DNA from: Candidatus Nanoarchaeia archaeon
GTDB taxonomy: Archaea; Nanobdellota; Nanobdellia; SCGC-AAA011-G17; JAFCDX01
DNA length: 64,000 bases
Assembly (NCBI GenBank): GCA_028716945.1
Contig: JAQUOT010000001.1
Coordinates: forward strand, 466,471 to 530,470
Reading direction: 5' to 3'
Shown here: positions 1 through 64,000 of the stretch, in pieces
Numbering within the stretch: position 1 is the stretch's first letter
Layout of the letters: each line of letters starts with the position of its first letter
The notes under the pieces: generated by a model
Database searches by the model: none
The model's input: the letters and a program-made list of their open reading frames with translations, nothing else
Told to the model about the DNA's origin: nothing
Made by a program: the position numbers and the translations under genes

Positions 1-225
1 ACAGTTCAGAGTTATGATCCAGATGGTTTAAGCATAATAAAAAAATCTTTATTAAAAATTATAAAAGATAAAGTTAGTTTAAGTTATTTGGGAGCTCCAA
101 AATATAAAATAATTGTAAAATCAAAAGATTTCAAGACTGCAGAAGGAATATTAAAAAATTCAATTGATGAACTGACAAAGGGCCTTGGAAATAAAGGCAA
201 AGTAGAGTTTTTGAAAGAAGAATAA
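1..225 (+). CDS. Translation initiation factor aIF2 alpha subunit, C-terminal end (partial)
   Basis: The open frame runs in from the left edge and stops at 223-225, leaving 74 residues. They look like the C-terminal alpha/beta domain of archaeal aIF2-alpha, the part that contacts the gamma subunit in the ternary complex delivering initiator tRNA. The main support is context: aIF2-alpha, Nop10 and a PAC2 protein are a well-known archaeal gene string and follow here in that order, 1 nt apart and then overlapping. The N-terminal S1 domain would lie outside the window. Confidence 0.8.
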   Translation, partial: TVQSYDPDGLSIIKKSLLKIIKDKVSLSYLGAPKYKIIVKSKDFKTAEGILKNSIDELTKGLGNKGKVEFLKEE

Positions 226-226
226 A

Positions 227-388
227 ATGCACAAAATATTTAAGTGTCCTAGTTGTAATAATTATACATTACAAGAAAGTTGTTCAAAGTGTAAAGTTAA
301 AACTTTAAATCCAAGACCTGCAAAATACAGTGTTGAGGATAAATTTGGTAAATATAGAAGAATGTACAAGGAGAAGATGGAAAAATGA
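227..388 (+). CDS. nop10: H/ACA ribonucleoprotein subunit Nop10
   Basis: A 53-residue protein beginning MHKIFKCPSC, with a second CxxC about 12 residues later (zinc ribbon), then the typical linker LNPRPAKYSVEDKFGKYRR. Nop10 is a core protein of H/ACA RNPs, bridging Cbf5 and L7Ae for guided pseudouridylation. Length and motifs match the archaeal family. It starts 1 nt after the aIF2-alpha stop and its stop overlaps the next ATG by 4 nt, so the three genes are probably co-transcribed and translationally coupled. Confidence 0.93.
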   Translation: MHKIFKCPSCNNYTLQESCSKCKVKTLNPRPAKYSVEDKFGKYRRMYKEKMEK

Positions 389-1176
389 CTTGGAATGTTA
401 AGATGATTAGGAAATTAAAAAGTATGAATAATTCTATTTTAATCGAAGGGTTGCCTGGTTTAGGAAATGTAGGTAAAATTGCAGTTGATTTTATGATAGA
501 TGACCTAAAAGCAGAAAAAGTTTATGAATTATCTTCAAGAAAATTTCCTCACTGCGTCTTTGTTAATGAAAAGAATTTAGTTGAACTTCCTGCTATAGCA
601 GTATATCACAAAAAAGTAAAAAACAAGAATTTATTCCTTGTAGCAGGAGATACACAACCTTTAGACGAAGTATCTTGTTATGATTTTTGTTACAATCTTC
701 TTGATTTATGTCAAAAAAATAAATGCAATGAGATAATTACTATTGGAGGACTTGGAGTAAATAAAGTTGAAAATCCAAAAGTTTATTGTACTGGGAATAA
801 TACTAAAATACTTGATAAATATAAAAAAGAGACAACAAAAATGAATAATATGATTGGTCCTATTGTAGGTGTTTCTGGATTATTAGTTGGCTTGGCCAAT
901 GAAAAGAAAATTGATGCAGTTAATCTTATGGCTGAAACCACTGCTACAGAAATGGGAGTTTCAGGTGCAAAAGAAGTATTACATATTCTTGATAAAAAAT
1001 TAAATCTTGGTTTGAATTTTAAAAGATTAAACAAAGAATTCAAAGAAATTGAGAGTGCTTTTGTTAAAAAAATGGAAAAAATTTACGATGAAGATGGGGA
1101 TGAGGCTGGAGAAATAGATCCAGAAGATATTGTTCCTGACGAACCTGATAAAGGCGATACTAGTTATATAGGATAA
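385..1176 (+). CDS. PAC2-family protein (proteasome-assembly-chaperone-like)
   Basis: A 263-residue protein with the PAC2 signature near the N-terminus (IEGLPGLGNVGKIAVDF) and the IITIGGLGV segment mid-protein. The family is an alpha/beta fold related to eukaryotic proteasome assembly chaperone 2; the exact archaeal role is not settled. The C-terminal 40 residues are acidic (DEDGDEAGEIDPED). It overlaps Nop10 by an ATGA junction, the usual archaeal arrangement. A second PAC2 gene lies at 50978-51706. Confidence 0.9.
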   Translation: MTWNVKMIRKLKSMNNSILIEGLPGLGNVGKIAVDFMIDDLKAEKVYELSSRKFPHCVFVNEKNLVELPAIAVYHKKVKNKNLFLVAGDTQPLDEVSCYDFCYNLLDLCQKNKCNEIITIGGLGVNKVENPKVYCTGNNTKILDKYKKETTKMNNMIGPIVGVSGLLVGLANEKKIDAVNLMAETTATEMGVSGAKEVLHILDKKLNLGLNFKRLNKEFKEIESAFVKKMEKIYDEDGDEAGEIDPEDIVPDEPDKGDTSYIG

Positions 1177-1198
1177 ATTTAACTAAAAAAGTTAAAAT

Positions 1199-1321
1199 TT
1201 ATTTTTTCGCTTTAATTTGTTTCCAAGCTAAACTAACAGCTTCTGTATGTTTTAGCTTTGGATCCTTTAGCTTTAATTCTTTAGCTATTTTTTGAACTTC
1301 TACTAATTGTGGATTTCCCAT
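1199..1321 (-). CDS. Small basic protein, 40 aa
   Basis: The sequence reads MGNPQLVEVQKIAKELKLKD and ends in a lysine-rich tail (WKQIKAKK). An AAGGAG ribosome-binding site precedes the ATG (complement of 1328-1333), and a TATA-like box lies at 1353-1363. The pattern of a helix, a 'DPKLKHTEAVSLAW' segment and a basic tail recalls short HMG/YABBY-like basic proteins of archaea and viruses, but I cannot name the family. It is convergent with the PAC2 gene, 22 nt away. Confidence 0.6.
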   Translation of the reverse strand: MGNPQLVEVQKIAKELKLKDPKLKHTEAVSLAWKQIKAKK

Positions 1322-1352
1322 TTTAAACTCCTTACTTTTTTATGTAGGGAGG

Positions 1353-1389
1353 GATTTATAAACTTGTCTTTTTAGTAAACTATAAAAAC
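1353..1389. promoter_or_regulatory. Divergent promoters for the 40-aa and 71-aa genes
   Basis: TTTATAAA at 1355-1362 fits the minus-strand gene starting at 1321, and ACTATAAAAAC at 1379-1389 lies about 25 nt before the GTG at 1410. Two TATA-like boxes within 40 bp serve opposite strands. Confidence 0.5.
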
Positions 1390-1409
1390 TTTAATTTCTC
1401 TATAATTAT

Positions 1410-1625
1410 GTGAAAAAGAGGAACCAATTATTATTCTTTATAGTACTTAATATCTTAGTTTTAATGATAATCTTCTTTGTAGCATCAACTATCTTAAGAA
1501 CCACAACATTTTCACAAAGGATTCTTTTAGTAATATTTAATATAATTATGATAATAATCTATATTTGGATAATCTTAAACATTAAGAATAATTTAGATAG
1601 TTTAATAAGAAAAAGAAAATATTAA
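1410..1625 (+). CDS. Small two-helix membrane protein, 71 aa
   Basis: Starts with GTG; an ATG one frame over is followed at once by TGA. Two hydrophobic segments (about residues 7-27 and 38-58) are separated by a short polar loop, and both ends are basic (MKKRNQ, LIRKRKY), so both termini are probably cytoplasmic. No motif identifies a function. The stop overlaps the convergent EndoQ gene by 4 nt. A TATA-like box sits 25 nt before the start, suggesting a leaderless transcript. Confidence 0.6.
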   Translation: MKKRNQLLFFIVLNILVLMIIFFVASTILRTTTFSQRILLVIFNIIMIIIYIWIILNIKNNLDSLIRKRKY

Positions 1626-2878
1626 TATTCATCTAAACTTTTCTGAATATTTTTAACAAACTTCTTTTCAACAACTTCTCCAGGTTTTAATAATTGTCCA
1701 TAAACTCCATCATAACCCGGGATTATTTTTAATTTTCCTTCTCTGTTTAATAAAATCATTTTAGCAATATCCTTAGAACATACTTTTTCAAGTTCTTGTT
1801 CAGGAACATCTAATAAAATATTAAATTCATTTTCAAATTTGTTAATCAGATTATTAAATTCAGTCATTACTTTTTTAGAACTAGCTTGTACGTTTAAACA
1901 GCTTGCAATTACTTCAGATAAAGGTATTACAGACTTAAATGGAATAACCGCTTTAGGTTTAAATCCCATTTCTCTGTCTGCTAATTGTTCTATTCTACTT
2001 TCAACCCCAATAGTTAGCCCCTTTTTACATATCGGACATATACCTTTGTGTTTTTTAGTCTCTGAAGGGCTATAATTTATGTTACAAGCACGATGTCCAT
2101 CATAATGATATTTCCCAAAGGCAGGATCTACTTCTATTGTATAAAGGAATTTTTTTGAATCTTTTTCTTTTATAGCATTAATAAAATCCTTGTAAGTTAG
2201 TTTGTTAAAATCAAAGACATTTGTTTCTCTTCCTAATCTCCAAGGCCAATAAGAATGTGAATCAGAATTACTAATAAAAGCAAATTTATCTAAAGAAGAT
2301 AGTCTCCATAACATTGCAGGATCTGCACTTAATCCTGTTTCTAAAGCATAAATATTTTTTACTTGATCTTGGAAAGCTTCTTGTATAGAATCAAAACCAG
2401 ACTCAGAACCAAGTATGCCAAACCAAGGGGTCATACAATGCGCAGGAATAATCATAATCTCTTTTGAAATACTCATTAATTTTTCAGTTAATTCAGGAAG
2501 CGGAATTTTAAAAATTGGTCTTCCATCGTAATCTACTCTTCCTTTTGTTTTCAAATATTCTGTAATTTGTTCAGCAATTTCAAAATTGGGAGCAAGTAAA
2601 ATAACATGAACTCTTCTGCCTTTACCTTGAGTGTAAATCAAAGAAATTTCTCCTTGTAAAATAAAATTCATTCCAGATTTTGATTTTAATATTCCTATTT
2701 CATCTTGTTTTAATTTTTCTTTTAATTCAGCAAACCATTTTGGGTGGGTAAAATCTCCTGTTCCAAGTAAATTCAAGCCTTTAATTTTTGCATATTTTTC
2801 AAGAAAATCAATATTCATATTTATGCTTGTAGCTCTGCTATATTTAGTATGTAAATGTAAATCTGCAAATATCTTCAT
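1622..2878 (-). CDS. Endonuclease Q (PHP-domain deaminated-DNA repair nuclease)
   Basis: A 418-residue protein opening with the PHP metal-binding motif DLHLHTKYSRATS and continuing GTGDFTHPKWF, with later metal ligands around HCMTPWFG and SNSDSHSYWPWR. The zinc-binding CxxC of the EndoQ C-terminal region is present (GICPICKKGL). EndoQ nicks 5' of deaminated bases (uracil, hypoxanthine, xanthine) and abasic sites in DNA; the family is known from Thermococcales and some bacteria and archaea. It ends a probable operon with the two small genes upstream (2929-3296). Length and motifs match the family. Confidence 0.85.
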   Translation of the reverse strand: MKIFADLHLHTKYSRATSINMNIDFLEKYAKIKGLNLLGTGDFTHPKWFAELKEKLKQDEIGILKSKSGMNFILQGEISLIYTQGKGRRVHVILLAPNFEIAEQITEYLKTKGRVDYDGRPIFKIPLPELTEKLMSISKEIMIIPAHCMTPWFGILGSESGFDSIQEAFQDQVKNIYALETGLSADPAMLWRLSSLDKFAFISNSDSHSYWPWRLGRETNVFDFNKLTYKDFINAIKEKDSKKFLYTIEVDPAFGKYHYDGHRACNINYSPSETKKHKGICPICKKGLTIGVESRIEQLADREMGFKPKAVIPFKSVIPLSEVIASCLNVQASSKKVMTEFNNLINKFENEFNILLDVPEQELEKVCSKDIAKMILLNREGKLKIIPGYDGVYGQLLKPGEVVEKKFVKNIQKSLDEY

Positions 2879-2928
2879 TGAACTATGAAGAATATGTAGA
2901 CTTAAAAAGATTGTTATAATAAAGAATA

Positions 2929-3138
2929 TTATTTATCTTTTAATCCTAACAAACTTATAACTAAAACAATAAGATACATTACAAATCCATAAACACAAGC
3001 AGGTATGTTTTCTATACTAGGGCACCCTCCAAGAGGACAAACACCAGAAAATAATTCAGAATAAGATAAATATCCAGAGAATAATAATCCTACTATGGAA
3101 ATAACTAAAATTATTATTAATGATTTTTCTTTTTTCAT
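2929..3138 (-). CDS. VKOR-like short membrane protein, 69 aa
   Basis: One transmembrane helix (residues 6-28), a loop with two cysteines (GVCPLGGCPS), a third cysteine (IPACVYGF) and a second helix to the end. This matches the first half of vitamin K epoxide reductase-like proteins: TM1, a loop cysteine pair, then a glycine-containing TM2. The TM4 CxxC active site of full VKOR is absent, so it is a half-size relative or a different quinone/disulfide protein. The start overlaps the stop of the upstream basic-protein gene. Confidence 0.5.
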   Translation of the reverse strand: MKKEKSLIIILVISIVGLLFSGYLSYSELFSGVCPLGGCPSIENIPACVYGFVMYLIVLVISLLGLKDK

Positions 3139-3296
3139 TTTCTTGATTTAGCTAATCTGATTAATTTTCTAACTTTAGAAGCTTTTGATTTTTTAGAAGG
3201 GCTTCTACTTTTTTTAGCATGACTTATCCTTTTAATTACCTTCTTTTTTCTTCTAGAAACTTTTCTTATTTTTCTGGATTTCTTTCTTTTTTTCAT
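3135..3296 (-). CDS. Very basic small protein, 53 aa
   Basis: I take the ATG at 3296 (MKKRKKSRKIRKV); an upstream in-frame start would run into the structured RNA leader. More than 40% of residues are Lys or Arg, interspersed with Ser (SPSKKSKASK), like the basic tails of histone H1-like or ribosomal proteins. It probably binds nucleic acid, but no family is recognised. It heads a probable operon with the VKOR-like gene (4-nt overlap) and EndoQ. Confidence 0.5.
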   Translation of the reverse strand: MKKRKKSRKIRKVSRRKKKVIKRISHAKKSRSPSKKSKASKVRKLIRLAKSRK

Positions 3297-3540
3297 CTTA
3301 CAATCATCGCTACTGGACTCGGTGAAAAAGTTCCTTAAACAATTGCTAATCAATCTTAACCTATTAGCTTGCTTTAAAGGTTATCTTATCCGTTCTATAA
3401 TGTAGCTTAACAAGTGCAGATTTCGTACGAAGAGTTATAGTCCAGTCTTCGTATTAATAGCTGAGCACCTGACAGAGGCAATTATAGTAACATCCTTTTC
3501 AGGACAACCGAACTGTCCTAGCTCTATCTCTTATTTTATT
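3297..3540 (-). ncRNA. Candidate structured RNA or long 5' leader with pseudoknot
   Basis: This 240-nt stretch has no good ORF and is less AT-rich than its surroundings. On the minus strand it forms a perfect 8-bp hairpin (3446-3453 with 3426-3433) whose 12-nt loop contains ACTGGACT; that octamer is perfectly complementary to AGTCCAGT at 3312-3319, allowing a loop pseudoknot. A second hairpin, GGACAG with TTGTCC, lies at its 5' end. A TATA-like box at 3551-3562 lies at the right distance. It ends directly at the ATG of the basic-protein gene. It does not show the signatures of SRP RNA or RNase P RNA. Confidence 0.5.
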
Positions 3541-3550
3541 AAGAATATTA

Positions 3551-3562
3551 GAATTTATATGC
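3551..3562 (-). promoter_or_regulatory. TATA-like promoter for the structured RNA / EndoQ operon
   Basis: On the minus strand GCATATAAATTC is preceded by a purine-rich BRE-like AACAAA. Transcription would start near 3535, the 5' edge of the structured region. Confidence 0.4.
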
Positions 3563-3592
3563 TTTGTTCAACACTTTAAAGAGGTTAAAAAA

Positions 3593-4513
3593 TTATTTGT
3601 ATATTGTTACTTCTTTTGAAGTTTCAGAAATATAGATATAATCTAAATTAATATTTAATTTTTCTACATAAGGATTTGTTACATCTTTATAACATATTAA
3701 AGTTCCTGTGTTACCTATTAAGTTAATTGTAGCTTTATTTGAATCTTCTTGTCCACATTTTATATCTGTTGGGTTTGTAACTATTACAACAACTTGATCT
3801 TTTTTATCAAGATTTTCTATGTTTTCTTCTAATTTAGTACAATCAGAGCCAGATAAGAAAACTTTTCCGCCACCCTTATTTTCTATTTTTATATTAAATC
3901 TTACTTGGTTTGCTCCTCTTAATTCTTGAGTTATACTGGTAATTTGTACAGGCGCTCCAGATATATCTCCTGCTGCTACTTTCTCTTCTGTTATAGAACA
4001 TATTCCTGTTGTTTGATCTTGTAAATTTGCTGAAGTCATACATACATTAACTGTTGCTTTACTTTGATAAGGATAACATACTTTTGCTCTTAGAGTATAT
4101 TTTTCTAATTCTCCAGAAATAGGTAAACTATATTTTAAATTTCCAAAATCAACTGTTTGTGTTCCACCTTCTGTAAAAAATTCGGATTTTCCTCTTAATA
4201 TTCCAGGGGTTCCTTTATAATTTCCTGCTGAAGTAAGACCAAAATTAGCTAGATTAATACCAAATATTTTTGCTTTTGCTTCTCCAATTTGTAAATCAAA
4301 TTCTCCAAGATTTTTTAAGTCAACTTTTACAGGAACAGTATCTTTTTGTTGTAAAGTAGGAACAGGAGAACTAGCTTTGAAAGCAAGTGTAACACCTTGA
4401 GTTCCTCCTAAATAAGTTCCAGCTCCAGTAGGTGTTTTACCACCACAATCTGCTGAAATGAATACTAAACTACAAATTACTAAGAATATTAAAATCGAGC
4501 TCTTTATTTTCAT
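3593..4513 (-). CDS. Secreted or anchored beta-rich protein, 306 aa
   Basis: The N-terminus is a signal peptide (basic KIK, then a hydrophobic run to about residue 21, then ADCGG). The rest alternates short beta-strand-like segments with polar turns and has scattered cysteines that could form disulfides (VCYPYQ, NVCMTS, GICSIT, DCTKL, TLICYKD). A phrase near residue 190 (PVQITSITQELRGANQVRFNI) is closely echoed in the next gene upstream (PVKITSLEKKTYPIGNNKVQ), so the two are paralogues with a CARDB/Ig-like fold. It is the last gene of a four-gene operon (7897 to 3593). Function unknown. Confidence 0.65.
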   Translation of the reverse strand: MKIKSSILIFLVICSLVFISADCGGKTPTGAGTYLGGTQGVTLAFKASSPVPTLQQKDTVPVKVDLKNLGEFDLQIGEAKAKIFGINLANFGLTSAGNYKGTPGILRGKSEFFTEGGTQTVDFGNLKYSLPISGELEKYTLRAKVCYPYQSKATVNVCMTSANLQDQTTGICSITEEKVAAGDISGAPVQITSITQELRGANQVRFNIKIENKGGGKVFLSGSDCTKLEENIENLDKKDQVVVIVTNPTDIKCGQEDSNKATINLIGNTGTLICYKDVTNPYVEKLNINLDYIYISETSKEVTIYK

Positions 4514-4561
4514 TTAATCACTACATTTCCTCTAATTTTTATATTTTTAAACTTTTCTTTT

Positions 4562-5464
4562 TTAGAATCCTTCATCTTTCGGTATTAATTTGATAGGACC
4601 TATTGTTTTTTTGAGTTTATAACCATATTCTACGCTGATTTCTAAAGGATTTTCAATAAAGGATTGTGTTATTTCTATAGGTGCTTCGCAAGTTATTGTC
4701 TTTTGTTTTTCATTAAAAGCAAATCTCCCATCAGCTCTTACTGGATTACATACAAAATTAGTAGTAATACCTTTTAGACTTACACGTACGCTTATTTTTG
4801 GTTCTTTTGCTTCTCTTGAGTTTATAGTGTTTACATCAATTACATCTCCTGCTCCTGAATTGGACACAGTAAACTTCAAGGTTAATTGTACTTTATTATT
4901 TCCTATAGGATAAGTCTTTTTTTCTAAAGAAGTTATTTTAACAGGTGCTGAATTAGATGTTAATTGTTCTTGTGAAGAAACTTCACATTCGACTGGAGTT
5001 TCAGCTTCTATATCTCTTTTAATACAAATTTGTCCATTTGCTATTGTTATAAATTTATAATAAGCTTCTGCAACTATAGTTGTATCCATATTTGGTTCAA
5101 TATTAATATACCTATAAGTTGTATCTTCAAAAGGAAAATAAACTTTCTTTTGGAATGGTACTATCTGATTCCCAGAAATTTCTGCTTTATCCATATTTAT
5201 TATTTTACAACTTTCAGTAACTCCTTCAACCCAACTCGATAAAGAATCAGATATACACAAATTAACTTCTGTATTTTCAAGACCATAATTAATTGTATTA
5301 ATTCCTACTCTAAATTGTTGGTTTTCATTTAATTCATCTGTAGGTGGTTGATTTGTCATAAACTGAAAATCTATTCCTTCTCCATTGCTAGAAATTCCTC
5401 CACCACCAACGCAAGCACTAATAAAAAATACACTTAAAATTATTGCTAATATGTTATATTTCAT
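4562..5464 (-). CDS. Lipoprotein-like beta-rich surface protein, 300 aa
   Basis: Hydrophobic signal followed by FFISACVGGGG, which resembles a lipobox with Cys-18 as the lipid anchor. The body is beta-rich with an Ig/CARDB-like repeat: LKFTVSNSGAGDVIDV parallels IKIENKGGGKVFLSG in the downstream gene. It shares the PV-ITS signature with that gene, indicating duplication. It is third in the operon, 2 nt after the 414-aa gene, so translation is probably coupled. It probably belongs to a cell-surface complex of unknown function. Confidence 0.65.
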   Translation of the reverse strand: MKYNILAIILSVFFISACVGGGGISSNGEGIDFQFMTNQPPTDELNENQQFRVGINTINYGLENTEVNLCISDSLSSWVEGVTESCKIINMDKAEISGNQIVPFQKKVYFPFEDTTYRYINIEPNMDTTIVAEAYYKFITIANGQICIKRDIEAETPVECEVSSQEQLTSNSAPVKITSLEKKTYPIGNNKVQLTLKFTVSNSGAGDVIDVNTINSREAKEPKISVRVSLKGITTNFVCNPVRADGRFAFNEKQKTITCEAPIEITQSFIENPLEISVEYGYKLKKTIGPIKLIPKDEGF

Positions 5465-5466
5465 TT

Positions 5467-6711
5467 TTATATCACATCTGGTGTATATGGTCCTGTATCT
5501 TTAAATATTGGTTCGTTTATATTTACAGTAGCTGCCTCATTTAATTGATATTTATATTTTACTATTGCTTTGAAAGGATATTCTTCTGCATTTTTTGTTA
5601 TTATTCCTGAAAATTGGAATGGACAAGTAAATTCAAATTGTCTTTTAATTGCAAGTAAACAATCATCAGTATTCATTGAAGGTCTTCTAAGAGAGTTTCC
5701 TAGGGCTTTTAATATTTCTAGGTTATTACAATCTATATTTGCTTTTTCTAAAGCAGAATATTTTATTGCATAAGTATTATACCCTGCATCTTGGAAGTGA
5801 CAATCTACTTCTTGAGTTAATAATCTTGCTTCTCTAGGAACATTTATTTCTATATCCATTATTTCTTTAATAAAACCATTCCAGGCTAGATTTTGACTTA
5901 ATTTTATATCTAGTAGATGTGCTTCTTCTGTATAAAATGGTTGATTATCAAATGATCCAAAAGTTATTATTTCTGGACCTTTTGATTCTCCCCAAGTTGA
6001 AGGTATTGATACATCATTCATCTCATATTCTCCTTTTGCTAGAACTCTCCAACTTACTTCTTGATTATAGATAAAAGTAGGTTGCAATCTTAATTTTGCA
6101 ATTTGTTTTGTTTGTAGTCCATTTAAGAATTTACAACTTACAGAGAAGGAATCAGATCTTCCCTCTGGAATAAATCTTTGTTTTGAAAAATCATTAGGAT
6201 TTTTTGGATCTGCTACAGTTATAGTTATTGGTCCTGAGTAATTAGATAAAAAACAAGAATCTGTAAAGTCTAAAGTAATATCTTTATTTACCGGAGCCTG
6301 CGCTTTTATTACTGCTCTAGCTATAACCGGTTGTCCAATATCAACATCTTGTGGAGTTGCTTTAAATTCTTCTATTTTTAGATTAATTGTTTCTTCTACA
6401 GTGTCCGTAGGTCCAAGAGATACTTGTTTGGTTATCAATTTTCTTGGATCTAACCACCATTCAAAAAAACTTATTCCTTGTGTTGAAGCAACCCTAATAA
6501 CTCCATTATTTTCTGCTTGTACTCCAGCCATAACTAAAATAGAATCGAAAGTATCTGTTCTCCAAGCATTGATAAAAAAACCTATAAATAAAATAAACAA
6601 AAAAATGGCCCCCCCTATTGAAATATAAAATATAAACTTTTTAAAAAACCATACATAAGGGGATAAAATTGTATCTTTAGCTTTTCCTAATGCTCCTGTA
6701 ACTGTTCCCAT
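5467..6711 (-). CDS. Membrane-anchored beta-rich protein, 414 aa
   Basis: A short cytoplasmic N-terminus (MGTVTGALGKAKDTI) leads into one transmembrane helix at about residues 26-48 (YISIGGAIFLFILFIGFFI), then a long extracytoplasmic region rich in beta-strand pattern with several cysteines. An 'IKEIMDIEINVPREARLL' segment and a terminal proline-rich tail are seen. No enzyme motif is present. It is second in the operon, 16 nt after the 389-aa gene. The single anchor and large outer domain suggest a scaffold for the two secreted proteins that follow; this is inference. Confidence 0.65.
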   Translation of the reverse strand: MGTVTGALGKAKDTILSPYVWFFKKFIFYISIGGAIFLFILFIGFFINAWRTDTFDSILVMAGVQAENNGVIRVASTQGISFFEWWLDPRKLITKQVSLGPTDTVEETINLKIEEFKATPQDVDIGQPVIARAVIKAQAPVNKDITLDFTDSCFLSNYSGPITITVADPKNPNDFSKQRFIPEGRSDSFSVSCKFLNGLQTKQIAKLRLQPTFIYNQEVSWRVLAKGEYEMNDVSIPSTWGESKGPEIITFGSFDNQPFYTEEAHLLDIKLSQNLAWNGFIKEIMDIEINVPREARLLTQEVDCHFQDAGYNTYAIKYSALEKANIDCNNLEILKALGNSLRRPSMNTDDCLLAIKRQFEFTCPFQFSGIITKNAEEYPFKAIVKYKYQLNEAATVNINEPIFKDTGPYTPDVI

Positions 6712-6727
6712 AAAATTTCCTCTTTAA

Positions 6728-7897
6728 TTAAGCAGATTCCAATTTAATTTCAAGATTCTCAATTGTGAAAGTACCTTTTGGAATTATCTTAATATAATTA
6801 TCTCCACTTTCAATTAGATCTGTAACATCTTTGTTATAAGTTGATAATGAAGTATCCATTGTAAAAGTATGTCCATTTATCATGAAGTCTGATTTCTTGC
6901 TTCCAGAACCCAATTTTAAATTTAATACTGCTTTTGCAGTTCCATCAACAATATAGTCATGATCTTCTGTTTTAACATCAAAATGATATTGTGGATAAGT
7001 ACTTTCTTTTGACTTGGTTTCTAATTTTATTTGACTGAATTGGAAATCTCCGTCGCTAATACTAAATGTTAACATATTTTTTCCTTCATTTATATTATTG
7101 GTTGCAATTTCTATTGATTCAGAACCACCAGAACAATAAGTTTGTTTTGATAATATACTTTTATCATTTACGTATACATTTAATTCTGCAGTATCTTTTT
7201 CTAAATCATTACAATATACTGAAAAACTTAATTTTGCTGTTTGTAATCCATCTTTTTCAGAAGTAGATATTGAAAAGGTTCTATCTTCTTGTGGATTTAA
7301 TCTTTTGTATTCTGTTTTTACAATAATATCAGATAAGGAATAAAAATTTCTAAATAAGAATAATATTCCTGGTGAAGAAGCTCTTATTTCAAGAACGTTT
7401 TTATTTTTCTTTAAATAATTAATTGGTAATTCAATACTTTGAACAGCTGAAACTTCTCTATCTAAAATAATATTTCCATTTAACCAAAGTTCTAAATTTC
7501 CTTTGCCTTTTATTACATTAAAAAACAAAAAAGCTCCTTTTATATTGTTTAAATCTTCAATATCAAAAGTTAATATTTGTGGTTTAGATGAAAAAAGAGA
7601 TTTGCTGACATCTAAAGAGTTTGCTAATCGATCTGTTTTAGGTTCTGTTTTAATAAACAAAGAAATAGGAGAAAATTCATGTATAATATTTCCTGATTTT
7701 GTTGAATATACCTCTCCTGGAGTTTCAGATAATAATAACTTTGGTGAAAAATCATTTCCATTTTCTCCATAAGTTTGATTTAATATATCTTCACGTATTT
7801 CTGGAGGTAGTAATAATAGATATAATACTACAAATAAAGCCAATAACAACAATAGAACTGCAATCCCTTTACCATCGTTTTGTGCTCTTTTTCTCAT
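6728..7897 (-). CDS. Membrane-anchored multi-beta-domain protein, 389 aa
   Basis: Basic N-terminus (MRKRAQNDGKG), then one transmembrane helix (about 13-30), then at least three similar beta-sandwich-like units. Recurrent phrases mark them: FLFFNVIKGKGNLELWLNG, LSFSVYCNDLEKDTAELNVYV and VLNLKLGSGSKKSDFMINGH. It is the first gene of the four-gene operon, with a TATA-like box upstream near 7910-7925. Repeated units with a W-LNG or V-VND turn resemble carbohydrate-binding or jelly-roll modules, but I do not claim a ligand. Confidence 0.65.
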   Translation of the reverse strand: MRKRAQNDGKGIAVLLLLLALFVVLYLLLLPPEIREDILNQTYGENGNDFSPKLLLSETPGEVYSTKSGNIIHEFSPISLFIKTEPKTDRLANSLDVSKSLFSSKPQILTFDIEDLNNIKGAFLFFNVIKGKGNLELWLNGNIILDREVSAVQSIELPINYLKKNKNVLEIRASSPGILFLFRNFYSLSDIIVKTEYKRLNPQEDRTFSISTSEKDGLQTAKLSFSVYCNDLEKDTAELNVYVNDKSILSKQTYCSGGSESIEIATNNINEGKNMLTFSISDGDFQFSQIKLETKSKESTYPQYHFDVKTEDHDYIVDGTAKAVLNLKLGSGSKKSDFMINGHTFTMDTSLSTYNKDVTDLIESGDNYIKIIPKGTFTIENLEIKLESA

Positions 7898-7957
7898 ATT
7901 TAAGCAATAACTTATTAATATTTAAACCTTACTAAGCTCTTAGAAATATATACTCAA

Positions 7958-9037
7958 TTATATAATCTTCCTTGCAAATTTAATTAAACCTGGTTCTTTA
8001 GTTAATACCTTAAAAATAATCTTTGATGGGAAATCTCTATCTTCTTTTTCAATTATTTTTTTAATGTGTCTTTTGTTTACAACCTTTAACAATTCATTAT
8101 AATCTTCATTAGAAAAGTTATCCATCATTCTTCTTATTAGAGATCCATAAGTTAAATCTTTTCCAATGCTTTTTTTCCATAAGAATTCATAATTTTTGTT
8201 TTCTAAAATTGCTTTGCTTAACTCTCTTGCAGCCATCATTCCTTGTATTATTCCACCATAACTCGTTGGTTTTACCTGACAGGCTGCATCTCCAACCAAA
8301 TATACATTATTTTTTGAAGTTTTGAGTAGAGAATCATAAACTGGAATTAATCCAGATTGGTAACATATCGTTTTATAACTATGTTTTTTCTTTATCATTC
8401 TCATAAATTCTTTAAAATGTGGATGAATATTATATTTTGCTACAATTCCTACTCTTGCAATTGATTTTGATTCTGGTACTAACCAACCAAAATAGTGTTT
8501 ATTAAGATAAAATTCAACAGCATTTTTATCTCTTAATTTTGTTTTTATTCTTGCTTGTAATCCAATTACAAATTTTCTTTTTCCATATAATCCCGTAGCT
8601 TTTGCAACTTTAGATTGTGGTCCATCTGCTCCTACTAAAATATCTGTTTTTTTAGAAATTTCTTTATCAAGTATAACATAAGGCTCTTTATAATCAACAA
8701 ATTTTTTCTTTAAATAAAACTTCGCTCCTGCTTTTGTAGCAAGTCTAGCAAGATATTTATCAAATTTTGTTCTATCTAAAATTAAATTTGGATTTTCAAG
8801 CTTAAATTCAATAAAATTTTCATCAGGTGAAAAAACTTTGAATCTTTTAATTGTGTTTATAACAAATTTTTTGTCTGGTTTTATTAATTCAGTTATTGCG
8901 CTTGTAACAATTCCAGTACATTGAACTGGTTTTCCGATTTCAGAATGTTCTTCAAATACAGAAACTTTTTCTCCACTTTTTGCTAATAAATAAGCGAGAT
9001 AGCACCCAACAGGGCCTGCTCCAATAATTGAAATCAT
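7958..9037 (-). CDS. FAD-dependent geranylgeranyl-reductase-family oxidoreductase
   Basis: A Rossmann FAD-binding start (MISIIGAGPVGCYLAYLLAK, GxGxxG then an acidic residue in VSVFEEHS), the family's PVQCTGI segment, the DG motif (ILVGADGPQSKVAK) and the C-terminal FAD motif NVYLVGDAACQVKPTSYGGI. Archaeal members saturate the isoprenoid chains of membrane lipids; related flavoproteins act on other substrates, so the exact substrate is uncertain. At 359 residues it is slightly shorter than classic digeranylgeranylglycerophospholipid reductases (about 390-450). It is divergent from the prepilin peptidase and shares its promoter region. Confidence 0.82.
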   Translation of the reverse strand: MISIIGAGPVGCYLAYLLAKSGEKVSVFEEHSEIGKPVQCTGIVTSAITELIKPDKKFVINTIKRFKVFSPDENFIEFKLENPNLILDRTKFDKYLARLATKAGAKFYLKKKFVDYKEPYVILDKEISKKTDILVGADGPQSKVAKATGLYGKRKFVIGLQARIKTKLRDKNAVEFYLNKHYFGWLVPESKSIARVGIVAKYNIHPHFKEFMRMIKKKHSYKTICYQSGLIPVYDSLLKTSKNNVYLVGDAACQVKPTSYGGIIQGMMAARELSKAILENKNYEFLWKKSIGKDLTYGSLIRRMMDNFSNEDYNELLKVVNKRHIKKIIEKEDRDFPSKIIFKVLTKEPGLIKFARKII

Positions 9038-9056
9038 GATTTTGAAAATTTAAGAA

Positions 9057-9068
9057 CCTTTATAAATA
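9057..9068. promoter_or_regulatory. Shared bidirectional TATA element
   Basis: CTTTATAAATAT is near-symmetric and lies about 25 nt from both divergent starts (9037 minus, 9088 plus). One box may drive two leaderless transcripts. Confidence 0.5.
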
Positions 9069-9087
9069 TAACTTTTTTAATTTAGAT

Positions 9088-9963
9088 ATGGTGATTGCAT
9101 CAATAGATTTTATTTTATTAGGTATTTTATTTATTTATGTAATTATTGCTACGATTCAAGATATTAAAACAAGAGAAGTTCCAGATTGGCTTAATTATAG
9201 TTTGATTTCAATTGCTTTGTCTTTAAGATTTTTATATTCTTTAATAACTAATGAGTGGAATTATTTTTTATATGGGATTATGGGAGCATTTATATTTTTC
9301 ATAGTAGGAAATATAATGTATTATACTAGACAATGGGGAGGAGGAGACTCAAAATTATTGATGGGAATAGGAGCAACAATTCCGATATATCCTTCATTTT
9401 TACTTAATTATCTTCATCCAAATTTAAATCTTCCATTTTTATTTATATTAATAGTAAATATCTTGTTAGTTGGAGGATTGTATGGAATATTTTTGTCTGC
9501 TATGATTGCTTTAAAACATAGAGCTAAATTCAAAACAGAATTAATGAATTTATTAAAAAAAGAAAAGATAAAAACAGAAATAAGTTATTCAATTTTAATT
9601 ATTGCAGTTATGCTTTTTGTTTCAATATATTCTAAAAGTATGTTAAGAATTGTTGGAATAGGAATGGCTTTATTTATTTTTATTTTAGGAATCTTATTAA
9701 TCTTCATAAAAACCGTAGAAAATGTATCTATGTACAAAATAATTTCTATAAATAAATTAACAGAAGGTGATTGGGTTGTTCCTTTCAAATTTAAAAGTAG
9801 ACTTATAACTACAAGTTATTTGGGTGTAACAAAAAAGGATATTGCAAGGTTTAAAGATATGAGAATAAAAACAGTAATGGTAAAAGAAGGTTTGCCTTTT
9901 GTTCCTGCGTTTTTAATAGGGTTAATAATAACTTTGATATTTGGAAATGTTTTAGCTTTTTAA
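9088..9963 (+). CDS. Type IV prepilin (archaellin) peptidase, A24 family
   Basis: A 291-residue multi-helix membrane protein with both catalytic aspartates in context: ATIQDIKTREVPDWLNY (first Asp) and GGGDSKLLMGIG (second Asp, GxGD-type). These enzymes cleave class III signal peptides of pilins and archaellins at the inner membrane face. The C-terminal third adds further helices and a soluble insert (DWVVPFKFKSRL), typical of the long archaeal forms. The end overlaps the convergent HIT gene by 4 nt. No pilin gene is seen nearby. Confidence 0.88.
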   Translation: MVIASIDFILLGILFIYVIIATIQDIKTREVPDWLNYSLISIALSLRFLYSLITNEWNYFLYGIMGAFIFFIVGNIMYYTRQWGGGDSKLLMGIGATIPIYPSFLLNYLHPNLNLPFLFILIVNILLVGGLYGIFLSAMIALKHRAKFKTELMNLLKKEKIKTEISYSILIIAVMLFVSIYSKSMLRIVGIGMALFIFILGILLIFIKTVENVSMYKIISINKLTEGDWVVPFKFKSRLITTSYLGVTKKDIARFKDMRIKTVMVKEGLPFVPAFLIGLIITLIFGNVLAF

Positions 9964-10598
9964 GGAATTCTTTTTTCAATTTTGAATTGAGGTTTTTTTA
10001 TTTGGTTAGAGTTTTCTTTCTTTGGTTCTAGACTTACTTCTAAAACAACTTCTTTTTTAATTGCTAATTTTGATGCTATTAATGTTTTAATTTGTTCAAG
10101 ATCTTGTTCAGAAGCTTTTTTCATATTCCAAGCAAATTCAATTCCATCATTTTCAAATCTAGGAATTATGTTAAGGGAAATATGATTTACTTTTTGTCCT
10201 GCAGCATTTCCGCTTGCTAGATACAAATTAACTCCTTGTGCTTTTAGTTCTTGTACTAAAACCTTTGAAATATTATTTGCTATCATAAACATTTCAGAAA
10301 CATCTTTGTCAGATAATAAAGATAAATATTGATAATGTTTTTTTGGGAATAGTAATACATGGCCTATATTTGCTGGATTTATATCTAAAACCGCAAGAAA
10401 TTTATCATTTTCATATATTTTGTAAGCTTTTATTTTTCCTTGACTTAATAAACAAAAAACACATTGTTGCATTTGTAGTTTTGCAAGCTCTTCTTTGGGT
10501 AGGGTTTTAACAAATTCATTAATTTTCTGTCTTTGTTCTTTCTCATTCAAACCCATTAATTCTTGTTCTAGTTCGCTTAAATCATCCTCTGAAACCAT
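9960..10598 (-). CDS. HIT-family protein with degenerate catalytic triad
   Basis: The HIT core begins at about residue 45 (CVFCLLSQGKIKAYKIYEND) with a CxxC as in zinc-containing HIT proteins, then DINPANIGHVLLFPKKHY. The signature, normally H-x-H-x-H, reads VNHISLNIIPR: only the first His remains, while the catalytic His is Ser and the third is Asn. A helical, charged N-terminal extension of about 45 residues and a basic C-terminal tail (KKPQFKIEKRIP) flank the core. Nucleotidyl-hydrolase activity is therefore doubtful; it may bind nucleotides or a partner. Confidence 0.8.
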   Translation of the reverse strand: MVSEDDLSELEQELMGLNEKEQRQKINEFVKTLPKEELAKLQMQQCVFCLLSQGKIKAYKIYENDKFLAVLDINPANIGHVLLFPKKHYQYLSLLSDKDVSEMFMIANNISKVLVQELKAQGVNLYLASGNAAGQKVNHISLNIIPRFENDGIEFAWNMKKASEQDLEQIKTLIASKLAIKKEVVLEVSLEPKKENSNQIKKPQFKIEKRIP

Positions 10599-10674
10599 AA
10601 AATAGAATATATTTGGTTTTTTATAAGGTTTTTCATTCCTAAGCTTTATAAATAATTTTAATTTATTATATGAA

Positions 10675-11502
10675 ATGGATTACGCCCAGCTATTTAAAAA
10701 TAATTTTTATCTTTCAAAAGAATGGTCAGAATTAATTAATTCTATAAATGGAAATATTTCTACAATAAATATAAGAAAAAAAAGCATACCTATCTATAAA
10801 AATAAAATAACTTTGGCTTGGCACAGGTATTCTAATTTAGAGATAGAAGAATTGAGAAATAATAAGATAATAGTTACTAAAATTACAGATAGTAAAAAGG
10901 GTTTAATAAATTATCATGTAATGTTTGCACAAGATTATGATGAGGTTTATAAAAATTATGATAAAAAATTTAGAAACTTGGTTAAAAAAAGTAAGGAATT
11001 TAAATTAAAACTAAATAAAGAAACTAATTTTAATAGTTTATACTTCATTTATTTACATACATTAAAGAGATTAAATTCTCCGGCATTTCCATTAAAATTT
11101 TTTGAAAATGCTTTAAAATTAAAAGAAGCAAAAGCTTTTTCAGTAATCTATCAAGGAACAAAAATAGCTGGTTGTTTGATATTCGAGAATGAAGATAATG
11201 TGTATTTATCTTTTGCATTTAGTTTAGATAATTACTTTTTTACAAAACCAAATAATTTTCTTTACGATGCTATAATAAATTATGCTATGAAAAACAAGAA
11301 AAATTTACATTTTGGAATGGGTGTAGAAAATGCTGGTTATGAAAGATTTAAAGATGATACTGGAGCAATAAAATTAAAATGTAATTATCTCTATAAAAAT
11401 GAATATTTATTAGGATTAGGATTAAAAATTGTAGAGAAAATCCCTTTTTTATATAAATTTAAACCAAATAAAATTTTAGATGTTACAATCCCGTTTACTT
11501 AA
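10675..11502 (+). CDS. GNAT/FemAB-like acyltransferase domain protein
   Basis: A 275-residue protein whose second half has the FemAB/GNAT pattern: KKFRNLVKKSKEFKLKLN, then AFSVIYQGTKIAGCLIFE, FSLDNYFFTKPNNFLYDAI and LHFGMGVENAGYERFKDDTG, where the last motif resembles the fold's end segment before the final strand. Such proteins transfer amino acids or acyl groups, often in envelope biosynthesis. Substrate unknown. It overlaps the convergent aEF1-beta gene by 4 nt. Confidence 0.6.
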   Translation: MDYAQLFKNNFYLSKEWSELINSINGNISTINIRKKSIPIYKNKITLAWHRYSNLEIEELRNNKIIVTKITDSKKGLINYHVMFAQDYDEVYKNYDKKFRNLVKKSKEFKLKLNKETNFNSLYFIYLHTLKRLNSPAFPLKFFENALKLKEAKAFSVIYQGTKIAGCLIFENEDNVYLSFAFSLDNYFFTKPNNFLYDAIINYAMKNKKNLHFGMGVENAGYERFKDDTGAIKLKCNYLYKNEYLLGLGLKIVEKIPFLYKFKPNKILDVTIPFT

Positions 11503-11783
11503 CCAATTGCTCTTCTTACATCTGTAATTTCGGCGCTTTCTACACCAGGAACATTTCTTATTTTTTCTTCTAAAGGATCAGTTGCACCTTTTTTCTCATC
11601 CATTACAAAAATTATAACTAAGGCTTTTAATCCAAAGGCTATTGGATCTATACTTACTTTAAATTCTGTTTTATCTGGAGAACAATATCCTTCAATTATT
11701 TGTTTAGCTTCTTTTTCTAAATCTTCAAGATTAACCTCTGGAGATTCAGGCATTATTCTTAAAGTTATAACTACCTTTGCCAT
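11499..11783 (-). CDS. Elongation factor 1-beta (aEF1B)
   Basis: Start placed at MAKVVITLRIMPESPEV (11783), which matches archaeal aEF1B; the longer frame adds eight residues that would overlap the zinc-ribbon gene. The 94-residue protein has the family's ferredoxin-like alpha/beta pattern and the segment IDPIAFGLKALVIIFVMDE, ending in VESAEITDVRRAIG. It is the nucleotide exchange factor for aEF1A. The upstream zinc-ribbon gene ends one nucleotide before its ATG, so the pair is an operon, as in many archaea. Confidence 0.92.
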   Translation of the reverse strand: MAKVVITLRIMPESPEVNLEDLEKEAKQIIEGYCSPDKTEFKVSIDPIAFGLKALVIIFVMDEKKGATDPLEEKIRNVPGVESAEITDVRRAIG

Positions 11784-11784
11784 T

Positions 11785-11961
11785 TTAATTAGGTCCAGAA
11801 AATCCACAAGTTGGACATTTATATCTAGCTACAATTACCCTACAATGTTCACATCTTATTATCTCTTGTTTTCCACAACTTGGGCATTTAAATGTAGTCG
11901 CCCCTTTTATGCCTTTTATTGAGGTATTACAAGATGTGCATTTTAAGTCTTTTTCTGCCAT
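11785..11961 (-). CDS. Archaeal zinc-ribbon protein (HVO_2753-like), 58 aa
   Basis: Four CxxC-type knuckles are visible in 58 residues: KCTSCN, KCPSCG, RCEHCR and KCPTCG, ending GFSGPN. This is the archaeal double zinc-ribbon family usually found directly upstream of aEF1-beta; it is predicted to bind RNA. The spacing to aEF1-beta is 1 nt. Confidence 0.88.
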   Translation of the reverse strand: MAEKDLKCTSCNTSIKGIKGATTFKCPSCGKQEIIRCEHCRVIVARYKCPTCGFSGPN

Positions 11962-11989
11962 TTTTTACCTTAATTTGATTTATTAAAAA

Positions 11990-12000
11990 TGTTTATAAAC
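11990..12000 (+). promoter_or_regulatory. TATA box that decides the start of the PHP gene
   Basis: TGTTTATAAACG sits about 25 nt before the ATG at 12022 and overlaps the more upstream ATG at 11989, which argues for the downstream start and a leaderless mRNA. Confidence 0.55.
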
Positions 12001-12021
12001 GTTTCTTTTATCATTTTAACT

Positions 12022-12891
12022 ATGTTTATTAATAAAATACTTGGAAAATTATTTTCCCACGCATCACAAATAGATGCAGATGAGTTAAAGAAAGAAGGCT
12101 TGTTTTTTGATATGCATTTTCATACAAATTATTCTGATGGTGCAACAAGTATAAAAACACTAAATAAATTATGTAAAAAGTATAATGTTGGTGTTGCTAT
12201 TACAGATCATAATGAAATAAAAGGTTGTATGGAAGCAGCTTTATATGATTTTAATTTTATTCCTGGAATTGAATTAAGACCTAAAGAAAATTTTGATATG
12301 CTAATCTATTTTTATAAACTTGAAGATTTAATAGATTTTTTCAAAACAAGCGTTCTGCCTTATAGAAAAAAATTAATCTATTCTGGTATAGAACTTAATG
12401 GGAGAGAGATTTTTAATAGATTAAAAAAATATAATTGTATTACGAGTATTCCACATCCTTATGGAATAATGCATGGTCTACCTAGAAAAATTGAACAGAA
12501 ATTATATATTGAAAAAGGAGCAGATAAATTTCATTTAATAAAACAATTTGATTGTATTGAAGTTATGAACGGACATTTGATGATGAATAAGAATGAAGCT
12601 GCTTTAGAACTTGCTAAAAAATATGGAAAAGCATACACTGGTGGATCTGATGGGCATGTTAAATATGATTTAGGAAAGGTTTTAACTTATTCAAGAGTAA
12701 AAGATACAAAATCTTTCTTAGATAATTTGAAAAAAAGAAAAGTTTCAATTTACTGTTATGAAGGAAGAGTTGGAAGAATGTTAATATCAAGAACCTGGGC
12801 TTTTAGGAAGCATGTTAAACACCCCATACATTATGTTGCAAGAATTATGAGATACGGAAAAACTAAAATTAAAGATGGTTTTAAAAAATAA
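12022..12891 (+). CDS. PHP-domain metal-dependent phosphoesterase
   Basis: Starts at MFINKILGKLF (289 residues). PHP motifs in order: FDMHFHTNYSDGATS, VAITDHNEIKG, FIPGIELRP, ITSIPHPYGIM and YTGGSDGHVKYDLGKV, giving the metal-ligand His and Asp residues of the fold. Members include nucleoside or tRNA 3',5'-bisphosphate phosphatases and other phosphoesterases; substrate not known. A basic C-terminal tail (RIMRYGKTKIKDGFKK) could contact nucleic acid or membrane. Unlike EndoQ it lacks a CxxC domain. Confidence 0.78.
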   Translation: MFINKILGKLFSHASQIDADELKKEGLFFDMHFHTNYSDGATSIKTLNKLCKKYNVGVAITDHNEIKGCMEAALYDFNFIPGIELRPKENFDMLIYFYKLEDLIDFFKTSVLPYRKKLIYSGIELNGREIFNRLKKYNCITSIPHPYGIMHGLPRKIEQKLYIEKGADKFHLIKQFDCIEVMNGHLMMNKNEAALELAKKYGKAYTGGSDGHVKYDLGKVLTYSRVKDTKSFLDNLKKRKVSIYCYEGRVGRMLISRTWAFRKHVKHPIHYVARIMRYGKTKIKDGFKK

Positions 12892-12928
12892 AAAAGGTTT
12901 AAATAAGGTATTTCTTTAGATTTATTAA

Positions 12929-13002
12929 GCCCCTATAGTATAGCTTGGATAGTACGCGGGTTTGCGGAACCTGTAACTCCGGTTCAAATCCGGATGGGGG
13001 CA
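12929..13002 (+). tRNA. tRNA-Arg (anticodon GCG)
   Basis: A cloverleaf folds fully: acceptor GCCCCTA with TGGGGGC, D-stem GTAT/GTAC, anticodon stem CGGGT/ACCTG with loop TTGCGGA (anticodon GCG, U33 present), a 4-nt variable loop, and T-arm TCCGG/CCGGA. Discriminator A; CCA is not encoded. No intron. Confidence 0.93.
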
Positions 13003-13004
13003 TA

Positions 13005-13829
13005 TTATCTAATTTTATTACAAATTTTTATAAATTTATTTAGTATAAAGTATTTTATTTTGTTATATTCATTCTTATTCTTTCCATAACCAAAATTTTT
13101 AATTATTCTAAATTTAGAATTTCCTCCCACATTATGCACTATCGCTATTTTTTCTCCAGAATTTAAGTAAAATTCTCCATTATTAATATAAAATTTTTCG
13201 TTTGTTGTCATTGGGATAAAATTATATTTACAATCTAGTCTTTTGAAATTATTTTTATATAAAAAATAACTTACTGCTATTTGGTCTGCCAAATATACCT
13301 TTTTCTTTAAAAGAGAATTACATTCTTTACATAAACTTGAAAATTTTTCATATGGAGCAATTAAAACTCCCATATTAATCATCTGTTTTCTTTTTGAAAT
13401 CTCTTTTATCTCTTTAGATTTTTCTTTATCAAAGCACACATTACTCATAAATTTTTCAAAAGGTAGAGTCATATCTTCTACAACCGCTCTAAAATCTTCA
13501 TTGTTTTTTTCAAAAAGGGAATTAATATCTTCTTGAAAAATAAGATCTGCACAATCACAAGTCATAACTTGATAATAAATATTTTTTTTAAGAATTTTTT
13601 CTATATCTTTAAATTTAATTGCATTTGGAAAACCACACCTAATCGCTTTATAAATTTTAACATTTTTATTTTTCTTTAATATATTTAATTTATTTTTACT
13701 GATCCCATAATCTATAATTATAATGTCTATATTACTCAAATTAACATTTTCAATTAGAGATTTTAACCAATCATTTACCAAAAAATCTTCACAATTTTTA
13801 TCAGAGCAAGTAATTATAACATTTTTCAT
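13005..13829 (-). CDS. GT8-like glycosyltransferase, 274 aa
   Basis: The order of motifs suggests a GT8/glycogenin-like GT-A fold: an N-terminal strand VIITCSDKN, a possible metal-binding MTCDCADLIFQ (degenerate DxD), NMGVLIAPYEKF, YLADQIAVSYFLYKN and IVHNVGG near the end. A basic tail may contact membrane. It overlaps the GT2 gene upstream by 4 nt (ATGA), so the two probably act in one glycan pathway. Donor and acceptor are unknown, and assignment to GT8 is tentative. Confidence 0.5.
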   Translation of the reverse strand: MKNVIITCSDKNCEDFLVNDWLKSLIENVNLSNIDIIIIDYGISKNKLNILKKNKNVKIYKAIRCGFPNAIKFKDIEKILKKNIYYQVMTCDCADLIFQEDINSLFEKNNEDFRAVVEDMTLPFEKFMSNVCFDKEKSKEIKEISKRKQMINMGVLIAPYEKFSSLCKECNSLLKKKVYLADQIAVSYFLYKNNFKRLDCKYNFIPMTTNEKFYINNGEFYLNSGEKIAIVHNVGGNSKFRIIKNFGYGKNKNEYNKIKYFILNKFIKICNKIR

Positions 13830-14533
13830 CTTATATCTTTATAATCTTTAGTTATAGGTTTATTTATGAACATTTCGGAGAAATAATTTGAGAAGTAAAT
13901 TATTAAAGTTTTTATTTTGCCTTGTCCTTTTAATCTTCTAGCAGAACTTTTTATTGTTAATTTTTTACTAAACTTTATTTTTCCATATTTAACAACCCTC
14001 TTAGTAGTATTTGTATCTTCTCCATAAAATTCCATTTTTGTGTTAAATCCCCCCATTTTTTTAAGCACACTTTTTCTAATAGAGAAATTTCCCCCAAGTA
14101 AAAATCCTTTTGAAAAAGGTAAATTAAATATAAAAACCATACAATCCCTATAAATTAAATTTTCAAACCAACTAACATCTTCATATTCATAAGGTCCAGA
14201 TACACCAACAATTTTTTTGTCTTTTTCATACATATTTAATGCAGTTTTAAACCAATTTTTTGTTATGATACTATCTGCATCAAAAAAACACATAATTTCT
14301 CCTTTAGAAATTTTATAACCTGTTTGTCTTGCTTTGGTCACTCCTTTTTTATATTCATCAATGACTTTTACTTTTTTAAATTTTTTAGCAACTTGTTTTG
14401 TTTTATCTGTAGAATTATTATTGATAACTATAATTTCATAATCAACCGGAATATCTGCATCTAAGATAGATTGAATACATCTCCCAATTAGTTTTTCTTC
14501 ATTGTATGCGGGGATAATTATTGATAATTTCAT
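13826..14533 (-). CDS. GT2-family glycosyltransferase
   Basis: A classic GT-A family 2 enzyme of 235 residues: LSIIIPAYNEEKLIGRCIQS, EIIVINNNSTDKTKQVAKK, CFFDADSIIT (the DxD metal site), GGNFSIRKSVLKKMGGF and GEDTNTTKRV (ED acceptor-site motif). It transfers sugars from a nucleotide or polyprenyl donor in cell-surface glycan synthesis. No transmembrane segments, so it is probably a cytoplasmic-face enzyme. Coupled to the following GT8-like gene. Confidence 0.9.
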   Translation of the reverse strand: MKLSIIIPAYNEEKLIGRCIQSILDADIPVDYEIIVINNNSTDKTKQVAKKFKKVKVIDEYKKGVTKARQTGYKISKGEIMCFFDADSIITKNWFKTALNMYEKDKKIVGVSGPYEYEDVSWFENLIYRDCMVFIFNLPFSKGFLLGGNFSIRKSVLKKMGGFNTKMEFYGEDTNTTKRVVKYGKIKFSKKLTIKSSARRLKGQGKIKTLIIYFSNYFSEMFINKPITKDYKDIR

Positions 14534-14565
14534 AAAAAAAGAAAAGAAAAAAGGGTTAATAAAGT

Positions 14566-15573
14566 TTATTCTTCTGCTTCTGAACCTTCTACATCTCTAA
14601 TTCCTTGTGGAGTTATCATATAGACTACTTCGCATTCTGGTAAATAAGAACTATCTACCATCTTTGCTACTCTAGTTCCTTTCTTACCTTTTCTTAGGTA
14701 AACTCTTGGATTCATTCCATGACCAACTATATGTCCTCCAACAGGCTCAGTAGGATCTCCGAAGAAAGTATCTGGTTTAGCCATAACTTGGTTTGTGACA
14801 TAAACAGCTAAATTGTACATATTTGCAAGTCTTTGCAATGTGTGTATGTGCTTGTTTATTTTTTGCTGTCTATCTGCTAAACTACCTCTTCCAATATAGT
14901 CTGATCTAAATAAAGACATTAAAGAATCTACTATAATTAATTTTACAGGTAAGCCTTCTTTTTCTACCAATTCAGATATTTTTTCAGTTAGTAAAACTTG
15001 ATGGTCTGAATTAAAACATCTAGCTACCCTAATATTTTTCAAGATTTCAGTAAAATCTAAACCTTGAGCTTCTGCTAATTGTTTAATTCTTTCTGGTCTG
15101 AAAGTTGATTCTGTATCTAAAAATACAACTGCACCATTTATTCCACCTTTTTCTTTTGGTAGTTGTGCATTGACTGCAATTTGATGTGCAATCTGTGATT
15201 TTCCAGAGGAGAAAGCACCATAACATTCTGTTATAGTTCCTGTTTCTATTCCTCCACCGAGTAATTTATCAAGAGCTTTACTTCCTGTTGTAATTCTTTC
15301 AGTTTTTTCTGATCTTTCAAGTAATTCATGCCCAGATTCAAAACCCATTTTTAGTTTGTCTCTGGCAGTATTGATTATTTTTCTAGCTACAGCTTCTCCA
15401 ACACCCGCTGCTTCAACCAATTCTCCAGTTGATGCTACAGCAATACTAATCATGTTGGTAAATCCAGCTTCTTTTAATTTTTCAGCTGTTGCTGCTCCAA
15501 CTCCAGGTAAGTCTTTAACCGAATTTTCGTCTTTCATTTCTAAACCTTCAACTACATCTTTTTTCTTGCTCAT
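14566..15573 (-). CDS. radA: DNA repair and recombination recombinase RadA
   Basis: 335 residues. The N-terminal helix-hairpin-helix domain (VKDLPGVGAATAEKLKEAGF, about 19-70) is followed by the RecA core: Walker A GAFSSGKSQ, GGINGAVVFLDTESTFRPER, Walker B LIIVDSLMSLFRSDYIGRG, loop residues LADRQQKINKHIH, and NQVMAKPDTFFGDPTEPVGG. It forms filaments on ssDNA for homologous recombination. The Walker A has Ala-Phe-Ser-Ser and K-S rather than the usual G-S-G-K-T, a mild variant. Its ATG overlaps the stop of a small ssDNA-binding candidate gene upstream. Confidence 0.96.
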   Translation of the reverse strand: MSKKKDVVEGLEMKDENSVKDLPGVGAATAEKLKEAGFTNMISIAVASTGELVEAAGVGEAVARKIINTARDKLKMGFESGHELLERSEKTERITTGSKALDKLLGGGIETGTITECYGAFSSGKSQIAHQIAVNAQLPKEKGGINGAVVFLDTESTFRPERIKQLAEAQGLDFTEILKNIRVARCFNSDHQVLLTEKISELVEKEGLPVKLIIVDSLMSLFRSDYIGRGSLADRQQKINKHIHTLQRLANMYNLAVYVTNQVMAKPDTFFGDPTEPVGGHIVGHGMNPRVYLRKGKKGTRVAKMVDSSYLPECEVVYMITPQGIRDVEGSEAEE

Positions 15574-15839
15574 TCTTCCTCACCTTCATGTTCTTTGTTA
15601 GCTTCGAAAAATAAATAATCTTGCGCTTTATTTAATAAAGCAATTATTTTTGGAATATCAGTTCTTCTTAAATTATTAATGGTATCTGATCTCCAAACAT
15701 CTTCGTCTTTTTTCTTGAAGCTTTTTACAAGACTAACTGTCTTATAACCATATTCTGCTCCATCTTTTTCTTTTTTATTATCCCAAACAACTACTTCCAT
15801 GTTTGAGACTCTCCATTTTTTTTCTGGCGCATTTGCCAT
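15570..15839 (-). CDS. Small PC4/Whirly-like protein upstream of radA
   Basis: 89 residues: WRVSNMEVVVWDN, GYKTVSLVKSFKKKD, then DIPKIIALLNKAQDYLFF. Several beta-strands followed by one helix match small archaeal proteins predicted to have a PC4/YdbC-like ssDNA-binding fold. A 4-nt overlap with radA supports a role in recombination, possibly ssDNA loading. The family assignment rests on pattern and context only. A TATA-like box (complement of 15955-15966) lies about 120 nt upstream. Confidence 0.6.
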   Translation of the reverse strand: MANAPEKKWRVSNMEVVVWDNKKEKDGAEYGYKTVSLVKSFKKKDEDVWRSDTINNLRRTDIPKIIALLNKAQDYLFFEANKEHEGEEE

Positions 15840-16104
15840 TTTAACACTCTCCTTTGGTTTCCCTTTTTATTTCAATAGTCTATTAGAAAAAAGAACCAAA
15901 TATAGTCTCCCTATTCGGAACTTTTTTCATGAGACTAATACCTTCAAGAAAAATCTATTTATAAATCTTACGCGCACCCAGTTGCAAGTTGCAATTTACT
16001 CCAAAATATATGTTGTAGAATATAGTTTATCTAAATTTACTTATACTCTAAACTATAATTCTAACTAAATAAATGTTTAAATAGATTTTATATTTAAAAT
16101 AATT
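15840..16104. other. Intergenic region with large inverted repeat
   Basis: This 265-nt spacer between divergent genes holds a minus-strand TATA-like box (15955-15966), a direct repeat GTTGCAAGTTGCAA (about 15983-15996), a 9-bp perfect inverted repeat TATAGTTTA/TAAACTATA at 16021-16029 and 16049-16057 (about 14 bp with one inserted base), and a plus-strand box at 16074-16084. No ORF is convincing. The inverted repeat is a candidate operator or RNA hairpin. Confidence 0.45.
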
Positions 16105-16440
16105 ATGCCTTACAAAGAAATAAAACCTTTATATGAAGATGAAGTATTAAGAGTAACTCTTCTTCCAAATTGTATAGAGGACCATGCTGTTTATCATAAA
16201 GCTCCAGGAGAAGAATTTGAATGTTTATTACCTCTTCCAAGGGGAGTTTTAAGGGAATTTGCTTTGGCACCAAGTGGAGATCTTGAAATGAGATTAAACA
16301 CGATGGATCCAACTATATTATTTCATCTTAGACAAAAAAATATTTCTGTAGACAAATTACATGTTGCAATATGTCAAGCTTATGCAGAAGAAGAGAGAAG
16401 ATTTGTAAGAGAATGTATGGTAGTAAAACAATCCGATTAA
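16105..16440 (+). CDS. Conserved-looking hypothetical protein, 111 aa
   Basis: An acidic, soluble protein beginning MPYKEIKPLYEDEVLRVTLL, with a central LPLPRGVLREFALAPSG and a helical C-terminus rich in Glu/Arg (QAYAEEERRFVREC). No family recognised and no signal or membrane segment. Promoter at the right distance for a leaderless message, preceded by the large inverted repeat at 16015-16063, so it may be regulated. It stands alone, convergent to the DUF5652/ppsA unit. Confidence 0.6.
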   Translation: MPYKEIKPLYEDEVLRVTLLPNCIEDHAVYHKAPGEEFECLLPLPRGVLREFALAPSGDLEMRLNTMDPTILFHLRQKNISVDKLHVAICQAYAEEERRFVRECMVVKQSD

Positions 16441-16476
16441 ATTCTAAATAAAAAAGAAAAATAAAAGAAAAAGTTT

Positions 16477-16725
16477 TTATCTTCGTTTTTTCTTTGCTGT
16501 TATTTGTTTGTATACTTTATTTACATCTTTTTGTCTATGTATTAAAAGGTATACTATGGGTAATATACCTAAGGTATTAAAAATTAATAGGCAAACATAC
16601 CAAACTTTATGGTCATCTCTTGCTGCACACCACAATGCAATACCTTTCCATACTAATTCCCAAATCATTGCTATAAATAAAAAAACACCAAAGGTAGCTA
16701 CTAAAGCCGCTAATTCTCCTAACAT
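16477..16725 (-). CDS. DUF5652-type small membrane protein
   Basis: 82 residues with two transmembrane helices (about 8-27 and 43-63), an aromatic centre (IWELVWKGIALWCAARDDHKVWYVCLL) and a C-terminal basic tail (YKQITAKKKRR). The W-KG-ALW-AA-N/D-K-W and FNTLGILPIVYL phrases are typical of the DUF5652 family, related to phospholipase D nuclease N-terminal-type two-helix proteins. It follows ppsA directly, with no gap between its ATG and the ppsA stop. Function unknown. Confidence 0.7.
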   Translation of the reverse strand: MLGELAALVATFGVFLFIAMIWELVWKGIALWCAARDDHKVWYVCLLIFNTLGILPIVYLLIHRQKDVNKVYKQITAKKKRR

Positions 16726-19059
16726 TTATACACCTCCTTTTTCTAATTCTGAAACATCAAACCTTACTTTATCAACAACATCTGGGTTTACAGATATGCT
16801 TGTTACATGATTTTTTAATAAAAATTCTACAATTTCTTTATATTGTGAAGGTGCCTGGCCGCAAATTGAAACTTTTTTTCCTTTTTCTATGAAATTTTGT
16901 ATAATTCTTCTCATTGCTAATGTAACTGCCGGATTTCTTTCATCAAAGTAATTCATTTTTCCCAACATAGCAGAATCTCTATCAACACATAAAACTCCTT
17001 GGGTTAAATCATTCGAACCTATACTGCATCCAGAAATATCTAATTCTGCAAAGTCTCTTGCTAAGAAAGAAAAACTTGGAACTTCTGCCATTAAATAAAT
17101 TTCAAAGTCTTCTGCTTTTTCCAAACCATTTTCTTTCATTATTTCAAGAACTTTTTTAACTTCTTCAACATTTCTTACAAAAGGAAGCATAACATGAACA
17201 TTTTTGTATTCTTCTCTAACTTTTTTAATTGCTTCTAATTCTAATTTGAAAGCTTCAATAAATTCAGGACTAACATATCTTGAAACTCCACGCCAACCTA
17301 ACATTGGATTATCTTCATGTGGTTCGAATTCTTCTCCACCTTTCAAATCCCTATATTCATTTGTTTTGAAATCAGAAAATCTCACTACCAAAGGTTTAGG
17401 ATTTATTGTAGAAGCAACTTTTTTAATTGCTTTATATAATCCATTGATATACCTATCTTGTTGTCCTATTTTTAATAAATATAAAGGATGTTCTCCTATT
17501 TGTGAAGCAATTACAAACTCTAATCTCATTAATCCAATTCCATCAAAATGTAAATTCTTGTAATTATCAATCATTTCTGGCTCTCCAAGATTCATGTAAA
17601 TTTTAGTTTTTGTTTCTCTGAATTCATATTCTTTTTTCTCAACTGCAGCAACGCCTTCTACTTTTCCTTTGTATACTTTTCCATTGGTTCCATCAACAGT
17701 AACAAAATCATTTTCTTTTAATTTTACAGTTGCATCTATGGTTCCAACAACACAAGGAATTCCCATTTCTCTTGAAACAATTGCTGCATGCGCAGTTAAT
17801 CCTCCTTCATCTGTAACAATAGCTGCTGCTTTTTGCATAGAAACAACATAATCTGGATTAGTCATTTTAGTTACAAGAATATCTCCTTTTTTTATTTTGT
17901 CAAGATCTTCTATAGAATGAACTAATTTTACCATTCCTGTTCCTATTCCAGGACTTGCACCTAAACCAGAAAGAATCTCTTGAGCATTTATTGCCGTATG
18001 TTTTTTTACATTGCCTATTTTCTTTTCTGTTGTAACTGCTCTTGCCTGTACAATATATGGTTTATTATTTTCAATTGCAAATTCTATATCTTGAGGTTTT
18101 TGATAATGTCTTTCAATTCTTCTTGCTAAATCAGCTAGTTTAACAATTAAATCATCAGAAACTTTTTGTTCTTTACCTTTTAATGGAGTTAATTCTTTTT
18201 GAACGGTTCTTCTTAAAAATTCATCTCTTTTATATGCCCACATTTGCAGATTAATTTTTTTCTCTTTTATTTGCAAAGTATCTTTGTTAACAACATAATG
18301 ATCTGGAGTTACTTGACCTCCAACAACAGATTCTCCAAGTCCAAATGCTCCTTCAATAACAATTTCATTTTGATTATTTGTAGTTGGATTTATTGTAAAT
18401 ATAACTCCCGCAGAATCAGAATCAACCATTTTTTGGATTACAACCGCAATTAAAACTTTTTCATGAGGAAAATTATTTTTTGTTCTATAGTAAATTGCTC
18501 TTGCAGTAAATAAAGAAGCCCAGCATCTTTGAACAGCCCTAATTAAATTATCCTTACCTTTAATATTAAGATAAGTTTCTTGTTGGCCTGCAAAACTTGC
18601 TTCTGGTAAATCTTCTGCAGTTGCACTTGATCTTACTGCTACAAAAGGTATTTCTCTTCCGGCTTTAATAATATTTAATGCAGATTTAGATAAAGCACTT
18701 GAGTTTACAGCATTGAATAATTCAGAACTGACATCCATATTTTCATAAGAATAAATAATATCATTTTTAATATCCTCAGGCATTTCTTGATCTAAAATTA
18801 ATTCTTGAATTTCTTTTGCTGTCTTTTCTAGAGCCGCTGTTTCTTGTATTTCTATTTTATTAAGGATAGGATAGATTTTCTTATTTAATTTGGTTTCTTC
18901 TAAGAAATGTTTAAAGGCAGAGGCTGTAACTACAAAGCCAGGAGGTATAGGAAAACGAGCGTTAAACATCTCTCCAAGATTACAACCTTTTCCACCTGCA
19001 ATGCCTAAATCATTTTTAGAAAGTTCTTTGAACCAAGCAATATTCTTTAAGTTTTTCAT
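16726..19059 (-). CDS. ppsA: Phosphoenolpyruvate synthase
   Basis: 777 residues with all PEP synthase parts: N-terminal nucleotide-binding domain (GGKGCNLGEM, AVRSSATAEDLPEASFAGQQ), the swivelling phospho-His domain (GGLTAHAAIVSREMGIPCVVG, catalytic His) and the C-terminal TIM barrel (GSNDLTQGVLCVDRDS, VSICGQAPSQ with the essential Cys). It converts pyruvate and ATP to PEP, AMP and phosphate, opening gluconeogenesis or running in reverse in some archaea. Length is normal for archaea. A TATA-like box at about 19088 lies upstream. Confidence 0.96.
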   Translation of the reverse strand: MKNLKNIAWFKELSKNDLGIAGGKGCNLGEMFNARFPIPPGFVVTASAFKHFLEETKLNKKIYPILNKIEIQETAALEKTAKEIQELILDQEMPEDIKNDIIYSYENMDVSSELFNAVNSSALSKSALNIIKAGREIPFVAVRSSATAEDLPEASFAGQQETYLNIKGKDNLIRAVQRCWASLFTARAIYYRTKNNFPHEKVLIAVVIQKMVDSDSAGVIFTINPTTNNQNEIVIEGAFGLGESVVGGQVTPDHYVVNKDTLQIKEKKINLQMWAYKRDEFLRRTVQKELTPLKGKEQKVSDDLIVKLADLARRIERHYQKPQDIEFAIENNKPYIVQARAVTTEKKIGNVKKHTAINAQEILSGLGASPGIGTGMVKLVHSIEDLDKIKKGDILVTKMTNPDYVVSMQKAAAIVTDEGGLTAHAAIVSREMGIPCVVGTIDATVKLKENDFVTVDGTNGKVYKGKVEGVAAVEKKEYEFRETKTKIYMNLGEPEMIDNYKNLHFDGIGLMRLEFVIASQIGEHPLYLLKIGQQDRYINGLYKAIKKVASTINPKPLVVRFSDFKTNEYRDLKGGEEFEPHEDNPMLGWRGVSRYVSPEFIEAFKLELEAIKKVREEYKNVHVMLPFVRNVEEVKKVLEIMKENGLEKAEDFEIYLMAEVPSFSFLARDFAELDISGCSIGSNDLTQGVLCVDRDSAMLGKMNYFDERNPAVTLAMRRIIQNFIEKGKKVSICGQAPSQYKEIVEFLLKNHVTSISVNPDVVDKVRFDVSELEKGGV

Positions 19060-19108
19060 TTGCCTCTTTATTATATCCCTATTAAGGATATTTAAAAGCT
19101 TATTGCTC

Positions 19109-19627
19109 TTATAATTTTACCATTTCTATAACATATTTTCCAGGAAGTCTTGGCATGGCTTTTTTCAAAGCAATTCTTGCAATTTCAAGTCCATTTTCAT
19201 CAACTTTTATAGTTACTATCGCTTTTCCTTTGTTTATTCTTGCTGCTCTTCCCATAGGTTTTCCAAATGAATGTGACATTCCTGTCTGCATTCTATCTGC
19301 TCCTGCTCCAGAAATCATTTTATTTTCTCTTAGAATGTGGTGAGGATAAGCTTTTACAATCATATTAAAATCATTACCTAATTTTTCTGCTAGATTACTA
19401 TTAATAATTTGTCTTATTGATTCAAGAGAATTATCTCTTAAGTTTAAATCTTGTTTTGAAATTAAACTAAAAGCGAACTTAAATTGTTTTTTGCAATCTC
19501 CAAAATTATATTTTACTATCTTGCTTGGAGGAATCATAGAAATAAATGAATGTTTCTTGAATTTACTTTTTCTAGTATAGGGTCTTGTTAAATTTCTATA
19601 ACAAACGCCTTTTCTTAATGTTGACAT
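19109..19627 (-). CDS. Large-subunit ribosomal protein L10e (uL16)
   Basis: 172 residues beginning MSTLRKGVCYRNLTRPYTRKSKF, with YPHHILRENKMISGAGADRM and GMSHSFGKPMGRAARINKG, the conserved loop near the peptidyl-transferase and P-site region. Length fits archaeal L10e. It lies 3 nt downstream of the L35Ae gene, so the two are co-transcribed. Confidence 0.95.
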   Translation of the reverse strand: MSTLRKGVCYRNLTRPYTRKSKFKKHSFISMIPPSKIVKYNFGDCKKQFKFAFSLISKQDLNLRDNSLESIRQIINSNLAEKLGNDFNMIVKAYPHHILRENKMISGAGADRMQTGMSHSFGKPMGRAARINKGKAIVTIKVDENGLEIARIALKKAMPRLPGKYVIEMVKL

Positions 19628-19630
19628 TTT

Positions 19631-19888
19631 TTACTCCAGTTTAACTTTTGTTCCTATTGCTTGTCCAGGAATACCTTTTTTAAATATTACTCTTAATTTT
19701 CCTGTGTTTCCATGTGAACTAGCAACAACTCCTTTTATTTGTTTTTTAGCAGGACTTTCCCAAACTACATTCTTTTTAACTAATTTTTTAGCAGAATCTT
19801 TATTAGTAACACCTGATACTTTAACAATTGCGTGTGTAAAACTTTGGGTGTGCTTACCACGTCTGTAACTTAAGATTAAACCTTCCAT
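19631..19888 (-). CDS. Large-subunit ribosomal protein L35Ae (eL33)
   Basis: 85 residues with the eL33 pattern: ILSYRRGKHTQSFTHAIVKVSGV, then KKLVKKNVVWESPAKKQIKG and GNTGKLRVIFKKGIPGQAIGTKVKL. The beta-barrel fold, length and position directly before L10e all agree. Confidence 0.93.
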   Translation of the reverse strand: MEGLILSYRRGKHTQSFTHAIVKVSGVTNKDSAKKLVKKNVVWESPAKKQIKGVVASSHGNTGKLRVIFKKGIPGQAIGTKVKLE

Positions 19889-19961
19889 TGTAATTTTAAA
19901 ACAAAGAGGATATTTAAAAGCTTTTTCTTTTAGAATTTTAGGATTATAAGGCTTTAAAAGC

Positions 19962-21491
19962 TTATTTAGGTTTACTCTTGCTTAATTCCATCATATTTTT
20001 TCTTTGAAGGTATTCAATACAAGTTTTTAGATAAACTCTAGCATCTCTTCCTAATTTTTCAATTTCTTGTCCAGCTAATTTATTCTCTTTGAATTCTTTT
20101 TCCATTTTTGTTATATCTTTTAATATTTCAAATAATCTTTCTGGTAGTTTTTCTTTGTCTACTAATTGTTTAAATGCAGTTAATATATTTGATTCTGTAA
20201 ACTTAATATTATTTACTTCTAACATTTCTTTTGTGATTTTAATACAACCCTCATAAGTTTCTTTTATGTTTTCTACGTCTTTTTTCTTTTGTATTTTTTC
20301 AAATATTTCTTTTATTTTTTTCAAGAAATCTTCTGCGTCATTAAGTAATTCATCAATTTCCTTACCACTAATACTTTTTACTTTTCCATGTTCTATATCT
20401 TTGTAATATTTTCTTACTTTTTCAAGAATATCAACATATTTTTTATCTAATAATCTTTCTTCTTTAACAAATATCTTGTCCATTAATTCAATTGTTTCTT
20501 TTGGTGTTGGTGGTGTTAAACCATATACCATTAATAATGCCTGAGCCGGATTTAATATTGCATAGTATAAATCTTCTCCAACTACGCTTAATAGTTTGTA
20601 TCTTGTTCTTTCTAATAATTTTTCAGAAACATCCATCTGCATTTCAATTGCTTCTCTGCTTGGTTTAACTTTACCCATTCTTAATAATAATTTCCAAGGC
20701 ATGAAAACTCCTCTATCATATAATGGAATTCCATCTCTTAATAATGTGAAAATAACTGGATGTGCATCTTTAATTGAATCCCAGAAATCAGTTAAGATAT
20801 AAGTTTGAACGTGGAATTGTTTTTTTATTCCAGTCATTTCTGCTGCTTGGTCTCCCATTGATAAAATAATTGCTCTTAATTTATCTTTTAGTTCAACTCT
20901 TGGCATTTTTTTAACATCAGTATCATCTACAATAATATAAACATCGATATCATTTGATTTTTCTCCCCTAAATAAAGAACCTGCTGCAACATAACTTACA
21001 ATATATTTTTCAAATTTCTTTAAAGACATTGTCTTGTGTATTTCAGCAATTTTTAATGCAGCTAAAACATCTGTAGGATCATAAATAATTGCAGACATTG
21101 CAATCATGTTTAGAATTTCATATTTACTATCAAAACAAGCTTCCCTTAAATCATAAAGAGACATTATTCTTGGTTTTATATTTTTATCAGTATCATCAGC
21201 AATTTTTTCAATGAATTTTATTTCTTTTTCCATTAATGCTAATGGATCTTTAATATTATCAGAATTTATTACAACTAAAACATTGATATTATTTTTATTT
21301 TCCTTTTCTGGGGGGAGTAAAGATATTCCAATTATTCTTTTCTCAGGATCTTTAATTACTTTATTCTTAAAAGAGTCTAATTTAGCTTTTAATTTTTCAA
21401 GTTTTTCTTTAACTTCTTTTGGTATTTCAGGTATTTTTTCAGAACTTTTAGTGGTTTCTTCAATATCTTTTGGTTCTTTGTTAGTTGCCAT
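19962..21491 (-). CDS. Nucleotidyltransferase-domain protein, 509 aa
   Basis: A polymerase-beta-type nucleotidyltransferase core near residues 165-185: YVAAGSLFRGEKSNDIDVYIIVDD, where GS and DxD are the metal-binding signature. It is flanked by a Lys/Glu-rich N-terminus (about 50 residues, coiled coil) and a long helical C-terminus with further charged coils. A segment DAHPVIFTLLRDGIPLYDRGVFMPW follows the core, as in minimal nucleotidyltransferases. Substrate unknown (tRNA, protein or antibiotic-like). It is a long protein of a type seen in DPANN genomes. Confidence 0.7.
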   Translation of the reverse strand: MATNKEPKDIEETTKSSEKIPEIPKEVKEKLEKLKAKLDSFKNKVIKDPEKRIIGISLLPPEKENKNNINVLVVINSDNIKDPLALMEKEIKFIEKIADDTDKNIKPRIMSLYDLREACFDSKYEILNMIAMSAIIYDPTDVLAALKIAEIHKTMSLKKFEKYIVSYVAAGSLFRGEKSNDIDVYIIVDDTDVKKMPRVELKDKLRAIILSMGDQAAEMTGIKKQFHVQTYILTDFWDSIKDAHPVIFTLLRDGIPLYDRGVFMPWKLLLRMGKVKPSREAIEMQMDVSEKLLERTRYKLLSVVGEDLYYAILNPAQALLMVYGLTPPTPKETIELMDKIFVKEERLLDKKYVDILEKVRKYYKDIEHGKVKSISGKEIDELLNDAEDFLKKIKEIFEKIQKKKDVENIKETYEGCIKITKEMLEVNNIKFTESNILTAFKQLVDKEKLPERLFEILKDITKMEKEFKENKLAGQEIEKLGRDARVYLKTCIEYLQRKNMMELSKSKPK

Positions 21492-21602
21492 CTTACAGAT
21501 AATAGTTTAAAACCCATATTTATAAATATTGTGATTTTTGTAAGCAAAAAGCTTTTAAATTATCTTTAGTAACAGATTCTGTGGACCCATAGTCTAGTGG
21601 TT

Positions 21603-21633
21603 AACCTTTAAGAGTAATCTTAAAAGTCCATAA
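21603..21633 (+). other. tRNA-Val intron 1 (D-loop, after position 20a)
   Basis: 31 nt. Central helix GTGG (21597-21600) with CCAT (21628-21631); 5' bulge TTA (21601-21603) cut after the second base; 3' bulge AAA (21632-21634) cut likewise. The intron body is a hairpin, ACCTTTAAGA with TCTTAAAAGT, with one mismatch. Position is non-canonical. Confidence 0.8.
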
Positions 21634-21646
21634 ACGACGTTGCCCT

Positions 21647-21675
21647 TTAAATTGGCATAAGCTAATTTAGGCAAG
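21647..21675 (+). other. tRNA-Val intron 2 (between positions 33 and 34)
   Basis: 29 nt. The exon anticodon-stem strand TTGCC (21640-21644) pairs with intron GGCAA (21670-21674) as central helix; 5' bulge CTT (21645-21647); inner helix TAAATT/AATTTA (21648-21653 with 21664-21669) directly abutting; 3' bulge AGT (21674-21676). The fold competes with the true anticodon stem until the intron leaves. Confidence 0.8.
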
Positions 21676-21679
21676 TACA

Positions 21680-21694
21680 AGTAAACACTAAGTC
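21680..21694 (+). other. tRNA-Val intron 3 (canonical 37/38)
   Basis: 15 nt. After intron 2 is gone, CTTA (21645-21646 joined to 21676-21677) pairs with TAAG (21689-21692); 5' bulge CAA (21678-21680), 3' bulge TCA (21693-21695), inner helix GT/AC, outer helix the true anticodon stem. A strict BHB at the standard place. Confidence 0.8.
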
Positions 21695-21731
21695 AGGCGA
21701 AGACCGCCGGTTCGATTCCGGCTGGGTCCAC

Positions 21732-22427
21732 TCATATTTTTAAAGGAACAATCTCTTTAAATTGCTCATTATAAGGCATACTTGTAGATATAGAACATCT
21801 TGAATATTCTTTTCCATCTTTTTTAAGTATATTTTTGTATGGACCTAACATTTTAATTTTATAATATTTTTCACATAATTTGTTAATTTCTAATAAGAAG
21901 GTATAATTAGATCCATTTAACATTATTCCATATACTTTACTAAAATAACCGTCTGTATCAAACAAACCTGCTAAAAAATGTTTGAATAACTCTCTATTTT
22001 GAACCTCCTTAGGTATCTGTAAATTTAATTTTTTATTTTCAATGTTTAAATATTTACTAAAATAGAGCCATACAAATTTATTGTTTATCTCAAGAACATA
22101 ACAATTGTTGTAGTTTTTCTTATAGATTCTTGTTGGAACATTAAATTCTTTTTTTAGATATTCATTTAACCTGATTAGATATTGTTTAGAATCATTATAA
22201 ATATATAATTTTGTTCTTGGGTATTTTGAAACCTTTCTTATGGACTTCTCTAATCTTCCATCTCCCATAATTACTCCAAATAAATAAGCAACATCTTTAT
22301 TTACTTCTTTTGGAAGTTTTATCTTATGGTTAGACCTTTTTACCTTTGTAAATATGTAACCTTCTTTTTCTTCTAAAAGTATAGAATCTTTACTTATTAT
22401 AGAATAATCTAATATTTTATTTAACAT
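21732..22427 (-). CDS. LAGLIDADG homing endonuclease, free-standing
   Basis: 231 residues with both dodecapeptide motifs: VAYLFGVIMGDGRLEK (about residue 48) and FKHFLAGLFDTDGYFSK (about residue 150), each with the catalytic Asp, so a monomeric double-motif enzyme. It ends one base beyond the intron-rich tRNA-Val gene and is convergent to it. LAGLIDADG enzymes copy themselves or their host intron into uninterrupted alleles by double-strand cleavage. It is not inside an intron or intein here; it may have targeted the tRNA gene. An rtcB intein with its own LAGLIDADG domain lies 10 kb away. Confidence 0.88.
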   Translation of the reverse strand: MLNKILDYSIISKDSILLEEKEGYIFTKVKRSNHKIKLPKEVNKDVAYLFGVIMGDGRLEKSIRKVSKYPRTKLYIYNDSKQYLIRLNEYLKKEFNVPTRIYKKNYNNCYVLEINNKFVWLYFSKYLNIENKKLNLQIPKEVQNRELFKHFLAGLFDTDGYFSKVYGIMLNGSNYTFLLEINKLCEKYYKIKMLGPYKNILKKDGKEYSRCSISTSMPYNEQFKEIVPLKI

Positions 22428-22462
22428 ATTCTATATATGTTTTTATCTTTTAAATAGTTTTC

Positions 22463-22963
22463 TTAAAATGTAAGTTTAAAATGAGTTAAATTCGGACCTA
22501 AATGAGGATTCATAAATTGTTCTAAATGATTTTGATGTGTTTCAGAATATGCTGTATAAGTATCACTTTTATTTTGAATGTAAAGAGTACAACTGTATCC
22601 TTCATTTCCTAATCTAACACATGTAATTAAAGTTCCATCTTCAGAATAATGGGGAGCATCTATTCCTGATAATTTTATATCCCCTTTAAGTGTATTTACC
22701 CAATCTGGTCTCTTTTCTTGACTCAAAAGTTTGCTTATTTTACTCATTCCATCTAAATAATTTTCTATGGTTAATCTATCTGAAGTAGAATTTGGTTTTA
22801 ATGAGAACAAAGTCCAATCTTTTTCACATTTACTATAATTTTTAATAACCATTGGAAAAGAATAATTTTTTCTTAACATATCTGTCATTATTTGGTGTAA
22901 ATCAACTATGCTATATTCAATAATTCCTTTTTTATGAAGTTTGAAGATTTCTTGTTTTTCCAT
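22463..22963 (-). CDS. Hypothetical protein, 166 aa
   Basis: Begins MEKQEIFKLHKKGIIEYSIV; mixed alpha/beta, no signal, no membrane segment. A central DWVNTLKGDIKLSGIDAPHYSEDG and a beta-rich end (CTLYIQNKSDTYTAYSETH) are seen, with no recognised motif. It shares direction with the homing endonuclease and may belong to the same inserted segment between the tRNA and archease. Its C-terminus is not like the variable proteins downstream: no GC-rich segment. Confidence 0.5.
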   Translation of the reverse strand: MEKQEIFKLHKKGIIEYSIVDLHQIMTDMLRKNYSFPMVIKNYSKCEKDWTLFSLKPNSTSDRLTIENYLDGMSKISKLLSQEKRPDWVNTLKGDIKLSGIDAPHYSEDGTLITCVRLGNEGYSCTLYIQNKSDTYTAYSETHQNHLEQFMNPHLGPNLTHFKLTF

Positions 22964-23021
22964 AATTTAATTCTATTAAAAAGATTTATTAAGATATTGC
23001 TTTTAGGATATATATCTTAAA

Positions 23022-23426
23022 ATGAAATACAAATTTCTAGAACATAAAGCAGATGCTAAGTTTCAAGCATTTGGGAAATCTTTGGAAGAAGCCTTTTCTA
23101 ATGCAGCTCTTGCTATGACTTCTATTATGATATCTCCAGAATTAGTAGAATCTAAGATAACTAAAAAAATTACTGCTTCTGGAAAAGATAAAAAAGCTTT
23201 GTTATATAATTTTCTTGAGCAATTTTTAGTTTTATTAGATATAGAAAGTTTTATTCTTCATGAAGTTAAAAATATAAAAATTACTGGAAATAAACTAACT
23301 GCAGAAGTTGTTGGAGATTTAATAACTGATAAATATTCTTTAAAGAGCGATGTAAAAGCAGTTACTTATAATCACATGGAAATAAAAGAGAAACCTTATA
23401 TTGTTCAGGTTGTTGTGGATATTTAA
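23022..23426 (+). CDS. Archease (RtcB activator)
   Basis: 134 residues: MKYKFLEHKADAKFQAFGKS, EEAFSNAALAMTSIM, LLYNFLEQFLVLLDIESF and a C-terminal KAVTYNHMEIKEKPYIVQVVVDI. The metal-site residues of the family are visible (H-x-AD near the N-terminus, T-x-NHM near the end, terminal Asp). Archease speeds the guanylation cycle of the RNA ligase RtcB. In many genomes archease and rtcB are neighbours; here the MoxR/variable-protein operon lies between them. Confidence 0.95.
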   Translation: MKYKFLEHKADAKFQAFGKSLEEAFSNAALAMTSIMISPELVESKITKKITASGKDKKALLYNFLEQFLVLLDIESFILHEVKNIKITGNKLTAEVVGDLITDKYSLKSDVKAVTYNHMEIKEKPYIVQVVVDI

Positions 23427-23497
23427 AATTGTTTTAAAGCTATTCTAATGGGTTTAAATGAATATTTACTTCTGTAAAGTAATTACAAAATAGAAAG

Positions 23498-23506
23498 ATT
23501 TATAAG
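23498..23506 (+). promoter_or_regulatory. TATA box of the MoxR/variable-protein operon
   Basis: ATTTATAAG preceded by a purine-rich AAAG lies about 55 nt before the first ATG (23556), giving a short leader. Genes from 23556 to 32348 follow with gaps under 12 nt, so one promoter could serve all ten. Confidence 0.5.
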
Positions 23507-23555
23507 TAAGGCATTATACTTCTTGTTACTATAGGGTAGTATAATATTGCATAAA

Positions 23556-24344
23556 ATGGTAAATATAATAGGAGATAAAACAGGAAGTAAGTACGATCCT
23601 AATCTAGCTGAAAGACTAAACAAGGAAGTAGAAGAAAAAATAAGAAGAGAAAGATTAGAAAAAAAGAAATTAAAAAAAACAGAATTAAAACCTAAACAAG
23701 AATCTCCAGTAACAGAACCAGGAATTATAACTCCCAATGATAACAGCTGGTTAATAGAAAATGATGAATATACCATACAATTATCCAAATCTTTAATACC
23801 TTCTACAACTCAAGCAAATCAAATTAACGATTATAATACAAATCCGACTGCATTTAAACCAGCAAGTTATCCAGACATATTCTTAATAGGGCAAATGTTA
23901 TATCATAGTCATAAACAGATAGGTGAAATACTAAATTTCTTAACAGAATCATTCCAAAATAATTGGATTCAAACTTCATCTGGAATATTATATAAATCAA
24001 ATGGAAAAGATGAAATAATTCATGATAAAGGAATGTCTTCTGAATATAAACATTTAACAGACTTAATTGGTTCAGATGGAGAAGTAGTACAAGCTGATGA
24101 AGAAGCATTAAAATATTTAACAGGATTAAAGGATTTAGATGAAATAAAAGAAATAGCTCAATTTCTTACTTCTAAAGATAAAACTTATATCTGGAGATTT
24201 AATAAAAAACCTGATTCAGATACTTATAGGGTTGCTAGGTTCGGCGCTAGTTCTGGTGGGGCTATCCTCTACTGTGGCAGGAATGCTGATTACTCGGTTC
24301 CTGCGCTTGGGGTACGTGTAGCGAAAAAAATGGAAGTTAATTAA
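23556..24344 (+). CDS. DGR-type variable protein 1 (C-type-lectin-like C-terminus)
   Basis: Start chosen at MVNIIGDK because the paralogues begin there. Three parts: the N-terminal tag IIGDKTGSKYDPNLAERLN and a charged coil with a proline-containing linker (about 1-60); a middle helical region (FLIGQMLYHSHKQIGEILNF); and a C-terminal C-lectin-type segment (RVARFGASSGGAILYCGR to ALGVRVA). The last 30 codons are GC-rich and match three other genes at fixed codons only. No signal peptide. It is the first gene of the operon and a close copy of variable protein 2. Probably a binding protein whose specificity is diversified. Confidence 0.8.
   Translation: MVNIIGDKTGSKYDPNLAERLNKEVEEKIRRERLEKKKLKKTELKPKQESPVTEPGIITPNDNSWLIENDEYTIQLSKSLIPSTTQANQINDYNTNPTAFKPASYPDIFLIGQMLYHSHKQIGEILNFLTESFQNNWIQTSSGILYKSNGKDEIIHDKGMSSEYKHLTDLIGSDGEVVQADEEALKYLTGLKDLDEIKEIAQFLTSKDKTYIWRFNKKPDSDTYRVARFGASSGGAILYCGRNADYSVPALGVRVAKKMEVN
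24228..24317 (+). repeat. Variable region 1 (90 nt, DGR target signature)
   Basis: GC-rich 30-codon segment. It aligns without gaps to 26549-26638, 28369-28458 and 29198-29287. GTT GCT at codons 2-3, TTC at 5, TCT at 9, GCT at 12, CTC at 14, CCT at 25 and GGG GTA at 28-29 are fixed. Differences concentrate at first and second bases of codons ending in C or T, and at the first base of NGG codons. Confidence 0.8.
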
Positions 24345-24346
24345 AA

Positions 24347-24490
24347 ATGAAACAAAAATTAAGCATAACGATAGATGAAGAAAAAGTAAAATTAATTGAA
24401 AAGATTATAGAATCTGGAAAATTCAGAAACAAATCTCACATTCTTGAATATAGTTTAAACAAATTATTGGAGGAAAATAAAAATGAATGA
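24347..24490 (+). CDS. Ribbon-helix-helix protein, 47 aa
   Basis: MKQKLSITIDEEKVKLIEKI then IIESGKFRNKSHILEYSL: one beta-strand, helix, turn, helix, the pattern of CopG/Arc-type DNA-binding dimers, including the G-F-N-S turn between the helices. It starts 2 nt after variable protein 1 and overlaps the MoxR gene by 8 nt. Likely a regulator of the operon, or an antitoxin-like partner. Confidence 0.8.
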   Translation: MKQKLSITIDEEKVKLIEKIIESGKFRNKSHILEYSLNKLLEENKNE

Positions 24491-25877
24491 AAAATTAACT
24501 TATGAAGATTTAAAATTAGGGGAAAAAGCAAAAGAAGCTTTCTTAAAAGGAGAATCAACTGAATACATAATTAAAAGTTGTCCGGTTTATTTAAATACAA
24601 ATCCAGTTTTTGGTAATTTAAATGCAACAGATTTAGTTATTGCTGCAGTATTGGGAAATGTAAATACTTTGCTTGTAGGAGATACAGGTACAGGTAAAAC
24701 CCAGTTAGCTAAAGATATTTATAATTATTATTTTAATGGAAACAAAGCAGAGAATGGTAATGGTATTTTAATAAGAGGAAAACCAGAACTAGACATTAAT
24801 TCAGAAATATTTACAAAATTAAATATTTCACAAGCTCAAAGAGAATTAACTGATAATATAGATTCATTAATTTATCTTGTAGATGAATTAAATAGAAGTC
24901 CTGCTATTGGTCAAAACCAATTTTTTGGTCTTGGAGACGGAGTAATGGACTTTGGTGGAAAAGCTATAAGATTAGGAAAAGATGGATATAGTTTATTGCT
25001 TTCAACTGCAAATCTTGGAAATGGAGAATTTCAAGGTACTTTTGAAACTGATAAAGCATTATATAATAGACTTGCAGTTGCAATAGATTTTGATTATTCT
25101 AAATTCAAACCTACTCAAGAAGATAGAATATTAATAGATTTGTTAAGAGCTGCAGATCCAAGAGTAAAAGAAGCTCCAAAGAGAGACATTACTGAAAAAA
25201 TAATGCAAGCAAACAGGGAAATAGAAGAAATTTCTAGAAATCCAGGTTTGGAAGCATTGGCAGTAATTAACTTCTTGAAATTTGGATTGGATAACTGTCA
25301 GAAATACAATTCAAAAGAAAAAATATGGCCATTGAATTGCCAAGCTTGTGACAAAAACAAAGGTGATGGAGATGAAGAAGTTAAATTAAAAGAATATGGA
25401 ATCTGCTCTTTGATAAGAGCACCAGTTGAAAGAACTACAAGTGCTACTCTAAGATATGCAGCAGCATTGCAGTACTTAATGAAGTTGAAAAATCCAAATG
25501 AAAAAATAAATACTACTGAATTATTGTTTAAAGCTTTTGAAATGACAGGAGCTTATCAATCTTTATTGAATCCAACAATTTTGAAACAAGATTATTATGA
25601 CCAAAATCCAAAAATGATGGCTGATGTTGTTGACAAATTAAAGAAAGATTATGCAAAAGCTGAGAAATTTATCATTGCTAGTTTAGAAGCTGTAGAACAA
25701 GGTAAAAAAGTTAATACTTTTTTTGTACACGAAGATAGAATAGGAAATTATGAGGATTTATCAAATGAAGCAAAAAGAAGCATTACAAAAATAGATCCTT
25801 TTACAGATAGAGGTAAATTGGGATATGGTTGGGTTAATACTTTGTTAGATTTAACTTCAAAACTTAAAAGAAAATGA
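24483..25877 (+). CDS. MoxR-type AAA+ ATPase
   Basis: 464 residues. Walker A GDTGTGKTQLAKDIY, Walker B SLIYLVDELNRSP, sensor 1 LLLSTANLGNGEFQGTFE, and an arginine-containing LYNRLAVAIDF as in MoxR/CbbQ/AAA_5 ATPases. A short insertion with cysteines (WPLNCQACDKN, YGICSLI) is unusual and could bind metal. MoxR ATPases act as chaperones or activators together with vWA-domain partners; one is encoded at 29368. It overlaps variable protein 2 by 4 nt. It probably remodels or releases the variable proteins. Confidence 0.9.
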   Translation: MNEKLTYEDLKLGEKAKEAFLKGESTEYIIKSCPVYLNTNPVFGNLNATDLVIAAVLGNVNTLLVGDTGTGKTQLAKDIYNYYFNGNKAENGNGILIRGKPELDINSEIFTKLNISQAQRELTDNIDSLIYLVDELNRSPAIGQNQFFGLGDGVMDFGGKAIRLGKDGYSLLLSTANLGNGEFQGTFETDKALYNRLAVAIDFDYSKFKPTQEDRILIDLLRAADPRVKEAPKRDITEKIMQANREIEEISRNPGLEALAVINFLKFGLDNCQKYNSKEKIWPLNCQACDKNKGDGDEEVKLKEYGICSLIRAPVERTTSATLRYAAALQYLMKLKNPNEKINTTELLFKAFEMTGAYQSLLNPTILKQDYYDQNPKMMADVVDKLKKDYAKAEKFIIASLEAVEQGKKVNTFFVHEDRIGNYEDLSNEAKRSITKIDPFTDRGKLGYGWVNTLLDLTSKLKRK

Positions 25878-26668
25878 AAGACGATATTAAAATAATTGGA
25901 GACAGAACAGAAAGTAAGTACGATCCTAATCTAGCTGAAAGACTAAACAAGGAAGTAGAAGAAAAAATAAGAAGAGAAAGATTAGAAGGAAAAAAAACAG
26001 AATTAAAACCTAAACAAGAATCTCCAGTAACAGAACCAGAAATTATAACTCCAAATGATGACAGCTGGTTAATAGAAAGTGATAAATATGCTATACAATT
26101 ATCCAAATCTTTAATACCCTCTGCAACTCAAGCAAAACAAATAAATGATTATACTACAAATCCCGATTCATTCAAACCAGCAAACTACCCAAACATATTT
26201 TTAATAGGGCAGATGTTATATCATAATAGTCATCAACAAAAAGATAAAATACTAAAATTCTTGACAGAATCATTCCAAAATAATTGGATTCAAACCTCAT
26301 CTGGAATATTATATAAATCAAATGGAAAAGATGAAATAATTCATAATATAAAAATGCCTTCTGAATATAAACATCTAACAGACTTAATAAGTTCAGATGG
26401 AGAAGTAGTACAAGCTGATGAAGAAGCATTAAAATATTTAACAGGATTAAAAAGTTTAGATGAAATAAAAGAAATAGCCCAATTCCTTACTTCTAAAAAT
26501 AAAACTTATATCTCGAGATTTAATAAAAAACCTGATTCAGATACTTATAGGGTTGCTTGGTTCTACACTAACTCTGATAGGGCTTACCTCGACTGCGACT
26601 GGGATCCTGGTCACTTATATCCTGCTCTCGGGGTACGTATCGTAGCGAAAAAAATAGTGGGGAATTAA
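25874..26668 (+). CDS. DGR-type variable protein 2
   Basis: 264 residues and a near-duplicate of variable protein 1: the same tag (IIGDRTESKYDPNLAERLN), linker and middle region, with long stretches identical at the DNA level (for example around 25912-25985 and 26260-26345). The C-terminal 30 codons differ much more in residues: RVAWFYTNSDRAYLDCDWDP versus RVARFGASSGGAILYCGRNA. That contrast, conserved frame with changed variable region, is what targeted diversification predicts. It overlaps the MoxR stop by 4 nt. Confidence 0.8.
   Translation: MKDDIKIIGDRTESKYDPNLAERLNKEVEEKIRRERLEGKKTELKPKQESPVTEPEIITPNDDSWLIESDKYAIQLSKSLIPSATQAKQINDYTTNPDSFKPANYPNIFLIGQMLYHNSHQQKDKILKFLTESFQNNWIQTSSGILYKSNGKDEIIHNIKMPSEYKHLTDLISSDGEVVQADEEALKYLTGLKSLDEIKEIAQFLTSKNKTYISRFNKKPDSDTYRVAWFYTNSDRAYLDCDWDPGHLYPALGVRIVAKKIVGN
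26549..26638 (+). repeat. Variable region 2
   Basis: 90 nt, in register with the other three. Immediately after it TACG-TAT-CGTA (26634-26644) can form a small hairpin. Codon 30 is the shared CGT (Arg). Confidence 0.75.
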
Positions 26669-26673
26669 TTAAA

Positions 26674-27600
26674 ATGCCAGAAATAATTGGAGATAAAGGA
26701 AAAAGTAGATTTGATCCAGATTTAGCTAGAGAAATTAATGAAAAAATAGAGAGAGGATCTAGAAAAGAAACAATAGAAGAAAAACTAAATCCAGAACAAG
26801 AACCTATAGTCCAACCAATTGAAAGACCAAAATCGCTTCCTAATAATTCAGTATTAATATTAGATAAAGATGATTTAACAAATTATATATTTTTAGAAGG
26901 GAAAGTTTATGGGGATTATTCTTATTCAGATAGATTTGTAAGCAAGTATAAATTAAGAGAAGTAGTTAAATCTTCACATTATGACAATTATAGTCAACAT
27001 TCTCCTGTAGGAGGAAAGGGATTTATATATGAACCAACAAAGTTTAGTTGGACTGAAGCATTAACTATAAATCAAGAATTGGGTGGAACAACTTTAAATC
27101 TAAGACAATTTGTAGATTTTTTAAATTTATTAAAGTCAGGAAGAGCATTTGATGGTAAAGGCTATATAATTGATTCTCAGGAATTAAAAATGATTTATTC
27201 TGATATTACAGAAAAAGATAAATTTTACAGGGCTGAATGGTTAGATGTAGCCTTTAAAGAAATTAATGATAAATTATATTTACTTTCCGAACATAAATTA
27301 GAAAATGGAGGTTTAGTTCCAAAATATATAAAAGAATTAAGTCAGTCTACTTTAATGAGTTTTACCAAGATAGGTTCACAATTATCTTTAACTTCTTTTT
27401 TTAAAAAAGGTTGGTTAGACACAGCAAATGAACAAGGACTTCCAACAGTTGAAACAAAAAAATCTGGGAAATTAACATATTATTATCCAAGAAAAAATAG
27501 TGTTACTAATTTTGGTGTTAAAGAAGAGGGACCTTATCTTCAATGTAGGGATCCTTATTTTGAAACAGGAGTACGTTTAGTTCGTCCAGAAAAATTTTAG
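26674..27600 (+). CDS. Paralogous lectin-like protein 3, without a GC-rich variable region
   Basis: 308 residues. Tag IIGDKGKSRFDPDLAREIN; middle with WTEALTINQELGGTTLNLRQ, a phrase of DPANN DGR target proteins; C-terminus ends YLQCRDPYFETGVRLVRPEKF, which keeps the final strand but is encoded by ordinary AT-rich codons. It therefore looks like a fixed or retired member of the family. Middle region is close to variable protein 4 (SGRAFDGKGYIIDS versus SGKVYDGKGNKINS). Confidence 0.7.
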   Translation: MPEIIGDKGKSRFDPDLAREINEKIERGSRKETIEEKLNPEQEPIVQPIERPKSLPNNSVLILDKDDLTNYIFLEGKVYGDYSYSDRFVSKYKLREVVKSSHYDNYSQHSPVGGKGFIYEPTKFSWTEALTINQELGGTTLNLRQFVDFLNLLKSGRAFDGKGYIIDSQELKMIYSDITEKDKFYRAEWLDVAFKEINDKLYLLSEHKLENGGLVPKYIKELSQSTLMSFTKIGSQLSLTSFFKKGWLDTANEQGLPTVETKKSGKLTYYYPRKNSVTNFGVKEEGPYLQCRDPYFETGVRLVRPEKF

Positions 27601-27609
27601 GAGTAAAAA

Positions 27610-28476
27610 ATGGCAAAAATAATTGGAGACAAAGGAAAAAGTATATTTGATCCAGATTTAGCTAGAGAAATTAATGAAAAATTCGAAAGAGAATCCAGAA
27701 AAGCAAAATTAGAAGGAAAAGTACAATCTAAAGAGCCTCCAATAGTACAACCAGAAAATAAACCGACTCCAATTACAAATTTAAATAATCCAGAAGATTA
27801 TATGATTTTAGAAGGAAAAACATATGATAATTATTCATATCCTGATTTATTAGTATCAAAATATAGATTAGGCTCAAACTTAGAAAATTATCCAAACACC
27901 GGAAAAGAGGCTAATGGAAGAGAATACATTGGAAATATTGATTGGAAAACAGCATTAACTCTAAATTTAAATTGTGAAGGATTTACATTAAATCCAAGAC
28001 AATTTATAGATTTTTTAAAATTATTAAAATCTGGAAAAGTTTATGATGGTAAAGGCAATAAAATAAATTCAATTGAATTAGAAAATATTTATAATGAAAT
28101 TACTCAAGTAAGAGACCCTTGGAGGTCTGAATGGCTTGATGCAAAATTTAAAGAAATTAATAATGGACTATACTTGTTTTCTAAACATAAATTGGAAAAT
28201 GGAGCTTTAGTTCCAAAATATAAGGAGATTATAGAACCTTCAACATTAATGAAAGATAAACTTTCTGGAATAAACTTAGATTCTTTATTAAAAACAGCAA
28301 ACAAGCAGGGTTTTCCAACAAATAAAACCAAGAATGGACAATTATATTATTGGAATCCAGAAAATGGCAGGGTTGCTGGGTTCGATGCTGGCTCTGGTAG
28401 GGCTGACCTCTACTGTGGCGGGGATCCTGATGGCTCGAGTCCTGCGCTTGGGGTACGTTTCGCGCGCGAAAAATAG
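27610..28476 (+). CDS. DGR-type variable protein 4
   Basis: 288 residues: tag IIGDKGKSIFDPDLAREIN, a proline-containing linker, middle WKTALTLNLNCEGFTLNPRQ with ITQVRDPWRSEWLDAKF, then the C-lectin-like end NGRVAGFDAGSGRADLYCGG to ALGVRFAREK. The middle belongs to a different subfamily from proteins 1 and 2, yet the variable region is the same cassette. It stands 9 nt after protein 3 and is followed by a palindrome at 28458-28471. Confidence 0.8.
   Translation: MAKIIGDKGKSIFDPDLAREINEKFERESRKAKLEGKVQSKEPPIVQPENKPTPITNLNNPEDYMILEGKTYDNYSYPDLLVSKYRLGSNLENYPNTGKEANGREYIGNIDWKTALTLNLNCEGFTLNPRQFIDFLKLLKSGKVYDGKGNKINSIELENIYNEITQVRDPWRSEWLDAKFKEINNGLYLFSKHKLENGALVPKYKEIIEPSTLMKDKLSGINLDSLLKTANKQGFPTNKTKNGQLYYWNPENGRVAGFDAGSGRADLYCGGDPDGSSPALGVRFAREK
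28369..28458 (+). repeat. Variable region 4
   Basis: 90 nt aligned to the other cassettes; variable codons include GAT, GGC, GAC, TAC and GGG where others carry TAC, AAC, AGC, GTC or AGG. Upstream codons are AT-rich, so the composition switches sharply at 28369. Confidence 0.75.
28458..28471. repeat. Perfect 14-bp palindrome after variable region 4
   Basis: TTTCGCGCGCGAAA is fully self-complementary and lies within the last codons of the gene, directly after the fixed GGGGTACG end of the cassette. DNA hairpins or cruciforms just downstream of the variable region aid target recognition in studied DGRs. Confidence 0.6.
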
Positions 28477-28486
28477 GTAATTAAAA

Positions 28487-29371
28487 ATGGCAAAAATAAT
28501 TGGAGATAAAGGAAAAAGTACTTTTGACCCAGATTTAGCTAGAGAAATTAATGAAAAATTTGAAGCTCAGAAAAGAAAACAAGCAATAGAAGAAAAACTA
28601 AATACAAAAAAAGAACCAGAAATTATAACTCCTAATACTCAATTTAATACAGATGATTTTATACAACTAGATATAGATGGATTATATGGAAATAAAGCAT
28701 TAATATCTCCTTATGAATTACAAGGTTTTAATAATTTAAATTATAATAACACTCACGAAAAATTGATAGCTAATGGACTTTACATGCCAACTCCAGAAAT
28801 ATTTATGCATTTTTTTATGAAAATAATAAATGCTTATGATAATAGTTCTAAAGTGTATGATACAAAAGGAAATCAATTATCTACACAGAAAATAACAGAT
28901 ATGTATAAACATTTAACTACCACTTACCTTAATATTTATAATGTGCCTAGTCGTGAAGGAGTATGGACCTGGCTTAATTCTAAATATAAAAAAATAAATA
29001 ATATATTAAACAGGGAGTTAGTTACAGGATTTCATGAGGGTCTATTAATTACAAAAACTGAACCCTTAGGAGCTTTTTTGCAAAATGATTGTTTTGTTGA
29101 TTTAAAATTCAATAAGCAAGGGCTTCCAACACAAAAATCAGTTAATCAAAATTATGAACAAGGGAAAAACATCAAGTTTTATTCTCCAGTAGATGGCTGG
29201 GTTGCTAGGTTCGTCGTTGGCTCTGGTAGGGCTAGCCTCGTCTGTGGCAGGAATCCTGATAACTCGAATCCTGCTCTTGGGGTATTCGGCTGTTGCGAAG
29301 CAACGCCAAAAAATAAATCAAAAATTCAAAAATTAACCCTAGAACAAAGACTTGAATTTTTAAAAGAATGA
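28487..29371 (+). CDS. DGR-type variable protein 5
   Basis: 294 residues: tag IIGDKGKSTFDPDLAREIN, middle GLYMPTPEIFMHFFMKIINA, C-terminal cassette WVARFVVGSGRASLVCGRNP to ALGV, then a divergent extension (FGCCEATPKNKSKIQKLTLE) beyond the usual end. The extension is encoded partly by an 8-bp hairpin. The stop overlaps the start of the vWA gene by 4 nt. Confidence 0.78.
   Translation: MAKIIGDKGKSTFDPDLAREINEKFEAQKRKQAIEEKLNTKKEPEIITPNTQFNTDDFIQLDIDGLYGNKALISPYELQGFNNLNYNNTHEKLIANGLYMPTPEIFMHFFMKIINAYDNSSKVYDTKGNQLSTQKITDMYKHLTTTYLNIYNVPSREGVWTWLNSKYKKINNILNRELVTGFHEGLLITKTEPLGAFLQNDCFVDLKFNKQGLPTQKSVNQNYEQGKNIKFYSPVDGWVARFVVGSGRASLVCGRNPDNSNPALGVFGCCEATPKNKSKIQKLTLEQRLEFLKE
29198..29287 (+). 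repeat. Variable region 5
   Basis: 90 nt in register with the other three for the first 29 codons; codon 30 (TTC) departs from the shared CGT. Codons 6-8 read GTC GTT GGC and codon 24 AAT, again with the third base preserved. Confidence 0.75.
29288..29307 (+). repeat. Hairpin directly after variable region 5
   Basis: GGCTGTTGCGAAGCAACGCC folds into an 8-bp stem (GGC-GTTGC with GCAAC-GCC, one bulged T) and a GAA loop. A GC-rich hairpin a few bases past the variable region is a known DGR target element. Confidence 0.65.
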
Positions 29372-31074
29372 ATCAAGAACTAAATCAACAAGTTGAAAGA
29401 GAAGCAAGAGAACAACTAGATAAAGGAAGATTCCAAGGAACTTTAAAAATTAAAGAAATAAATAAAAAACCAAATTTTGCAGGACAAATTGATGCTAGAC
29501 ATTTGCATGATATTAAAATCGAATATAATCCAGAATTTGAAGAAAAAAATCCAGGAAAAACAGTAAGAGTTGTAAAAGATATAGCAAGACATGAAGTAAA
29601 TCACAATTGCTTTTATGGATTTAATGGATGTCCAAGAACATTAGAAAACCATGTTGAATCAATCTTTGAACCAATTTCAGAGGTTTTATTTGAAAAAGGT
29701 TATACTAAACATGACGTTCATTATATTGCAAATGCATTAGAAGACACAATATTACATGCTGATTTATCTAAAGGATTTTCTCTAGATGGAATAAAAGAAT
29801 TCTTCAAAGACGTAGCAGAGAATATAGAAGGTAAAAAATTCACTCCTTATTTTGAAGCTCATACAAAATTAAATTTATATTTATGGGGAAATAAAAAGCA
29901 AAAGAAAGAATTACAAAAATATTTCACTCATGATAAAAAAGTAAAGGAAGTTTTACAGAATTTCTTAAAAGAAACAGGAATAGCTGATTTAGAAGGAAGA
30001 ATGGAAATGAGAGATTTCCTTAATGATAAAGAAAACTGGAAAAAGATATCTAAAATATATGCAAAAGAATTTTCAAAATTAATGCAGCCAGGATATGCTA
30101 TGCCTATGTTTGATAATTCTGGAGAAGGAACAAAAGGGAAAGAAAAAAGTAAAGAAGATTCAGATGAACCAGAAGGAAATCAATTTGATAGAGAAATGGA
30201 AAGTCCAGAATATCAAGAAGTAAGAGTTAAAAAAGCTTATACTGAAGATAGTGGAGTACCTAAATGGATAGACACTTTCAAAGCTTTAGATTTATTATAT
30301 CAAAATATTGCAAAGAAATTAAAAATAAAAGTAGAAACATTTACACAGCAGTCTTCAATGCCTATTCATCGTTATGGAATAAGATCATTTGATCCTGAAA
30401 AAGATGATTTGAAAAATGTTTCTTTCGGATTTGATGATAAAGGTAAATTAGAATTGAAAAAGAAAAGATATCATGAAGATATACCTTTAAATTATAAAGT
30501 AAATCCAAAAGGTTTTCCAGAAATAAGATTCTGTTTGTTAGATACTTCTGGAAGTATGGCATGGGATACGAACAATGGACACAATGTTGGAAAAACAAGT
30601 GTAATTCCTTGGGGAGACCAAAGCAAATATCATTATGCTTTGCTTGGTTGGTATGGATTATTAGAATATTTAAAACAAAATCATTTATTGAAACAGCAAA
30701 GTATAAACTTGGCTAATTTTAGTTCTCAAACCCATATGAAACAAGGATTAGAAGAATCAAAAAGATTGGCATTGAATCCGCAGTTTGGAGGCACCAAAAT
30801 TGATTTAGATGAAATAAAATATTTATTCAAAAATAAAGGTATGTTAATATTTACCATATCTGATGGAGAAATTGAAAATTGGGATGGAATTAAAAATGAT
30901 TTCATAAAATATGCAAAACAACATTATTATTTCCATTTACAAATTGGTAATGAAAATTCAATTACAAAAGAAATGAAGGAGAATGGTCTTTATGTTGAAT
31001 GTATAAAAAATGCAGAAGACTTATCTACCAAAGTAATTAATCTGACTGATAATTTATACAGGGGTAAGAAATAA
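29368..31074 (+). CDS. vWA-domain protein with N-terminal HExxH metallopeptidase-like region
   Basis: 568 residues. Near residue 72 RHEVNHNCFYGF gives an HExxH motif, with further His residues after it (ENHVESIFEPISEV, ILHADL), as in DUF2201-type vWA proteins. An acidic linker (about 255-280) leads to a C-terminal vWA domain with full MIDAS: FCLLDTSGSMAWD, FGGTKID and ISDGEIENWD. It is the natural partner of the MoxR ATPase at 24483. A zinc peptidase plus vWA protein in an operon with diversified binders suggests a triggered effector or processing step. Confidence 0.85.
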   Translation: MNQELNQQVEREAREQLDKGRFQGTLKIKEINKKPNFAGQIDARHLHDIKIEYNPEFEEKNPGKTVRVVKDIARHEVNHNCFYGFNGCPRTLENHVESIFEPISEVLFEKGYTKHDVHYIANALEDTILHADLSKGFSLDGIKEFFKDVAENIEGKKFTPYFEAHTKLNLYLWGNKKQKKELQKYFTHDKKVKEVLQNFLKETGIADLEGRMEMRDFLNDKENWKKISKIYAKEFSKLMQPGYAMPMFDNSGEGTKGKEKSKEDSDEPEGNQFDREMESPEYQEVRVKKAYTEDSGVPKWIDTFKALDLLYQNIAKKLKIKVETFTQQSSMPIHRYGIRSFDPEKDDLKNVSFGFDDKGKLELKKKRYHEDIPLNYKVNPKGFPEIRFCLLDTSGSMAWDTNNGHNVGKTSVIPWGDQSKYHYALLGWYGLLEYLKQNHLLKQQSINLANFSSQTHMKQGLEESKRLALNPQFGGTKIDLDEIKYLFKNKGMLIFTISDGEIENWDGIKNDFIKYAKQHYYFHLQIGNENSITKEMKENGLYVECIKNAEDLSTKVINLTDNLYRGKK

Positions 31075-31075
31075 A

Positions 31076-31597
31076 ATGGTAAATATAATAGGAGATAAAA
31101 CAGAAAGTAAGTACGATCCTCATCTAGCTGAAAGACTAAACAAAGAAGTAGAAGAAAAAATAAGAAGAGAAAAATTAGAAAAAAAGAAATTAAACAAAGA
31201 AGAAGAAAAGCAAGTGCTAGAAGAAAAAGTAAACCCGCAAGAAAAAAATCCAATAAAAAAACCAAAAATAGAATTAACTCCTTTGGGAATTACAGCAGTT
31301 AATACAAAAACTCAAGAAGAATACCAGATTTTAATGCAGGTTTATGAAATTGGTGGTTGGGGATGGCCTGGTGGAGAATTACCCACTTCTGTAAATCGTT
31401 GGAATGAATATAAACAAGATACTTGTATAGACGCAATGATTTATTCTATGACATCTAGAACATTTCGATATACTTGTACTAGATTTAATCAAGAAAAACT
31501 TTGGAATATTATTTCACCCCAAGAATTTTATGAAAAACAAAATATAACTCCAGAGATGTTAAAAGAAATAGGAGATTATTTTAAAAATAAGAAATAA
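31076..31597 (+). CDS. Tagged paralogue 6 with a different C-terminal domain
   Basis: 173 residues. The first 45 are almost identical to variable proteins 1 and 2 (IIGDKTESKYDPHLAERLN, then a Lys/Glu coil). After a linker with PKIELTPLG comes an unrelated domain (EIGGWGWPGGELPTSVNRWN, then YKQDTCIDAMIYSMTSRTF). No lectin-like end. Same tag on a new domain means the tag, not the lectin fold, defines membership. It starts 1 nt after the vWA stop. Confidence 0.65.
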   Translation: MVNIIGDKTESKYDPHLAERLNKEVEEKIRREKLEKKKLNKEEEKQVLEEKVNPQEKNPIKKPKIELTPLGITAVNTKTQEEYQILMQVYEIGGWGWPGGELPTSVNRWNEYKQDTCIDAMIYSMTSRTFRYTCTRFNQEKLWNIISPQEFYEKQNITPEMLKEIGDYFKNKK

Positions 31598-31598
31598 A

Positions 31599-32348
31599 AT
31601 GGTAGAAATAATAGGAGAACAAAGAAAAAGTACTTTTGACCCAGATTTAGCTAGAGAAATTAATGAAAAAATAGAAAGAAAAGCATTAGAAGAAAGAATA
31701 AAAGCAAAAAAAGAACCACAAGAAAATAATACAAAAACTCAAAATCTTTTAGATTATTGGACTATACCAAATGTTAAATATAAAGATAAAATAGTAAAGA
31801 TAGATTTAGCTAAAGAATTATTAAATGAAGTAAAAAAGGATAGATTTGAAATAGCAGATGCACAATTGCATTATTCAATATTTAAAGCATTATATGATAA
31901 CTCAGATAATCTAGGAACAGAAGAAATAAAGAAATTTTTAAAAGAATCTTTTAGTAGAAAAATTACTACTGCTACAAATATAGAATATAGACTTACTGGA
32001 GATTTAGTAATACATAATTTAATAGAGAATCATTTATCTGATAGATATATAACGAGTACAGAGATTGTAGGTTCAAATGAATATATTAAAGATTCTATTA
32101 CTCCTCAAAAATATAAGGCCATTTTAGGTTCAAATAATTTACAAGAGATAGATGAGGTTTTTAAATGGTTATTTGGTGGAGATATTTTTGCATTTTTTGT
32201 TAATGATAATCTAGGTATGCAAAAAAGTTTTATAAGAAATGTTAAATTTTCGGTAGATAGTGGAGGAATTAATCTTATTTGTACAGGAAATCTTGATAAT
32301 GAATGTCGTGCTTTAGGTATGTGTTATTCTCATGAAAATAATTTATAA
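31599..32348 (+). CDS. Tagged paralogue 7, lectin-like, without a GC-rich variable region
   Basis: 249 residues: tag IIGEQRKSTFDPDLAREIN, helical middle (IADAQLHYSIFKALYDN), end SFIRNVKFSVDSGGINLICT to RALGMCYSHENN. The last part follows the lectin-cassette pattern (RNVKFSVDSGGINLICTGN versus RVARFGASSGGAILYCGRN) but in AT-rich codons, so it is an older or fixed relative. Last gene of the operon; rtcB follows after 48 nt. Confidence 0.65.
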   Translation: MVEIIGEQRKSTFDPDLAREINEKIERKALEERIKAKKEPQENNTKTQNLLDYWTIPNVKYKDKIVKIDLAKELLNEVKKDRFEIADAQLHYSIFKALYDNSDNLGTEEIKKFLKESFSRKITTATNIEYRLTGDLVIHNLIENHLSDRYITSTEIVGSNEYIKDSITPQKYKAILGSNNLQEIDEVFKWLFGGDIFAFFVNDNLGMQKSFIRNVKFSVDSGGINLICTGNLDNECRALGMCYSHENNL

Positions 32349-32396
32349 TTTAATAAAATCAAAATCTTAATAAACTAATAAAATCTAATTCTAGTA

Positions 32397-35240
32397 ATGG
32401 ATACAAGACTAAAAAAGATATCAGAATATGAATGGGGGATTGAAAAAACAGGCAAAATGCTTGTTCCAGGTAAAATATTTGCTTCTAAGAAATTAGTTGA
32501 AGCAATAGAGCCTGAAGCAATCCAACAATTAGCAAACGTTGCAACATTAAAAGGGATCCAAAAGAGTGCTCTGGCAATGCCAGATATACATTCAGGATTG
32601 TTATTAAGTTAGATCTTATAACCCTGAGATGGTTTCCCTATAGGTGGAGTTGCAGCTTTTGATCTAAAAGAAGGTATAATCTCGCCTGGTGGCGTTGGAT
32701 ATGATATTAATTGTTTAACCGAAGATTCCAATATTTTAGGAGAATTTGGTACTTTTAAAGAAATAAAAGATTTTCAAGAGGATTTTATAGAAATTGATTC
32801 CGGTAAAGATTTAATTTTAAAAAAGAAAATTTTCTTGAATAGGTTGACTACTCTCAACATAAAATCTAAGAGATTAGAAGATAAAGAAATAGAATTTTTT
32901 ATGGTAAAAGATAAAGATAATATTTTTGAAATGCAAACAGAATGTAATTTTAATATAAAATCTACTAAAAATCATCCTTTCTTAACAAAAAAAGGAATGA
33001 TCTTACTAAAAGATTTAGAAAAAAATAAAGAAATTGCAATAAATACTTTTAAAGGAGTTAATTATAATCAAAGGATAGATAGGAAAAAAGCTATTTTATC
33101 TAAATTATTTGGATATTTATTAGGCGATGGCTATGTAAATATTTCTAAAAATAAAGGATATATCTCTTTTTATGGACAAAAAGAAGATTTAGAAGAGATA
33201 CAAAAAGATTTGAAAGGATTGGGTTTTAATTCTAATTTAATTTCAAGAGAAAGAAATCATAAAATTAATACAAAATATGGAATTAAAGAATTTAGCGCTA
33301 AGAATTATGAATTATATAATCGATCTAAGGAATTTGCATTTTTATTAAAAGAATTAGGTATGCAACTTGGAAATAAAACAAATCAGAAATTTTTACTTCC
33401 AGATTGGATAATGAATGGAGAAATTTATGTAAAAAGATTGTTTTTGGCAGGATTTTTCGGGGCAGAATTAAGTTCTCCAAGCACTCACACAAAAACAGGA
33501 TTTTATTCTCCTATTTTATCACAAAATAAGAATACTAAATTGAAAAATAATGCAAGAGAATTTTTATTGCAAATAACAAAATTACTAGAAGAATTTGGTG
33601 TTAAAGTTAATAAAATAAGTGAAGATAAAGAATTAGTTAATTTAAGGTTTAGATTAATTATTTCTGCTCAAGAAGATAATTTATTAAATTTATATCAAAA
33701 AATAGGTTATGAATATAATAAAAAAAGAAAAAGATTAGCAGATATAGCCTGTCTGTACATCTTAAAGAAAAAACAAATACAAAAAGAAAGAAGTGAAATT
33801 GCTAATAAAATAAAAGAATATAAGATGAAAGGATTCAAACTTAAAGAATTATATTCTAACTTTTCAGGTAAAGTAAATAAAAGATTTATTGAAAGGCATT
33901 ATTATGAAAAGTGTAATCAAAGAATAAATTTAGATTTCATCTCTTTTGAAGAGTTTAAGAGATTAAAATTAAAAGAATATGAAAAATATGGTTGCATTTT
34001 TGATACTATCAAATCAATTGTTAAATTAAATAAACAAGAGAAGGTATATGATTTTACTGTTAAAGATAATCATAACTTTATTGCAAACAATTTTATAGTT
34101 TCTAATTGTGGAGTAAGAATTTTATCTACTAGTGTTTCTGTAAAAGAATTTCTTAAAAAAAGAGAGCAATTAATTGAAGAAGTTTACAAAAATGTTCCTT
34201 CGGGTTTAGGTAGTAAAGGAAGAATTAAAGTTACTAAAGATTTGTTAATGGAAGTTTTAAAAAAAGGAACAAAATGGGCAGTTGAATCTGGATATGGAAT
34301 TAAAGAAGATATACAAAGAACAGAAGAATATGGTTGCATGCCAAAAGCAGATCCAAGTGTAATTTCAGATACTGCATTAAAAAGAGGAATGCCACAATTA
34401 GGTTCGTTAGGTTCAGGAAATCATTTCTTAGAAGTTCAGCAAGTTGATAATATATTTGATGAAAAAATAGCAAAAGCATTCGGAATTAACAAAGAAAATG
34501 TTACTGTAATGATTCATTGTGGTTCAAGAGGTTTAGGACATCAAGTTGCTAGCGATTATATTAAATTAATGGAAGATAAATTTGGTTTTAAAGATTTAGC
34601 AGATAGAGAATTAATAAATGCTCCAATAAATTCTGATTTGGGTCAGAAGTATTATGGTGCTATGAGTGCAGCAGTAAATTTTGCTTTTGCAAACAGACAA
34701 ATGATAATGCATTGGGTTAGAGATTCTTTTAAAAATGTTTTTGGTGATGTAAAAATTGATTTAATTTATGATGTTGCTCATAACGTGGCTAAAATGGAAA
34801 AACATAAAATTGATAATAAAATAAAAGAAGTTTGTCTGCATAGAAAAGGTGCAACAAGATCTTTTGGTCCTGGAAATGAAAGTTTACCTGAAGTTTATCA
34901 AAAAACAGGAGTGCCGGTATTGATTCCGGGGTCGATGGGAACTTCTTCATATATAATGGTGGGAACAAAAAAAGCAGAAGAAATTTCATTTGGAAGTACT
35001 GCTCATGGTGCTGGAAGAATAATGTCAAGACATTCTGCATTAAAACAATTTAGGGGAGAAACCATTAAAAAAGAATTACATGAAAGAGGAATAGAAGTAA
35101 AATCAGGTTCTTATGCTGGATTAGCTGAAGAAGCACCGGGCGTGTATAAAGATATTGAGTCGGTTATAGAAGTTTCTCATAATGTGGGTTTAGCAAGTAA
35201 AGTAGCAAAAGTTGTTCCTTTATGTGTTATTAAAGGTTAA
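32397..35240 (+). CDS. rtcB: RNA-splicing ligase RtcB, interrupted by a BHB intron and an intein
   Basis: The reading frame breaks at 32610-32612 (TAG) shortly after MPDIHSG. Removing 32599-32628 joins 32598 to 32629, restores the invariant MPDIHSGYGFPIGGVAAFD and continues to 35240. Predicted precursor 937 aa; after removal of the 465-aa intein, 472 aa, normal for RtcB. Conserved parts: GYDIN/CGVRIL (metal-binding Cys), IHCGSRGLGHQ, CLHRKGATRSFGPGNE, PGSMGTSSYIM and STAHGAGRIMSR (guanylated His). RtcB joins 2',3'-cyclic phosphate and 5'-OH ends, the very ends produced by BHB cutting, so this mRNA needs its own product. Confidence 0.88.
32599..32628 (+). other. BHB-type pre-mRNA intron in rtcB (30 nt)
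   Basis: Inner helix GTTAT(T)AAG with CTTATAAC (32600-32608 with 32615-32622); 5' bulge ATT (32597-32599) cut after the second base; central helix CAGG/CCTG (32593-32596 with 32623-32626, extendable by one T-A pair); 3' bulge AGA (32627-32629) cut after the second base. The cut sites predicted from structure are exactly those needed to rebuild the Tyr codon. Confidence 0.85.
32712..34106 (+). other. Intein in RtcB with LAGLIDADG endonuclease domain
   Basis: 465 codons between GYDIN and CGVRIL. N-terminal block CLTEDSNILGEFGTF (Cys1), block B STKNHPFLT, endonuclease motifs LFGYLLGDGYVN and LFLAGFFGAELSS (second acid as Glu), C-terminal blocks VYDFTVKDNHNFIANNF and IVSN before Cys+1. The penultimate residue is Ser instead of the usual His. 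It sits directly before the catalytic metal-binding cysteine. Confidence 0.92.
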
Positions 35241-35242
35241 AT

Positions 35243-35803
35243 TTATTTTTTAAGAAGTAGCATGGCGGCTTTATATTTTGGTTCTATTATTTTCTTTGAA
35301 TTTTCTAAATGCAATTGTTTCCATTTATTTTCTAATTTTTTCCTTACGGTTTCTTGTGCTTCTATTTGATTAAGTTTTTCGTATATAAAGGCTGCTTTAA
35401 ATAATCCTCCAATACATTCAAAATTGCTCATAGCATCTGCTTCAGCTATAATTTGTTCTTCAACAGATATTCTTTTTCTATTTTGAGAACCTCGATGATT
35501 TAATATACACTGTTTTACTTTGCCTATTTTTTCTTTAGGATAACCAAATTCTGTTAATTTTTTCTCTGCTATTTTAGCTCCACTAATATGATGGTCTTTT
35601 CTACCTTCTATAATTGATCCTATATCATGCAACCAAGCCGCTATAGTCACTATTTCTTTATCTGCTTTTAATTCTTCAGCTAATATTTTTGCATAATTTA
35701 CTACAGGTGTGAAATGGAATAAGTAAGGTTCATAACCATATTTACTAGAAGGTTTCTTGCATTCTTCTTCAACAAAATTTCTTACTTTTTCTATGATATC
35801 CAT
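35243..35803 (-). CDS. HD-domain phosphohydrolase
   Basis: 186 residues with the HD ligands in order: H of YLFHFTPVVNYAKIL, the AAWLHDIG pair, HHISGAKIAEK, CILNHRGS and AEADAMSNF. This is the small uncharacterised HD family found widely in archaea and bacteria, acting on phosphomonoesters or nucleotides. Convergent with rtcB, 2 nt apart. Substrate not predictable from sequence. Confidence 0.85.
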   Translation of the reverse strand: MDIIEKVRNFVEEECKKPSSKYGYEPYLFHFTPVVNYAKILAEELKADKEIVTIAAWLHDIGSIIEGRKDHHISGAKIAEKKLTEFGYPKEKIGKVKQCILNHRGSQNRKRISVEEQIIAEADAMSNFECIGGLFKAAFIYEKLNQIEAQETVRKKLENKWKQLHLENSKKIIEPKYKAAMLLLKK

Positions 35804-35858
35804 AATTAAAAGTCATATACTTAAATTAATAAATATTATGGTGATTAATCTTATATAA

Positions 35859-36809
35859 TTATAAATCTTTTTGAAATTCTTTAATTTCTTTTTTCATGTC
35901 TTCAATGTTTTTAGTTAAACTTACTTTTGTTCTTAGCTTTACTATATTAGGCATACCTCTCATAAAATTCAAAGCATGTCTTTTTGCATTTACAAAGTCA
36001 AAACAGTCATATTTTTTAGTTAATTCTAGATATTCAAAAAATAAATTTAATTTTTCTTTATTACTAATTTTATTTTCTTTTTTATTTTTCAAATAATAAT
36101 TAATTTCTTTAAAAATAGCAGGATTTGTCATCGCCGCTCTTCCAAGCATAATTCCATCACATTTTGTTTTTTCTAATATTTCATAAGCATCTTTTCCAGA
36201 AAATACATCTCCATTTCCAATAACAGGAATTTTTACATTTTCTTTAATTTCTTTTATTTTATTCCAGTCTGCTTTTCCAGAATATCCTTGTTTTGCTGTT
36301 CTTGCATGTACGATGATAGCAGAAGCTCCTGCTTTTTCAACTATTTTTGCAATTTTCAAACCTAAATCTGGTTTTGTAATTCCAATTCTTATTTTTGCAG
36401 TCACAGGAATATTAACAGTTTTTACAATTGCTTCAATAATTTCTCCAATTTTTGTAGGTCTTTTTAATAAAGCAGCTCCTGCTCCTTGTTTTATTATTTT
36501 TATATCTGGACATCCAAAATTAAAATCAATAATATCTGCTCCTGCTTTTTCCGCTTCTTTAGCAGCAAACTCAATCATTTTAGTATTTGCTCCAAATAAT
36601 TGAACTGCAATAGGTTTTTCTTCTTTAACAAAAGATAATTTCTTTAAAGTTGCTTTATTGGTTTTAAAAATAGCATTTGCATTTATCATTTCTGTAAAAA
36701 CTAATCCACAATCATATTTTTTGCAAAGAACTCTAAAAGCTTGATCATTTATAGCTACCATTGGTGCTAATACAAGATTATTTTTTAATTTTAAGTTTTT
36801 AATATTCAT
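35859..36809 (-). CDS. tRNA-dihydrouridine synthase
   Basis: 316 residues of TIM-barrel Dus: NLVLAPMVAINDQAFRVLCK, IDFNFGCPDIKIIKQGAGAAL (FMN site, catalytic Cys in FGCP), VTAKIRIGI, IIVHARTAKQGYSGKADW, PVIGNGDVFSG and CDGIMLGRAAMTNPAIF. It reduces uridines in the D-loop of tRNA with FMN and NADPH. The protein is short of the C-terminal helical domain of bacterial Dus but typical for archaea. Transcribed toward the HD gene; the tRNA-Thr gene lies just upstream. Confidence 0.94.
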   Translation of the reverse strand: MNIKNLKLKNNLVLAPMVAINDQAFRVLCKKYDCGLVFTEMINANAIFKTNKATLKKLSFVKEEKPIAVQLFGANTKMIEFAAKEAEKAGADIIDFNFGCPDIKIIKQGAGAALLKRPTKIGEIIEAIVKTVNIPVTAKIRIGITKPDLGLKIAKIVEKAGASAIIVHARTAKQGYSGKADWNKIKEIKENVKIPVIGNGDVFSGKDAYEILEKTKCDGIMLGRAAMTNPAIFKEINYYLKNKKENKISNKEKLNLFFEYLELTKKYDCFDFVNAKRHALNFMRGMPNIVKLRTKVSLTKNIEDMKKEIKEFQKDL

Positions 36810-36815
36810 TTTAAT

Positions 36816-36887
36816 AGCCCTATGCAGGACTTGAACCTGCGACCCTCGCTTTACGGGAGCGATACTCTACCACTGAGCTAATAGGGC
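36816..36887 (-). tRNA. tRNA-Thr (anticodon CGT) with C33
   Basis: Acceptor GCCCTAT/ATAGGGC, D-stem GCTC/GAGT, anticodon stem TCGCT/AGCGA with loop CCCGTAA, T-arm GCAGG/CCTGC, discriminator T. Anticodon CGT reads ACG. Position 33 is C rather than the nearly invariant U. No intron and no encoded CCA. Confidence 0.88.
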
Positions 36888-36911
36888 GCAAAATTAAAAG
36901 AATAAATGATT

Positions 36912-37058
36912 TTATAATTGTTCCGTAATTTTATCTTTGTATTTAGACTGGCAAGCATTACAAACCACTTTCTTTTTACCATCTTTTTTAATATAGCTAC
37001 CAAAGATTTTTTCTAGGAAATTAGGTTCTATTGACTTTTTACAAATATCACATTTCAT
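36912..37058 (-). CDS. Small zinc-finger protein, 48 aa
   Basis: MKCDICKKSIEPNFLEKIFG then KKVVCNACQSKYKDKI: two CxxC knuckles about 30 residues apart, a treble-clef or zinc-ribbon type found in many archaea with ribosome- or translation-linked genes. I reject a start further upstream, which would read back through the ABCE1 gene's first codons. It is divergent from ABCE1. Confidence 0.75.
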   Translation of the reverse strand: MKCDICKKSIEPNFLEKIFGSYIKKDGKKKVVCNACQSKYKDKITEQL

Positions 37059-37088
37059 ATAATTTACAGTAACTTTGTATTTAAAAAT

Positions 37089-37099
37089 CTTTATAAATC
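37089..37099. promoter_or_regulatory. TATA element between zinc-finger gene and ABCE1
   Basis: CTTTATAAATC lies 26 nt before the ABCE1 ATG (37120) and supports that start over an upstream ATG at 37075, which would overlap the box. The near-symmetric core may also drive the divergent gene at 37058. Confidence 0.5.
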
Positions 37100-37119
37100 C
37101 TATAAAACCATTTATCTTT

Positions 37120-38877
37120 ATGACAAGAATAGCTATTATAAAGAAGGAGAAGTGTTTTCCTACTAAATGTAATGAATTATGCAAAGGGTTATGCCCCATT
37201 AATAGAGCAGGAAAAGAATGCATTTTAATTGGTAAAACTGCTAAAATAGAAGAATCTTTATGTGTTGGTTGTGGGATATGCCCTTTACGTTGCCCTTATC
37301 AAGCAATTTCTATTGTTAATTTACCTGAAAAGCTAGAAGAGCAAATGCATAGATTTGGAGAAAATTCATTTGAATTATATTCTCTTCCCTTAGTTAAACA
37401 AAATACTGTTGTTGGAGTAATAGGAAGAAATGGTATTGGTAAAACTACTGCATTAAACATTTTAGCAGGAGTTGTAAAACCTAATCTTGGAAATTATAAA
37501 AATCCTCCAACAGATAAAGAAATAATCGCTAAATTTTCTAAAAAATGGATTGGAACTTATTTTACAAAATTATTTGCTAATAAAATGAAAATTTCTTACA
37601 AACCACAAAGAGTAGAACTATTAAAAGAAATGTTTAATGATACTGTTAAGGATTTATTAAAAAGGGTAGATGAAAGAGAACAGTTTGATGTACTTGTAGA
37701 AGAATTAGAATTAACCAATATTCTTTCTAGGAGCATTAAAGATTTATCTGGAGGAGAATTACAAAGAGTTGCTATAGCTGCTTGTATGTTAAAAAGAGCA
37801 GAAGTTTATTATTTTGATGAACCTGCTTCTTTCTTAGATATTTCTCATAGAATAAAAATTGCAAAATTAATAAGAAAATTAGCAGAAGAAAATGTTAGCA
37901 TTATTGTAATTGAACACGATTTAGCAACCTTAGATTATATTTCTGATGAAATTCAAATTGTTTATGGTAAACCCGCATGTTATGGTATATTTTCACAATC
38001 AAAAGCAGTTCGTAGAGGAATAAATGAATATTTGGATGGATTTTTACCTGACGAAAACATAAGATTTAGAGATTATTCAATAAAATATGCTCATACAGTT
38101 AGAGAATCTGCAACAATTAAACAACTTGCTTTTGAAATTCCAACTTTAATTAAGAAATTTAAAGATTTTTCTTTAGAAATTAAACCAGGAAGATTACATA
38201 AACAAGAAATATTAACAATTGTTGGAGCAAATGGTCTTGGTAAAAGTACTTTTTTAAAATTATTAGCTAAAGAATTAAAATCTGAAACAGGAGAAGTACC
38301 TGAAATAAAAATTTCTTACAAACCTCAAGGTTTAGAAGCAGAAGATAAAAAAGTTATTGATTATTTGCAAGATATTGCTGGAAATGAATATGATTCCGGT
38401 TGGTATAAACAAAATATTCTTGAAAAATTAAACATTAATGATATTTTAAATAATAATATGTCTGAATTATCTGGTGGAGAATTACAAAAAGTTTTGGTTG
38501 CTGGTTGTTTATCCAAAGAAGCAGATTTATTTTTAATTGATGAACCCTCTGCATTTATCGATGTAGAAGATAGATTGGCTATAGCTGAAGTTATTCGTGA
38601 TTTTATACAGAAAAATGAAACTACAGCAATCATTGTAGATCATGATATTCAATTTATTGATTATATTTCTGATTCTATATTGGTTTTTGAAGGAATTCCA
38701 GGAAAAGAGGGAAATGTTTATTGGTCTAAGAACAAAGAAGAAGGAATGAATAGAGTTTTAAAATTCCTAGATATAACTTACAGACAAGATAAGGAAACAC
38801 ATAGACCTAGAATTAATAAACCAGGTTCACAATTAGATTCAGAACAAAGAAAATCAGGAAAATATTATTATAAATGA
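37120..38877 (+). CDS. Ribosome recycling ATPase ABCE1 (Rli1)
   Basis: 585 residues from MTRIAIIKKEKCFPTKC. Two [4Fe-4S] ferredoxin-like sets: C-x4-C-x3-C (KCFPTKCNELCKGLCPI) and CVGCGICPLRCP. Two ABC modules follow: Walker A GRNGIGKTTAL and GANGLGKSTFL; signatures LSGGELQRVAIA and LSGGELQKVLVA; Walker B YYFDEPASFLDISHR and FLIDEPSAFIDVEDR; hinge RPRINKPGSQLD. It splits 70S ribosomes with aRF1 or aPelota and is near-universal in archaea and eukaryotes. Confidence 0.97.
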   Translation: MTRIAIIKKEKCFPTKCNELCKGLCPINRAGKECILIGKTAKIEESLCVGCGICPLRCPYQAISIVNLPEKLEEQMHRFGENSFELYSLPLVKQNTVVGVIGRNGIGKTTALNILAGVVKPNLGNYKNPPTDKEIIAKFSKKWIGTYFTKLFANKMKISYKPQRVELLKEMFNDTVKDLLKRVDEREQFDVLVEELELTNILSRSIKDLSGGELQRVAIAACMLKRAEVYYFDEPASFLDISHRIKIAKLIRKLAEENVSIIVIEHDLATLDYISDEIQIVYGKPACYGIFSQSKAVRRGINEYLDGFLPDENIRFRDYSIKYAHTVRESATIKQLAFEIPTLIKKFKDFSLEIKPGRLHKQEILTIVGANGLGKSTFLKLLAKELKSETGEVPEIKISYKPQGLEAEDKKVIDYLQDIAGNEYDSGWYKQNILEKLNINDILNNNMSELSGGELQKVLVAGCLSKEADLFLIDEPSAFIDVEDRLAIAEVIRDFIQKNETTAIIVDHDIQFIDYISDSILVFEGIPGKEGNVYWSKNKEEGMNRVLKFLDITYRQDKETHRPRINKPGSQLDSEQRKSGKYYYK

Positions 38878-39780
38878 TCAATTTTTATAACTAGCATAAA
38901 TCAAAGGTAAAGCAATAGTTGCATCACAATTTACATTAACAAATTTTCCTTTTTCAGACATTTTTCCCCAAGAAATTCCTTCTTTTAGTTCAGCACCTGA
39001 AGAACCACCGAAATCTGCTCTATCTGTAGTAATTTGTATTCCGTATGAAGCAGGACTTGAAAATTGCATTGCTTGTTGAATATAATTCTTTGGTACACCC
39101 CCACCAACATAAAATATGGCTTTTTTCTTCTCAACAAAAGCAATATCTAAAATTTCTTTTAAATCTTCAAATTCATTCATCTCAACTTTTTTTCCTTGAA
39201 CTAAATGATTCCATATCATTAATCCAATTCCAGAATCAGTAATGGCAGGAACAAACAAAGGTATTTTTTTCTTGTAACAAGCAGTTAAAATAGAATCTTC
39301 TTTATTTACTAATTTTCCAATTTCCCATAAAAATTCTTTAACAGTTTTTTTATCTTTAAATTTATCAAAGTTTTTATTAAAAAATTCTTCTAAATCTTGA
39401 TAAACATCAGACTTCATGAAAACATCATAAATTCTGTCAATATTTTGTTTATGTAACTCAGAATCATTGATATTTGCATTTCCCATATAATGATGATTTC
39501 CTAGAGCTTCAATTAAATCATGAGTTAAATTAGCTCCAGTAGAAACTAAAACATCAATTGTTCCATCATTTATCATATCAACTACAATTTGCTTCATTCC
39601 AGCAGGCACCATAGCACCAGCAAATCCAAAAAATAATTTGCATTTATCTTTTTTACACTCTTTTAAAATTTCAGCTGCTTTATAGATTTTATTTGCATTA
39701 AAACCTAAAGAACCCATAGAATTAACTAATTCCTTTACTTTCAGCTCCTTGGTTATTTTGATTGGTTTGACTGGTTCCAT
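38878..39780 (-). CDS. Deoxyhypusine synthase
   Basis: 300 residues: [91 protein letters not shown] and [12 protein letters not shown] with the catalytic Lys. It moves the aminobutyl group of spermidine to a lysine of aIF5A using NAD. The start lies inside the end of the arginine decarboxylase gene (59-nt overlap), kept because the N-terminus matches the family from residue 3. A downstream ATG at 39717 would avoid the overlap but lose conserved residues. Confidence 0.93.
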
Positions 39781-40354
39781 TCTTGTCTAATACTACATCC
39801 TCACCTAAAAAGACCGCAGCTGCTATAACTGTAGTCCAACACCTCTCTATTTTGTTACCTATTGCAGATTGGCATATGTGACTTGTTTTAAAAATCTTTC
39901 CACTTGCCTTATACACCTTTTCTCTGTCTTCCCAGGCTGTTTCAGAGTCAAATGGTACACCTAAGGTAGTTGCTAACATTGTAGCTGCTATATCTTCTGC
40001 ATATTCTCCTGATTTTTCATCGGTTTCTCCATAAGCATGATGTTCTGATAAATAACCATATTGTTCTGTTCTTTCTGAAGGTACTGCTAAACCAATAGCA
40101 GCAGAAACCAATCTATTTTGTTCTTCTGTTTCATTTCTAGCCATAACACAATAAGTTATTTCTCCTGAGATTAAACGTTTTATTCCTTCTTCTTTAGAAA
40201 TGATTTTACATCCTGGAGGTAAAATACTAGAAACATAAACCAAATTACATTTTTCTATGCCTGCATCTCTCAATGCTAATTCAAAAGAAGAAAGTCTGTT
40301 TTTATTTTCTCCTTTTCCTTTTGTAAAAAAAACATATTTTGGTACGAAAGTCAT
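39722..40354 (-). CDS. Pyruvoyl-dependent arginine decarboxylase
   Basis: 210 residues with the self-cleaving site [14 protein letters not shown] (cut between the two Ser, the second becoming the pyruvoyl group), [20 protein letters not shown] and [20 protein letters not shown]. It makes agmatine from arginine, the first step to putrescine and spermidine. The next gene, deoxyhypusine synthase, consumes spermidine, so this is a coherent pair. The C-terminal tail ([15 protein letters not shown]) is low-complexity and is where the genes overlap. Confidence 0.95.
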
Positions 40355-40416
40355 TTTTTTAAATTAAAAAATTTGTTTAACAATTAGTTTAAATAGTTTT
40401 CTATTTTTTAAAATAC

Positions 40417-41478
40417 ATGAAGAAAATTTTCATAAAAACCTATGGATGTCAAAGTAATATTGCAGATTCTGAACAACTAGCTGGAATACTTTCAAAAAAA
40501 TATAAAATAGTTGATTCTTTAGAAAAAGCAGACATAATAATATTAAATAGTTGTGCAGTAAAATTAAGAACTTTAAATAAACAATTAGATTTCATTAAAA
40601 ACATTCCTAAAAATAAAAAAATATTTATTGGAGGATGTTTACCTAAAATAGTTAACTTGAGAAAAACTTATCCAAATATTTCTGGTTTTTTTGATACAAA
40701 TACAATTTTGAAGGTTCCTGAACTGATTTTAGAAGATTATATTATTATTTCAAATGAAAAAGAGCATAGAATTAATCTTCCAAGAGTAAGAAAGACAAAA
40801 GATTTAGCTATAATTAATATTTGTCAAGGTTGTGAAGGAAATTGTGGATACTGTGCCGCAAAATTATCGCGTGGTGAGTTAAAATCCTATAAAATTGAAG
40901 ATATTTTAAAAGAATTTAAACAAGCTTTGAAGGAAAAATGTACTAAATTTTATTTAACCGGACAGGATACGGGTTGTTATGGTTTTGATCTTAAAACAAA
41001 CTTACCTTCTTTATTAAAAGAGATATTAAAGATAAAAGGAGATTATAAAATAAGAATAGGCATGATGAATCCCAATAATATATTAAATTTCTTAGATGAG
41101 CTAATTAAAATTTATAAAAATGAGCATATTGTTAAATTTTTACATATTCCAATTCAGTCTGGTTCTGATAAAGTTCTTAAAGAAATGAATAGATTTTACA
41201 AAGTTAAAGATTTTGAGTTAATTGTTAAGAAATTTAGAAAAGAAATTCCAGAAATAAAAATAAGTACTGATATAATTTGTGGATATCCAACAGAAACAGA
41301 ACAAGATTTCAAAAAAACTTTAGATTTGATTGAAAAAGTAAAACCAGATGTTTTGAATATATCTAAATTTTCTTCTATGCATAATACAAGAGCTTCTAAA
41401 CTAAAACAATTGTCTTCTGAAATAATTAAAGATAGAAGTGTTAGACTGACTAAGTTATTTAAGAGTTTAAAGAAATAA
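40417..41478 (+). CDS. Radical SAM tRNA methylthiotransferase (MtaB/CDKAL1-type), no TRAM domain
   Basis: 353 residues. The N-terminal UPF0004 domain has three Cys (KTYGCQSNIADSEQL, LNSCAVKLRT, IGGCLPK); the radical SAM cluster is CQGCEGNCGYCAAKLSRGEL; the family phrase FLHIPIQSGSDKVLKEMNR is present, then STDIICGYPTETEQDF. Methylthiotransferases add a methylthio group to t6A37 or i6A37; archaeal members act on t6A. The C-terminal TRAM domain (about 60 residues) is missing: the protein stops after TKLFKSLKK. Confidence 0.88.
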   Translation: MKKIFIKTYGCQSNIADSEQLAGILSKKYKIVDSLEKADIIILNSCAVKLRTLNKQLDFIKNIPKNKKIFIGGCLPKIVNLRKTYPNISGFFDTNTILKVPELILEDYIIISNEKEHRINLPRVRKTKDLAIINICQGCEGNCGYCAAKLSRGELKSYKIEDILKEFKQALKEKCTKFYLTGQDTGCYGFDLKTNLPSLLKEILKIKGDYKIRIGMMNPNNILNFLDELIKIYKNEHIVKFLHIPIQSGSDKVLKEMNRFYKVKDFELIVKKFRKEIPEIKISTDIICGYPTETEQDFKKTLDLIEKVKPDVLNISKFSSMHNTRASKLKQLSSEIIKDRSVRLTKLFKSLKK

Positions 41479-41496
41479 AGTAGTTAAGTTAAATTT

Positions 41497-42120
41497 TTAA
41501 CTAGATGGTTCTCCTCCATATATAGCAAATTCTTCTTCTATGCTAAGCGGCGGTTTTCTTTTAACTTGTAAAATTTTATTCAAATGCCAAAAACATTCAA
41601 GAGAACCTTTATGCCTGTCCCACCAAGGCATTTTATCATTTATTGAAGATTCTATATACCCGGGGTAAATAAAAGGAATATGTATTGAACTTAAAATTTT
41701 TCCTATTAAATCTTCACTGTCCGCCCTAATCCTAATTAATTTATCCCCTTTGAATTTTAAATGATTTTTATCTAGAATCCTTCTTATTGAAATATCTTCA
41801 TAATGTGCAGCTGGAGCTAATTGTATAGAATAATCTATTCCTGATTTAAGATCTGTTAACTGTTCTGTCCATACATCTTCTGCTGTTCTAACAAGTTCAT
41901 TCCAAATATATCTTCTATCCGGATGATTAAAATCTAATTCGTAAGATAATTCATAAAGTTGTACTGCTTCGTTAAAATCTAGTGTTCTTGGTCCAAGTTT
42001 ATGCCTTATTCTCCAATTTCCTTGGCCATACAAGTGATCCTGTTTTTTTATAAATTCGTCTCTACTTTCTCCAAACCAGCCAGGCCTTCCAATTGTTTTC
42101 CATTCATTTGTAGATCTCAT
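41497..42120 (-). CDS. Hypothetical protein, 207 aa
   Basis: Opens with TIGRPGWFGESRDEFIKKQD and HLYGQGNWRIRHKLGPRTLD, aromatic-rich and well structured, then helical (AVQLYELSYELDFNHPDRRY). A later FKGDKLIRIRADSEDLIGKI follows. I recognise a pattern shared by small archaeal proteins (RPGWFG, YGxGNWR) but no function. Last gene of an operon with the Nudix-like gene, 1 nt apart, so perhaps nucleotide-linked. Confidence 0.6.
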   Translation of the reverse strand: MRSTNEWKTIGRPGWFGESRDEFIKKQDHLYGQGNWRIRHKLGPRTLDFNEAVQLYELSYELDFNHPDRRYIWNELVRTAEDVWTEQLTDLKSGIDYSIQLAPAAHYEDISIRRILDKNHLKFKGDKLIRIRADSEDLIGKILSSIHIPFIYPGYIESSINDKMPWWDRHKGSLECFWHLNKILQVKRKPPLSIEEEFAIYGGEPSS

Positions 42121-42121
42121 T

Positions 42122-42688
42122 TTATTTTTTATTACTAAATTTTTTAAAATTAATGATTTTTTGTCTCCTAATGTATTCGTTCATAATAAGATAAGCACTT
42201 TTCGGACATTTAATTTGATTTGTTGCTACAAGTTTATAAGCTTCATCAAAAGACATCTTTACTACATCAATTTTTTCAGTTGCTTCAAGATGTTGACCAA
42301 CATGTTTTCCTTTTCCTCTAGCGATGAAAAGATAAGCTTTTTCAGTACTATATCCTTCTGCAGAATAAATCTCGGCTACTTTTTTTATTTGTGATTTATT
42401 TATTTTTATACCTGCCTCTTCTATTAATCCTTCTAAAATAACCTCAAGTGGACTAAGGCCTGGTTTATCAAGCATTTCTGCAGGTAATGCTAAAATCTTT
42501 TCTTGCACTGCTGGTCTAAACTGATGTGCGAAATAAACTTCATCATTTTCATCTATGTAAAGTAGAAATGCTGAGTTTCTTGAAATCACCACATCATAAT
42601 CTATGTCTCTAAAATGTCTCTTAACAAGAAGTACATGACCTGAATAAATTCTTTTATCGGAAGGGAGTACATTAAATTTAGTTTTCAT
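42122..42688 (-). CDS. Nudix-like protein with altered Nudix box
   Basis: 188 residues with a Nudix fold (HQFRPAVQEKILALPAEMLD, and AEIYSAEGYSTEKAYLFIARG after the box, as in ADP-ribose pyrophosphatases). The box reads GLSPLEVILEGLIEEAGI: the final EE-x-G is intact, but the conserved R-E is E-G. Metal binding may be weakened or the substrate altered. First gene of the pair with the 207-aa protein; an inverted repeat lies just upstream. Confidence 0.75.
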   Translation of the reverse strand: MKTKFNVLPSDKRIYSGHVLLVKRHFRDIDYDVVISRNSAFLLYIDENDEVYFAHQFRPAVQEKILALPAEMLDKPGLSPLEVILEGLIEEAGIKINKSQIKKVAEIYSAEGYSTEKAYLFIARGKGKHVGQHLEATEKIDVVKMSFDEAYKLVATNQIKCPKSAYLIMNEYIRRQKIINFKKFSNKK

Positions 42689-42711
42689 TTTAATATTCTC
42701 AAAAATTAATC

Positions 42712-42729
42712 TGAGGTTACTTCACCTCA
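42712..42729. promoter_or_regulatory. Inverted repeat between the Nudix and TrmB genes
   Basis: TGAGGT-N6-ACCTCA (perfect 6-bp arms) lies between the divergent starts at 42688 and 42824. It fits a homodimeric HTH operator; the adjacent TrmB protein is the obvious candidate. Confidence 0.45.
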
Positions 42730-42823
42730 TAAATAAAGACCTTCTGCCCATATTTAAATATTATCCCCCCCTGCATACGTTAAAATAGTAAAACTTAAAT
42801 AGGCATACAAATTCTTTTCTAAT

Positions 42824-43573
42824 ATGATAGAAACAACATTAAAGAAGATAGGATTAACAGAAGGGGAAATAAAAGTATATTTATCTTTATTGGAATTGGG
42901 AGCCTCTTCAACAGGAAAAATAATTAAAAAATCAGGTATCTCTGGGTCTAAAGTTTACGAAGTTCTTGATAGATTAGCAAATAAGGGTTTAGTCAGTCTT
43001 ACAACAAAAAATGGAGTAAAATATTTTGAAGCAAGTTCTCCAACAAAAATATTGGAATATCTTGAAGAACAAAAAGAAGATATTGACAAAGAAAAACAGG
43101 AAATTCAAAAAATAATTCCAGAATTAATTTTAAAACAAAAAAATGCACCAAAAAGCGAAGTCAAAGTTTATACTGGCTGGGAGGGTATGAAAACTGTAAA
43201 TGAAGATATAATCTCTTCTTTAAAGAAAGGAGAAGAATGGTTAAGTATGGGATTAACAGAACAACCAGAATCTTGGGAAGTTTATTTTACTCAAAAACAA
43301 AAAGAAAGAGCAAAAAAAGGAATTAAACATAAACATCTTTTAAATGAAAAGTATAAATCTTTATATAAAAAAAGGAAGTTAATTCCAAATACAGAATTTA
43401 GATTTTTATCAAAAGATTTTGAAATGCCTATAAGCACAGAAATTTATAAAAATAAACTAGCAATATTTATACTTTTAAAAGAAGCACCTACAACAATAGT
43501 TATTGAGAGTAAAGTTGTAGCAGAAAGTTTTAGAAAATATTTCTATTTATTCTGGAAAACTGCTAAGAATTAA
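42824..43573 (+). CDS. TrmB-family transcriptional regulator 1
   Basis: 249 residues. N-terminal winged helix (KKIGLTEGEIKVYLSLLELG, SGISGSKVYEVLDRLANKGL) followed by a coiled coil (EYLEEQKEDIDKEKQEIQKI) and a PLD-like sensor half with KVYTGWEGMKTVNEDI. Archaeal TrmB proteins bind sugars or other small molecules. The ligand is unknown. Divergent from the Nudix operon. Confidence 0.88.
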   Translation: MIETTLKKIGLTEGEIKVYLSLLELGASSTGKIIKKSGISGSKVYEVLDRLANKGLVSLTTKNGVKYFEASSPTKILEYLEEQKEDIDKEKQEIQKIIPELILKQKNAPKSEVKVYTGWEGMKTVNEDIISSLKKGEEWLSMGLTEQPESWEVYFTQKQKERAKKGIKHKHLLNEKYKSLYKKRKLIPNTEFRFLSKDFEMPISTEIYKNKLAIFILLKEAPTTIVIESKVVAESFRKYFYLFWKTAKN

Positions 43574-43588
43574 TTTAAAAAAATAAGT

Positions 43589-44578
43589 TCATTTAAATTG
43601 TGAATAACAACCAGGATAAAAATCTAATTTAAATTCTTTTGAAGTTATAAAAAATTCTGTATTCTTAATAATATCTGAAAATTTTTGCTTCAATTCCATC
43701 ATTATCTCATTAAATCTTTCATAATTACTTACTTCCATATCCAGTTCAGCATCCCAAGATCCAATTAATCTTTGTGGCCATACCCCTTCTTTTATTTGAT
43801 AACAATAAGTCATAAATTCATCAAGTCTTTCTTTTTTAGTATTACTTAAATAAAATATGGCTTTATAGAAAATATTTCCCATTTCTTTTGGATTAAGAAC
43901 TACTTTATAGGATAATATTACCTCTTTTTCTTCCATCTTTTTTATTTTATATTGTATTATTCTTTCGCTTGTATTAATCTTTTTTGCTATTTCGGTTATA
44001 GGCATTCTAGCATTATTAGCTAGAATTTTTAATATTTCTTCATCAATTTTATCTATTCTTTCTTGTTTATCAGTTGAACTATAAAAAATAATATTTTTCT
44101 TATAATCAAATTTTCCTTCACTTAGATAGCCTCTTGGTGCATGAGAAATATATAATGTTGTTAATTCTGCTTTTTCTTGTATATAATCAGAATATTTATT
44201 TAATACATTTTGTATTTCATTATCAAATTCATTTATATTTTTAACAATAAAATTAGCGATTAGATCCCAAGTTCCAGAACCAATTACAACCCATTCTGTT
44301 TTTTTATGTTTATAAAAATAATCTCCAATCTCTTCTAACTTTTCTTTTGTTACATTCCTTAATCTAAGATATAGTTTATATTTCTGCAAACCAAGTTTAA
44401 AGAAATTAACAATAGTAGAAAATCTTAATATTATTCTTTCTTGCATCATTTTATCAATTCTATATTTTACTACTTCTTTGCTTAATCCTACTTTCTTTCC
44501 TATTTGAGTATTACTTTGTCTAGCATCTACATCTAATTCATGCAATATCTTCTTATCTTTAATGTCTAGTTTATACAT
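43589..44578 (-). CDS. Duplicated Lrp/AsnC-type regulator
   Basis: Start at MYKLDIKDKKILHELDVDAR, placed about 27 nt after a TATA box (44601-44611); the upstream ATG at 44593 would be too close to it. Two full Lrp units in tandem: HTH 1 (SNTQIGKKVGLSKEVVKYRI) with its RAM-like half, and HTH 2 (MPITEIAKKINTSERIIQYK) with a second half. The double arrangement means one chain could act as a dimer. Divergent from the RiPP precursor, with an inverted repeat around its own promoter. Confidence 0.85.
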   Translation of the reverse strand: MYKLDIKDKKILHELDVDARQSNTQIGKKVGLSKEVVKYRIDKMMQERIILRFSTIVNFFKLGLQKYKLYLRLRNVTKEKLEEIGDYFYKHKKTEWVVIGSGTWDLIANFIVKNINEFDNEIQNVLNKYSDYIQEKAELTTLYISHAPRGYLSEGKFDYKKNIIFYSSTDKQERIDKIDEEILKILANNARMPITEIAKKINTSERIIQYKIKKMEEKEVILSYKVVLNPKEMGNIFYKAIFYLSNTKKERLDEFMTYCYQIKEGVWPQRLIGSWDAELDMEVSNYERFNEIMMELKQKFSDIIKNTEFFITSKEFKLDFYPGCYSQFK

Positions 44579-44583
44579 ATTAT

Positions 44584-44623
44584 AACAAAACAACCTTTAG
44601 TATATAAATTTTGTCATTTTGTT
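44584..44623. promoter_or_regulatory. Inverted repeat flanking the Lrp promoter
   Basis: AACAAAA (44584-44590) and TTTTGTT (44617-44623) flank the TATA box of the Lrp gene, in the spacer shared with the RiPP precursor. A candidate autoregulatory site that could also silence the precursor. Confidence 0.4.
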
Positions 44624-44680
44624 AAAAAAATAGATAATAAGTTTTATTATAATGGTCAGTATATAGAATACGAGGTAAAA

Positions 44681-44806
44681 ATGAATACATTAGAATTCGT
44701 AAAGGAATTGAAAGATAGAAGGAGTATCAAAGCTGAGGCTCCAAAATTCAACCTCGAAAAGAAGGGAGGCCTTTCAGAATCTTGTCTTGGTCTATGTGTT
44801 GAATAA
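44681..44806 (+). CDS. Probable RiPP precursor peptide, 41 aa
   Basis: A 41-codon gene with a good ribosome-binding site (GAGGT, 5 nt before the ATG). The first 30 residues are a charged, helical leader (MNTLEFVKELKDRRSI...) ending in KKGG, a classic double-glycine processing site. The remaining 11 residues, LSESCLGLCVE, contain two Cys and no charge except Glu, and look like a core peptide. A radical SAM enzyme with a SPASM-type C-terminus follows 54 nt downstream, the standard setting for a sactipeptide-like or otherwise radical-modified peptide. The product could be a signal or a toxin. Confidence 0.72.
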   Translation: MNTLEFVKELKDRRSIKAEAPKFNLEKKGGLSESCLGLCVE

Positions 44807-44835
44807 ACAATGATTTCACAACTCTTTCTTATTTT

Positions 44836-44853
44836 TTATAGTTAGGACTATAA
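44836..44853 (+). promoter_or_regulatory. Intercistronic hairpin before the radical SAM gene
   Basis: TTATAGT-TAGG-ACTATAA is a perfect 7-bp stem with 4-nt loop, ending 7 nt before the radical SAM ATG. It could limit translation or transcription so that precursor exceeds enzyme. Confidence 0.5.
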
Positions 44854-44860
44854 GTGCAAA

Positions 44861-45895
44861 ATGATTGATAGCTTAATTAGTGGGTTTTTAGTATTAACTT
44901 ATGATTGCAATAATAGATGTAAATGGTGTTATGCTTCTCCATCGGGTTTTAAAAAAAGATTAATGGATTTCAAAAAAATAGAAAATTATCTTAAATTAAT
45001 GAAATCATTAGGAATAAAATCTTTAGGATTACTTGGAGGAGAACCAACTTTATATCCAAATTTATTTGAAGTTATAAAATTAGCAAAAAGGTATGACTTT
45101 AAGGTAACTTTGTATACTAATGGAAGAAAATTAAGCAATGAAGATTTTGTAAAAAAATTAAAAAAAGCAGGGCTAGACTTTATTAATTTTTCAGTTCAAA
45201 GTGGAAGTAATTATGCAGAAAAACATAATAAAACAGTTAATTTTAATGGTGCATGGGCAGAAACTAAAAAAGGAATAGAAAATGCTTATAAATCTGGATT
45301 AAAAATTAATATTCAAACAGTTTTAACTCATTCAGATATAAATATCTATAAAGAATTGATTGATGAATTCTCTTATGCTAATTTATTCATTTATTACAGA
45401 CAAATACCTGCAGTTACTTCTAATTGTAAATTTTTTGACAAAAAAGTATTTCCAAATAGAGAGACAAAAGAAATTTATAAAAAGATTTATGTTTATGCAA
45501 AGGATAAAGGTGTAAGATCTTATTTCTTTTCAAGAATGCCATTATGTTGGTGGGATGATAAAGACCTTTTAGAAAAAGAAATTCATAAAAATATTGTTTC
45601 TCATTGCCACATTATAAATGGTTCAATCTTAGCCATTGATGTTAATGGAAAAATTCTTCCATGCCCACAGTATATTAATCTACATAGTATAAACTTAATA
45701 AAAAATAATAAGTTAATTTCAAAAAAGGAATTTATTAAAAGTTATAATAAAGGTTTACCCAATGAGATTAGAGAAAAATTAAAATATGTTCCAGATAAAA
45801 AATGTTTAAATTGCGAATATTTTGGTAAAAGATGTACAGGCGGTTGTCCATTAATTAAATTTGAGATTGGTCCATATGCTCCATTTTCTAAATAA
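44861..45895 (+). CDS. Radical SAM/SPASM peptide-modifying enzyme
   Basis: 344 residues. The cluster CDNNRCKWCYASPSG is C-x4-C-x2-C, a slight expansion of C-x3-C-x2-C; LGLLGGEPTLYPN follows as the SAM-binding GGE motif. The C-terminus holds SPASM-like cysteines: CHIINGSILAIDVNGKILPC, then KCLNCEYFGKRCTGGCPL for auxiliary Fe-S clusters. Such enzymes form thioether or C-C crosslinks on ribosomal peptides. No RRE domain is obvious. The precursor lies immediately upstream. Confidence 0.82.
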   Translation: MIDSLISGFLVLTYDCNNRCKWCYASPSGFKKRLMDFKKIENYLKLMKSLGIKSLGLLGGEPTLYPNLFEVIKLAKRYDFKVTLYTNGRKLSNEDFVKKLKKAGLDFINFSVQSGSNYAEKHNKTVNFNGAWAETKKGIENAYKSGLKINIQTVLTHSDINIYKELIDEFSYANLFIYYRQIPAVTSNCKFFDKKVFPNRETKEIYKKIYVYAKDKGVRSYFFSRMPLCWWDDKDLLEKEIHKNIVSHCHIINGSILAIDVNGKILPCPQYINLHSINLIKNNKLISKKEFIKSYNKGLPNEIREKLKYVPDKKCLNCEYFGKRCTGGCPLIKFEIGPYAPFSK

Positions 45896-45941
45896 TATAT
45901 TCATAGATTTAAGAATTAATTTAAAGAAAAATAAAAAAGAA

Positions 45942-46769
45942 TTAGTTCAATTTAGAACTAACTTTTGAAGCATCGTCTAACTTATCCCAAGTCAAATCAA
46001 ACATGCTTTGTAGTGCACTAGCAAAGTAAGGAGTATTTACCCAAACACCAATATCATAGGTTGGATGACATTCTTCGTCTCCCATTACCATAAACATTAG
46101 TTCTTTGCCGTCTACAATTGCAAATCTTGAATCTGGCTTTGACATATGTCTAACATCTGCTATTTTTGAAACATCTTTAACCATAGAAGCATTCTCTTTT
46201 GTTATAGGAGCTGCAATTCTAATTTTAACACCTTTTTTCTTTAGTTTTTCTAAAGTTGGTTTCATAGATTCCATTTTTCTCATAAAACCTTTAGATGAAG
46301 TTGCTATTGTAACTGTTTTCTGTGCATCTTTCATCATACCTTCAAGATGTGCATAAATGTTATTTCTTCCTCTTATTGCTCCTGATAAATCAGTAGGTTC
46401 TATGAATTCAACACCTTGCTTATGCAAGCTATCAAGTTCTTTTAGAACATCGTTTGTACTTAGTTCTTTTAATTTTAGAACATTTTCATCTGCTTCTCTT
46501 CTTATAGATTTTTTAACACGTTCAACTACTTCTCCAGGTTCTACAGCCAAATATTTTATTGGCTTTCCTAGTTTCATAACTACAAATCCCTTTTTTTCAA
46601 GAGATTCTAGAACATCGTATGCTCTTGATCTTGGAACATTTCCAATATCAGATAATTCTCCTGCAGTTGAAACTCCCCTAGAAAGTAATGCTGTCCATAT
46701 CCTAACTTCATATAAGTTAAGGCCGAAAAATCTACGTAGTTTATTTAAAAACTCGTCTTTAACTATCAT
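45942..46769 (-). CDS. TrmB-family transcriptional regulator 2
   Basis: 275 residues: winged helix (LNLYEVRIWTALLSRGVSTA, PRSRAYDVLESLEKKGFVV), a coiled linker, then a PLD-like effector domain (TVTIATSSKGFMRKM, SRFAIVDGKELMFMVMG). Close in architecture to TrmB 1 but a different branch. Convergent with the RiPP enzyme. A palindrome upstream (46804-46823) may be its operator. Confidence 0.88.
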   Translation of the reverse strand: MIVKDEFLNKLRRFFGLNLYEVRIWTALLSRGVSTAGELSDIGNVPRSRAYDVLESLEKKGFVVMKLGKPIKYLAVEPGEVVERVKKSIRREADENVLKLKELSTNDVLKELDSLHKQGVEFIEPTDLSGAIRGRNNIYAHLEGMMKDAQKTVTIATSSKGFMRKMESMKPTLEKLKKKGVKIRIAAPITKENASMVKDVSKIADVRHMSKPDSRFAIVDGKELMFMVMGDEECHPTYDIGVWVNTPYFASALQSMFDLTWDKLDDASKVSSKLN

Positions 46770-46803
46770 TACTAACCCTCCCGATTCATATCCCCCTCTT
46801 TTT

Positions 46804-46823
46804 TGTTACCTATTAGAGTAACA
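46804..46823. promoter_or_regulatory. Inverted repeat upstream of TrmB 2
   Basis: TGTTAC-N8-GTAACA, perfect 6-bp arms, 35 nt before the TrmB 2 start. A likely dimer operator for autoregulation. Confidence 0.45.
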
Positions 46824-46916
46824 TAGTGAATTTATTACTATAAGGCGATACGTATTATACAATAGTAGTAAAATAACTAGTATTTAAACATTATTATAGT
46901 AGAGTAGCAATATTCT

Positions 46917-48410
46917 TTATACGAACTTTTCTAAATGTTTCCATATTGGTTTTACAAATCTTTCTTCGTCTAATCCAATTCCTTTAACATCATAGGTTGC
47001 ATTGGGATTTAGCTTTTTAATTAGTTCTCCAGTAGTTTTAAGATACGTTAATATAATATTTCTATCTAATTTAGTATAACATTTAAGAAAGTCTTTGTTG
47101 CTTTGTATAAGACTTATTACATCTTTATTTTCATAATTTTCTTTCATTTCTGGGAATTCTTCAAGCATATTCCTAAAATCTGGAGATCCTGGAAGTAACA
47201 TCTCTGGACTAACTAATATCCAATCAGATAAAGAAGGACGTCTAGCTATTTCTTCTATGATAGAAATCGTTGTTTCTATTGATTCTTTTGTTTCACCTTT
47301 ACCTCCATATATAAAACTAGGGTGAAGCTTTATTTTTTCTTTTTCCATTAAATCAAAAATTTTAATTAATTTAGACTTGTCAATCTGCACTTTTCCAAAT
47401 GCTTTTCTCATATTTGGATCTGCTGATTCTATACCTGCTTGTAAGATAATATTTGGACCATACCTTTGTTTTAATAGAGAAATATTTTTTTCATTTATAT
47501 TTTCTATTCCTACAAATAATCTGAAGATACAATTTTCTAAACCCAACGATTTATTTCCTTGGTAATTTATTTTTATTGTGTCTTGAACATTAAAAAATCT
47601 TGTAATTCCATATTTATTATATAATTCTCTAACAATTTCTGCTTCTTTATCTTGACTTAAAGTTCTGAATCCTAATTCATTTCTTCCACAAAACCCACAA
47701 GTTTTCATCGCTTTAACTAAATTAATATACTCATCAAAAGAATACTCTTTTTCAATATCTCCCCCACTTCTTTTAGCACAACCTTTTCCAGTATAATATG
47801 TGATTGCACTTCCAAATCCTCTTTTTCTAGTTTGTTCTAAAAAACGTTTCATATCTAAAACAGAATAATCAATTTTAGGAATATCTTCTAGTCTTGGAAT
47901 ATAAATTTTAGAGGGTTCACAAATCTCTCCATTTTTCTTTTTATAAGCTACATTTGGAGTCTCAGTAAACAAATCTTCTTTAGATTTTTTTCCTTCTATA
48001 AATTTTTTAACAATTTGATAAAAAGGAATTTCTCCATCAAAAAGAATTACTCCATCTATGAATTCCCTATTCTTTAACATATTTCTAAAAAGATTACTTG
48101 AGTTTACTCCACCAAATAATACCAAAGCATCATTATTTTTTGCTAATTCTGCTATTTCATAAGCATTTTTTTGACTAGAAACTGTTGGACTTAATCCAAT
48201 TATATTTGGTTTATAGCTTCTACAAAATTCTATCTGTTCTTGATGTTGCATTAAAGATCCATCCAATATTTTAATCTCAATACCTTTTAAATTTTGATTG
48301 CAGAAAGTGGCTATTGAAGCTAAACCTAATGGAGCAGAATAAGTGGAAGTATTTGTATTACTCGTAGAAATTACAGGATATACCAATAAAATTTTTGTTT
48401 TCTTATTCAT
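46917..48410 (-). CDS. B12-binding-type radical SAM protein with unusual cluster spacing
   Basis: 497 residues. N-terminal cobalamin-binding-like domain (KILLVYPVISTSNTNTSTYS, APLGLASIATFC, PNIIGLSPTVSSQ, ALVLFGGVNSS). The radical SAM Cys are split: GKGCAKRSGG, then 26 residues to TCGFCGRNELGFR, giving C-x26-C-x2-C rather than C-x3-C-x2-C. Later parts are normal (LQAGIESADPNMRKAFG, FIYGGKGETKESIET). The insertion is helical and looks real, not a frameshift. Substrate unknown. Confidence 0.75.
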   Translation of the reverse strand: MNKKTKILLVYPVISTSNTNTSTYSAPLGLASIATFCNQNLKGIEIKILDGSLMQHQEQIEFCRSYKPNIIGLSPTVSSQKNAYEIAELAKNNDALVLFGGVNSSNLFRNMLKNREFIDGVILFDGEIPFYQIVKKFIEGKKSKEDLFTETPNVAYKKKNGEICEPSKIYIPRLEDIPKIDYSVLDMKRFLEQTRKRGFGSAITYYTGKGCAKRSGGDIEKEYSFDEYINLVKAMKTCGFCGRNELGFRTLSQDKEAEIVRELYNKYGITRFFNVQDTIKINYQGNKSLGLENCIFRLFVGIENINEKNISLLKQRYGPNIILQAGIESADPNMRKAFGKVQIDKSKLIKIFDLMEKEKIKLHPSFIYGGKGETKESIETTISIIEEIARRPSLSDWILVSPEMLLPGSPDFRNMLEEFPEMKENYENKDVISLIQSNKDFLKCYTKLDRNIILTYLKTTGELIKKLNPNATYDVKGIGLDEERFVKPIWKHLEKFV

Positions 48411-48489
48411 TTTTTATATATTAATTACTTTCAAGTAGTTAGAATAATCTGTATATATAAACTTTACTATTTATAATCTAAGAATAATT

Positions 48490-50178
48490 TTATCGTCTTC
48501 CTTTTTGTATTTTATAAATTCTTTTTAGATCTTCAAGAGTATTTGCATCTTTTTCTGTTTTCTCTTTGATTCTTAATCTTTTAAACCTTGGAAAACGTAA
48601 TGCATAACCTGATTCATAGCTAGGACTTGCTTGTATTTCTTCGTATTCAACTTCAACAACTATTTTTGGTTTTATTTTTACAGATTTTCCATCTTCTGAA
48701 ATAATATAAGGTTTTAATATTTTAGTTAGCTCTGTAAATGTAACTCCTTCTTCTGATACTTTTTCTTTTATTCCTGTTCCCATCATTCCACAAGCTAAGA
48801 ATTTATTTCCTGATTTACAACCTAAAACAAAAGAACTTAAGCCTCCTGCTCTTTTTCCTGTTCCATATTCTGCACCAATAATTACTAAGTCTAGTGGTTC
48901 TAGAACTGGTTTTAATTTGCACATATAATTGACATATCTTCCTGCTTTGTATTCTGCATTAAGATTTTTTAACATTACTCCTTCTAATCCATTTTTAATT
49001 GCTTGCTTATAAAAATCAATTGCTTCTTGTTCATCTGCTGTAACTAATTTTTTAGTTAAAATAATTTTTCCTTTTTCTTGTTTAACAATTTTTTCTAATA
49101 ATTTTCTTCTTTCAACCAAAGGCTTTTCTTTCCAGGATTTTTCATTGTAATAGACAATATCAAAAATATTTAATTCAACAGGGAAATCTTTTGCAGTTTT
49201 TTCTATGTCATATTTTCTTTTAATTCTCTGAGAAATACTTTGGAAAGCCATATATTTTTTAGTTTTCTTATCAAATCCAACAGCTTCTGAATCCAAAATA
49301 AAACTATCTCCTTTAACATTTTTCTTTACAAATTCAACAACATCAGGAAATTGCTTTGTAACATCTTCCATTCTTCTAGTAAATAATGAAATTATATTTT
49401 TTTTCTTGTGAATTTCTAGTCTAAATCCATCTAATTTATACTCAACTTGTAAAGGTTTTCCAAGATATTCAAAACCTTCATTAACATCTTTTACAACAAT
49501 AGCTAACATAACTCTTATTGGTCTTCCTGGCTCTAATTCAATTTCCTGTAAGGCTTTTATTCCTTTTTTAGCAGCTACTGCAATCTCTCCAAAATCATCT
49601 AATAAATTCAATGCTTTTTCAATATCTTCTGTAGGAATATCATATGCTTGAGCTATTGCATCTCTTAAAACACCTGCAGCAACTCCAATACGCATTTCTT
49701 CTAATATCGTTCTAACAACAAATTTAGCTTCTTCTGGTTTTGAATTAGATAATAATTCAGAAATTAAAGCAACTTTTTTATCAACAGTTCCTGAACCTTC
49801 TAATTCTGCTAATTTTCTTATGTTTTCAAAAACTTTTCTTATTGTTAGTTCATTAAAAGCTAAAGTTCTTTGTTTTTTAGTTTTAATTAAATCTTCAGCA
49901 ATTAAACCTAAGTCTCCTATTTTTTTCCATTCTCTTTCTATTTTTTCAGGAGATTCTCCAGTAGATCTTGCAATAACTTTTAAAATTAATTGTGAAGACA
50001 TACCTATTTTTCTATCATCCCAGTTAGGAAATACTATTCCTTGTAATAAAAGCATAACTTCCTGTAAATCTTCATTAGGACATTCTTTTAAGAAATCAGA
50101 AATAATTTTTGTTTTTTCTAACCTCTTTGTTGTGCTTTCTAAAGCCTTATAAATTTTAACAAGTTTTAAATACTGCAT
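48490..50178 (-). CDS. ATP-dependent DNA ligase
   Basis: 562 residues: an N-terminal helical DNA-binding domain, motif I EYKLDGFRLEIHKK (adenylated Lys), motif III FILDSEAVGF, motif IV GLEGVMLKNL and V/VI area MCKLKPVLEPLDLVIIGAEY, then an OB domain ending RFPRFKRLRIKEK. Typical of archaeal LigI-like enzymes that seal Okazaki fragments. A TATA-like box lies between it and the nitroreductase. Confidence 0.96.
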   Translation of the reverse strand: MQYLKLVKIYKALESTTKRLEKTKIISDFLKECPNEDLQEVMLLLQGIVFPNWDDRKIGMSSQLILKVIARSTGESPEKIEREWKKIGDLGLIAEDLIKTKKQRTLAFNELTIRKVFENIRKLAELEGSGTVDKKVALISELLSNSKPEEAKFVVRTILEEMRIGVAAGVLRDAIAQAYDIPTEDIEKALNLLDDFGEIAVAAKKGIKALQEIELEPGRPIRVMLAIVVKDVNEGFEYLGKPLQVEYKLDGFRLEIHKKKNIISLFTRRMEDVTKQFPDVVEFVKKNVKGDSFILDSEAVGFDKKTKKYMAFQSISQRIKRKYDIEKTAKDFPVELNIFDIVYYNEKSWKEKPLVERRKLLEKIVKQEKGKIILTKKLVTADEQEAIDFYKQAIKNGLEGVMLKNLNAEYKAGRYVNYMCKLKPVLEPLDLVIIGAEYGTGKRAGGLSSFVLGCKSGNKFLACGMMGTGIKEKVSEEGVTFTELTKILKPYIISEDGKSVKIKPKIVVEVEYEEIQASPSYESGYALRFPRFKRLRIKEKTEKDANTLEDLKRIYKIQKGRR

Positions 50179-50222
50179 ATTATTTATATATTTATACTAA
50201 ATAAAAAGGTTTTGATTACAAA

Positions 50223-50753
50223 ATGGATCTTGACAAAGCAATTCAGGGTAGAAGGTCTATACGAGAATATTCAGAAAGAAAGGTTTCTTTAGATAATATA
50301 GCAGAGGTTTTAGACGCAGCAAGATTTGCTCCTGCAGCAGGAAATATACAGAATTTTTACTTTGTTATAGTTGAAGACAAGAAAAAAAGAAAACAAATAG
50401 CAGAAGCTTGCAATCAAATATGGATGGAAAAAGCTCCTGTTCACATTGCTTTATGTAATTCTCCTGGAAGACTGAAAGTTTTATATAAAAAATTTGGAGA
50501 TCATTATTCAGTACAAAATTGTGCAATTGCTTCACAAAATATTATGTTGAAAGCATTTTCTCTTAACTTAGGAACTTGTTTTGTTGGCTCTTTTAATAAA
50601 AATAAAATTGAAAGTTTGTTAAAAATACCTCCAAAAGTAAAAGTTGAGGGTATTATAACTCTTGGATTTGTTAAAAAACAGGAAGAAATTCCAAGAAAAC
50701 TAGAACTAAGAAGAATAACTTACTTTGAAGAATTTGGAAAAAATTTAAAATGA
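50223..50753 (+). CDS. Nitroreductase-family FMN protein
   Basis: 176 residues: DKAIQGRRSIREYSERKVSL, DAARFAPAAGNIQNFYFVIV, QNCAIASQNIMLKAFSLNLG, VEGIITLGFVKK. The RRSIREY and APAAGN motifs bind FMN phosphate. A single-domain flavoenzyme with unknown electron acceptor. It overlaps the small downstream gene by 4 nt. Confidence 0.92.
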   Translation: MDLDKAIQGRRSIREYSERKVSLDNIAEVLDAARFAPAAGNIQNFYFVIVEDKKKRKQIAEACNQIWMEKAPVHIALCNSPGRLKVLYKKFGDHYSVQNCAIASQNIMLKAFSLNLGTCFVGSFNKNKIESLLKIPPKVKVEGIITLGFVKKQEEIPRKLELRRITYFEEFGKNLK

Positions 50754-50977
50754 GTATAGATACACTAACAACACTTCATTATGGAGATATTATTAAATTT
50801 AATGCAGGGCTTACTCAAGTAGTTGGACATTTCATAAAAAAAGAGGGTAGTATGATATATGTTCAGGATGTAATACCTAATGATAGAGTATCTCACGAGC
50901 ATATTAGTATTCCTAATCCTAAAGGATATTTATATGCTAATTTAAAAATTAAAGTCTTAGAAAAATATAATAAATAA
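50750..50977 (+). CDS. Hypothetical protein, 75 aa
   Basis: MSIDTLTTLHYGDIIKFNAG, then VVGHFIKKEGSMIYVQDVIP and a basic end (KIKVLEKYNK). Beta-rich, small-barrel-like (SH3 or KOW type), no known motif. Coupled to the nitroreductase by an ATGA overlap; convergent to PAC2. Confidence 0.65.
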   Translation: MSIDTLTTLHYGDIIKFNAGLTQVVGHFIKKEGSMIYVQDVIPNDRVSHEHISIPNPKGYLYANLKIKVLEKYNK

Positions 50978-51706
50978 TTAACCCATGTAATCTAATTCTT
51001 TTTGTTTTTCGTCAGTTAATGCTCTAGCTTGTTTTCCTTTTTGCACAATACCTTGTAATTTTTGTTGTAATTCTTTTGATTTTCTTATTAATTCCTTGAA
51101 ATCAACTTTTAATCCAAGATATTTGTCAATAACTTCAATTGCTTTTGCTGCTGCTAAGTTATCTGGTAAGTCAGAATGTGTTTCAGTAAATATACAAGAA
51201 ACATCTGTATCTTTTGCTTTTGCTAAAACAGAAGCAGTTACTCCTAAAATAACTCCCTCATCTAGTTTTTTAATACCGCAAGCTTTCATAGAATCCATTT
51301 TTTTAGTAGTATAAAGATAAGCTCCTGGCTCTTCTTGAGTTAAATCAGGACTTGCTACACCTTCTATAACAATAATTTCTTTTGCACTAAGTTCTTTAGC
51401 CATTTTAAGAATAACTTCGGATAATTCCCATTCTTTTCCAGCTACGTTCATTAAAGCATTTAAGATTAATATGTTATTTTTCTTATCGTAATATAATTCT
51501 AAAGGCCTTATAATCTGAGAATTATGAACTGCTAGCATTGGAGGTATATCTTTAGAAACAATCTCTCCTATTGGCTCTGCATTTAGATGATCAATCAAGA
51601 ATCCTGTTGCAATTGTCCCTACTAGACCAAAACTTGGAAAACCTTGTATAATTATTGGGTTTTTTATCTTTTTTGTAAGAATATATTCCATTTCATCACC
51701 AATCAT
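50978..51706 (-). CDS. PAC2-family protein (second copy)
   Basis: 242 residues with the PAC2 pattern: PIIIQGFPSFGLVGTIATGF, LEGV-type segment EIIVIEGVASPDL, GVILGVTASVL and a helical C-terminus (ELQQKLQGIVQKGKQ). The alternative ATG at 51691 (MEYILTKK) is also plausible. More divergent than the copy at 385-1176; the two may form a pair of proteasome assembly chaperones. Confidence 0.88.
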   Translation of the reverse strand: MIGDEMEYILTKKIKNPIIIQGFPSFGLVGTIATGFLIDHLNAEPIGEIVSKDIPPMLAVHNSQIIRPLELYYDKKNNILILNALMNVAGKEWELSEVILKMAKELSAKEIIVIEGVASPDLTQEEPGAYLYTTKKMDSMKACGIKKLDEGVILGVTASVLAKAKDTDVSCIFTETHSDLPDNLAAAKAIEVIDKYLGLKVDFKELIRKSKELQQKLQGIVQKGKQARALTDEKQKELDYMG

Positions 51707-51747
51707 TAAAGATTTAAATGCGTTTATATGCTTTTCTATGGTATAAT

Positions 51748-52593
51748 ATGGAAATGAGAAAGCAAGATTGGATTAAGTTCATTAAAGACATTAAAAAAGA
51801 AATATATCTAATTACAGATAAAGATCTTGCTAAAACTTTGTTAGCAGAATCTTTGATTAATTCTATAAAAATAAGAGTTCCTAAAGGAAAATTTGGAATT
51901 TTATTTTCCGGCGGTGTAGACTCTAGTACAATAGCTTTAATTGCTAAGAAATTCAATAAAAATTTTATTTGTTATTGTGTAGGTCTGGAAGATTCAGAAG
52001 ATATAAAATATGCAAAACAAGTTGCTAAATTTTTAAAAGTTAAATTAAATATAAAAATATTAACTCTTGATGAAATCGAAAAGAAATTAAAAGAATTATC
52101 TAAACTGTATAAATTGGATGCTGTTAAAGCAGGAGTTGGTTTAGTAACTTTAATTGCAATGGAGCAAGCTAAAAAAGACAAAATAAAAATTGTTTTTACA
52201 GGACTTGGATCTGAAGAAATATTTGCAGGATATCAAAGACACAAAGAATCCAAAGATATTAATCAAGAATGCTGGAATGGTTTGTTAAAAATGTATGATA
52301 GAGACTTACAAAGAGACTTGCCAATTGCTAAAAAATTAAAAATGAAAATAGAAACTCCTTTTTTGGATAAAGATTTAATTAAAACGGCAATGGGTTTACT
52401 TTCAGAATTTAAAATAACTTCTGAAAATAATAAAATGATATTGAGAGAAGTTTCTTTTGAATTGGGTCTTGGAAAATTTGCTTTTAGAAAGAAAAGAGCA
52501 GCACAATATGGAAGTAAATTTGACAAAGCTCTTGAAAGACTTGCAAAGAAAAACGGTTTTAAGTTTAAAAGAGATTATTTGAATTCTATTTAG
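51748..52593 (+). CDS. Asparagine-synthase-like PP-loop ATP pyrophosphatase
   Basis: Start at MEMRKQDWIKFIK, 20-odd nt after the TATA-like GTTTATATGC at 51722-51732. PP-loop GILFSGGVDSSTIALIAKKF, then KIVFTGLGSEEIFAGYQRH (the AsnB Glu) and ETPFLDKDLIKTAMGL, the C-terminal synthetase domain of AsnB. The N-terminal glutaminase domain is absent, so ammonia must come from elsewhere, or the acceptor is not aspartate. Length of 281 aa fits short archaeal forms. Confidence 0.85.
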   Translation: MEMRKQDWIKFIKDIKKEIYLITDKDLAKTLLAESLINSIKIRVPKGKFGILFSGGVDSSTIALIAKKFNKNFICYCVGLEDSEDIKYAKQVAKFLKVKLNIKILTLDEIEKKLKELSKLYKLDAVKAGVGLVTLIAMEQAKKDKIKIVFTGLGSEEIFAGYQRHKESKDINQECWNGLLKMYDRDLQRDLPIAKKLKMKIETPFLDKDLIKTAMGLLSEFKITSENNKMILREVSFELGLGKFAFRKKRAAQYGSKFDKALERLAKKNGFKFKRDYLNSI

Positions 52594-52791
52594 AAACAGT
52601 TTTTCTAAACTTTTTTTGGGTACCCACTCACCATTTTCAGCTTGTACGCATTCTAATATTTCTAAGCTTTTTAGAGGAACAAAAGATGCATATTTTGCTC
52701 TTTTCTCTTCTTCTGCTCTATCAATAACAGCATGACCACAAAGATATCTTTCAAATTCTTCTATTTGTTCTGAAAAATTAGTATTATACAT
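52402..52791 (-). CDS. Small hypothetical protein, probably frameshifted at its end
   Basis: The first 60 residues look real (FSEQIEEFERYLCGHAVIDR, KYASFVPLKSLEILECVQAE, NGEWVPKK) and sit in otherwise empty DNA. The frame then runs antisense into the AsnB-like gene for another 190 nt with shadow-like composition. A run of seven A at the KK codons (complement of 52611-52617) is followed, one base out of frame, by GTT TAG, so loss of one A would end the protein at WVPKKV. The true end is therefore probably near 52605. Confidence 0.4.
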   Translation of the reverse strand: MYNTNFSEQIEEFERYLCGHAVIDRAEEEKRAKYASFVPLKSLEILECVQAENGEWVPKKSLEKLFLNRIQIISFKLKTVFLCKSFKSFVKFTSILCCSFLSKSKFSKTQFKRNFSQYHFIIFRSYFKF

Positions 52792-52860
52792 AAAAAGGAT
52801 AAGTTGTGTAAGTATATATGTTTTTCTAAGAATTAGTTTTATAATAAAAAAAGAAATAGA

Positions 52861-52940
52861 AGCTAATGCTTCAAGGCATTAGCTCTTTTTTCTAAACCAC
52901 AAAAAGGCAATAAAGGGGGGTTAGTCTTTTTTTGCCTTTT
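52861..52940. terminator. Two hairpins between the small ORF and ftsZ
   Basis: AGCTAATGC-N6-GCATTAGCT (52861-52884), followed on the plus strand by TCTTTTTT, and AAAAGGCAA with TTGCCTTTT (52902-52910, 52932-52940) flanked by T-runs. For the minus-strand ftsZ transcript both lie just past the stop; each resembles an intrinsic terminator and may work in both directions. Confidence 0.5.
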
Positions 52941-52965
52941 GAGTGTAAATTGGAGGTTACCTTAT

Positions 52966-54045
52966 TTATCTCATTACCTCAATTCCAAGCTCGTCGCTCA
53001 TTCTTTTAGCTTCTTTAGCTGGATTACGGTTCGAGTTTTTTCCTAAGATGTATGGTGATTTAACTCCAGTTATGATAGTCATAACTCTTAGTTTTCCATC
53101 CATACTGTCTTCAATTCTTGATCCCCAGATAACGTTTGCATCTAGGTCTAGTGATGCAGTTACTACATCACCAATTTTAGTGACTTCTTCAAGAGTTAAG
53201 TCGTTTCCACCTGTAACGTGGATTAAAGCTCCAGTTGCACCTTGATAGTCAACATCAAGTAATGGATTTGTCAAAGCTCTTCTTGTAGCTTCATTAACTC
53301 TGTCTTCTGATGCAGATTCTCCTACACCAATAACAGAAACATCTCCATTAGCCATGATTGCTCTTACATCAGCATAATCAAGGTTAACCAATGATGGTAA
53401 TGCAATTGTTTCTACTATACCTTTAATCATTGTACTAATTAATTCGTTTGCAACTGCAAATGCTTGTTGAATTGGTAAGTTACCTGCAATTTGAACTAAT
53501 CTGTTGTTATCTATTACAATAACAGTATCAGATTCTTGTCTTAATTGCTGTAAACCAAATTCAGCTTTATCAATTCTTGCTCTTTCAATTTCGAAAGGCA
53601 TTGTTACAGTTCCAATAACTATAGCACCAGCTTCTTTAGCTAGTCTTGCAACTACAGGCGCAGCACCAGTTCCGGTACCTCCACCCATACCTGCACATAT
53701 GAATACCATATCAGCATCTTCTAGATACTTTTTAAGATCTCCAAGACTTTCGCGTGCAGCTTCTCTTCCTTTTTCAATAAATCCACCGCATCCAAGTCCT
53801 CTTGTTATATCTTTTCCAATTAATGATTTTTTATCAGATGATATAACTTGTAAGTGTTGTGCATCTGTATTAACAGCGATAACTTCAGCACCTTTAATTC
53901 CTTTTCTGTGTAGCCAATTAACAACGTTTGAACCAGCTCCACCAACACCAATAACTTTGATGTTTGCTGTTCCTAATTTTATTCCGCTTGTGTCTATTTT
54001 GTTTTCTTCAGCTTTTTGTAAAGCAGTTTGCATAATAAATTCCAT
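52966..54045 (-). CDS. ftsZ: Cell division protein FtsZ
   Basis: 359 residues: IKVIGVGGAGSNVVNWL, AVNTDAQHL, the tubulin signature GMGGGTGTGAAPVVA, LVQIAGNLPIQQAFAVANEL and GASE-type end NVIWGSRIEDSMDGKLR. A GTPase that forms the division ring. ATG at 54045 or 54033 (MQTALQKAEE) are both possible. C-terminus ends SDELGIEVMR, close to archaeal FtsZ1. The upstream spacer is long. Confidence 0.96.
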   Translation of the reverse strand: MEFIMQTALQKAEENKIDTSGIKLGTANIKVIGVGGAGSNVVNWLHRKGIKGAEVIAVNTDAQHLQVISSDKKSLIGKDITRGLGCGGFIEKGREAARESLGDLKKYLEDADMVFICAGMGGGTGTGAAPVVARLAKEAGAIVIGTVTMPFEIERARIDKAEFGLQQLRQESDTVIVIDNNRLVQIAGNLPIQQAFAVANELISTMIKGIVETIALPSLVNLDYADVRAIMANGDVSVIGVGESASEDRVNEATRRALTNPLLDVDYQGATGALIHVTGGNDLTLEEVTKIGDVVTASLDLDANVIWGSRIEDSMDGKLRVMTIITGVKSPYILGKNSNRNPAKEAKRMSDELGIEVMR

Positions 54046-54392
54046 TTTTTTGTGTCTCCCCCTTTTTTAAGGTATTTTCTTTTTTTCCTCCAATTTTTTT
54101 TAATTATATACTGTGAAGTATATTTTATAGTCCAACAAATTTTATATATTTGATTTGTTTACTACTTTTAGAATGAGTTTTTATTTGCTCAAATAGAAAT
54201 CATTCGATGAAGTTTCCACTACGGAAGCTCATACACACACTTTTTTTAAAATAATAATATTTATATACCTCAAATGGAATTTATAAAGATTATTCAACTC
54301 TAAAATATATTTTAAACTATATATTTAAGCTTTTATTCCTAAGTTCTCACAAAAGAGAAGGCTTATAAATAATTTTGACATTAAAAATTAAA
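54046..54392. other. Intergenic region between ftsZ and gatD
   Basis: 347 nt, very AT-rich with no credible ORF. It holds a minus-strand TATA-like stretch near 54141-54152 (toward ftsZ), an isolated 7-bp hairpin AGTTTCC-N5-GGAAGCT at 54211-54229 and the gatD box near 54363. The hairpin's role is unknown. Confidence 0.4.
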
Positions 54393-55679
54393 ATGAATGA
54401 AGGTGACCTGATTCAACTATTATACAATGACAAAATAGTAGAAGGTTTTGTTGTAAAAGATTCTAAAGATTCTCTTGTTTTGAAATTAAAAAATGGTTAT
54501 AATATTGGAATTGAAAAGAAAAATGCAAAAAATATTAAGATAATTTCTAAATCTACAAAATCAGAAAAACCAAAGTTCAAAGAGCAAAAACACAATAATA
54601 ATCTAAAAACTATTATGATCTTGCATTGCGGTGGAACAATTGCTTCTAAAGTTGATTATAGGACTGGTGGAGTAGTTTCTAGATTTAATCCAGAAGAAAT
54701 ACTAGATATGTTCCCAGAATTAAATAAAATAGCAAATATAGAATCTGAATTTATAGCAAATATGTGGTCTGATGACTTAAGATTTGAACATTTTTCTCTA
54801 ATAGCAAAGTCTGTTGAAAAACAGATAAAAAAAGGCGTTGATGGGATTATAATTGGTATGGGAACAGATAATCTTGCTGTTGCTTCAGCAGCTATGTCTT
54901 TTATCTTGGAAAAAATACCTATTCCAGTAATATTTGTAGGTGCTCAAAGATCTTCTGATAGAGGTTCAAGTGACGCAGGAATGAATTTGTTATGTGCAGC
55001 AGAATTTATTGCTAAAACCGATTTCGCTGGTGTTGCTTTATGTATGCATAGTTCTTCTTCAGATAATTCTTGTTTTATATTGCCTGCGTGTAAAACTGCT
55101 AAATTACATTCTTCAAGAAGAGATGCTTTTAAAGTTGTTAATGATACTGCTATAGCAAAAGTAAATTATAAATCCAATCAAATAGAATTCATTAAAAAAG
55201 ATTATACAAAAAGAAACAATGAAAAAGTTGTAATAAAACCTAAATTAGAAAATAAAATTGGATTATTAAAGATCCATATTAACATGTCACCTGAACAATT
55301 TAAATTTTTTAAAAATTATAAAGGATTAATTATTGAAGGAACTGGCCTTGGTCATACACCTGGACATGTTCCAAATCCCGAAGCAGCAATAAATAAAAAA
55401 ATATTTCCTGCTATAAAAGAAGTTATTGATTCTGGTTGTATTGTTGTTATGACAACTCAATGTCTTTTTGGAAGAGTTAATATGAATGTTTATGATAAAG
55501 GCAGAGATTTAATTAATTTAGGAGTAATACCTGGAGAAGATATGCTTGCAAACACCGCTTTTGTTAAATTAGCTTGGTTATTAGGAAATTACAAAAAAGA
55601 TGAAGTAAAATACATGCTCAACGATAATTTACGTGGAGAAATTTCTGAAAGAACAAAATACGAAGAAGAATTTATTTAA
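54393..55679 (+). CDS. gatD: Glutamyl-tRNA(Gln) amidotransferase subunit D
   Basis: Start at MNEGDLIQLLYNDKIVEGFV (54393), 27 nt after TTATAAAT (54363-54370); a TTG start at 54375 lies too close to the box. An N-terminal barrel (about 60 residues) precedes the type I asparaginase domain: MILHCGGTIASKVDYRTGGV, GMGTDNLAVASAAMSF, GAQRSSDRGSSDAGMNLLCA and GTGLGHTPG. It frees ammonia from an amide donor for GatE. Only GatDE-type archaea have it, so Gln-tRNA is made indirectly. Confidence 0.95.
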   Translation: MNEGDLIQLLYNDKIVEGFVVKDSKDSLVLKLKNGYNIGIEKKNAKNIKIISKSTKSEKPKFKEQKHNNNLKTIMILHCGGTIASKVDYRTGGVVSRFNPEEILDMFPELNKIANIESEFIANMWSDDLRFEHFSLIAKSVEKQIKKGVDGIIIGMGTDNLAVASAAMSFILEKIPIPVIFVGAQRSSDRGSSDAGMNLLCAAEFIAKTDFAGVALCMHSSSSDNSCFILPACKTAKLHSSRRDAFKVVNDTAIAKVNYKSNQIEFIKKDYTKRNNEKVVIKPKLENKIGLLKIHINMSPEQFKFFKNYKGLIIEGTGLGHTPGHVPNPEAAINKKIFPAIKEVIDSGCIVVMTTQCLFGRVNMNVYDKGRDLINLGVIPGEDMLANTAFVKLAWLLGNYKKDEVKYMLNDNLRGEISERTKYEEEFI

Positions 55680-56650
55680 AAAAATCTAATTATTAAAATA
55701 ACCAAAACTATTCCATTAATTAATTCAATCCAATTCTCCGATATAAATCTTTTATATTTATAATAATAAAATGCAATGACTGGACTTTGCATTAATAACA
55801 CTGCAAGCAATGCAATCCAGTAAACAAACATCATACTCAAGAAAAATACTAATATTCCTAAATTAAAAACATAAAATACATAATCATACAATTCTCTAAA
55901 TCTTTTCAAGAAGTTTAATATCAATAAAGCAATTCCATTATATACTAAAGTTATTAAAAACAAAGTAAAAATGCTTGAAGAATCAAAATAAATTAAAACA
56001 ATATCAATTCCAGTAATTGCCAATAAAACTCTTTTATCATATAAAAAAGTTCTTTCTAAATTATCTGATAAATTAATTATTGTATAAGAGATATTAGGGA
56101 AGAATTTAACTGCAATCATTAACAAATAAATAACTAACAAAAATAATAAATCATATTTTCCAGGGCTTGTAATAATAGTCATAATATCTATAAAAAATAT
56201 CATCCATAATCCTTTTTCAAGAATATTGGACTCTTCCCAAATAGATTTTGTTAGTTTACTTAATATTCCTTCTAATTTCCAAATACTTTTTCCATAACTA
56301 AAACTAACCTTATTATACAATAACCAAATATTTACAATTAATATGCAGGTAATTAAAGCAAGAAGATAATTTGCTTGTATTGTTTCAAAAAATCCTAAAG
56401 CAAATCCCTTTGCTATTAATAAGAATGTATAAATATAATGCCCGTAAATAAAAATAGGATTATAAGTATATCCAGTAATTTTTGCTATTTCTGAACTTAT
56501 AGATAAAGAAGGAAAATGCTTTGGATTTAAATTAAAATTTATAATATTTAATAGATTTAGAGTTCCAAGAACTAAGAATATATATTGCAAGTTCTTTGCT
56601 ATGGTTTTAAGCAAAAACCCTATTGTAAACCCTTCTGAATGCCTCATCAA
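55676..56650 (-). CDS. Multi-spanning membrane protein, 324 aa
   Basis: About seven to nine hydrophobic helices (YIFLVLGTLNLLNI, YIYTFLLIAKGFALGF, LLALITCILIVNIWLLY, LLFLLVIYLLMIAVKFF, VLLAITGIDIVLIYF, FTLFLITLVYNGIALLIL and so on). The middle loop is basic with KSIWKLEGILSKLTKSIW. No transporter or enzyme motif seen. Convergent with gatD (4-nt overlap) and divergent from gatE. Confidence 0.7.
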   Translation of the reverse strand: MMRHSEGFTIGFLLKTIAKNLQYIFLVLGTLNLLNIINFNLNPKHFPSLSISSEIAKITGYTYNPIFIYGHYIYTFLLIAKGFALGFFETIQANYLLALITCILIVNIWLLYNKVSFSYGKSIWKLEGILSKLTKSIWEESNILEKGLWMIFFIDIMTIITSPGKYDLLFLLVIYLLMIAVKFFPNISYTIINLSDNLERTFLYDKRVLLAITGIDIVLIYFDSSSIFTLFLITLVYNGIALLILNFLKRFRELYDYVFYVFNLGILVFFLSMMFVYWIALLAVLLMQSPVIAFYYYKYKRFISENWIELINGIVLVILIIRFF

Positions 56651-56700
56651 TTAATACGTGAATAAGAAATATTTAAATATTTAGTATTTAGAATTAATAT

Positions 56701-58146
56701 ATGGATTATAAAGCTTTAGGCTTAAAAGTGGGATTAGAAATACATTGTCAGCTAGAAACACATAAATTGTTCTGTAAATGTCCTTCTATATTAAAAGAAG
56801 AAAAGCCAGATTTTACTATTAAAAGGTTCTTGAGAGCTTCTTTATCAGAACTAGGAGAAAAGGATGTTGTAGCTGAATTTGAGCAAGAAAAAAACAAATA
56901 TGCTATTTATGAAGGGTTTAAAGAAAATACTTGCTTGGTTGAGCTAGACGAAGCACCTCCTGGGAAAATAAATCATCATGCATTAAACACTGCTTTACAA
57001 ATTGCTTTACTATTAAAAATGGACGTTATTCCAGAAATACAATTCATGAGGAAACAAGTTTTAGATTATAGTAATACTTCTAGTTTCCAGAGAACTGCTT
57101 TAGTTGCAATGAACGGTTTATTAAATTTTAATAATAAAAAAATATCAATACAATCTTTATGTCTAGAAGAAGATGCAGCAAGAAAAACTTTAGAAGATTC
57201 TGAAAAAATTGTTTATAGATTGGACAGATTAGGAATTCCATTATTGGAGATTGCAACAGGTCCGGATATAAATGATCCTGAAGAAGCTAAAAAAATAGCA
57301 GAATATTTAGGAATGATGTTAAAATCTACTGAAAAAGTTAAAAGAGGAATTGGAACAATAAGACAAGATTTGAATGTTTCTATTAACAAAGGAGCAAGAG
57401 TTGAAATAAAAGGTGTTCAAGATTTAAGATCTATTCCAAAAGTAATTGAAAACGAAGTAAAAAGACAGTTAGAATTAATAAATAATGGAAAAAAAGTTCA
57501 ATCAGAAGTAAGAAAAGCAAATCAAGATAATACAACCAATTTTATGAGACCAATGCCAAGTTCTTCAAGAATGTATCCTGAAACAGATGTTTCTTTAATT
57601 AACATAAATAAAAAAGATTTGTTACTAATTAAACTACCTGAATTATTTACAGAAAAATCTTTAGCTTTAGAAAAAAAATACAATTTAAGTCCTGAATTGG
57701 CTTATGAATTAGTAAGACAAAAGATTGATTTAGGAAAATATATTAAATTTAAATTAGAACCAGAATTAATTACAAAAATATTAATTGAATATCCAAAAGA
57801 TGTTAGAGCAAGAAATAATTTAGATATTTCTAAGTTAAAAGAGAACGATTTCATAGAAATATTAAAATTAGTTGAAAAAGGTATTCCTAAAGAAGCAATT
57901 CCAGAAATGTTTACAGATATTTTAACAAAAGGAAAACTAAACGAATCAAAATATGAAGTTGTTTCTGCTTCCGATATAGAAAGTGAAATTAAAAAATTAG
58001 TTGAGAAAAACAAAGCTTTAATAAAAGAAAAAGGAGAATATAGCATTGGTCCATTGATGGGAGATGTTATGAAAAAATATCGTGGTAAAGTTGATGCTAA
58101 GAAAATTTCAGATTTGATAAGAAAAGAAATTGCTAAATTATCTTAA
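56701..58146 (+). CDS. gatE: Glutamyl-tRNA(Gln) amidotransferase subunit E, without GAD insert
   Basis: 481 residues: GLKVGLEIHCQLETHKLFCK, FMRKQVLDYSNTSSFQRTAL, CLEEDAARKTLED, RLGIPLLEIATGPDI, TIRQDLNVSINKGARVEIKG and the phrase PMPSSSRMYPETDV. It shows the amidotransferase (GatB/E) cradle and a C-terminal YqeY-like tail. The AspRS-like GAD insertion usual in GatE, about 130 residues between the KGVQDLR region and the RMYPETDV segment, is missing. GatD is encoded 1 kb upstream in the same direction. Confidence 0.92.
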   Translation: MDYKALGLKVGLEIHCQLETHKLFCKCPSILKEEKPDFTIKRFLRASLSELGEKDVVAEFEQEKNKYAIYEGFKENTCLVELDEAPPGKINHHALNTALQIALLLKMDVIPEIQFMRKQVLDYSNTSSFQRTALVAMNGLLNFNNKKISIQSLCLEEDAARKTLEDSEKIVYRLDRLGIPLLEIATGPDINDPEEAKKIAEYLGMMLKSTEKVKRGIGTIRQDLNVSINKGARVEIKGVQDLRSIPKVIENEVKRQLELINNGKKVQSEVRKANQDNTTNFMRPMPSSSRMYPETDVSLININKKDLLLIKLPELFTEKSLALEKKYNLSPELAYELVRQKIDLGKYIKFKLEPELITKILIEYPKDVRARNNLDISKLKENDFIEILKLVEKGIPKEAIPEMFTDILTKGKLNESKYEVVSASDIESEIKKLVEKNKALIKEKGEYSIGPLMGDVMKKYRGKVDAKKISDLIRKEIAKLS

Positions 58147-59435
58147 TTTGTTGGTTTTGTGATATTAACACTTTTTACTAAGAAGGAAGGTGTGGTTACA
58201 GGAGATCCTACTTCCCAACTTAAAATCTGTTGAGAGTCATTTGCTATTTGAGACATATTTTTCATAATATTTAGCATATTATCAGAAACTCTTATATTTT
58301 TTATAGGTTGAGAAATCTCTCCGTTTTTAATTAAGAATATTCCATCTCTTGGTATTGTTGAAAAATCTCCTGTGCTGTAATTGTTAAATCTTGTATACCA
58401 AACATTTGTAATGTAAATTCCTTTATCAGGTAAAATCTTTTTAAATGAATTTTTTCCAGGTTCAAGAACTAAATTAAAAAATTCAGGTGTAATTAATCCT
58501 GCATTTGCTGTTGTTTTTGTTTTAAATTTCTTTGCTGTTGAAGTATTGTGTAAATAAGTTTTTAATGTTCCTTTATCTATTATTGTTGTTTTGTTTGTAG
58601 GAACTCCTTCTGAGTCCTGTTTCATAGATCCTATTCCACCAGGAATTGTTGGATTATCAACTAAAGTAAAATTACCTAATTTTTTTCCAATTTTATTTTC
58701 TAAGAAGCTCATTTTAGAACTAACATTGAATGCAGAAGCCGAACTTCCAATAGTTTCTAATAATGCTGCTCCTGCCATTGGATGGAAAACAACATCATAT
58801 TTTCCAGAAACAGTTTCTATAGGATTTCTAGCCATTTTAGCTATTTCTCCTGCTATTCTTGCAGTTTTTTCTACATCAAAATTTTTTAGTGTAGGAGAAC
58901 TAATCACTTGATGGCCAGTTGCTTCTTTATCCATGAAACATCTTATTGAAAAATGAGCATTTGTCTCTTTTGTAGAAGTATCTACATTGTTTGATCCAAT
59001 CAATCTAGAATTTGATTCGCTTAATATTAAATCTCCAGAACATCTTTTTACATCAGCAGCATTTATTGCCTTTTCTACTAAATCTATTTGATTAACATGA
59101 ATTAAAGATTTATCATATAACCCCGGAATATCTTTGTATTTGAAAGGTCCTTTTGCTATTCCATAATAATCTTCTTTTGGTTGTAAACTTTTTATGAATT
59201 TTAAAAGATTATTAATGGTTTTATCAATGGTATTTTGATCAAAATCTTTCAAGCTTGTAAACATTACTCTTTTTTTCCAAACAGCAAAAATACTTATGTT
59301 TTTTAATATCTCGGTTCCAGTTTTAGCAATTTTATTATTTACAAATTTTATATGAGATGAATTACTCTCTCCACTCATTACAATTACATCATCTACTTCA
59401 TTTTTTAATTTTTTAAGTATGTCCTCTTCTATCAT
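58143..59435 (-). CDS. TldE/PmbA-type protein
   Basis: Start at MIEEDILKKLKNEVDDVIVM (59435), where it overlaps the TldD stop by 4 nt. 430 residues in the TldE pattern: GKYDVVFHPMAGAALLETIG, VDNPTIPGGIGSMKQDSEGV, TYLHNTSTAKKFKTKTTAN and FSTIPRDGIFLIKNGE. It lacks the HExxxH zinc motif, as TldE does, and forms the non-catalytic partner of TldD. TldD/E trims unfolded peptides and finishes microcin-like RiPPs in bacteria. Confidence 0.93.
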   Translation of the reverse strand: MIEEDILKKLKNEVDDVIVMSGESNSSHIKFVNNKIAKTGTEILKNISIFAVWKKRVMFTSLKDFDQNTIDKTINNLLKFIKSLQPKEDYYGIAKGPFKYKDIPGLYDKSLIHVNQIDLVEKAINAADVKRCSGDLILSESNSRLIGSNNVDTSTKETNAHFSIRCFMDKEATGHQVISSPTLKNFDVEKTARIAGEIAKMARNPIETVSGKYDVVFHPMAGAALLETIGSSASAFNVSSKMSFLENKIGKKLGNFTLVDNPTIPGGIGSMKQDSEGVPTNKTTIIDKGTLKTYLHNTSTAKKFKTKTTANAGLITPEFFNLVLEPGKNSFKKILPDKGIYITNVWYTRFNNYSTGDFSTIPRDGIFLIKNGEISQPIKNIRVSDNMLNIMKNMSQIANDSQQILSWEVGSPVTTPSFLVKSVNITKPTN

Positions 59436-60835
59436 TTGAATACAATATTTTTTAGACGTAATGATGGTCCTCCAAACCATACAGGAATTCCTTGCATTGG
59501 TTCTCCTTTTCCGCATGTTCCTGAAAAATGAGCTATATTTTTTCCAACTGCGTCTACAGATGACCATAAACCTGGGGTTGTTATTTCTAGAGCAGGATTT
59601 CTTATTGGTTTTCCTAATTCTCCATTAACTATCGAATAACTCTCACAACCAACATATTTTTGATGGAATCTTTTATCATCAATGTTCCATTCCATGAAAT
59701 TTTTTATATAAACTCCATTTTTTATTTCTTTTATCATTTCTTCTTCTTTGGTTTTTCCTGGTAAAACAAAAGTATTTGACATACGAACAATAGTTTCTTT
59801 ATCATAATCATTTGCTCTTGATGAACCATTACTTTTTGTTCCCATTTCTGCTGCGGTTTCTCTGTTGTGTAAAAATTCATTTATTTTTCCATCTTTCATT
59901 AATAGTTTTCTCCTTGCTTTTACTCCTTCATCATCATATAAGAAAAAACCATTGCTGCCTGGAATAGTAGGGTCGTCTGCTACTGTTAATAATTCTGATC
60001 CTAATTTTTTATTAAGCATATCTTTTGTTACAAAGGATTCTCCTGCTTGTGCTCCTTCTCTTCCAAGAATACGATCAGCTTCAGTTGGATGACCCACTGC
60101 TTCATGAGTCATTATTGCAGTAACTTCTGGAGCAACTACAACATCATATTTTCCTGGTTTTAATTTTTTACCTTCTTTTAAATTTCTAAGCATAGCTTTT
60201 ATCTCATCTTTTATTTTTTCAGATAAATTCCAGGCTTTTACTGATTCCCAACCACCAACATTTCCATGTTGTAAAAATCTTTGTAAACTATCTGCTTTGT
60301 TATTTACAGTTATATAATAAAAGAAATTTGTTCTTGGAATAATTTGAGTTATCTTTGCACCTTCAGAATTTACATAATATTTGTGCATAACATCATCACT
60401 TAAAGAATAAAATCTTCCAACTGCTTGTTTTGTTTCTTTGTCAATACCTTTTAAGAATTTTAATTTTTCTTCTGGAGAAATGTTTTCTAATTTTATTTTT
60501 TGTTTTACTTCATATTTTGTTTTTATTACATCTTCTTTTGTTAGTTTAGTTTTTTCTGTTAATTTGTAAGAATCTTCAGTTAATTTGAATGCTTTTTTAA
60601 TTAAATCTTTAGTTAATTCTTTTTGTAAGTTATTTATCGAAACAAAACCAAGAGTATCTTTTACTAAAAATCTTACTCCCATGCCTAATGTATCATCAAA
60701 ACCAGAAACCTCAGGAATACCATTTTTAAGCAAGAAACTAGTGCCTTTATGCTGTTCTAGCCTTACTTCAGCATACTTTGCCCCCAATTTTAATGCATAA
60801 TTCACAGAAAAGTCTGCTAGATCCTCTTGTATCAT
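59432..60835 (-). CDS. Metallopeptidase TldD
   Basis: Start at MIQEDLADFSVNYALKLGAK (60835), about 20 nt after a TATA-like AATATAAAC; the longer frame reads a non-homologous N-terminus. 467 residues with the zinc site TAIMTHEAVGHPTEADRI (HExxxH), GSNGFFLYDDEGVKARRKLL, HNRETAAEMGTKSNGSSRA and ENGELG-type KYVGCESYSIVNGELGKP. It forms a heterodimer with the overlapping TldE gene. Its distance from the RiPP cassette (15 kb) makes a link uncertain. Confidence 0.95.
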   Translation of the reverse strand: MIQEDLADFSVNYALKLGAKYAEVRLEQHKGTSFLLKNGIPEVSGFDDTLGMGVRFLVKDTLGFVSINNLQKELTKDLIKKAFKLTEDSYKLTEKTKLTKEDVIKTKYEVKQKIKLENISPEEKLKFLKGIDKETKQAVGRFYSLSDDVMHKYYVNSEGAKITQIIPRTNFFYYITVNNKADSLQRFLQHGNVGGWESVKAWNLSEKIKDEIKAMLRNLKEGKKLKPGKYDVVVAPEVTAIMTHEAVGHPTEADRILGREGAQAGESFVTKDMLNKKLGSELLTVADDPTIPGSNGFFLYDDEGVKARRKLLMKDGKINEFLHNRETAAEMGTKSNGSSRANDYDKETIVRMSNTFVLPGKTKEEEMIKEIKNGVYIKNFMEWNIDDKRFHQKYVGCESYSIVNGELGKPIRNPALEITTPGLWSSVDAVGKNIAHFSGTCGKGEPMQGIPVWFGGPSLRLKNIVFK

Positions 60836-60982
60836 GCTTTTATCTGTAATAAGTTTATATTTATTCTTTTCGGTTATAGAAACATTTATATTTTTAGAAT
60901 TCTTTTTAAAAGCAGGTTTGATAATCTTAAAAGGGTAAATAGTTGATTTAAATATTTTATTAATAAAGGTAAAATATAAAAA

Positions 60983-63028
60983 ATGGTAAAAAAAAGAGTG
61001 AAGCAATATAAAAAGTCAATATTGCCTGTTGGAATTAAACGTGCTTTAAAATTAGTTTCTGAAGTAAATAAATTTCTTAGTTATACTAAAAGTGAAAAGA
61101 AATTACTTAATGGTATATGTAAAACTGCCGTAAAAGTTGCAGGTTATAAATTTGCATGGATTGGGTTAGTAGAGGATATAAAAAAGAAAAAGATAGTGCC
61201 TTTAAATCAATATGGTATTTCGAAGAAAACAAAATTATCTTGGAAAGAGTTACCAAAATCAAAAGAATTAGCAATTACTTCGATTCAAAGAAAAAAGCCA
61301 TTTATTTGTAGAGATATTATAACCAATCCTAAATTTAAAAAATGGAAAAAAGAAGCATTATATAGAGGTTATAAATCTGCAATATCAATTCCTTTAGTAT
61401 ATAAAAATGAGGTTTTAGGGACTTTGAATATTTATGCAATTGAATCTAAGGCTTTTAATAACGAAGAAGTATTGATTTTAAAACAGGTTGCTAATGATTT
61501 AAGTTTTGGAATATCTAATTTTAGGATGAGAATAATTGCTTTGGAAGGAAAAACAATATTTAATATTTTATATAACACCTCTAAAGATGCAATAATGACT
61601 TTAGAACCTCCAACATGGAAGTTTACTTCGGGTAATCCAGCTACAATTGAGATGTTTAAAACTAAAACAGAAAAAAAATTTGCTTCTTTAGGTCCTTGGA
61701 TACTATCCCCAAAGTATCAATCTGATGGACAATTATCAAAAGTAAAAGCTAAAAAAATGATTGCTTTAGCTATGAAAAATGGAAGTAATTATTTTGAATG
61801 GATTCATAAAAGATTAAATGGGGAAAACTTTACTGCAACGGTTTTATTAAGTAAAGTTGAAGAAGCTGGAAAAACTTATTTACAAGCTACGGTAAGAGAT
61901 ATTAATAAAGAAAAATTAGCAGAAGCAAACCTTAAAAAAAGCGAAGAAAAATATAGGGGGTTATTTGATGGTTCTGTTGATGCGATGTTTGTTGCAGATT
62001 CAAAAACAAAACAGTTATTAGATTGTAATAAAGCTGCAGAAAAACTTCTTGATTATCCTAGAGCTGAACTACTTTCTATGAAAGCGTACCAATTACATCC
62101 AAAAGACAGAATAAAAGATACTATGCTTGCTTTTAAAAAACAGGCACAAGGTAAACTTGCTTTGTATGAAACAGAAGTTTTAACTAAATATAATAAAAGG
62201 GTTCCTGTAGCTATAAACGCTTCTAAGGCATTCGTAGGAAATAAAATGTATCTGCAGGGAATTTTTAGAAATATTGCTCTGCAAAAAAATGCTGAAATAA
62301 AATTAAAAGAATCTTATGAAAAATTAAAAGAATTAGATAGATTAAAAAGTGAATTCTTGAGTATGACTTCACATGAATTAAAAACTCCGTTAACTCCAAT
62401 AAAAATACAATTACAAAGAATTTTAGAAAAAAATCTTTCAAAAGAAGAACATTTGAATAGCATAAACATGATAGTTAGAAATGTTGTAAGATTAGAAAGA
62501 TTGATTAATGATATTTTAGAAATTTCAAGAATAGAATCAAAAAGCCTTATTATTTCAAAGTTTAATTTTAATTTAAACGAATTAGTAGATGAAGTTATAA
62601 CTAATATGAACTTTATTGCAAAACAAAAAGGAATTATTATAAAAAGATCTTTTGATGGGGAACCAAAAATGATTTATGCAGGTAGGTATAGGCTAGAACA
62701 AGTATTTGTTAATTTAATAGATAATGCGATAAAACACAGTAATGCTTCTCAAATAGAAATAACCCTTCAAAAGAAAAAAAATGAAGTTATAATCTGTGTA
62801 AAAGATAATGGAAAGGGAATGTCTTTAGATGAACAAAAACATTTATTTGAATTATTTTATCAAGGAAAAGAAGCAAAAAGTATGCATTCTGGAGCAGGTT
62901 TAGGTTTAAACATAGTAAGAGGGATAGTTGAAGCACATAGAGGAAAACTAGAAGTCGAAAGTCACTTGGGTAAAGGAAGTACATTCTGTTTTACCTTGCC
63001 AATAAAGGGTACAAACCATAAAATATAA
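60983..63028 (+). CDS. GAF-PAS-PAS sensor histidine kinase
   Basis: 681 residues, no membrane helix, so cytoplasmic. GAF domain about 30-190 (RALKLVSEVNKFLSYTKSEK, AISIPLVYKNEVLGTLNIYA); PAS 1 about 195-320 (TLEPPTWKFTSGNPATIEMF); PAS 2 about 320-445 (EEKYRGLFDGSVDAMFVADS); HisKA MTSHELKTPLTPIKIQL (phospho-His); HATPase DNAIKHSNASQ, CVKDNGKGMSLDEQ and GAGLGLNIVRG. It is followed by a receiver protein and a RecA-like protein. The signal is unknown. Confidence 0.93.
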   Translation: MVKKRVKQYKKSILPVGIKRALKLVSEVNKFLSYTKSEKKLLNGICKTAVKVAGYKFAWIGLVEDIKKKKIVPLNQYGISKKTKLSWKELPKSKELAITSIQRKKPFICRDIITNPKFKKWKKEALYRGYKSAISIPLVYKNEVLGTLNIYAIESKAFNNEEVLILKQVANDLSFGISNFRMRIIALEGKTIFNILYNTSKDAIMTLEPPTWKFTSGNPATIEMFKTKTEKKFASLGPWILSPKYQSDGQLSKVKAKKMIALAMKNGSNYFEWIHKRLNGENFTATVLLSKVEEAGKTYLQATVRDINKEKLAEANLKKSEEKYRGLFDGSVDAMFVADSKTKQLLDCNKAAEKLLDYPRAELLSMKAYQLHPKDRIKDTMLAFKKQAQGKLALYETEVLTKYNKRVPVAINASKAFVGNKMYLQGIFRNIALQKNAEIKLKESYEKLKELDRLKSEFLSMTSHELKTPLTPIKIQLQRILEKNLSKEEHLNSINMIVRNVVRLERLINDILEISRIESKSLIISKFNFNLNELVDEVITNMNFIAKQKGIIIKRSFDGEPKMIYAGRYRLEQVFVNLIDNAIKHSNASQIEITLQKKKNEVIICVKDNGKGMSLDEQKHLFELFYQGKEAKSMHSGAGLGLNIVRGIVEAHRGKLEVESHLGKGSTFCFTLPIKGTNHKI

Positions 63029-63069
63029 ATAGTGTAAAAATTTAATATAAAAAGGTAAAAAGAGGCAAA

Positions 63070-63441
63070 ATGCCAAAAAAATCATTAATCCTGATAGTTG
63101 ATGATGAAGAAGACATCAGAGAGTCTGTAAAAAATCTTCTAGAAGATAATAATTTTGAAGTTGAAACTGCAGAAAATGGAGAAGCTTGTTTAAAAAAACT
63201 TAAAATAATTAAACCTAATCTGATTTTACTTGATATTTTAATGCCAGGAATGACAACAAAAGAAATTATTTCTAAAGTAAATAAATTATATCCTAAATTA
63301 CCCATCATATTCTTAACAGTAGTTAGATTAGCAGAGGCAACAAAACAACAATTGATACAAGGAAAGATAATAGATTACATAGAAAAACCATTTGATAATA
63401 AAGATCTATTGACCAGAATTAAAAGAATTCTGATGATTTAA
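63070..63441 (+). CDS. Single-domain response regulator (receiver)
   Basis: 123 residues: LILIVDDEEDIRESVKNLLE (acidic pair), NLILLDILMPGM (phospho-acceptor Asp), IIFLTVV and IDYIEKPFDNKD (conserved Lys). No output domain. It likely takes phosphate from the kinase just upstream and passes the signal to the 168-aa protein that starts 1 nt after its stop. Confidence 0.93.
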   Translation: MPKKSLILIVDDEEDIRESVKNLLEDNNFEVETAENGEACLKKLKIIKPNLILLDILMPGMTTKEIISKVNKLYPKLPIIFLTVVRLAEATKQQLIQGKIIDYIEKPFDNKDLLTRIKRILMI

Positions 63442-63442
63442 A

Positions 63443-63949
63443 ATGAAAATCCCTAAAAATAAAGCAATTTTAATAGTAGTTGTTCCAGAAAATTATCATA
63501 AAAGTATAATAGAAATATCTAAAGAATTACAAGATGAAAAAACATGTTATGTTACAATAAATAAAGGCTTTGAAGCATTAATAGACGATTTTAAAAAAAA
63601 TAAGATAAACTCAGAAAATTTTATAGTCATAGATTGTGTTACTAAAACTATAGTTAATACCAAACCTGAAAAGAATTGTATTTTTATAAGTTCCCCAAAT
63701 GCCCTTACAGAATTATCTTTAGCCATAGGAAAAAATATTAACAATGGTGCACTTCATTTCATCATAGATTCTCTTTCGAATATGTTAATTTATTATGATA
63801 ATGAAACCATTTCAAAATTTGTTCAAGATTTAATACAAAAAGTAAGAAAAAAGAATAAAACCCTTGTTCTTATAATTTCTAGTAAAGATAAAAAGAGCAA
63901 ACTCTTTGATGAAATAGAAACATTGGTAGATAATACTATGGAGGTGTAA
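63443..63949 (+). CDS. RecA/KaiC-like protein without Walker A (DUF7504-type)
   Basis: 168 residues: KNKAILIVVVPENYHKSIIE, NFIVIDCVTKTIVNTKPEKN, CIFISSPNALTELSLAIGKN and LHFIIDSLSNMLIYYDNETI. Strand order and the LIIDSLS motif match KaiC/RecA-type folds, but the P-loop (GxxxxGKT) is absent at the N-terminus. Such proteins accompany archaeal histidine kinases. Possibly a signalling output or scaffold. Confidence 0.7.
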   Translation: MKIPKNKAILIVVVPENYHKSIIEISKELQDEKTCYVTINKGFEALIDDFKKNKINSENFIVIDCVTKTIVNTKPEKNCIFISSPNALTELSLAIGKNINNGALHFIIDSLSNMLIYYDNETISKFVQDLIQKVRKKNKTLVLIISSKDKKSKLFDEIETLVDNTMEV

Positions 63950-63952
63950 TTA

Positions 63953-64000
63953 ATGTCGGTGCTTTCTACTTTAGCAACGATTTCTGGAAGTTTAATGGCA
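63953..64000 (+). CDS. Unknown protein, N-terminus only (partial)
   Basis: ATG at 63953 preceded by a strong GGAGG site (63940-63944). The 16 visible codons read MSVLSTLATISGSLMA, the start of a hydrophobic helix. It may be a small membrane protein (SemiSWEET-like N-termini look similar), but too little is seen to name it. Confidence 0.45.
   Translation, partial: MSVLSTLATISGSLMA

Follow-up and report, generated by a model that had tools for sequence, protein, structure and literature searches.

The tRNA-Val(UAC) gene described here is very likely functional and probably the sole gene for its tRNA in the genome, and its sequence predicts three protein-spliced bulge-helix-bulge (BHB) introns, ordered removal of the second intron before the third, and the insertion of a newer intron inside the helix of an older one. 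It lies on the forward strand at positions 21583-21730 of the window, by which we mean the whole 64,000-nucleotide stretch that was analysed (C1:466471-530470), and measures 148 nt unspliced and 73 nt after loss of its three introns. The genome (803,636 bases in two contigs, C1 and C2; 27.5% GC; 97.6% completeness) is Pacearchaeota-like, within the class Nanoarchaeia. Exon 1 (21583-21602, 20 nt) holds tRNA positions 1-20a, exon 2 (21634-21646, 13 nt) positions 21-33, and exon 4 (21695-21730, 36 nt) positions 38-73, while exon 3 (21676-21679) is the 4-nt microexon TACA, consisting of the anticodon UAC plus A37. The introns between them are 31 nt (21603-21633, in the D-loop at 20a/21), 29 nt (21647-21675, at 33/34) and 15 nt (21680-21694, at the canonical position 37/38) in length. 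Transcription may plausibly start from a TATA-box-like element, TTTTAAAT (21553-21560, forward strand), recognized by consensus in an upstream alignment of 35 tRNA genes and situated 23-30 nt in front of the gene. Similar elements precede most other tRNA genes of the genome, at ~20-30 nt before the 5′ end of most of them, suggesting very short or no leaders; the loss of RNase P that such spacing might suggest was rejected, as RNase P RNA is encoded at C2:142214-142537.

The Rfam tRNA model (RF00005) matches exactly 21583-21730 with 42.2 bits, and ARAGORN makes no tRNA call there. The exon boundaries were derived with a solver that iteratively splices any BHB, refolds the product and requires an exact cloverleaf, and that was blind to the exons proposed in a preliminary description of this DNA. 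Under perfect-helix rules the sole solution was the same exon set, giving an intact 73-nt cloverleaf with the anticodon loop CTTACAA. When one helix mismatch was permitted, rival parses arose with a poorer D-arm or a wrong anticodon; these were decided against because the D-arm sequence of relatives, GGTTACGACG in the complete Pacearchaeota genome Pace33H (CP061211.1), fits the proposed exons, the intron-1 junction restoring this same D-loop to D-stem sequence. In a control in which the tRNA ends were fixed and the middle was shuffled 1,000 times with dinucleotides preserved, no shuffle attained the solver score and two attained the cloverleaf score alone. Weak solutions of some kind appeared in 40% of the shuffles, so that the score, and not the mere existence of a solution, constitutes the evidence. 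The originally proposed assembly of a 73-nt tRNA-Val(UAC) from exons of 20, 13, 4 and 36 nt was thus borne out by the blind solver, the shuffles and an intronless ortholog, and the reading of TACA as the anticodon plus position 37 by the solver, BHB pairing and ortholog alignment. A group I intron core had no Rfam match in the window, the introns of this gene being only 15-31 nt long, and a split or tri-split organization is excluded by the colinearity of all exons within 148 nt.

The archaeal BHB comprises a 4-bp central helix between the 5′ exon and the 3′ end of the intron, flanked by 3-nt bulges that are cut between the second and third base. Central helices of this kind were found for introns 1 and 2 in the precursor and for intron 3 in the RNA from which intron 2 had been spliced. 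Intron 1 has the helix GTGG/CCAT (one G-U pair), 3-nt bulges TTA and AAA with predicted cuts after the second base, and an interrupted 8-bp intron stem, and is relaxed in form, lacking a contiguous outer helix; intron 2 has the helix TGCC/GGCA, a 9-bp intron stem and a 2-bp outer helix. The central helix of intron 3, CTTA/TAAG, with the anticodon stem as its outer helix, is perfect once intron 2 has been removed and is present only then, the unspliced RNA offering two of the four pairs (AGTA/TAAG). The initial claim that each intron possesses its own BHB therefore stands for introns 1 and 2 and fails for intron 3 in the unspliced RNA. The strict hBHBh′ form, with contiguous outer and inner helices around both bulges, does not apply to all three, the outer helix of intron 1 not being contiguous and the motif of intron 3 being absent before intron 2 is removed.

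Unconstrained nearest-neighbour folding of the 148-nt precursor and its partly spliced forms suggests why the order matters. In the precursor introns 1 and 2 each form their BHB helices (mean P 0.76-0.98), and the anticodon stem, at P 0.00, is prevented by the pairing of TGCC (28-31) with GGCA of intron 2. Intron 2 thus keeps the 5′ strand of that stem occupied; once it has been removed, the stem forms with P 0.82. Because BHB 3 depends on the prior loss of intron 2, an order of 2 before 3 is built into the RNA, and splicing should proceed in that order. The BHB-3 helix itself reaches only P=0.17 after removal of intron 2, and a still lower value when intron 1 has been removed as well; nearest-neighbour models undervalue protein-bound BHBs. 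The folding model favours retention of intron 1 during removal of intron 2, since the D-arm mispairs without intron 1; this is no more than a weak hint.

We propose that the splicing endonuclease EndA would first excise intron 2 at 33/34, whose 3′ end is base-paired to the anticodon stem's 5′ strand. This step would join CT (32-33) to TA (34-35), creating the CTTA that could pair with TAAG of intron 3, and this pairing together with the anticodon stem would form the canonical 37/38 BHB, so that only then would intron 3 be cut out. Intron 1, in the D-loop, could be removed independently, and RtcB, aided by archease, would ligate the exon ends. The 4-nt anticodon exon would have arisen because an older, canonical 37/38 intron had a newer one, at 33/34, inserted within its central helix. 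The sequence, its pairing, the dependence of BHB 3 on intron 2, the genes for the enzymes and the intronless orthologs are observed; transcription, cleavage, the order of removal in the cell and the order in which the introns were gained we infer.

A reversed or alternative order, in which intron 3 leaves first through non-BHB recognition or a lariat-like or circular intermediate that includes the microexon is released, would draw on the ability of EndA enzymes to cut relaxed motifs (PMC12397907), but the half-formed central helix of intron 3 and the unformed anticodon stem of the unspliced RNA make it very unlikely. Still less likely are different boundaries, whether introns 2 and 3 leave as one or slide by 1 nt to yield the exon ACA or TACAA. 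From sequence alone introns 2 and 3 do show this 1-nt ambiguity, which leaves the spliced sequence unchanged, but perfect BHB helices select 33/34 and 37/38 and the slid versions disrupt them. Likewise, the one-mismatch solver gives a two-intron parse with anticodon UUA, which was rejected, as its D-arm and anticodon conflict with those of all orthologs.

Least likely of these alternatives is a pseudogene, a decayed tRNA in which the apparent introns are insertions and another tRNA reads the GTA codons. The missing ARAGORN call, the extremity of three insertions and the adjoining homing endonuclease gene would fit such decay, but the joined exons fold as an intact cloverleaf in which an acceptor pair is compensated and the anticodon loop is invariant, other essential tRNAs of the genome are equally heavily interrupted, and no other valine tRNA with this anticodon was found. 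Genome-wide searches by Rfam, ARAGORN, T-arm pattern, acceptor pairing and BLAST returned no second tRNA-Val(UAC), with the limit that an extra copy could be missing because the genome is 97.6% complete; an uninterrupted copy elsewhere had been named beforehand as the observation that would count against the gene, and none was found. GTA is a common codon (22.2 per 1,000 across 352 long ORFs). The gene for tRNA-Val(GAC), at C1:374893-374984, has a single D-loop intron, and tRNA-Val(CAC) was not found in the tRNA searches of this genome. What ARAGORN called "Val tac" at C1:386122 proved to be a tRNA-Leu(UAG) whose 30/31 intron contains the UAC.

Relatives support both the parse and a history for the introns. 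G001, of the same family, has an uninterrupted 73-nt tRNA-Val(UAC) that aligns without gaps to the spliced product at 65 of 73 identical positions, with an identical anticodon loop and with G-C at the acceptor pair 3-70, which is A-U here; the gene is also uninterrupted in Pace33H. G003 has one intron, at 15/16. In G002 there is an intron at 23/24 and another at 37/38, whose central helix, CTTA/TAAG, is shared with intron 3 here. Four family members thus display four intron patterns in this tRNA, with 0 (G001), 1 (G003), 2 (G002) and 3 (the present genome) introns. We infer from these comparisons that the 37/38 intron is probably the older of the two in the anticodon loop and that its central helix later received the 33/34 intron.

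The EndA that the genome encodes (PF01974, E=2.4e-30) retains the conserved catalytic residues, and its nearest PDB structure is the Nanoarchaeum equitans catalytic subunit. It is the only PF01974 gene in the genome, even at E<=10, although a beta subunit could be missing because of the 97.6% completeness; across the order, 92 of 99 members were matched, with a second match over the cut-off only in G034, a mixed bin. Comparison with 44 relatives and with M. jannaschii EndA revealed no CSL or ASL (Crenarchaea- or ARMAN-specific) loop insertion. The (alpha-beta)2 and epsilon2 forms of EndA are the types linked to non-canonical introns, and neither a second subunit, nor a three-unit fusion, nor either loop was found in this genome. 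CSL and ASL loops have been proposed to permit relaxed substrates (PMC12397907), and alpha4 EndA has been described as cutting canonical BHBs only (PMC4033280). Two readings are left: the alpha EndA of this organism accepts a wider range of substrates than the tested enzymes do, or a partner escaped detection.

The ligation machinery is encoded in the same window. Archease, the partner of the RtcB tRNA ligase, lies at 23022-23426 of the window (forward strand; PF01951, E=7.6e-36). Two similar adjacent ORFs, at 23547-24344 and 25874-26668, lie on either side of an ORF (24483-25877) that resembles AAA-type ATPases, and may stem from a local duplication. The rtcB gene (32397-35240, forward strand; PF01139, E=5e-144) encodes an intein and is also interrupted by a 30-nt BHB-type pre-mRNA intron (32599-32628), which holds stops and has the central helix CAGG/CCTG and a 5-bp stem; its removal restores MPDIHSGYGFPIGGVAAFD and a frame of 937 codons including the intein. 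RtcB would be needed to splice its own mRNA. The rtcB gene of G001 is uninterrupted; in G004 this codon carries an insertion, and in G003 the gene is broken at the same position of the RtcB model.

Interruption is widespread among the tRNA genes of this genome. A hand-checked census, incomplete in that some expected isoacceptors are missing, gave 37 tRNA genes with about 36 introns; 26 genes are interrupted, 8 of them by two or more introns. In contrast, the tRNA genes of Pace33H have mostly single canonical introns. Published mean values are 0.84 introns per tRNA gene for Thermoproteales and 0.21 across archaea, with 71 introns in 46 genes in P. calidifontis (PMC8450103). The tRNA-Phe gene (C1:205115-205264) also has three introns (in the D-loop, near position 26 and in the variable loop), and in tRNA-Ser(CGA) and tRNA-Thr(UGU) the anticodon lies on a 7-nt exon (positions 31-37) between 30/31 and 37/38 introns. 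Nested intron-in-intron readings of tRNA-Ile(UAU), tRNA-Ser(GCU) and tRNA-Tyr offered by the solver were discounted, as a single 37/38 intron suffices. T-loop introns were observed in tRNA-Ala(UGC) (C2:146065-146200, reverse strand) and tRNA-Leu(UAA) (C1:71214-71325, forward strand), and the initiator tRNA (C1:17065-17152), with a 13-nt 37/38 intron, has an apparent C33 in its anticodon loop (CCCATAA). The tRNA-Arg(UCU) gene (C1:427132-427819, reverse strand) carries a D-loop insertion of ~600 nt with a frameshifted LAGLIDADG-like ORF, and a second intron after the anticodon; a group I intron was rejected in this case, there being no Rfam match.

Convergent with the tRNA-Val(UAC) gene, and ending 1 nt from it, is an ORF for a two-motif LAGLIDADG homing endonuclease of 231 aa (21732-22427, reverse strand; PF14528, E=3e-12). 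Further free-standing LAGLIDADG ORFs lie beside interrupted tRNA genes at C1:16497-17063, 71435-72091, 205215-205952 and 250613-251308 and at C2:138230-139243 and 183498-184172, so that the tRNA genes adjoined are those for Val, iMet, Thr, Phe, Asn, His and Asp. Within 150 bp of a tRNA gene lie 8 of the 13 short LAGLIDADG ORFs (mean 0.65 under random placement, and never 8 in 100,000 trials), the eighth being the one inside the tRNA-Arg(UCU) intron, identified by motif only and without a Pfam match. All eight adjoining tRNA genes are interrupted (chance 0.04), and they average 1.75 introns, versus 0.76 for the rest (P 0.003). It is possible, if rather doubtful, that these endonucleases cut uninterrupted tRNA alleles and spread tiny ORF-less BHB introns from genome to genome via repair, in a collaborative homing in which the introns would shield the host tRNA gene from the adjoining endonuclease. 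LAGLIDADG homologs in other genomes of the order, at loci searched by T-arm and acceptor patterns, also lie beside or overlap tRNA genes; because many of those tRNAs are intronless, and because the loci were picked as best hits to a tRNA-adjacent query, we treat collaborative homing as a lead and not as a result.

The tRNA-Val(UAC) gene takes an already described type of archaeal tRNA splicing to an extreme. As the preliminary description had noted, triple-intron tRNAs occur in Thermoproteales: tRNA-Glu(UUC) of P. calidifontis and tRNA-Pro(UGG) of P. islandicum likewise have three BHB introns at canonical and non-canonical sites in one cis gene (PMC4390854), whereas the genome here is of DPANN type and has a single alpha-like EndA. 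A second BHB that forms only after the first intron is gone, and hence a forced order, appears among the tRNAs of the tRNAscan-SE 2.0 paper, in the accessible part of which no case of a 4-nt anticodon exon was found (PMC8450103). The tri-split tRNA-Gly of Caldivirga maquilingensis similarly places the anticodon loop on its own middle piece, but joins three transcripts in trans (PMC4390854), unlike the single 148-nt cis gene described here. In the Asgard Atabeyarchaeia and Freyarchaeia, a different lineage, most tRNA genes are interrupted and over half have multiple, often non-canonical introns, with no mention of a microexon found in the available sections of that report (PMC11291895). The tRNA-Ile(UAU) of Cyanidioschyzon merolae also has three BHB introns, of which the anticodon-arm intron goes last, but they lie at 12/13, 37/38 and 53/54 and do not isolate the anticodon (PMC9602550). 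Within the present genome, introns flank the anticodon likewise in tRNA-Ser(CGA) and tRNA-Thr(UGU), around 7 nt and not 4. The novelty is therefore smaller than first claimed, the 4-nt form being an extreme variant; multi-intron genes, forced order and an anticodon on its own piece are known (PMC11291895, PMC8450103, PMC4390854), and the two 7-nt anticodon exons narrow it further. What is unusual here is the single EndA gene without loops and the abutment of LAGLIDADG genes on tRNA genes far above chance.

In this organism, cis-encoded tRNA fragmentation has been pushed to a 4-nt exon bearing the whole anticodon, in a gene overlooked by standard tRNA callers. With its splicing order written into its pairing, tRNA-Val(UAC) would be a ready substrate for tests of sequential splicing, and the presence of relaxed and non-canonical introns beside a single, loop-less alpha-type EndA tests the current idea that non-canonical introns require such loops or extra subunits. 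Collaborative homing, if true, would be the driver so far missing for the rapid acquisition of introns by archaeal tRNA genes, and the 4-nt exon would then be the outcome of one anticodon loop having been invaded repeatedly. With 0, 1, 2 and 3 introns in one tRNA across four genomes of the same family, intron gain and loss can be traced directly in this group of archaea.

Follow-up and report, generated by a model that had tools for sequence, protein, structure and literature searches.

RESULTS

A tRNA-Val(UAC) gene with three introns

A tRNA-Val(UAC) gene in the 64,000-nt stretch of DNA analysed here (the window) very probably contains three BHB introns, of which intron 2 would be removed and its flanking exons ligated before intron 3, with intron 1 leaving at any time. 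The gene lies in a genome of 0.80 Mb and 27.5% G+C (G000) and is organised as follows:

21552-21562, + strand: putative TATA-like box (CTTTTAAATTA), read by eye, ~20-30 nt upstream of the tRNA 5' end
21583-21730, + strand: tRNA-Val(UAC) gene, 148 nt, Rfam match 42.2 bits
21583-21602, + strand: exon 1, acceptor 5' strand and D-arm to position 20a; matches the intronless orthologue of G001
21603-21633, + strand: intron 1, 31 nt, D-loop position 20a/21, relaxed BHB/BHL
21634-21646, + strand: exon 2, D-stem 3' strand, anticodon-stem 5' strand TTGCC (21640-21644), C32 and U33
21647-21675, + strand: intron 2, 29 nt, position 33/34
21676-21679, + strand: exon 3, 4-nt microexon TACA, comprising the anticodon UAC and A37
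21680-21694, + strand: intron 3, 15 nt, canonical position 37/38
21695-21730, + strand: exon 4, A38, anticodon-stem 3' strand, variable loop, T-arm, acceptor 3' strand and A73

At default settings ARAGORN does not call this gene, and with introns allowed it mis-assigns many intron-bearing tRNAs. We therefore wrote a BHB-aware splice search, whose sole inputs are BHB geometry and a cloverleaf score and whose criteria are relaxed, stricter ones having missed several genes. The search returned a single solution for the Val gene (introns 21603-21633, 21647-21675 and 21680-21694), in which insertions make up 75 of the 148 nt and the mature product has 73 nt, the loop CTTACAA and the anticodon UAC. 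The spliced tRNA has the U33, purine 37, 5-bp anticodon stem and A73 that go with this anticodon in tRNA-Val(UAC). It shares 89% identity across all 73 positions with an intronless tRNA-Val(TAC) from a genome of the same family (G001), CCCTTACAAGGCG being identical in both, and intron removal restores a molecule that matches this orthologue end to end. Sequence and comparison together establish the exon borders and the predicted mature tRNA. The pairings and letters that an earlier note on this DNA had claimed at 21640-21700 are present where it placed them; its exon 3, read as TA, proved to be the part that enters the helix, the full exon being TACA.

In intron 1 the central helix is formed by GTGG (21597-21600) and CCAT (21628-21631) with one G-U pair, a 5' bulge TT|A and a 3' loop AA|A. 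Intron 2 has the central helix TGCC (21641-21644)/GGCA (21670-21673) and an inner hairpin of 9 bp (TAAATTGGC/GCTAATTTA). The central helix of intron 3 pairs CTTA, assembled from 21645-21646 and 21676-21677, with TAAG (21689-21692), and its outer helix pairs TTGCC (21640-21644) with GGCGA (21696-21700). There is no outer helix at intron 1 and one of 2 bp at intron 2, so both are relaxed BHB forms. All three introns have four of four central pairs and 3-nt bulges at the geometric positions. When the intron letters were shuffled with the exons fixed, a BHB core recurred at frequencies of 0.011, 0.0003 and 0.0005 at the three junctions, and chance is therefore no serious explanation of the cores.

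Intron 2 is predicted to leave before intron 3

In the unspliced RNA the BHB of intron 3 lacks an outer helix and two of its four central pairs; removal of intron 2 gives it all four, as Watson-Crick pairs, and an outer helix of 5 bp. As the earlier note had proposed, the CTTA strand of the canonical intron arises only on joining exon 2 to exon 3, and since it is contiguous only after removal of intron 2, intron 2 should precede intron 3. Folding predictions agree with the note on the competing stem as well: in the full precursor TTGCC pairs with the intron sequence GGCAA at a probability of 0.96-0.99 and with GGCGA at ~0.004, and once intron 2 is gone the true anticodon stem TTGCC/GGCGA is predicted at 0.71-0.93. 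Forcing BHB 3 is predicted to cost 11.6 kcal/mol in the presence of intron 2 and 2.3 kcal/mol after its removal. Strand contiguity and these energies bear out the idea that the order is written in the sequence. Folding was run at 25, 37 and 60 °C and gave the same picture at each temperature. Even after intron 2 removal the central helix of BHB 3 is a minority fold (~0.2) in these calculations, which leave out proteins, modifications and tertiary structure.

BHB 1 and BHB 2 are each predicted to cost ~0.4 kcal/mol in the full precursor, and BHB 2 costs 0.2-0.9 kcal/mol when intron 1, intron 3 or both are removed. The removal of intron 2 before intron 3 is well supported in silico, BHB 3 forming in these models only after intron 2 has been excised. 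The predicted dependence is one-way, BHB 2 being equally stable with or without intron 3. Intron 1 is independent in the model and removable at any point, which leaves three of the six possible orders (1-2-3, 2-1-3 and 2-3-1). A scheme in which intron 1 has to leave first was considered and dropped, since the motif of this intron stays stable in every state and BHB 3 does slightly better while intron 1 remains.

The earlier note also had RtcB ligating between the cuts. In a nicked, unligated complex the CT pairs of BHB 3 drop to ~0.02 and the TA pairs to ~0.001, compared with ~0.19 and 0.11-0.18 in the ligated RNA. The near loss of these pairs supports ligation before the last cut. The central helix is unfavourable without ligation; that ligation precedes the next cut is what we reasonably infer from it.

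Alternative explanations

Obligatory order has to be weighed against mere preference, with intron 3 being cut through a three-way junction while intron 2 is still present, or after intron 2 has been cut but not ligated. A constrained fold combining TTGCC/GGCGA with a split CT...TA helix does exist, the unligated complex keeps its anticodon stem (0.74-0.96), and split tRNAs form BHBs between separate RNAs (PMC4033280). However, the intron 2 hairpin interrupts the central helix of the split-helix fold, which is therefore no BHB, and its full cost is 11.6 kcal/mol; in the unligated complex the central helix is almost absent. We consider a preference quite unlikely and retain an obligatory order of intron 2 before intron 3.

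The exon definition itself could be wrong, since on paper the loop pieces can be joined otherwise, for example as a single longer anticodon-loop intron without a 4-nt microexon, giving another isoacceptor. However, every other BHB-consistent solution fell short of the cloverleaf score, the tRNA body is 89% identical to Val-UAC orthologues with an identical loop, and the gene is the only one for Val-UAC found in the 97.6% complete assembly (a second copy may lie in the missing part); a wrong exon definition is extremely unlikely. The unusually large insertions and the failure of default ARAGORN could instead be the marks of a degenerate pseudogene overloaded with insertions, but all stems are intact, a BHB core is found at all three junctions and the single copy serves a heavily used codon, which makes decay very improbable. 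With one Val-UAC gene found and GTA used at 22 per 1000 codons (469 long ORFs), the splicing pathway must work. A functional gene with three introns is the reading followed below.

In the pathway that we propose, EndA could cut intron 1 in the D-loop at any time, and would cut intron 2 in the state in which TTGCC pairs with GGCAA of the intron. RtcB would then join exon 2 to the 4-nt exon 3, so that the CTTA strand (C32-U33 plus U34-A35) would become continuous and pair with TAAG of intron 3. The freed TTGCC would pair with GGCGA, making the canonical 37/38 BHB, and in the last step EndA would cut this motif and RtcB would close the anticodon loop. The order of these steps is a prediction from folding, and from the known enzymes we infer cleavage by EndA and ligation by RtcB.

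tRNA introns elsewhere in the genome

Introns are found in at least 23 of the 34 tRNA genes of the genome. In the splice-search solutions eight genes carry more than one, the Ser-GCT and Tyr genes among them being also readable with a single intron. The tRNA-Phe gene (C1:205115-205264) has three introns. The tRNA-Ser(CGA) gene (C1:82829-82967) has two by eye, the scored solution being different, and tRNA-Thr(UGU) (C1:374780-374878) has two, of which the upstream one interrupts the outer helix of the 37/38 motif. The anticodon stem is interrupted by the upstream intron in both Ser-CGA and Thr-UGU.

The splicing machinery

EndA, RtcB and archease are all encoded in the genome, and the rtcB and archease genes both lie within the window:

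23022-23426, + strand: archease (PF01951), a known RtcB cofactor family
32397-35240, + strand: rtcB, the tRNA-splicing ligase gene, split by a predicted mRNA intron and by an intein
32599-32628, + strand: predicted BHB-type mRNA intron in rtcB, 30 nt, absent from G001 rtcB
32712-34106, + strand: RtcB intein with LAGLIDADG domain, absent from the G001 orthologue

The single EndA gene found in the genome (C1:389470-390054; L027, 1204-1785) encodes 194 residues with N and C domains (three families searched) and is alpha4-like; among named genomes its closest relatives are in Candidatus Woesearchaeota and Nanoarchaeia MAGs. No second subunit was found in the genome with the three families, and a very divergent one may be present. 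One EndA gene is the rule in the order, with a match in 58 of 61 genomes. The Crenarchaea-specific loop (CSL; K44 in A. pernix) corresponds to a gap in this EndA and in 50 other DPANN EndAs (51 in total). The enzyme has none of the marks of the broad-specificity (alpha-beta)2 or epsilon2 forms, namely a second subunit, a three-unit fusion or a CSL/ASL lysine loop. According to reviews, only (alpha-beta)2 and epsilon2 EndA remove relaxed motifs efficiently (PMC6379350, PMC4033280). Introns 1 and 2 are relaxed and the EndA is alpha4-like; either the alpha4 enzyme of this lineage is therefore broader than thought or a further factor takes part. Specificity loops have been proposed to co-evolve with unusual introns (PMC6379350, PMC12397907), and a single, loop-less EndA in an order with predicted relaxed-motif tRNA introns conflicts with this proposal.

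The frame of rtcB is broken at AMPDIHSG by an insert with three stops and picks up again at GFPIGG. CAGG and CCTG of the insert form a BHB core with a pair probability of 1.0; there is an inner helix GTTAT/ATAAC but no outer helix. Without the insert the reading becomes HSGYGFPIGG, as encoded by the uninterrupted gene of G001, and in an alignment with the solved RtcB of Pyrococcus horikoshii the spliced protein shows no gap at the junction. The core was reproduced in none of 200000 shuffles. A genome-wide scan for BHB introns joining open frames gave 71 candidates versus 72 in a mirrored control; the scan is therefore without power, and the rtcB intron call does not rest on it. If the intron is spliced, making RtcB would depend on RtcB to ligate its mRNA. 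In a literature search of limited coverage we found no report of a ligase requiring the splicing of its own mRNA.

Orthologous genes and intron history

The tRNA-Val gene of G039 has a D-loop intron at the site of intron 1 and shares with it both the GTGG/CCAT helix and the bulges TTA and AAA. In G028 and G002 the gene carries an intron at 37/38, whose CTTA/TAAG helix is that of intron 3 but uninterrupted, and none at 33/34; the G002 gene has a D-arm intron in addition. The patterns used to search 103 genomes of the order gave no counterpart of intron 2, and in the same genomes the pattern for the joint 33/34 and 37/38 layout matched the Val locus and otherwise only sequences that are not tRNA-like, which is weak evidence for absence elsewhere because the pattern is strict. 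As read from these sequences, the simplest history would have the 37/38 intron in place first, with intron 2 arriving later within its BHB.

Almost identical D-loop introns (aatctta...gatggaca) occupy the same site in tRNA-Val(GAC) of the present genome (C1:374893) and in tRNA-Val(UAC) of G003 (L133). Their presence in two isoacceptors of two genera suggests transfer between isoacceptors.

LAGLIDADG ORFs beside tRNA genes

The following ORFs adjoin tRNA genes:

21732-22427, - strand: free-standing LAGLIDADG-like ORF (PF14528), convergent with tRNA-Val, its stop codon adjoining the tRNA 3' end
C1:16494, C1:71417, C1:205215, C1:250613, C2:138155 and C2:183498: other tRNA-adjoining LAGLIDADG ORFs of the genome

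On the other side of the tRNA-Val gene there is a 509-aa ORF (19962-21491, - strand) with a weak HEPN domain match.

Seven of the 12 non-intein LAGLIDADG ORFs of the genome lie at most 90 nt from a tRNA gene (Val, Phe, Asn, Asp, His, Thr and initiator Met; P = 1.3e-6 versus other long ORFs), and several overlap a tRNA end. All seven adjoining tRNAs contain introns (P = 0.046). Five more such ORFs lie 0-30 nt from intron-bearing tRNAs in G002 and G003, where regions around tRNAs were sampled. The ORFs beside tRNA-Val in G002 and in G039 group as sisters (98/98), and so do the tRNA-Asn ORFs of the present genome and G002. The tRNA-Val gene of G001 has neither an intron nor a LAGLIDADG ORF nearby.

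An exclusive association with intron-bearing tRNAs was rejected, since LAGLIDADG ORFs adjoin intronless tRNA-Gly in G010 and G025. In G003, G028 and G053 the Val introns are present and no LAGLIDADG ORF was detected in the flanks examined. These exceptions make homing a lead and not a result: the tRNA-adjoining ORFs may encode homing endonucleases with tRNA specificity, through which tRNA introns spread.

DISCUSSION

The tRNA-Val(UAC) gene offers a clean, testable case in which the order of splicing would be fixed by an intron inserted into the cleavage motif of another. It extends nested introns to DPANN genomes, where the single EndA is alpha4-like and was not expected to handle them. The mechanism by which archaeal tRNA introns spread has been called unknown (PMC4090602), and LAGLIDADG ORFs found repeatedly at intron-bearing tRNA genes are a concrete candidate. 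Taken together, the observations allow a tentative and rather doubtful joint picture: tRNA introns would be mobile through LAGLIDADG homing endonucleases specific to particular tRNAs, intron 2 would be a recent arrival that created an obligatory order, and processing would depend on a loop-less homotetrameric EndA and on an RtcB with a BHB intron in its own mRNA.

Among known layouts, the closest to that of the tRNA-Val gene is Methanothermobacter tRNA-Pro, whose introns lie at 32/33 and 37/38.

The arrangement is a new case of a known one, as predicted here: ordered, nested archaeal tRNA introns go back to Sugahara 2007 and Tocchini-Valentini 2009, as cited in PMC3978253. Compared with the nested pre-tRNAs in PMC3978253, the present gene belongs to a Woesearchaeota-like (DPANN) lineage with one alpha4-like EndA, and between its 33/34 and 37/38 introns lies a microexon of 4 nt made up of precisely the anticodon and nucleotide 37. 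The value of the case lies in the lineage, the anticodon microexon and three unexpected companions, namely the loop-less EndA, the LAGLIDADG ORFs and the rtcB intron and intein.

Pyrobaculum likewise has tRNAs with up to three introns, many at non-canonical positions (PMC4390854), and in the intron-rich sets of Thermoproteales and Asgard archaea, as here, most tRNA genes are affected (PMC4033280, PMC11291895). Those Crenarchaeota have a heterotetrameric EndA with the specificity loop, which is absent here. Cyanidioschyzon merolae also has several introns per tRNA that are removed stepwise, the 37/38 intron last (PMC3978253, PMC9602550). Its motifs can fold independently and the order follows their stability, whereas in tRNA-Val(UAC) the last motif would not exist beforehand.

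Follow-up and report, generated by a model that had tools for sequence, protein, structure and literature searches.

In the archaeal splicing pathway, EndA cuts leave 2',3'-cyclic phosphate and 5'-OH ends, and RtcB joins them. Within a bulge-helix-bulge (BHB) fold, EndA cuts between the second and third bases of the bulge (PMC2738675). In the literature that we searched, the single documented case of a BHB intron in a protein gene is that of cbf5 in the Crenarchaeota (Desulfurococcales and Sulfolobales), where removal of the pre-mRNA intron has been verified by cDNA in several species (PMC2738675). A homologue of RtcB also joins the exons of XBP1 (PMC10630183). Here we describe an rtcB gene that appears to need this pathway for its own expression. 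With very high probability, the 30-nt insert in the gene is a BHB pre-mRNA intron that would be cut by EndA and joined by RtcB, after which an intein encoded in the same gene would splice itself out of the protein.

A predicted BHB intron in rtcB

The window, which is the whole 64,000-nt stretch of DNA that was analysed, belongs to the genome of a DPANN-type archaeon (0.80 Mb, a draft of two contigs, 97.6% complete), in which a profile search found one copy of rtcB. The gene comprises the following features.

32397..32598, + strand: rtcB exon 1, from the ATG to MPDIHSG and the first base of the Tyr codon
32593..32596, + strand: exon side (CAGG) of the 4-bp central helix of the predicted BHB, pairing with CCTG at 32623-32626
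32597..32599, + strand: 5' bulge ATT, with a predicted cut AT:T between its second and third bases (rule from PMC2738675)
32599..32628, + strand: predicted BHB intron, 30 nt, with in-frame TAG, TAA and TGA; the unique register that restores GYGFPIGG
32600..32622, + strand: predicted intron hairpin with inner helix GTTAT/ATAAC, from the fold
32627..32629, + strand: 3' bulge AGA, with a predicted cut AG:A between its second and third bases, from the register
32629..32711, + strand: exon 2, N-terminal part preceding the intein, YGFPIGGVAAFDLKEGIISPGGVGYDIN, from translation and alignment
32712..34106, + strand: intein of 465 aa with a LAGLIDADG endonuclease domain (PF14890, E 2.3e-19; PF14528, E 2.8e-8)
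34107..35240, + strand: C-terminal part of rtcB, CGVRIL ... VIKG and the stop codon, from translation and alignment

The frame of exon 1 is stopped by an in-frame TAG within the insert, and positions 1-50 of the PF01139 profile match across the break. We tried all deletions of 24-36 nt around the break, and the motif MPDIHSGYGFPIGGVAAFD was restored solely by removing 32599-32628, so that the insert is exactly this segment, TGTTATTAAGTTAGATCTTATAACCCTGAG. A sequence-only reading of the same DNA had placed the break after MPDIHSG and the insert at these positions, and its coordinates proved exact. The restored protein reads MPDIHSG-Y-GFPIGG across the joint, which lies within the Tyr codon. Without the intron and the intein, RtcB aligns end to end with RtcB of Pyrococcus horikoshii (PDB 1uc2; E 5e-169), and both the intron joint and the intein joint are free of gaps.

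The register that restores the motif coincides with the canonical arrangement of a 3-nt bulge, a 4-bp helix and a second 3-nt bulge. Four central and three inner pairs would arise at a random place with a chance of about 0.003. The window thus has what is expected of an EndA substrate, namely two 3-nt bulges around a 4-bp helix, with cuts that would give a functional joint. The outer exon-exon helix is weak, and the BHB is relaxed on that side: in the strict register, positions 32592 and 32630 form a T-T mismatch, and the minimum free energy fold instead pairs CAU with AUG, leaving a 1-nt bulge. Many relatives have two pairs in this helix. Folding energy taken alone is unremarkable (z = -0.74 over 91 nt and -1.6 over 51 nt), and since the outer helix is also weak, the case for the intron rests on the register and on comparison with relatives. 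A group I intron was also considered and is ruled out by size, the insert having 30 nt against the some hundred nucleotides of a catalytic core.

Elsewhere in the window, the ORF at 29368-31074 carries the motif LLDTSGSMAWD, a VWA-like metal-binding signature, and has no Pfam match. It is followed by ORFs at 31076-31597 and 31599-32348, the starts of which resemble each other (MVxIIGxxxxSxxDPxLAxxxN).

An intein close to the intron

The intein lies 28 codons downstream of the predicted intron, directly before the metal-binding active-site Cys. This residue corresponds to Cys98 of P. horikoshii RtcB, which together with Asp95 binds Mn ions (PMC10630183). The sequence-only reading did not mention the intein (32712-34106), although it lies inside the gene segment that the reading covered. 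The hallmarks of an intein are present, with Cys at both extein borders, a C-terminal Asn and the splicing domain PF14890 (C-LTEDS...FIVSN-C). The rtcB gene of the window therefore carries both an intron and an intein, and both RNA splicing and protein splicing would be needed for its expression. Across the rtcB genes that we read, inteins occur at GYGF/C, DIN/C and MFH/C (including loci L057 and L037), and two of these sites are a few codons from intron sites. In the rtcB gene of one relative (G094, locus L055), only a few codons separate a BHB intron of 27 nt from an intein.

Homologous introns in relatives

The family search covered 99 relatives and turned up many rtcB genes interrupted at two shared sites; 93 genomes of the window's order bear rtcB. 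At least one rtcB intron was found in 20 of these 93. Under a strict DNA pattern, interruptions at the position occupied in the window, site A, came from 14 genomes out of 371 in the phylum and from 29 loci among 84,980 genomes of the GTDB collection; all such counts are lower bounds, as the patterns demanded conserved flanking codons. All 29 loci are archaeal and 28 have DPANN titles (19 Woesearchaeota, 3 Nanoarchaeota, 3 Aenigmatarchaeota and 3 Micrarchaeota), the one remaining locus being titled 'Euryarchaeota'. Among the 84,980 genomes there were no bacterial matches to the site-A intron pattern, and none was found in the viral contigs searched with the intron pattern.

The 32 distinct site-A introns occupy the same codon position and are 26-33 nt long, with 9, 13 and 10 of them in the three classes of length modulo 3. 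Read in one fixed register, these introns form 122 of the 128 possible central pairs and 177 of the 192 inner ones, whereas 2000 shuffles of the partners gave at most 115 central and 142 inner pairs. All four central pairs formed in 28 of the 32 introns, and four central plus three inner pairs in 27, against 0.3% at random places. The pair types of the inner stem varied across the introns (CG, TA, GC and AT), and two Aenigmatarchaeota introns, so read, had just 2 of 4 central pairs. The stems thus covary strongly among independent sequences, a signal that needs no one molecule to fold well. The claim of the sequence-only reading that the insert is a BHB intron has strong support, from the register, from 32 distinct homologous and covarying introns, from EndA and archease in the genome, and from alleles in relatives that lack the intron.

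Introns occupy about eight positions in rtcB, every one of them within two active-site motifs, where inteins are found as well. In motif A (DxHxGYGFPIG), most introns follow the first base of the Tyr codon, and others lie inside the Trp codon or after His; one Aenigmatarchaeon has its intron another two bases along. In motif B (PGGxG[YF]DINC), they follow the first base of Tyr, lie near or after Asp, or fall inside the Asn codon. Many rtcB genes have one intron in each motif, and the target of both main positions is GGAT^AY. Whole clades retain introns of about 31 nt.

A tree built from 62 RtcB rows calls for at least 12 state changes at site A and at least 12 at site B. The tree does not separate gain from loss, and it is the diversity of positions that requires several gains. 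One relative, whose RtcB is 80% identical to that of the window over 376 columns (G003, locus L033), has an intron at site B and none at site A. Intron-less alleles, which the sequence-only reading had proposed to look for, do exist in close relatives, as in a genome of the window's own family whose RtcB is 78% identical (G001, locus L021), indicating that the intron is dispensable.

Interrupted alba and rnhB genes

We compared three whole genomes, namely that of the window, one with an intron-less rtcB (G008) and one with two rtcB introns (G033), with about 430-490 homologous ORFs per pair. Convincing cases of a gene split by a BHB intron came from all three: the window genome has them in rtcB and alba, G033 in alba and at two places in rtcB, and G008 in rnhB, which encodes RNase HII. 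There was thus no general intron load, the three comparisons giving only rtcB, alba and rnhB, although this approach would overlook an intron in a poorly conserved gene or very close to the end of any gene. The suggestion that BHB introns are rare in archaeal protein genes needs revision for the DPANN archaea, which are tiny and symbiont-like and in which such introns recur in these three genes.

The alba gene of the window genome (C1:392683-393012, outside the window) has a 30-nt intron at C1:392751-392780, within FM[N]YV, and its BHB has a CATG/CATG central helix and an inner helix of 9 bp. An alba intron recurs at nearly the same codon, in two phases, in 18 of the relatives that were read, and 9 of these have all four central pairs. 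The rnhB intron, of 21-32 nt, lies inside the active-site motif DEAG[R]G and was found in 8 genomes of the order in all.

alba introns in relatives: L192, L195-L207, L209-L211, L265
rnhB introns: G008 C1 about 548030-548095, - strand; also L255-L259, L261, L262

In one genome (G018, locus L194), the alba insert is longer, with about 60 nt in place of 30. As controls, SecY was unbroken in all 59 genomes, one fragment at a contig end aside, and RadA was broken in 1 of 58 (G050). The break in that radA gene (locus L264) was rejected as an intron, being a plain frameshift that lacks an insert, and is probably a sequencing or assembly error. Together with crenarchaeal cbf5, the genes rtcB, alba and rnhB all encode RNA-acting proteins; with four genes, this may be due to chance.

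Splicing machinery and probable dependence of RtcB on itself

The window genome encodes EndA (PF01974, E 2.4e-30), and the window itself contains the gene for the RtcB activating factor.

23028..23423, + strand (G000:C1:489498-489893): archease (PF01951, E 5.9e-36)

The sequence-only reading held that only RtcB-type ligation could repair the transcript. That is a reasonable inference, given one rtcB gene and no match to ATP-dependent RNA ligase (PF09414) in the window genome. The genome does encode two 2H/LigT-type proteins. Relatives of such proteins can make 2'-5' joins in vitro. With ARAGORN set to accept introns of 8-120 nt, 20 loci among the tRNA genes of the genome have candidate introns, some of them doubtful calls; its bacterial mode overlooks intron-bearing tRNAs.

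Splicing of rtcB by EndA and RtcB is almost certain from what the sequences indicate. The transcript would fold into the BHB, EndA would cut it after 32598 and after 32628, and pre-existing RtcB would join the exons, the excised 30-mer probably being circularised by RtcB as well. The spliced mRNA would then be translated and the intein would excise itself, giving active RtcB. For 37 of 37 distinct rtcB introns examined, including all 9 with a length that is a multiple of 3, retention would let translation run no more than 60 codons before a stop, and RtcB synthesis should therefore depend on RtcB already present. The cutting and the joining themselves are what we infer, and with them this need for existing RtcB.

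Other explanations of the insert were weighed against splicing. In translational bypass, known from gene 60 of phage T4, ribosomes would skip the insert with no RNA being removed, and the stops and the hairpin within the insert are features that a bypassed segment may have. Yet there is no common pair of take-off and landing codons, the joint falling within the Tyr codon in the window and within Trp or Asn codons, after His or after Asp in relatives; joint phases and lengths vary, with no fixed gap; and what is conserved is the geometry of an EndA substrate, with covarying exon-intron pairing, in a genome that encodes EndA. We therefore consider bypass very improbable. Still harder to credit is a dead rtcB, whether a pseudogene or an assembly error. 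The window genome is indeed a two-contig draft, but dozens of independent genomes are interrupted at the same site by introns of differing sequence, the gene is the sole rtcB with its remainder intact and conserved, and a decayed or misassembled genome does not readily explain why three whole-genome comparisons found just rtcB, alba and rnhB so interrupted.

A further proposal, compatible with splicing by EndA and RtcB rather than exclusive of it, is that selection maintains the intron for regulation: as splicing needs RtcB, the gene would form a positive, all-or-none feedback and so sense how much ligase capacity is free. The sequence-only reading had likewise raised a possible feedback or start-up problem. 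The universal stop upon retention, the persistence of these introns through whole clades, and the turnover of position while presence recurs (site A in the window, site B in its relative G003) are consistent with such a device. It seems unlikely to us all the same, as most genomes of the order have no intron, including the close relative G001 of the same family, similar introns occur in alba and rnhB, neither of which is known to take part in ligation, and the inteins in the same motifs point to a preference for insertion sites. We are slightly more doubtful of a bolder version, in which many DPANN archaea make their RNA ligase solely by means of its own activity: an intron-bearing rtcB would be autocatalytic, with its expression state inherited via the cytoplasm, would act as a selected all-or-none switch that responds to free ligase capacity, and could not be started in a cell lacking RtcB and EndA. 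The inserts might also be worn-down remnants of larger mobile introns that formerly carried homing endonucleases; the targeting of the most conserved codons, in motifs that also hold LAGLIDADG inteins, is what homing elements would produce. We doubt this about as much as we doubt a regulatory device, for the BHB introns identified in rtcB, alba and rnhB were all of about 34 nt or less, save the longer alba insert described above, and repeated small gains would account at least equally well for about eight positions in two motifs. In our view, such introns arise repeatedly as nearly neutral insertions into the active-site codons of a few genes whose products act on RNA. That RtcB depends on itself would in this case be a side effect that the cell tolerates and not a selected switch, a preference that we base on the patchiness of the introns and on the parallel introns in alba and rnhB.

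Comparison with known systems

In the literature that we searched, with many subscription papers and preprints outside it, BHB introns in rtcB, alba or rnhB are not described, which is no proof of novelty. By its features the rtcB insert is a BHB pre-mRNA intron; its novelty would lie in the gene that hosts it, in the lineage, in the repeated positions and in the resulting self-dependence. BHB introns recur over several DPANN groups and are concentrated in the most conserved codons of the three genes, and their many independent positions provide a natural experiment on intron gain in Archaea. A gene for the exon ligase that itself needs exon ligation poses a testable puzzle with respect to start-up, inheritance and transfer of rtcB. 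In practical terms, gene callers can be expected to split or truncate the RtcB, Alba and RNase HII of such genomes, and heterologous expression of these genes from genomic DNA should fail.

The cbf5 intron resembles that of rtcB in being a BHB intron in the gene of an RNA-acting enzyme, with the same cut rule and a patchy presence, which in cbf5 involves losses. It differs in having one position, probably a single origin, a distribution over two crenarchaeal orders and mostly unconventional BHBs, whereas the rtcB introns lie in the gene of the ligase itself, have a mostly canonical BHB, extend over several DPANN phyla at about eight positions with repeated changes, and are known from sequence. 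The BHB introns of archaeal tRNA and rRNA, processed by the EndA/RtcB pathway, share the motif, the presumed enzymes and the size range; the host of the rtcB intron, in contrast, is the mRNA for the pathway's own ligase, and the exon side of its helix must also serve as active-site codons. Inteins at the active-site Cys of RtcB are found in the same gene and in the same conserved motifs, but are elements of about 465 aa with an endonuclease that act at the protein level, unlike an intron of 30 nt that would be removed as RNA. The unconventional splicing of XBP1 and HAC1 likewise removes a short intron from an mRNA; there, the cuts are made by IRE1 and not by EndA, and the product is a transcription factor and not a ligase.
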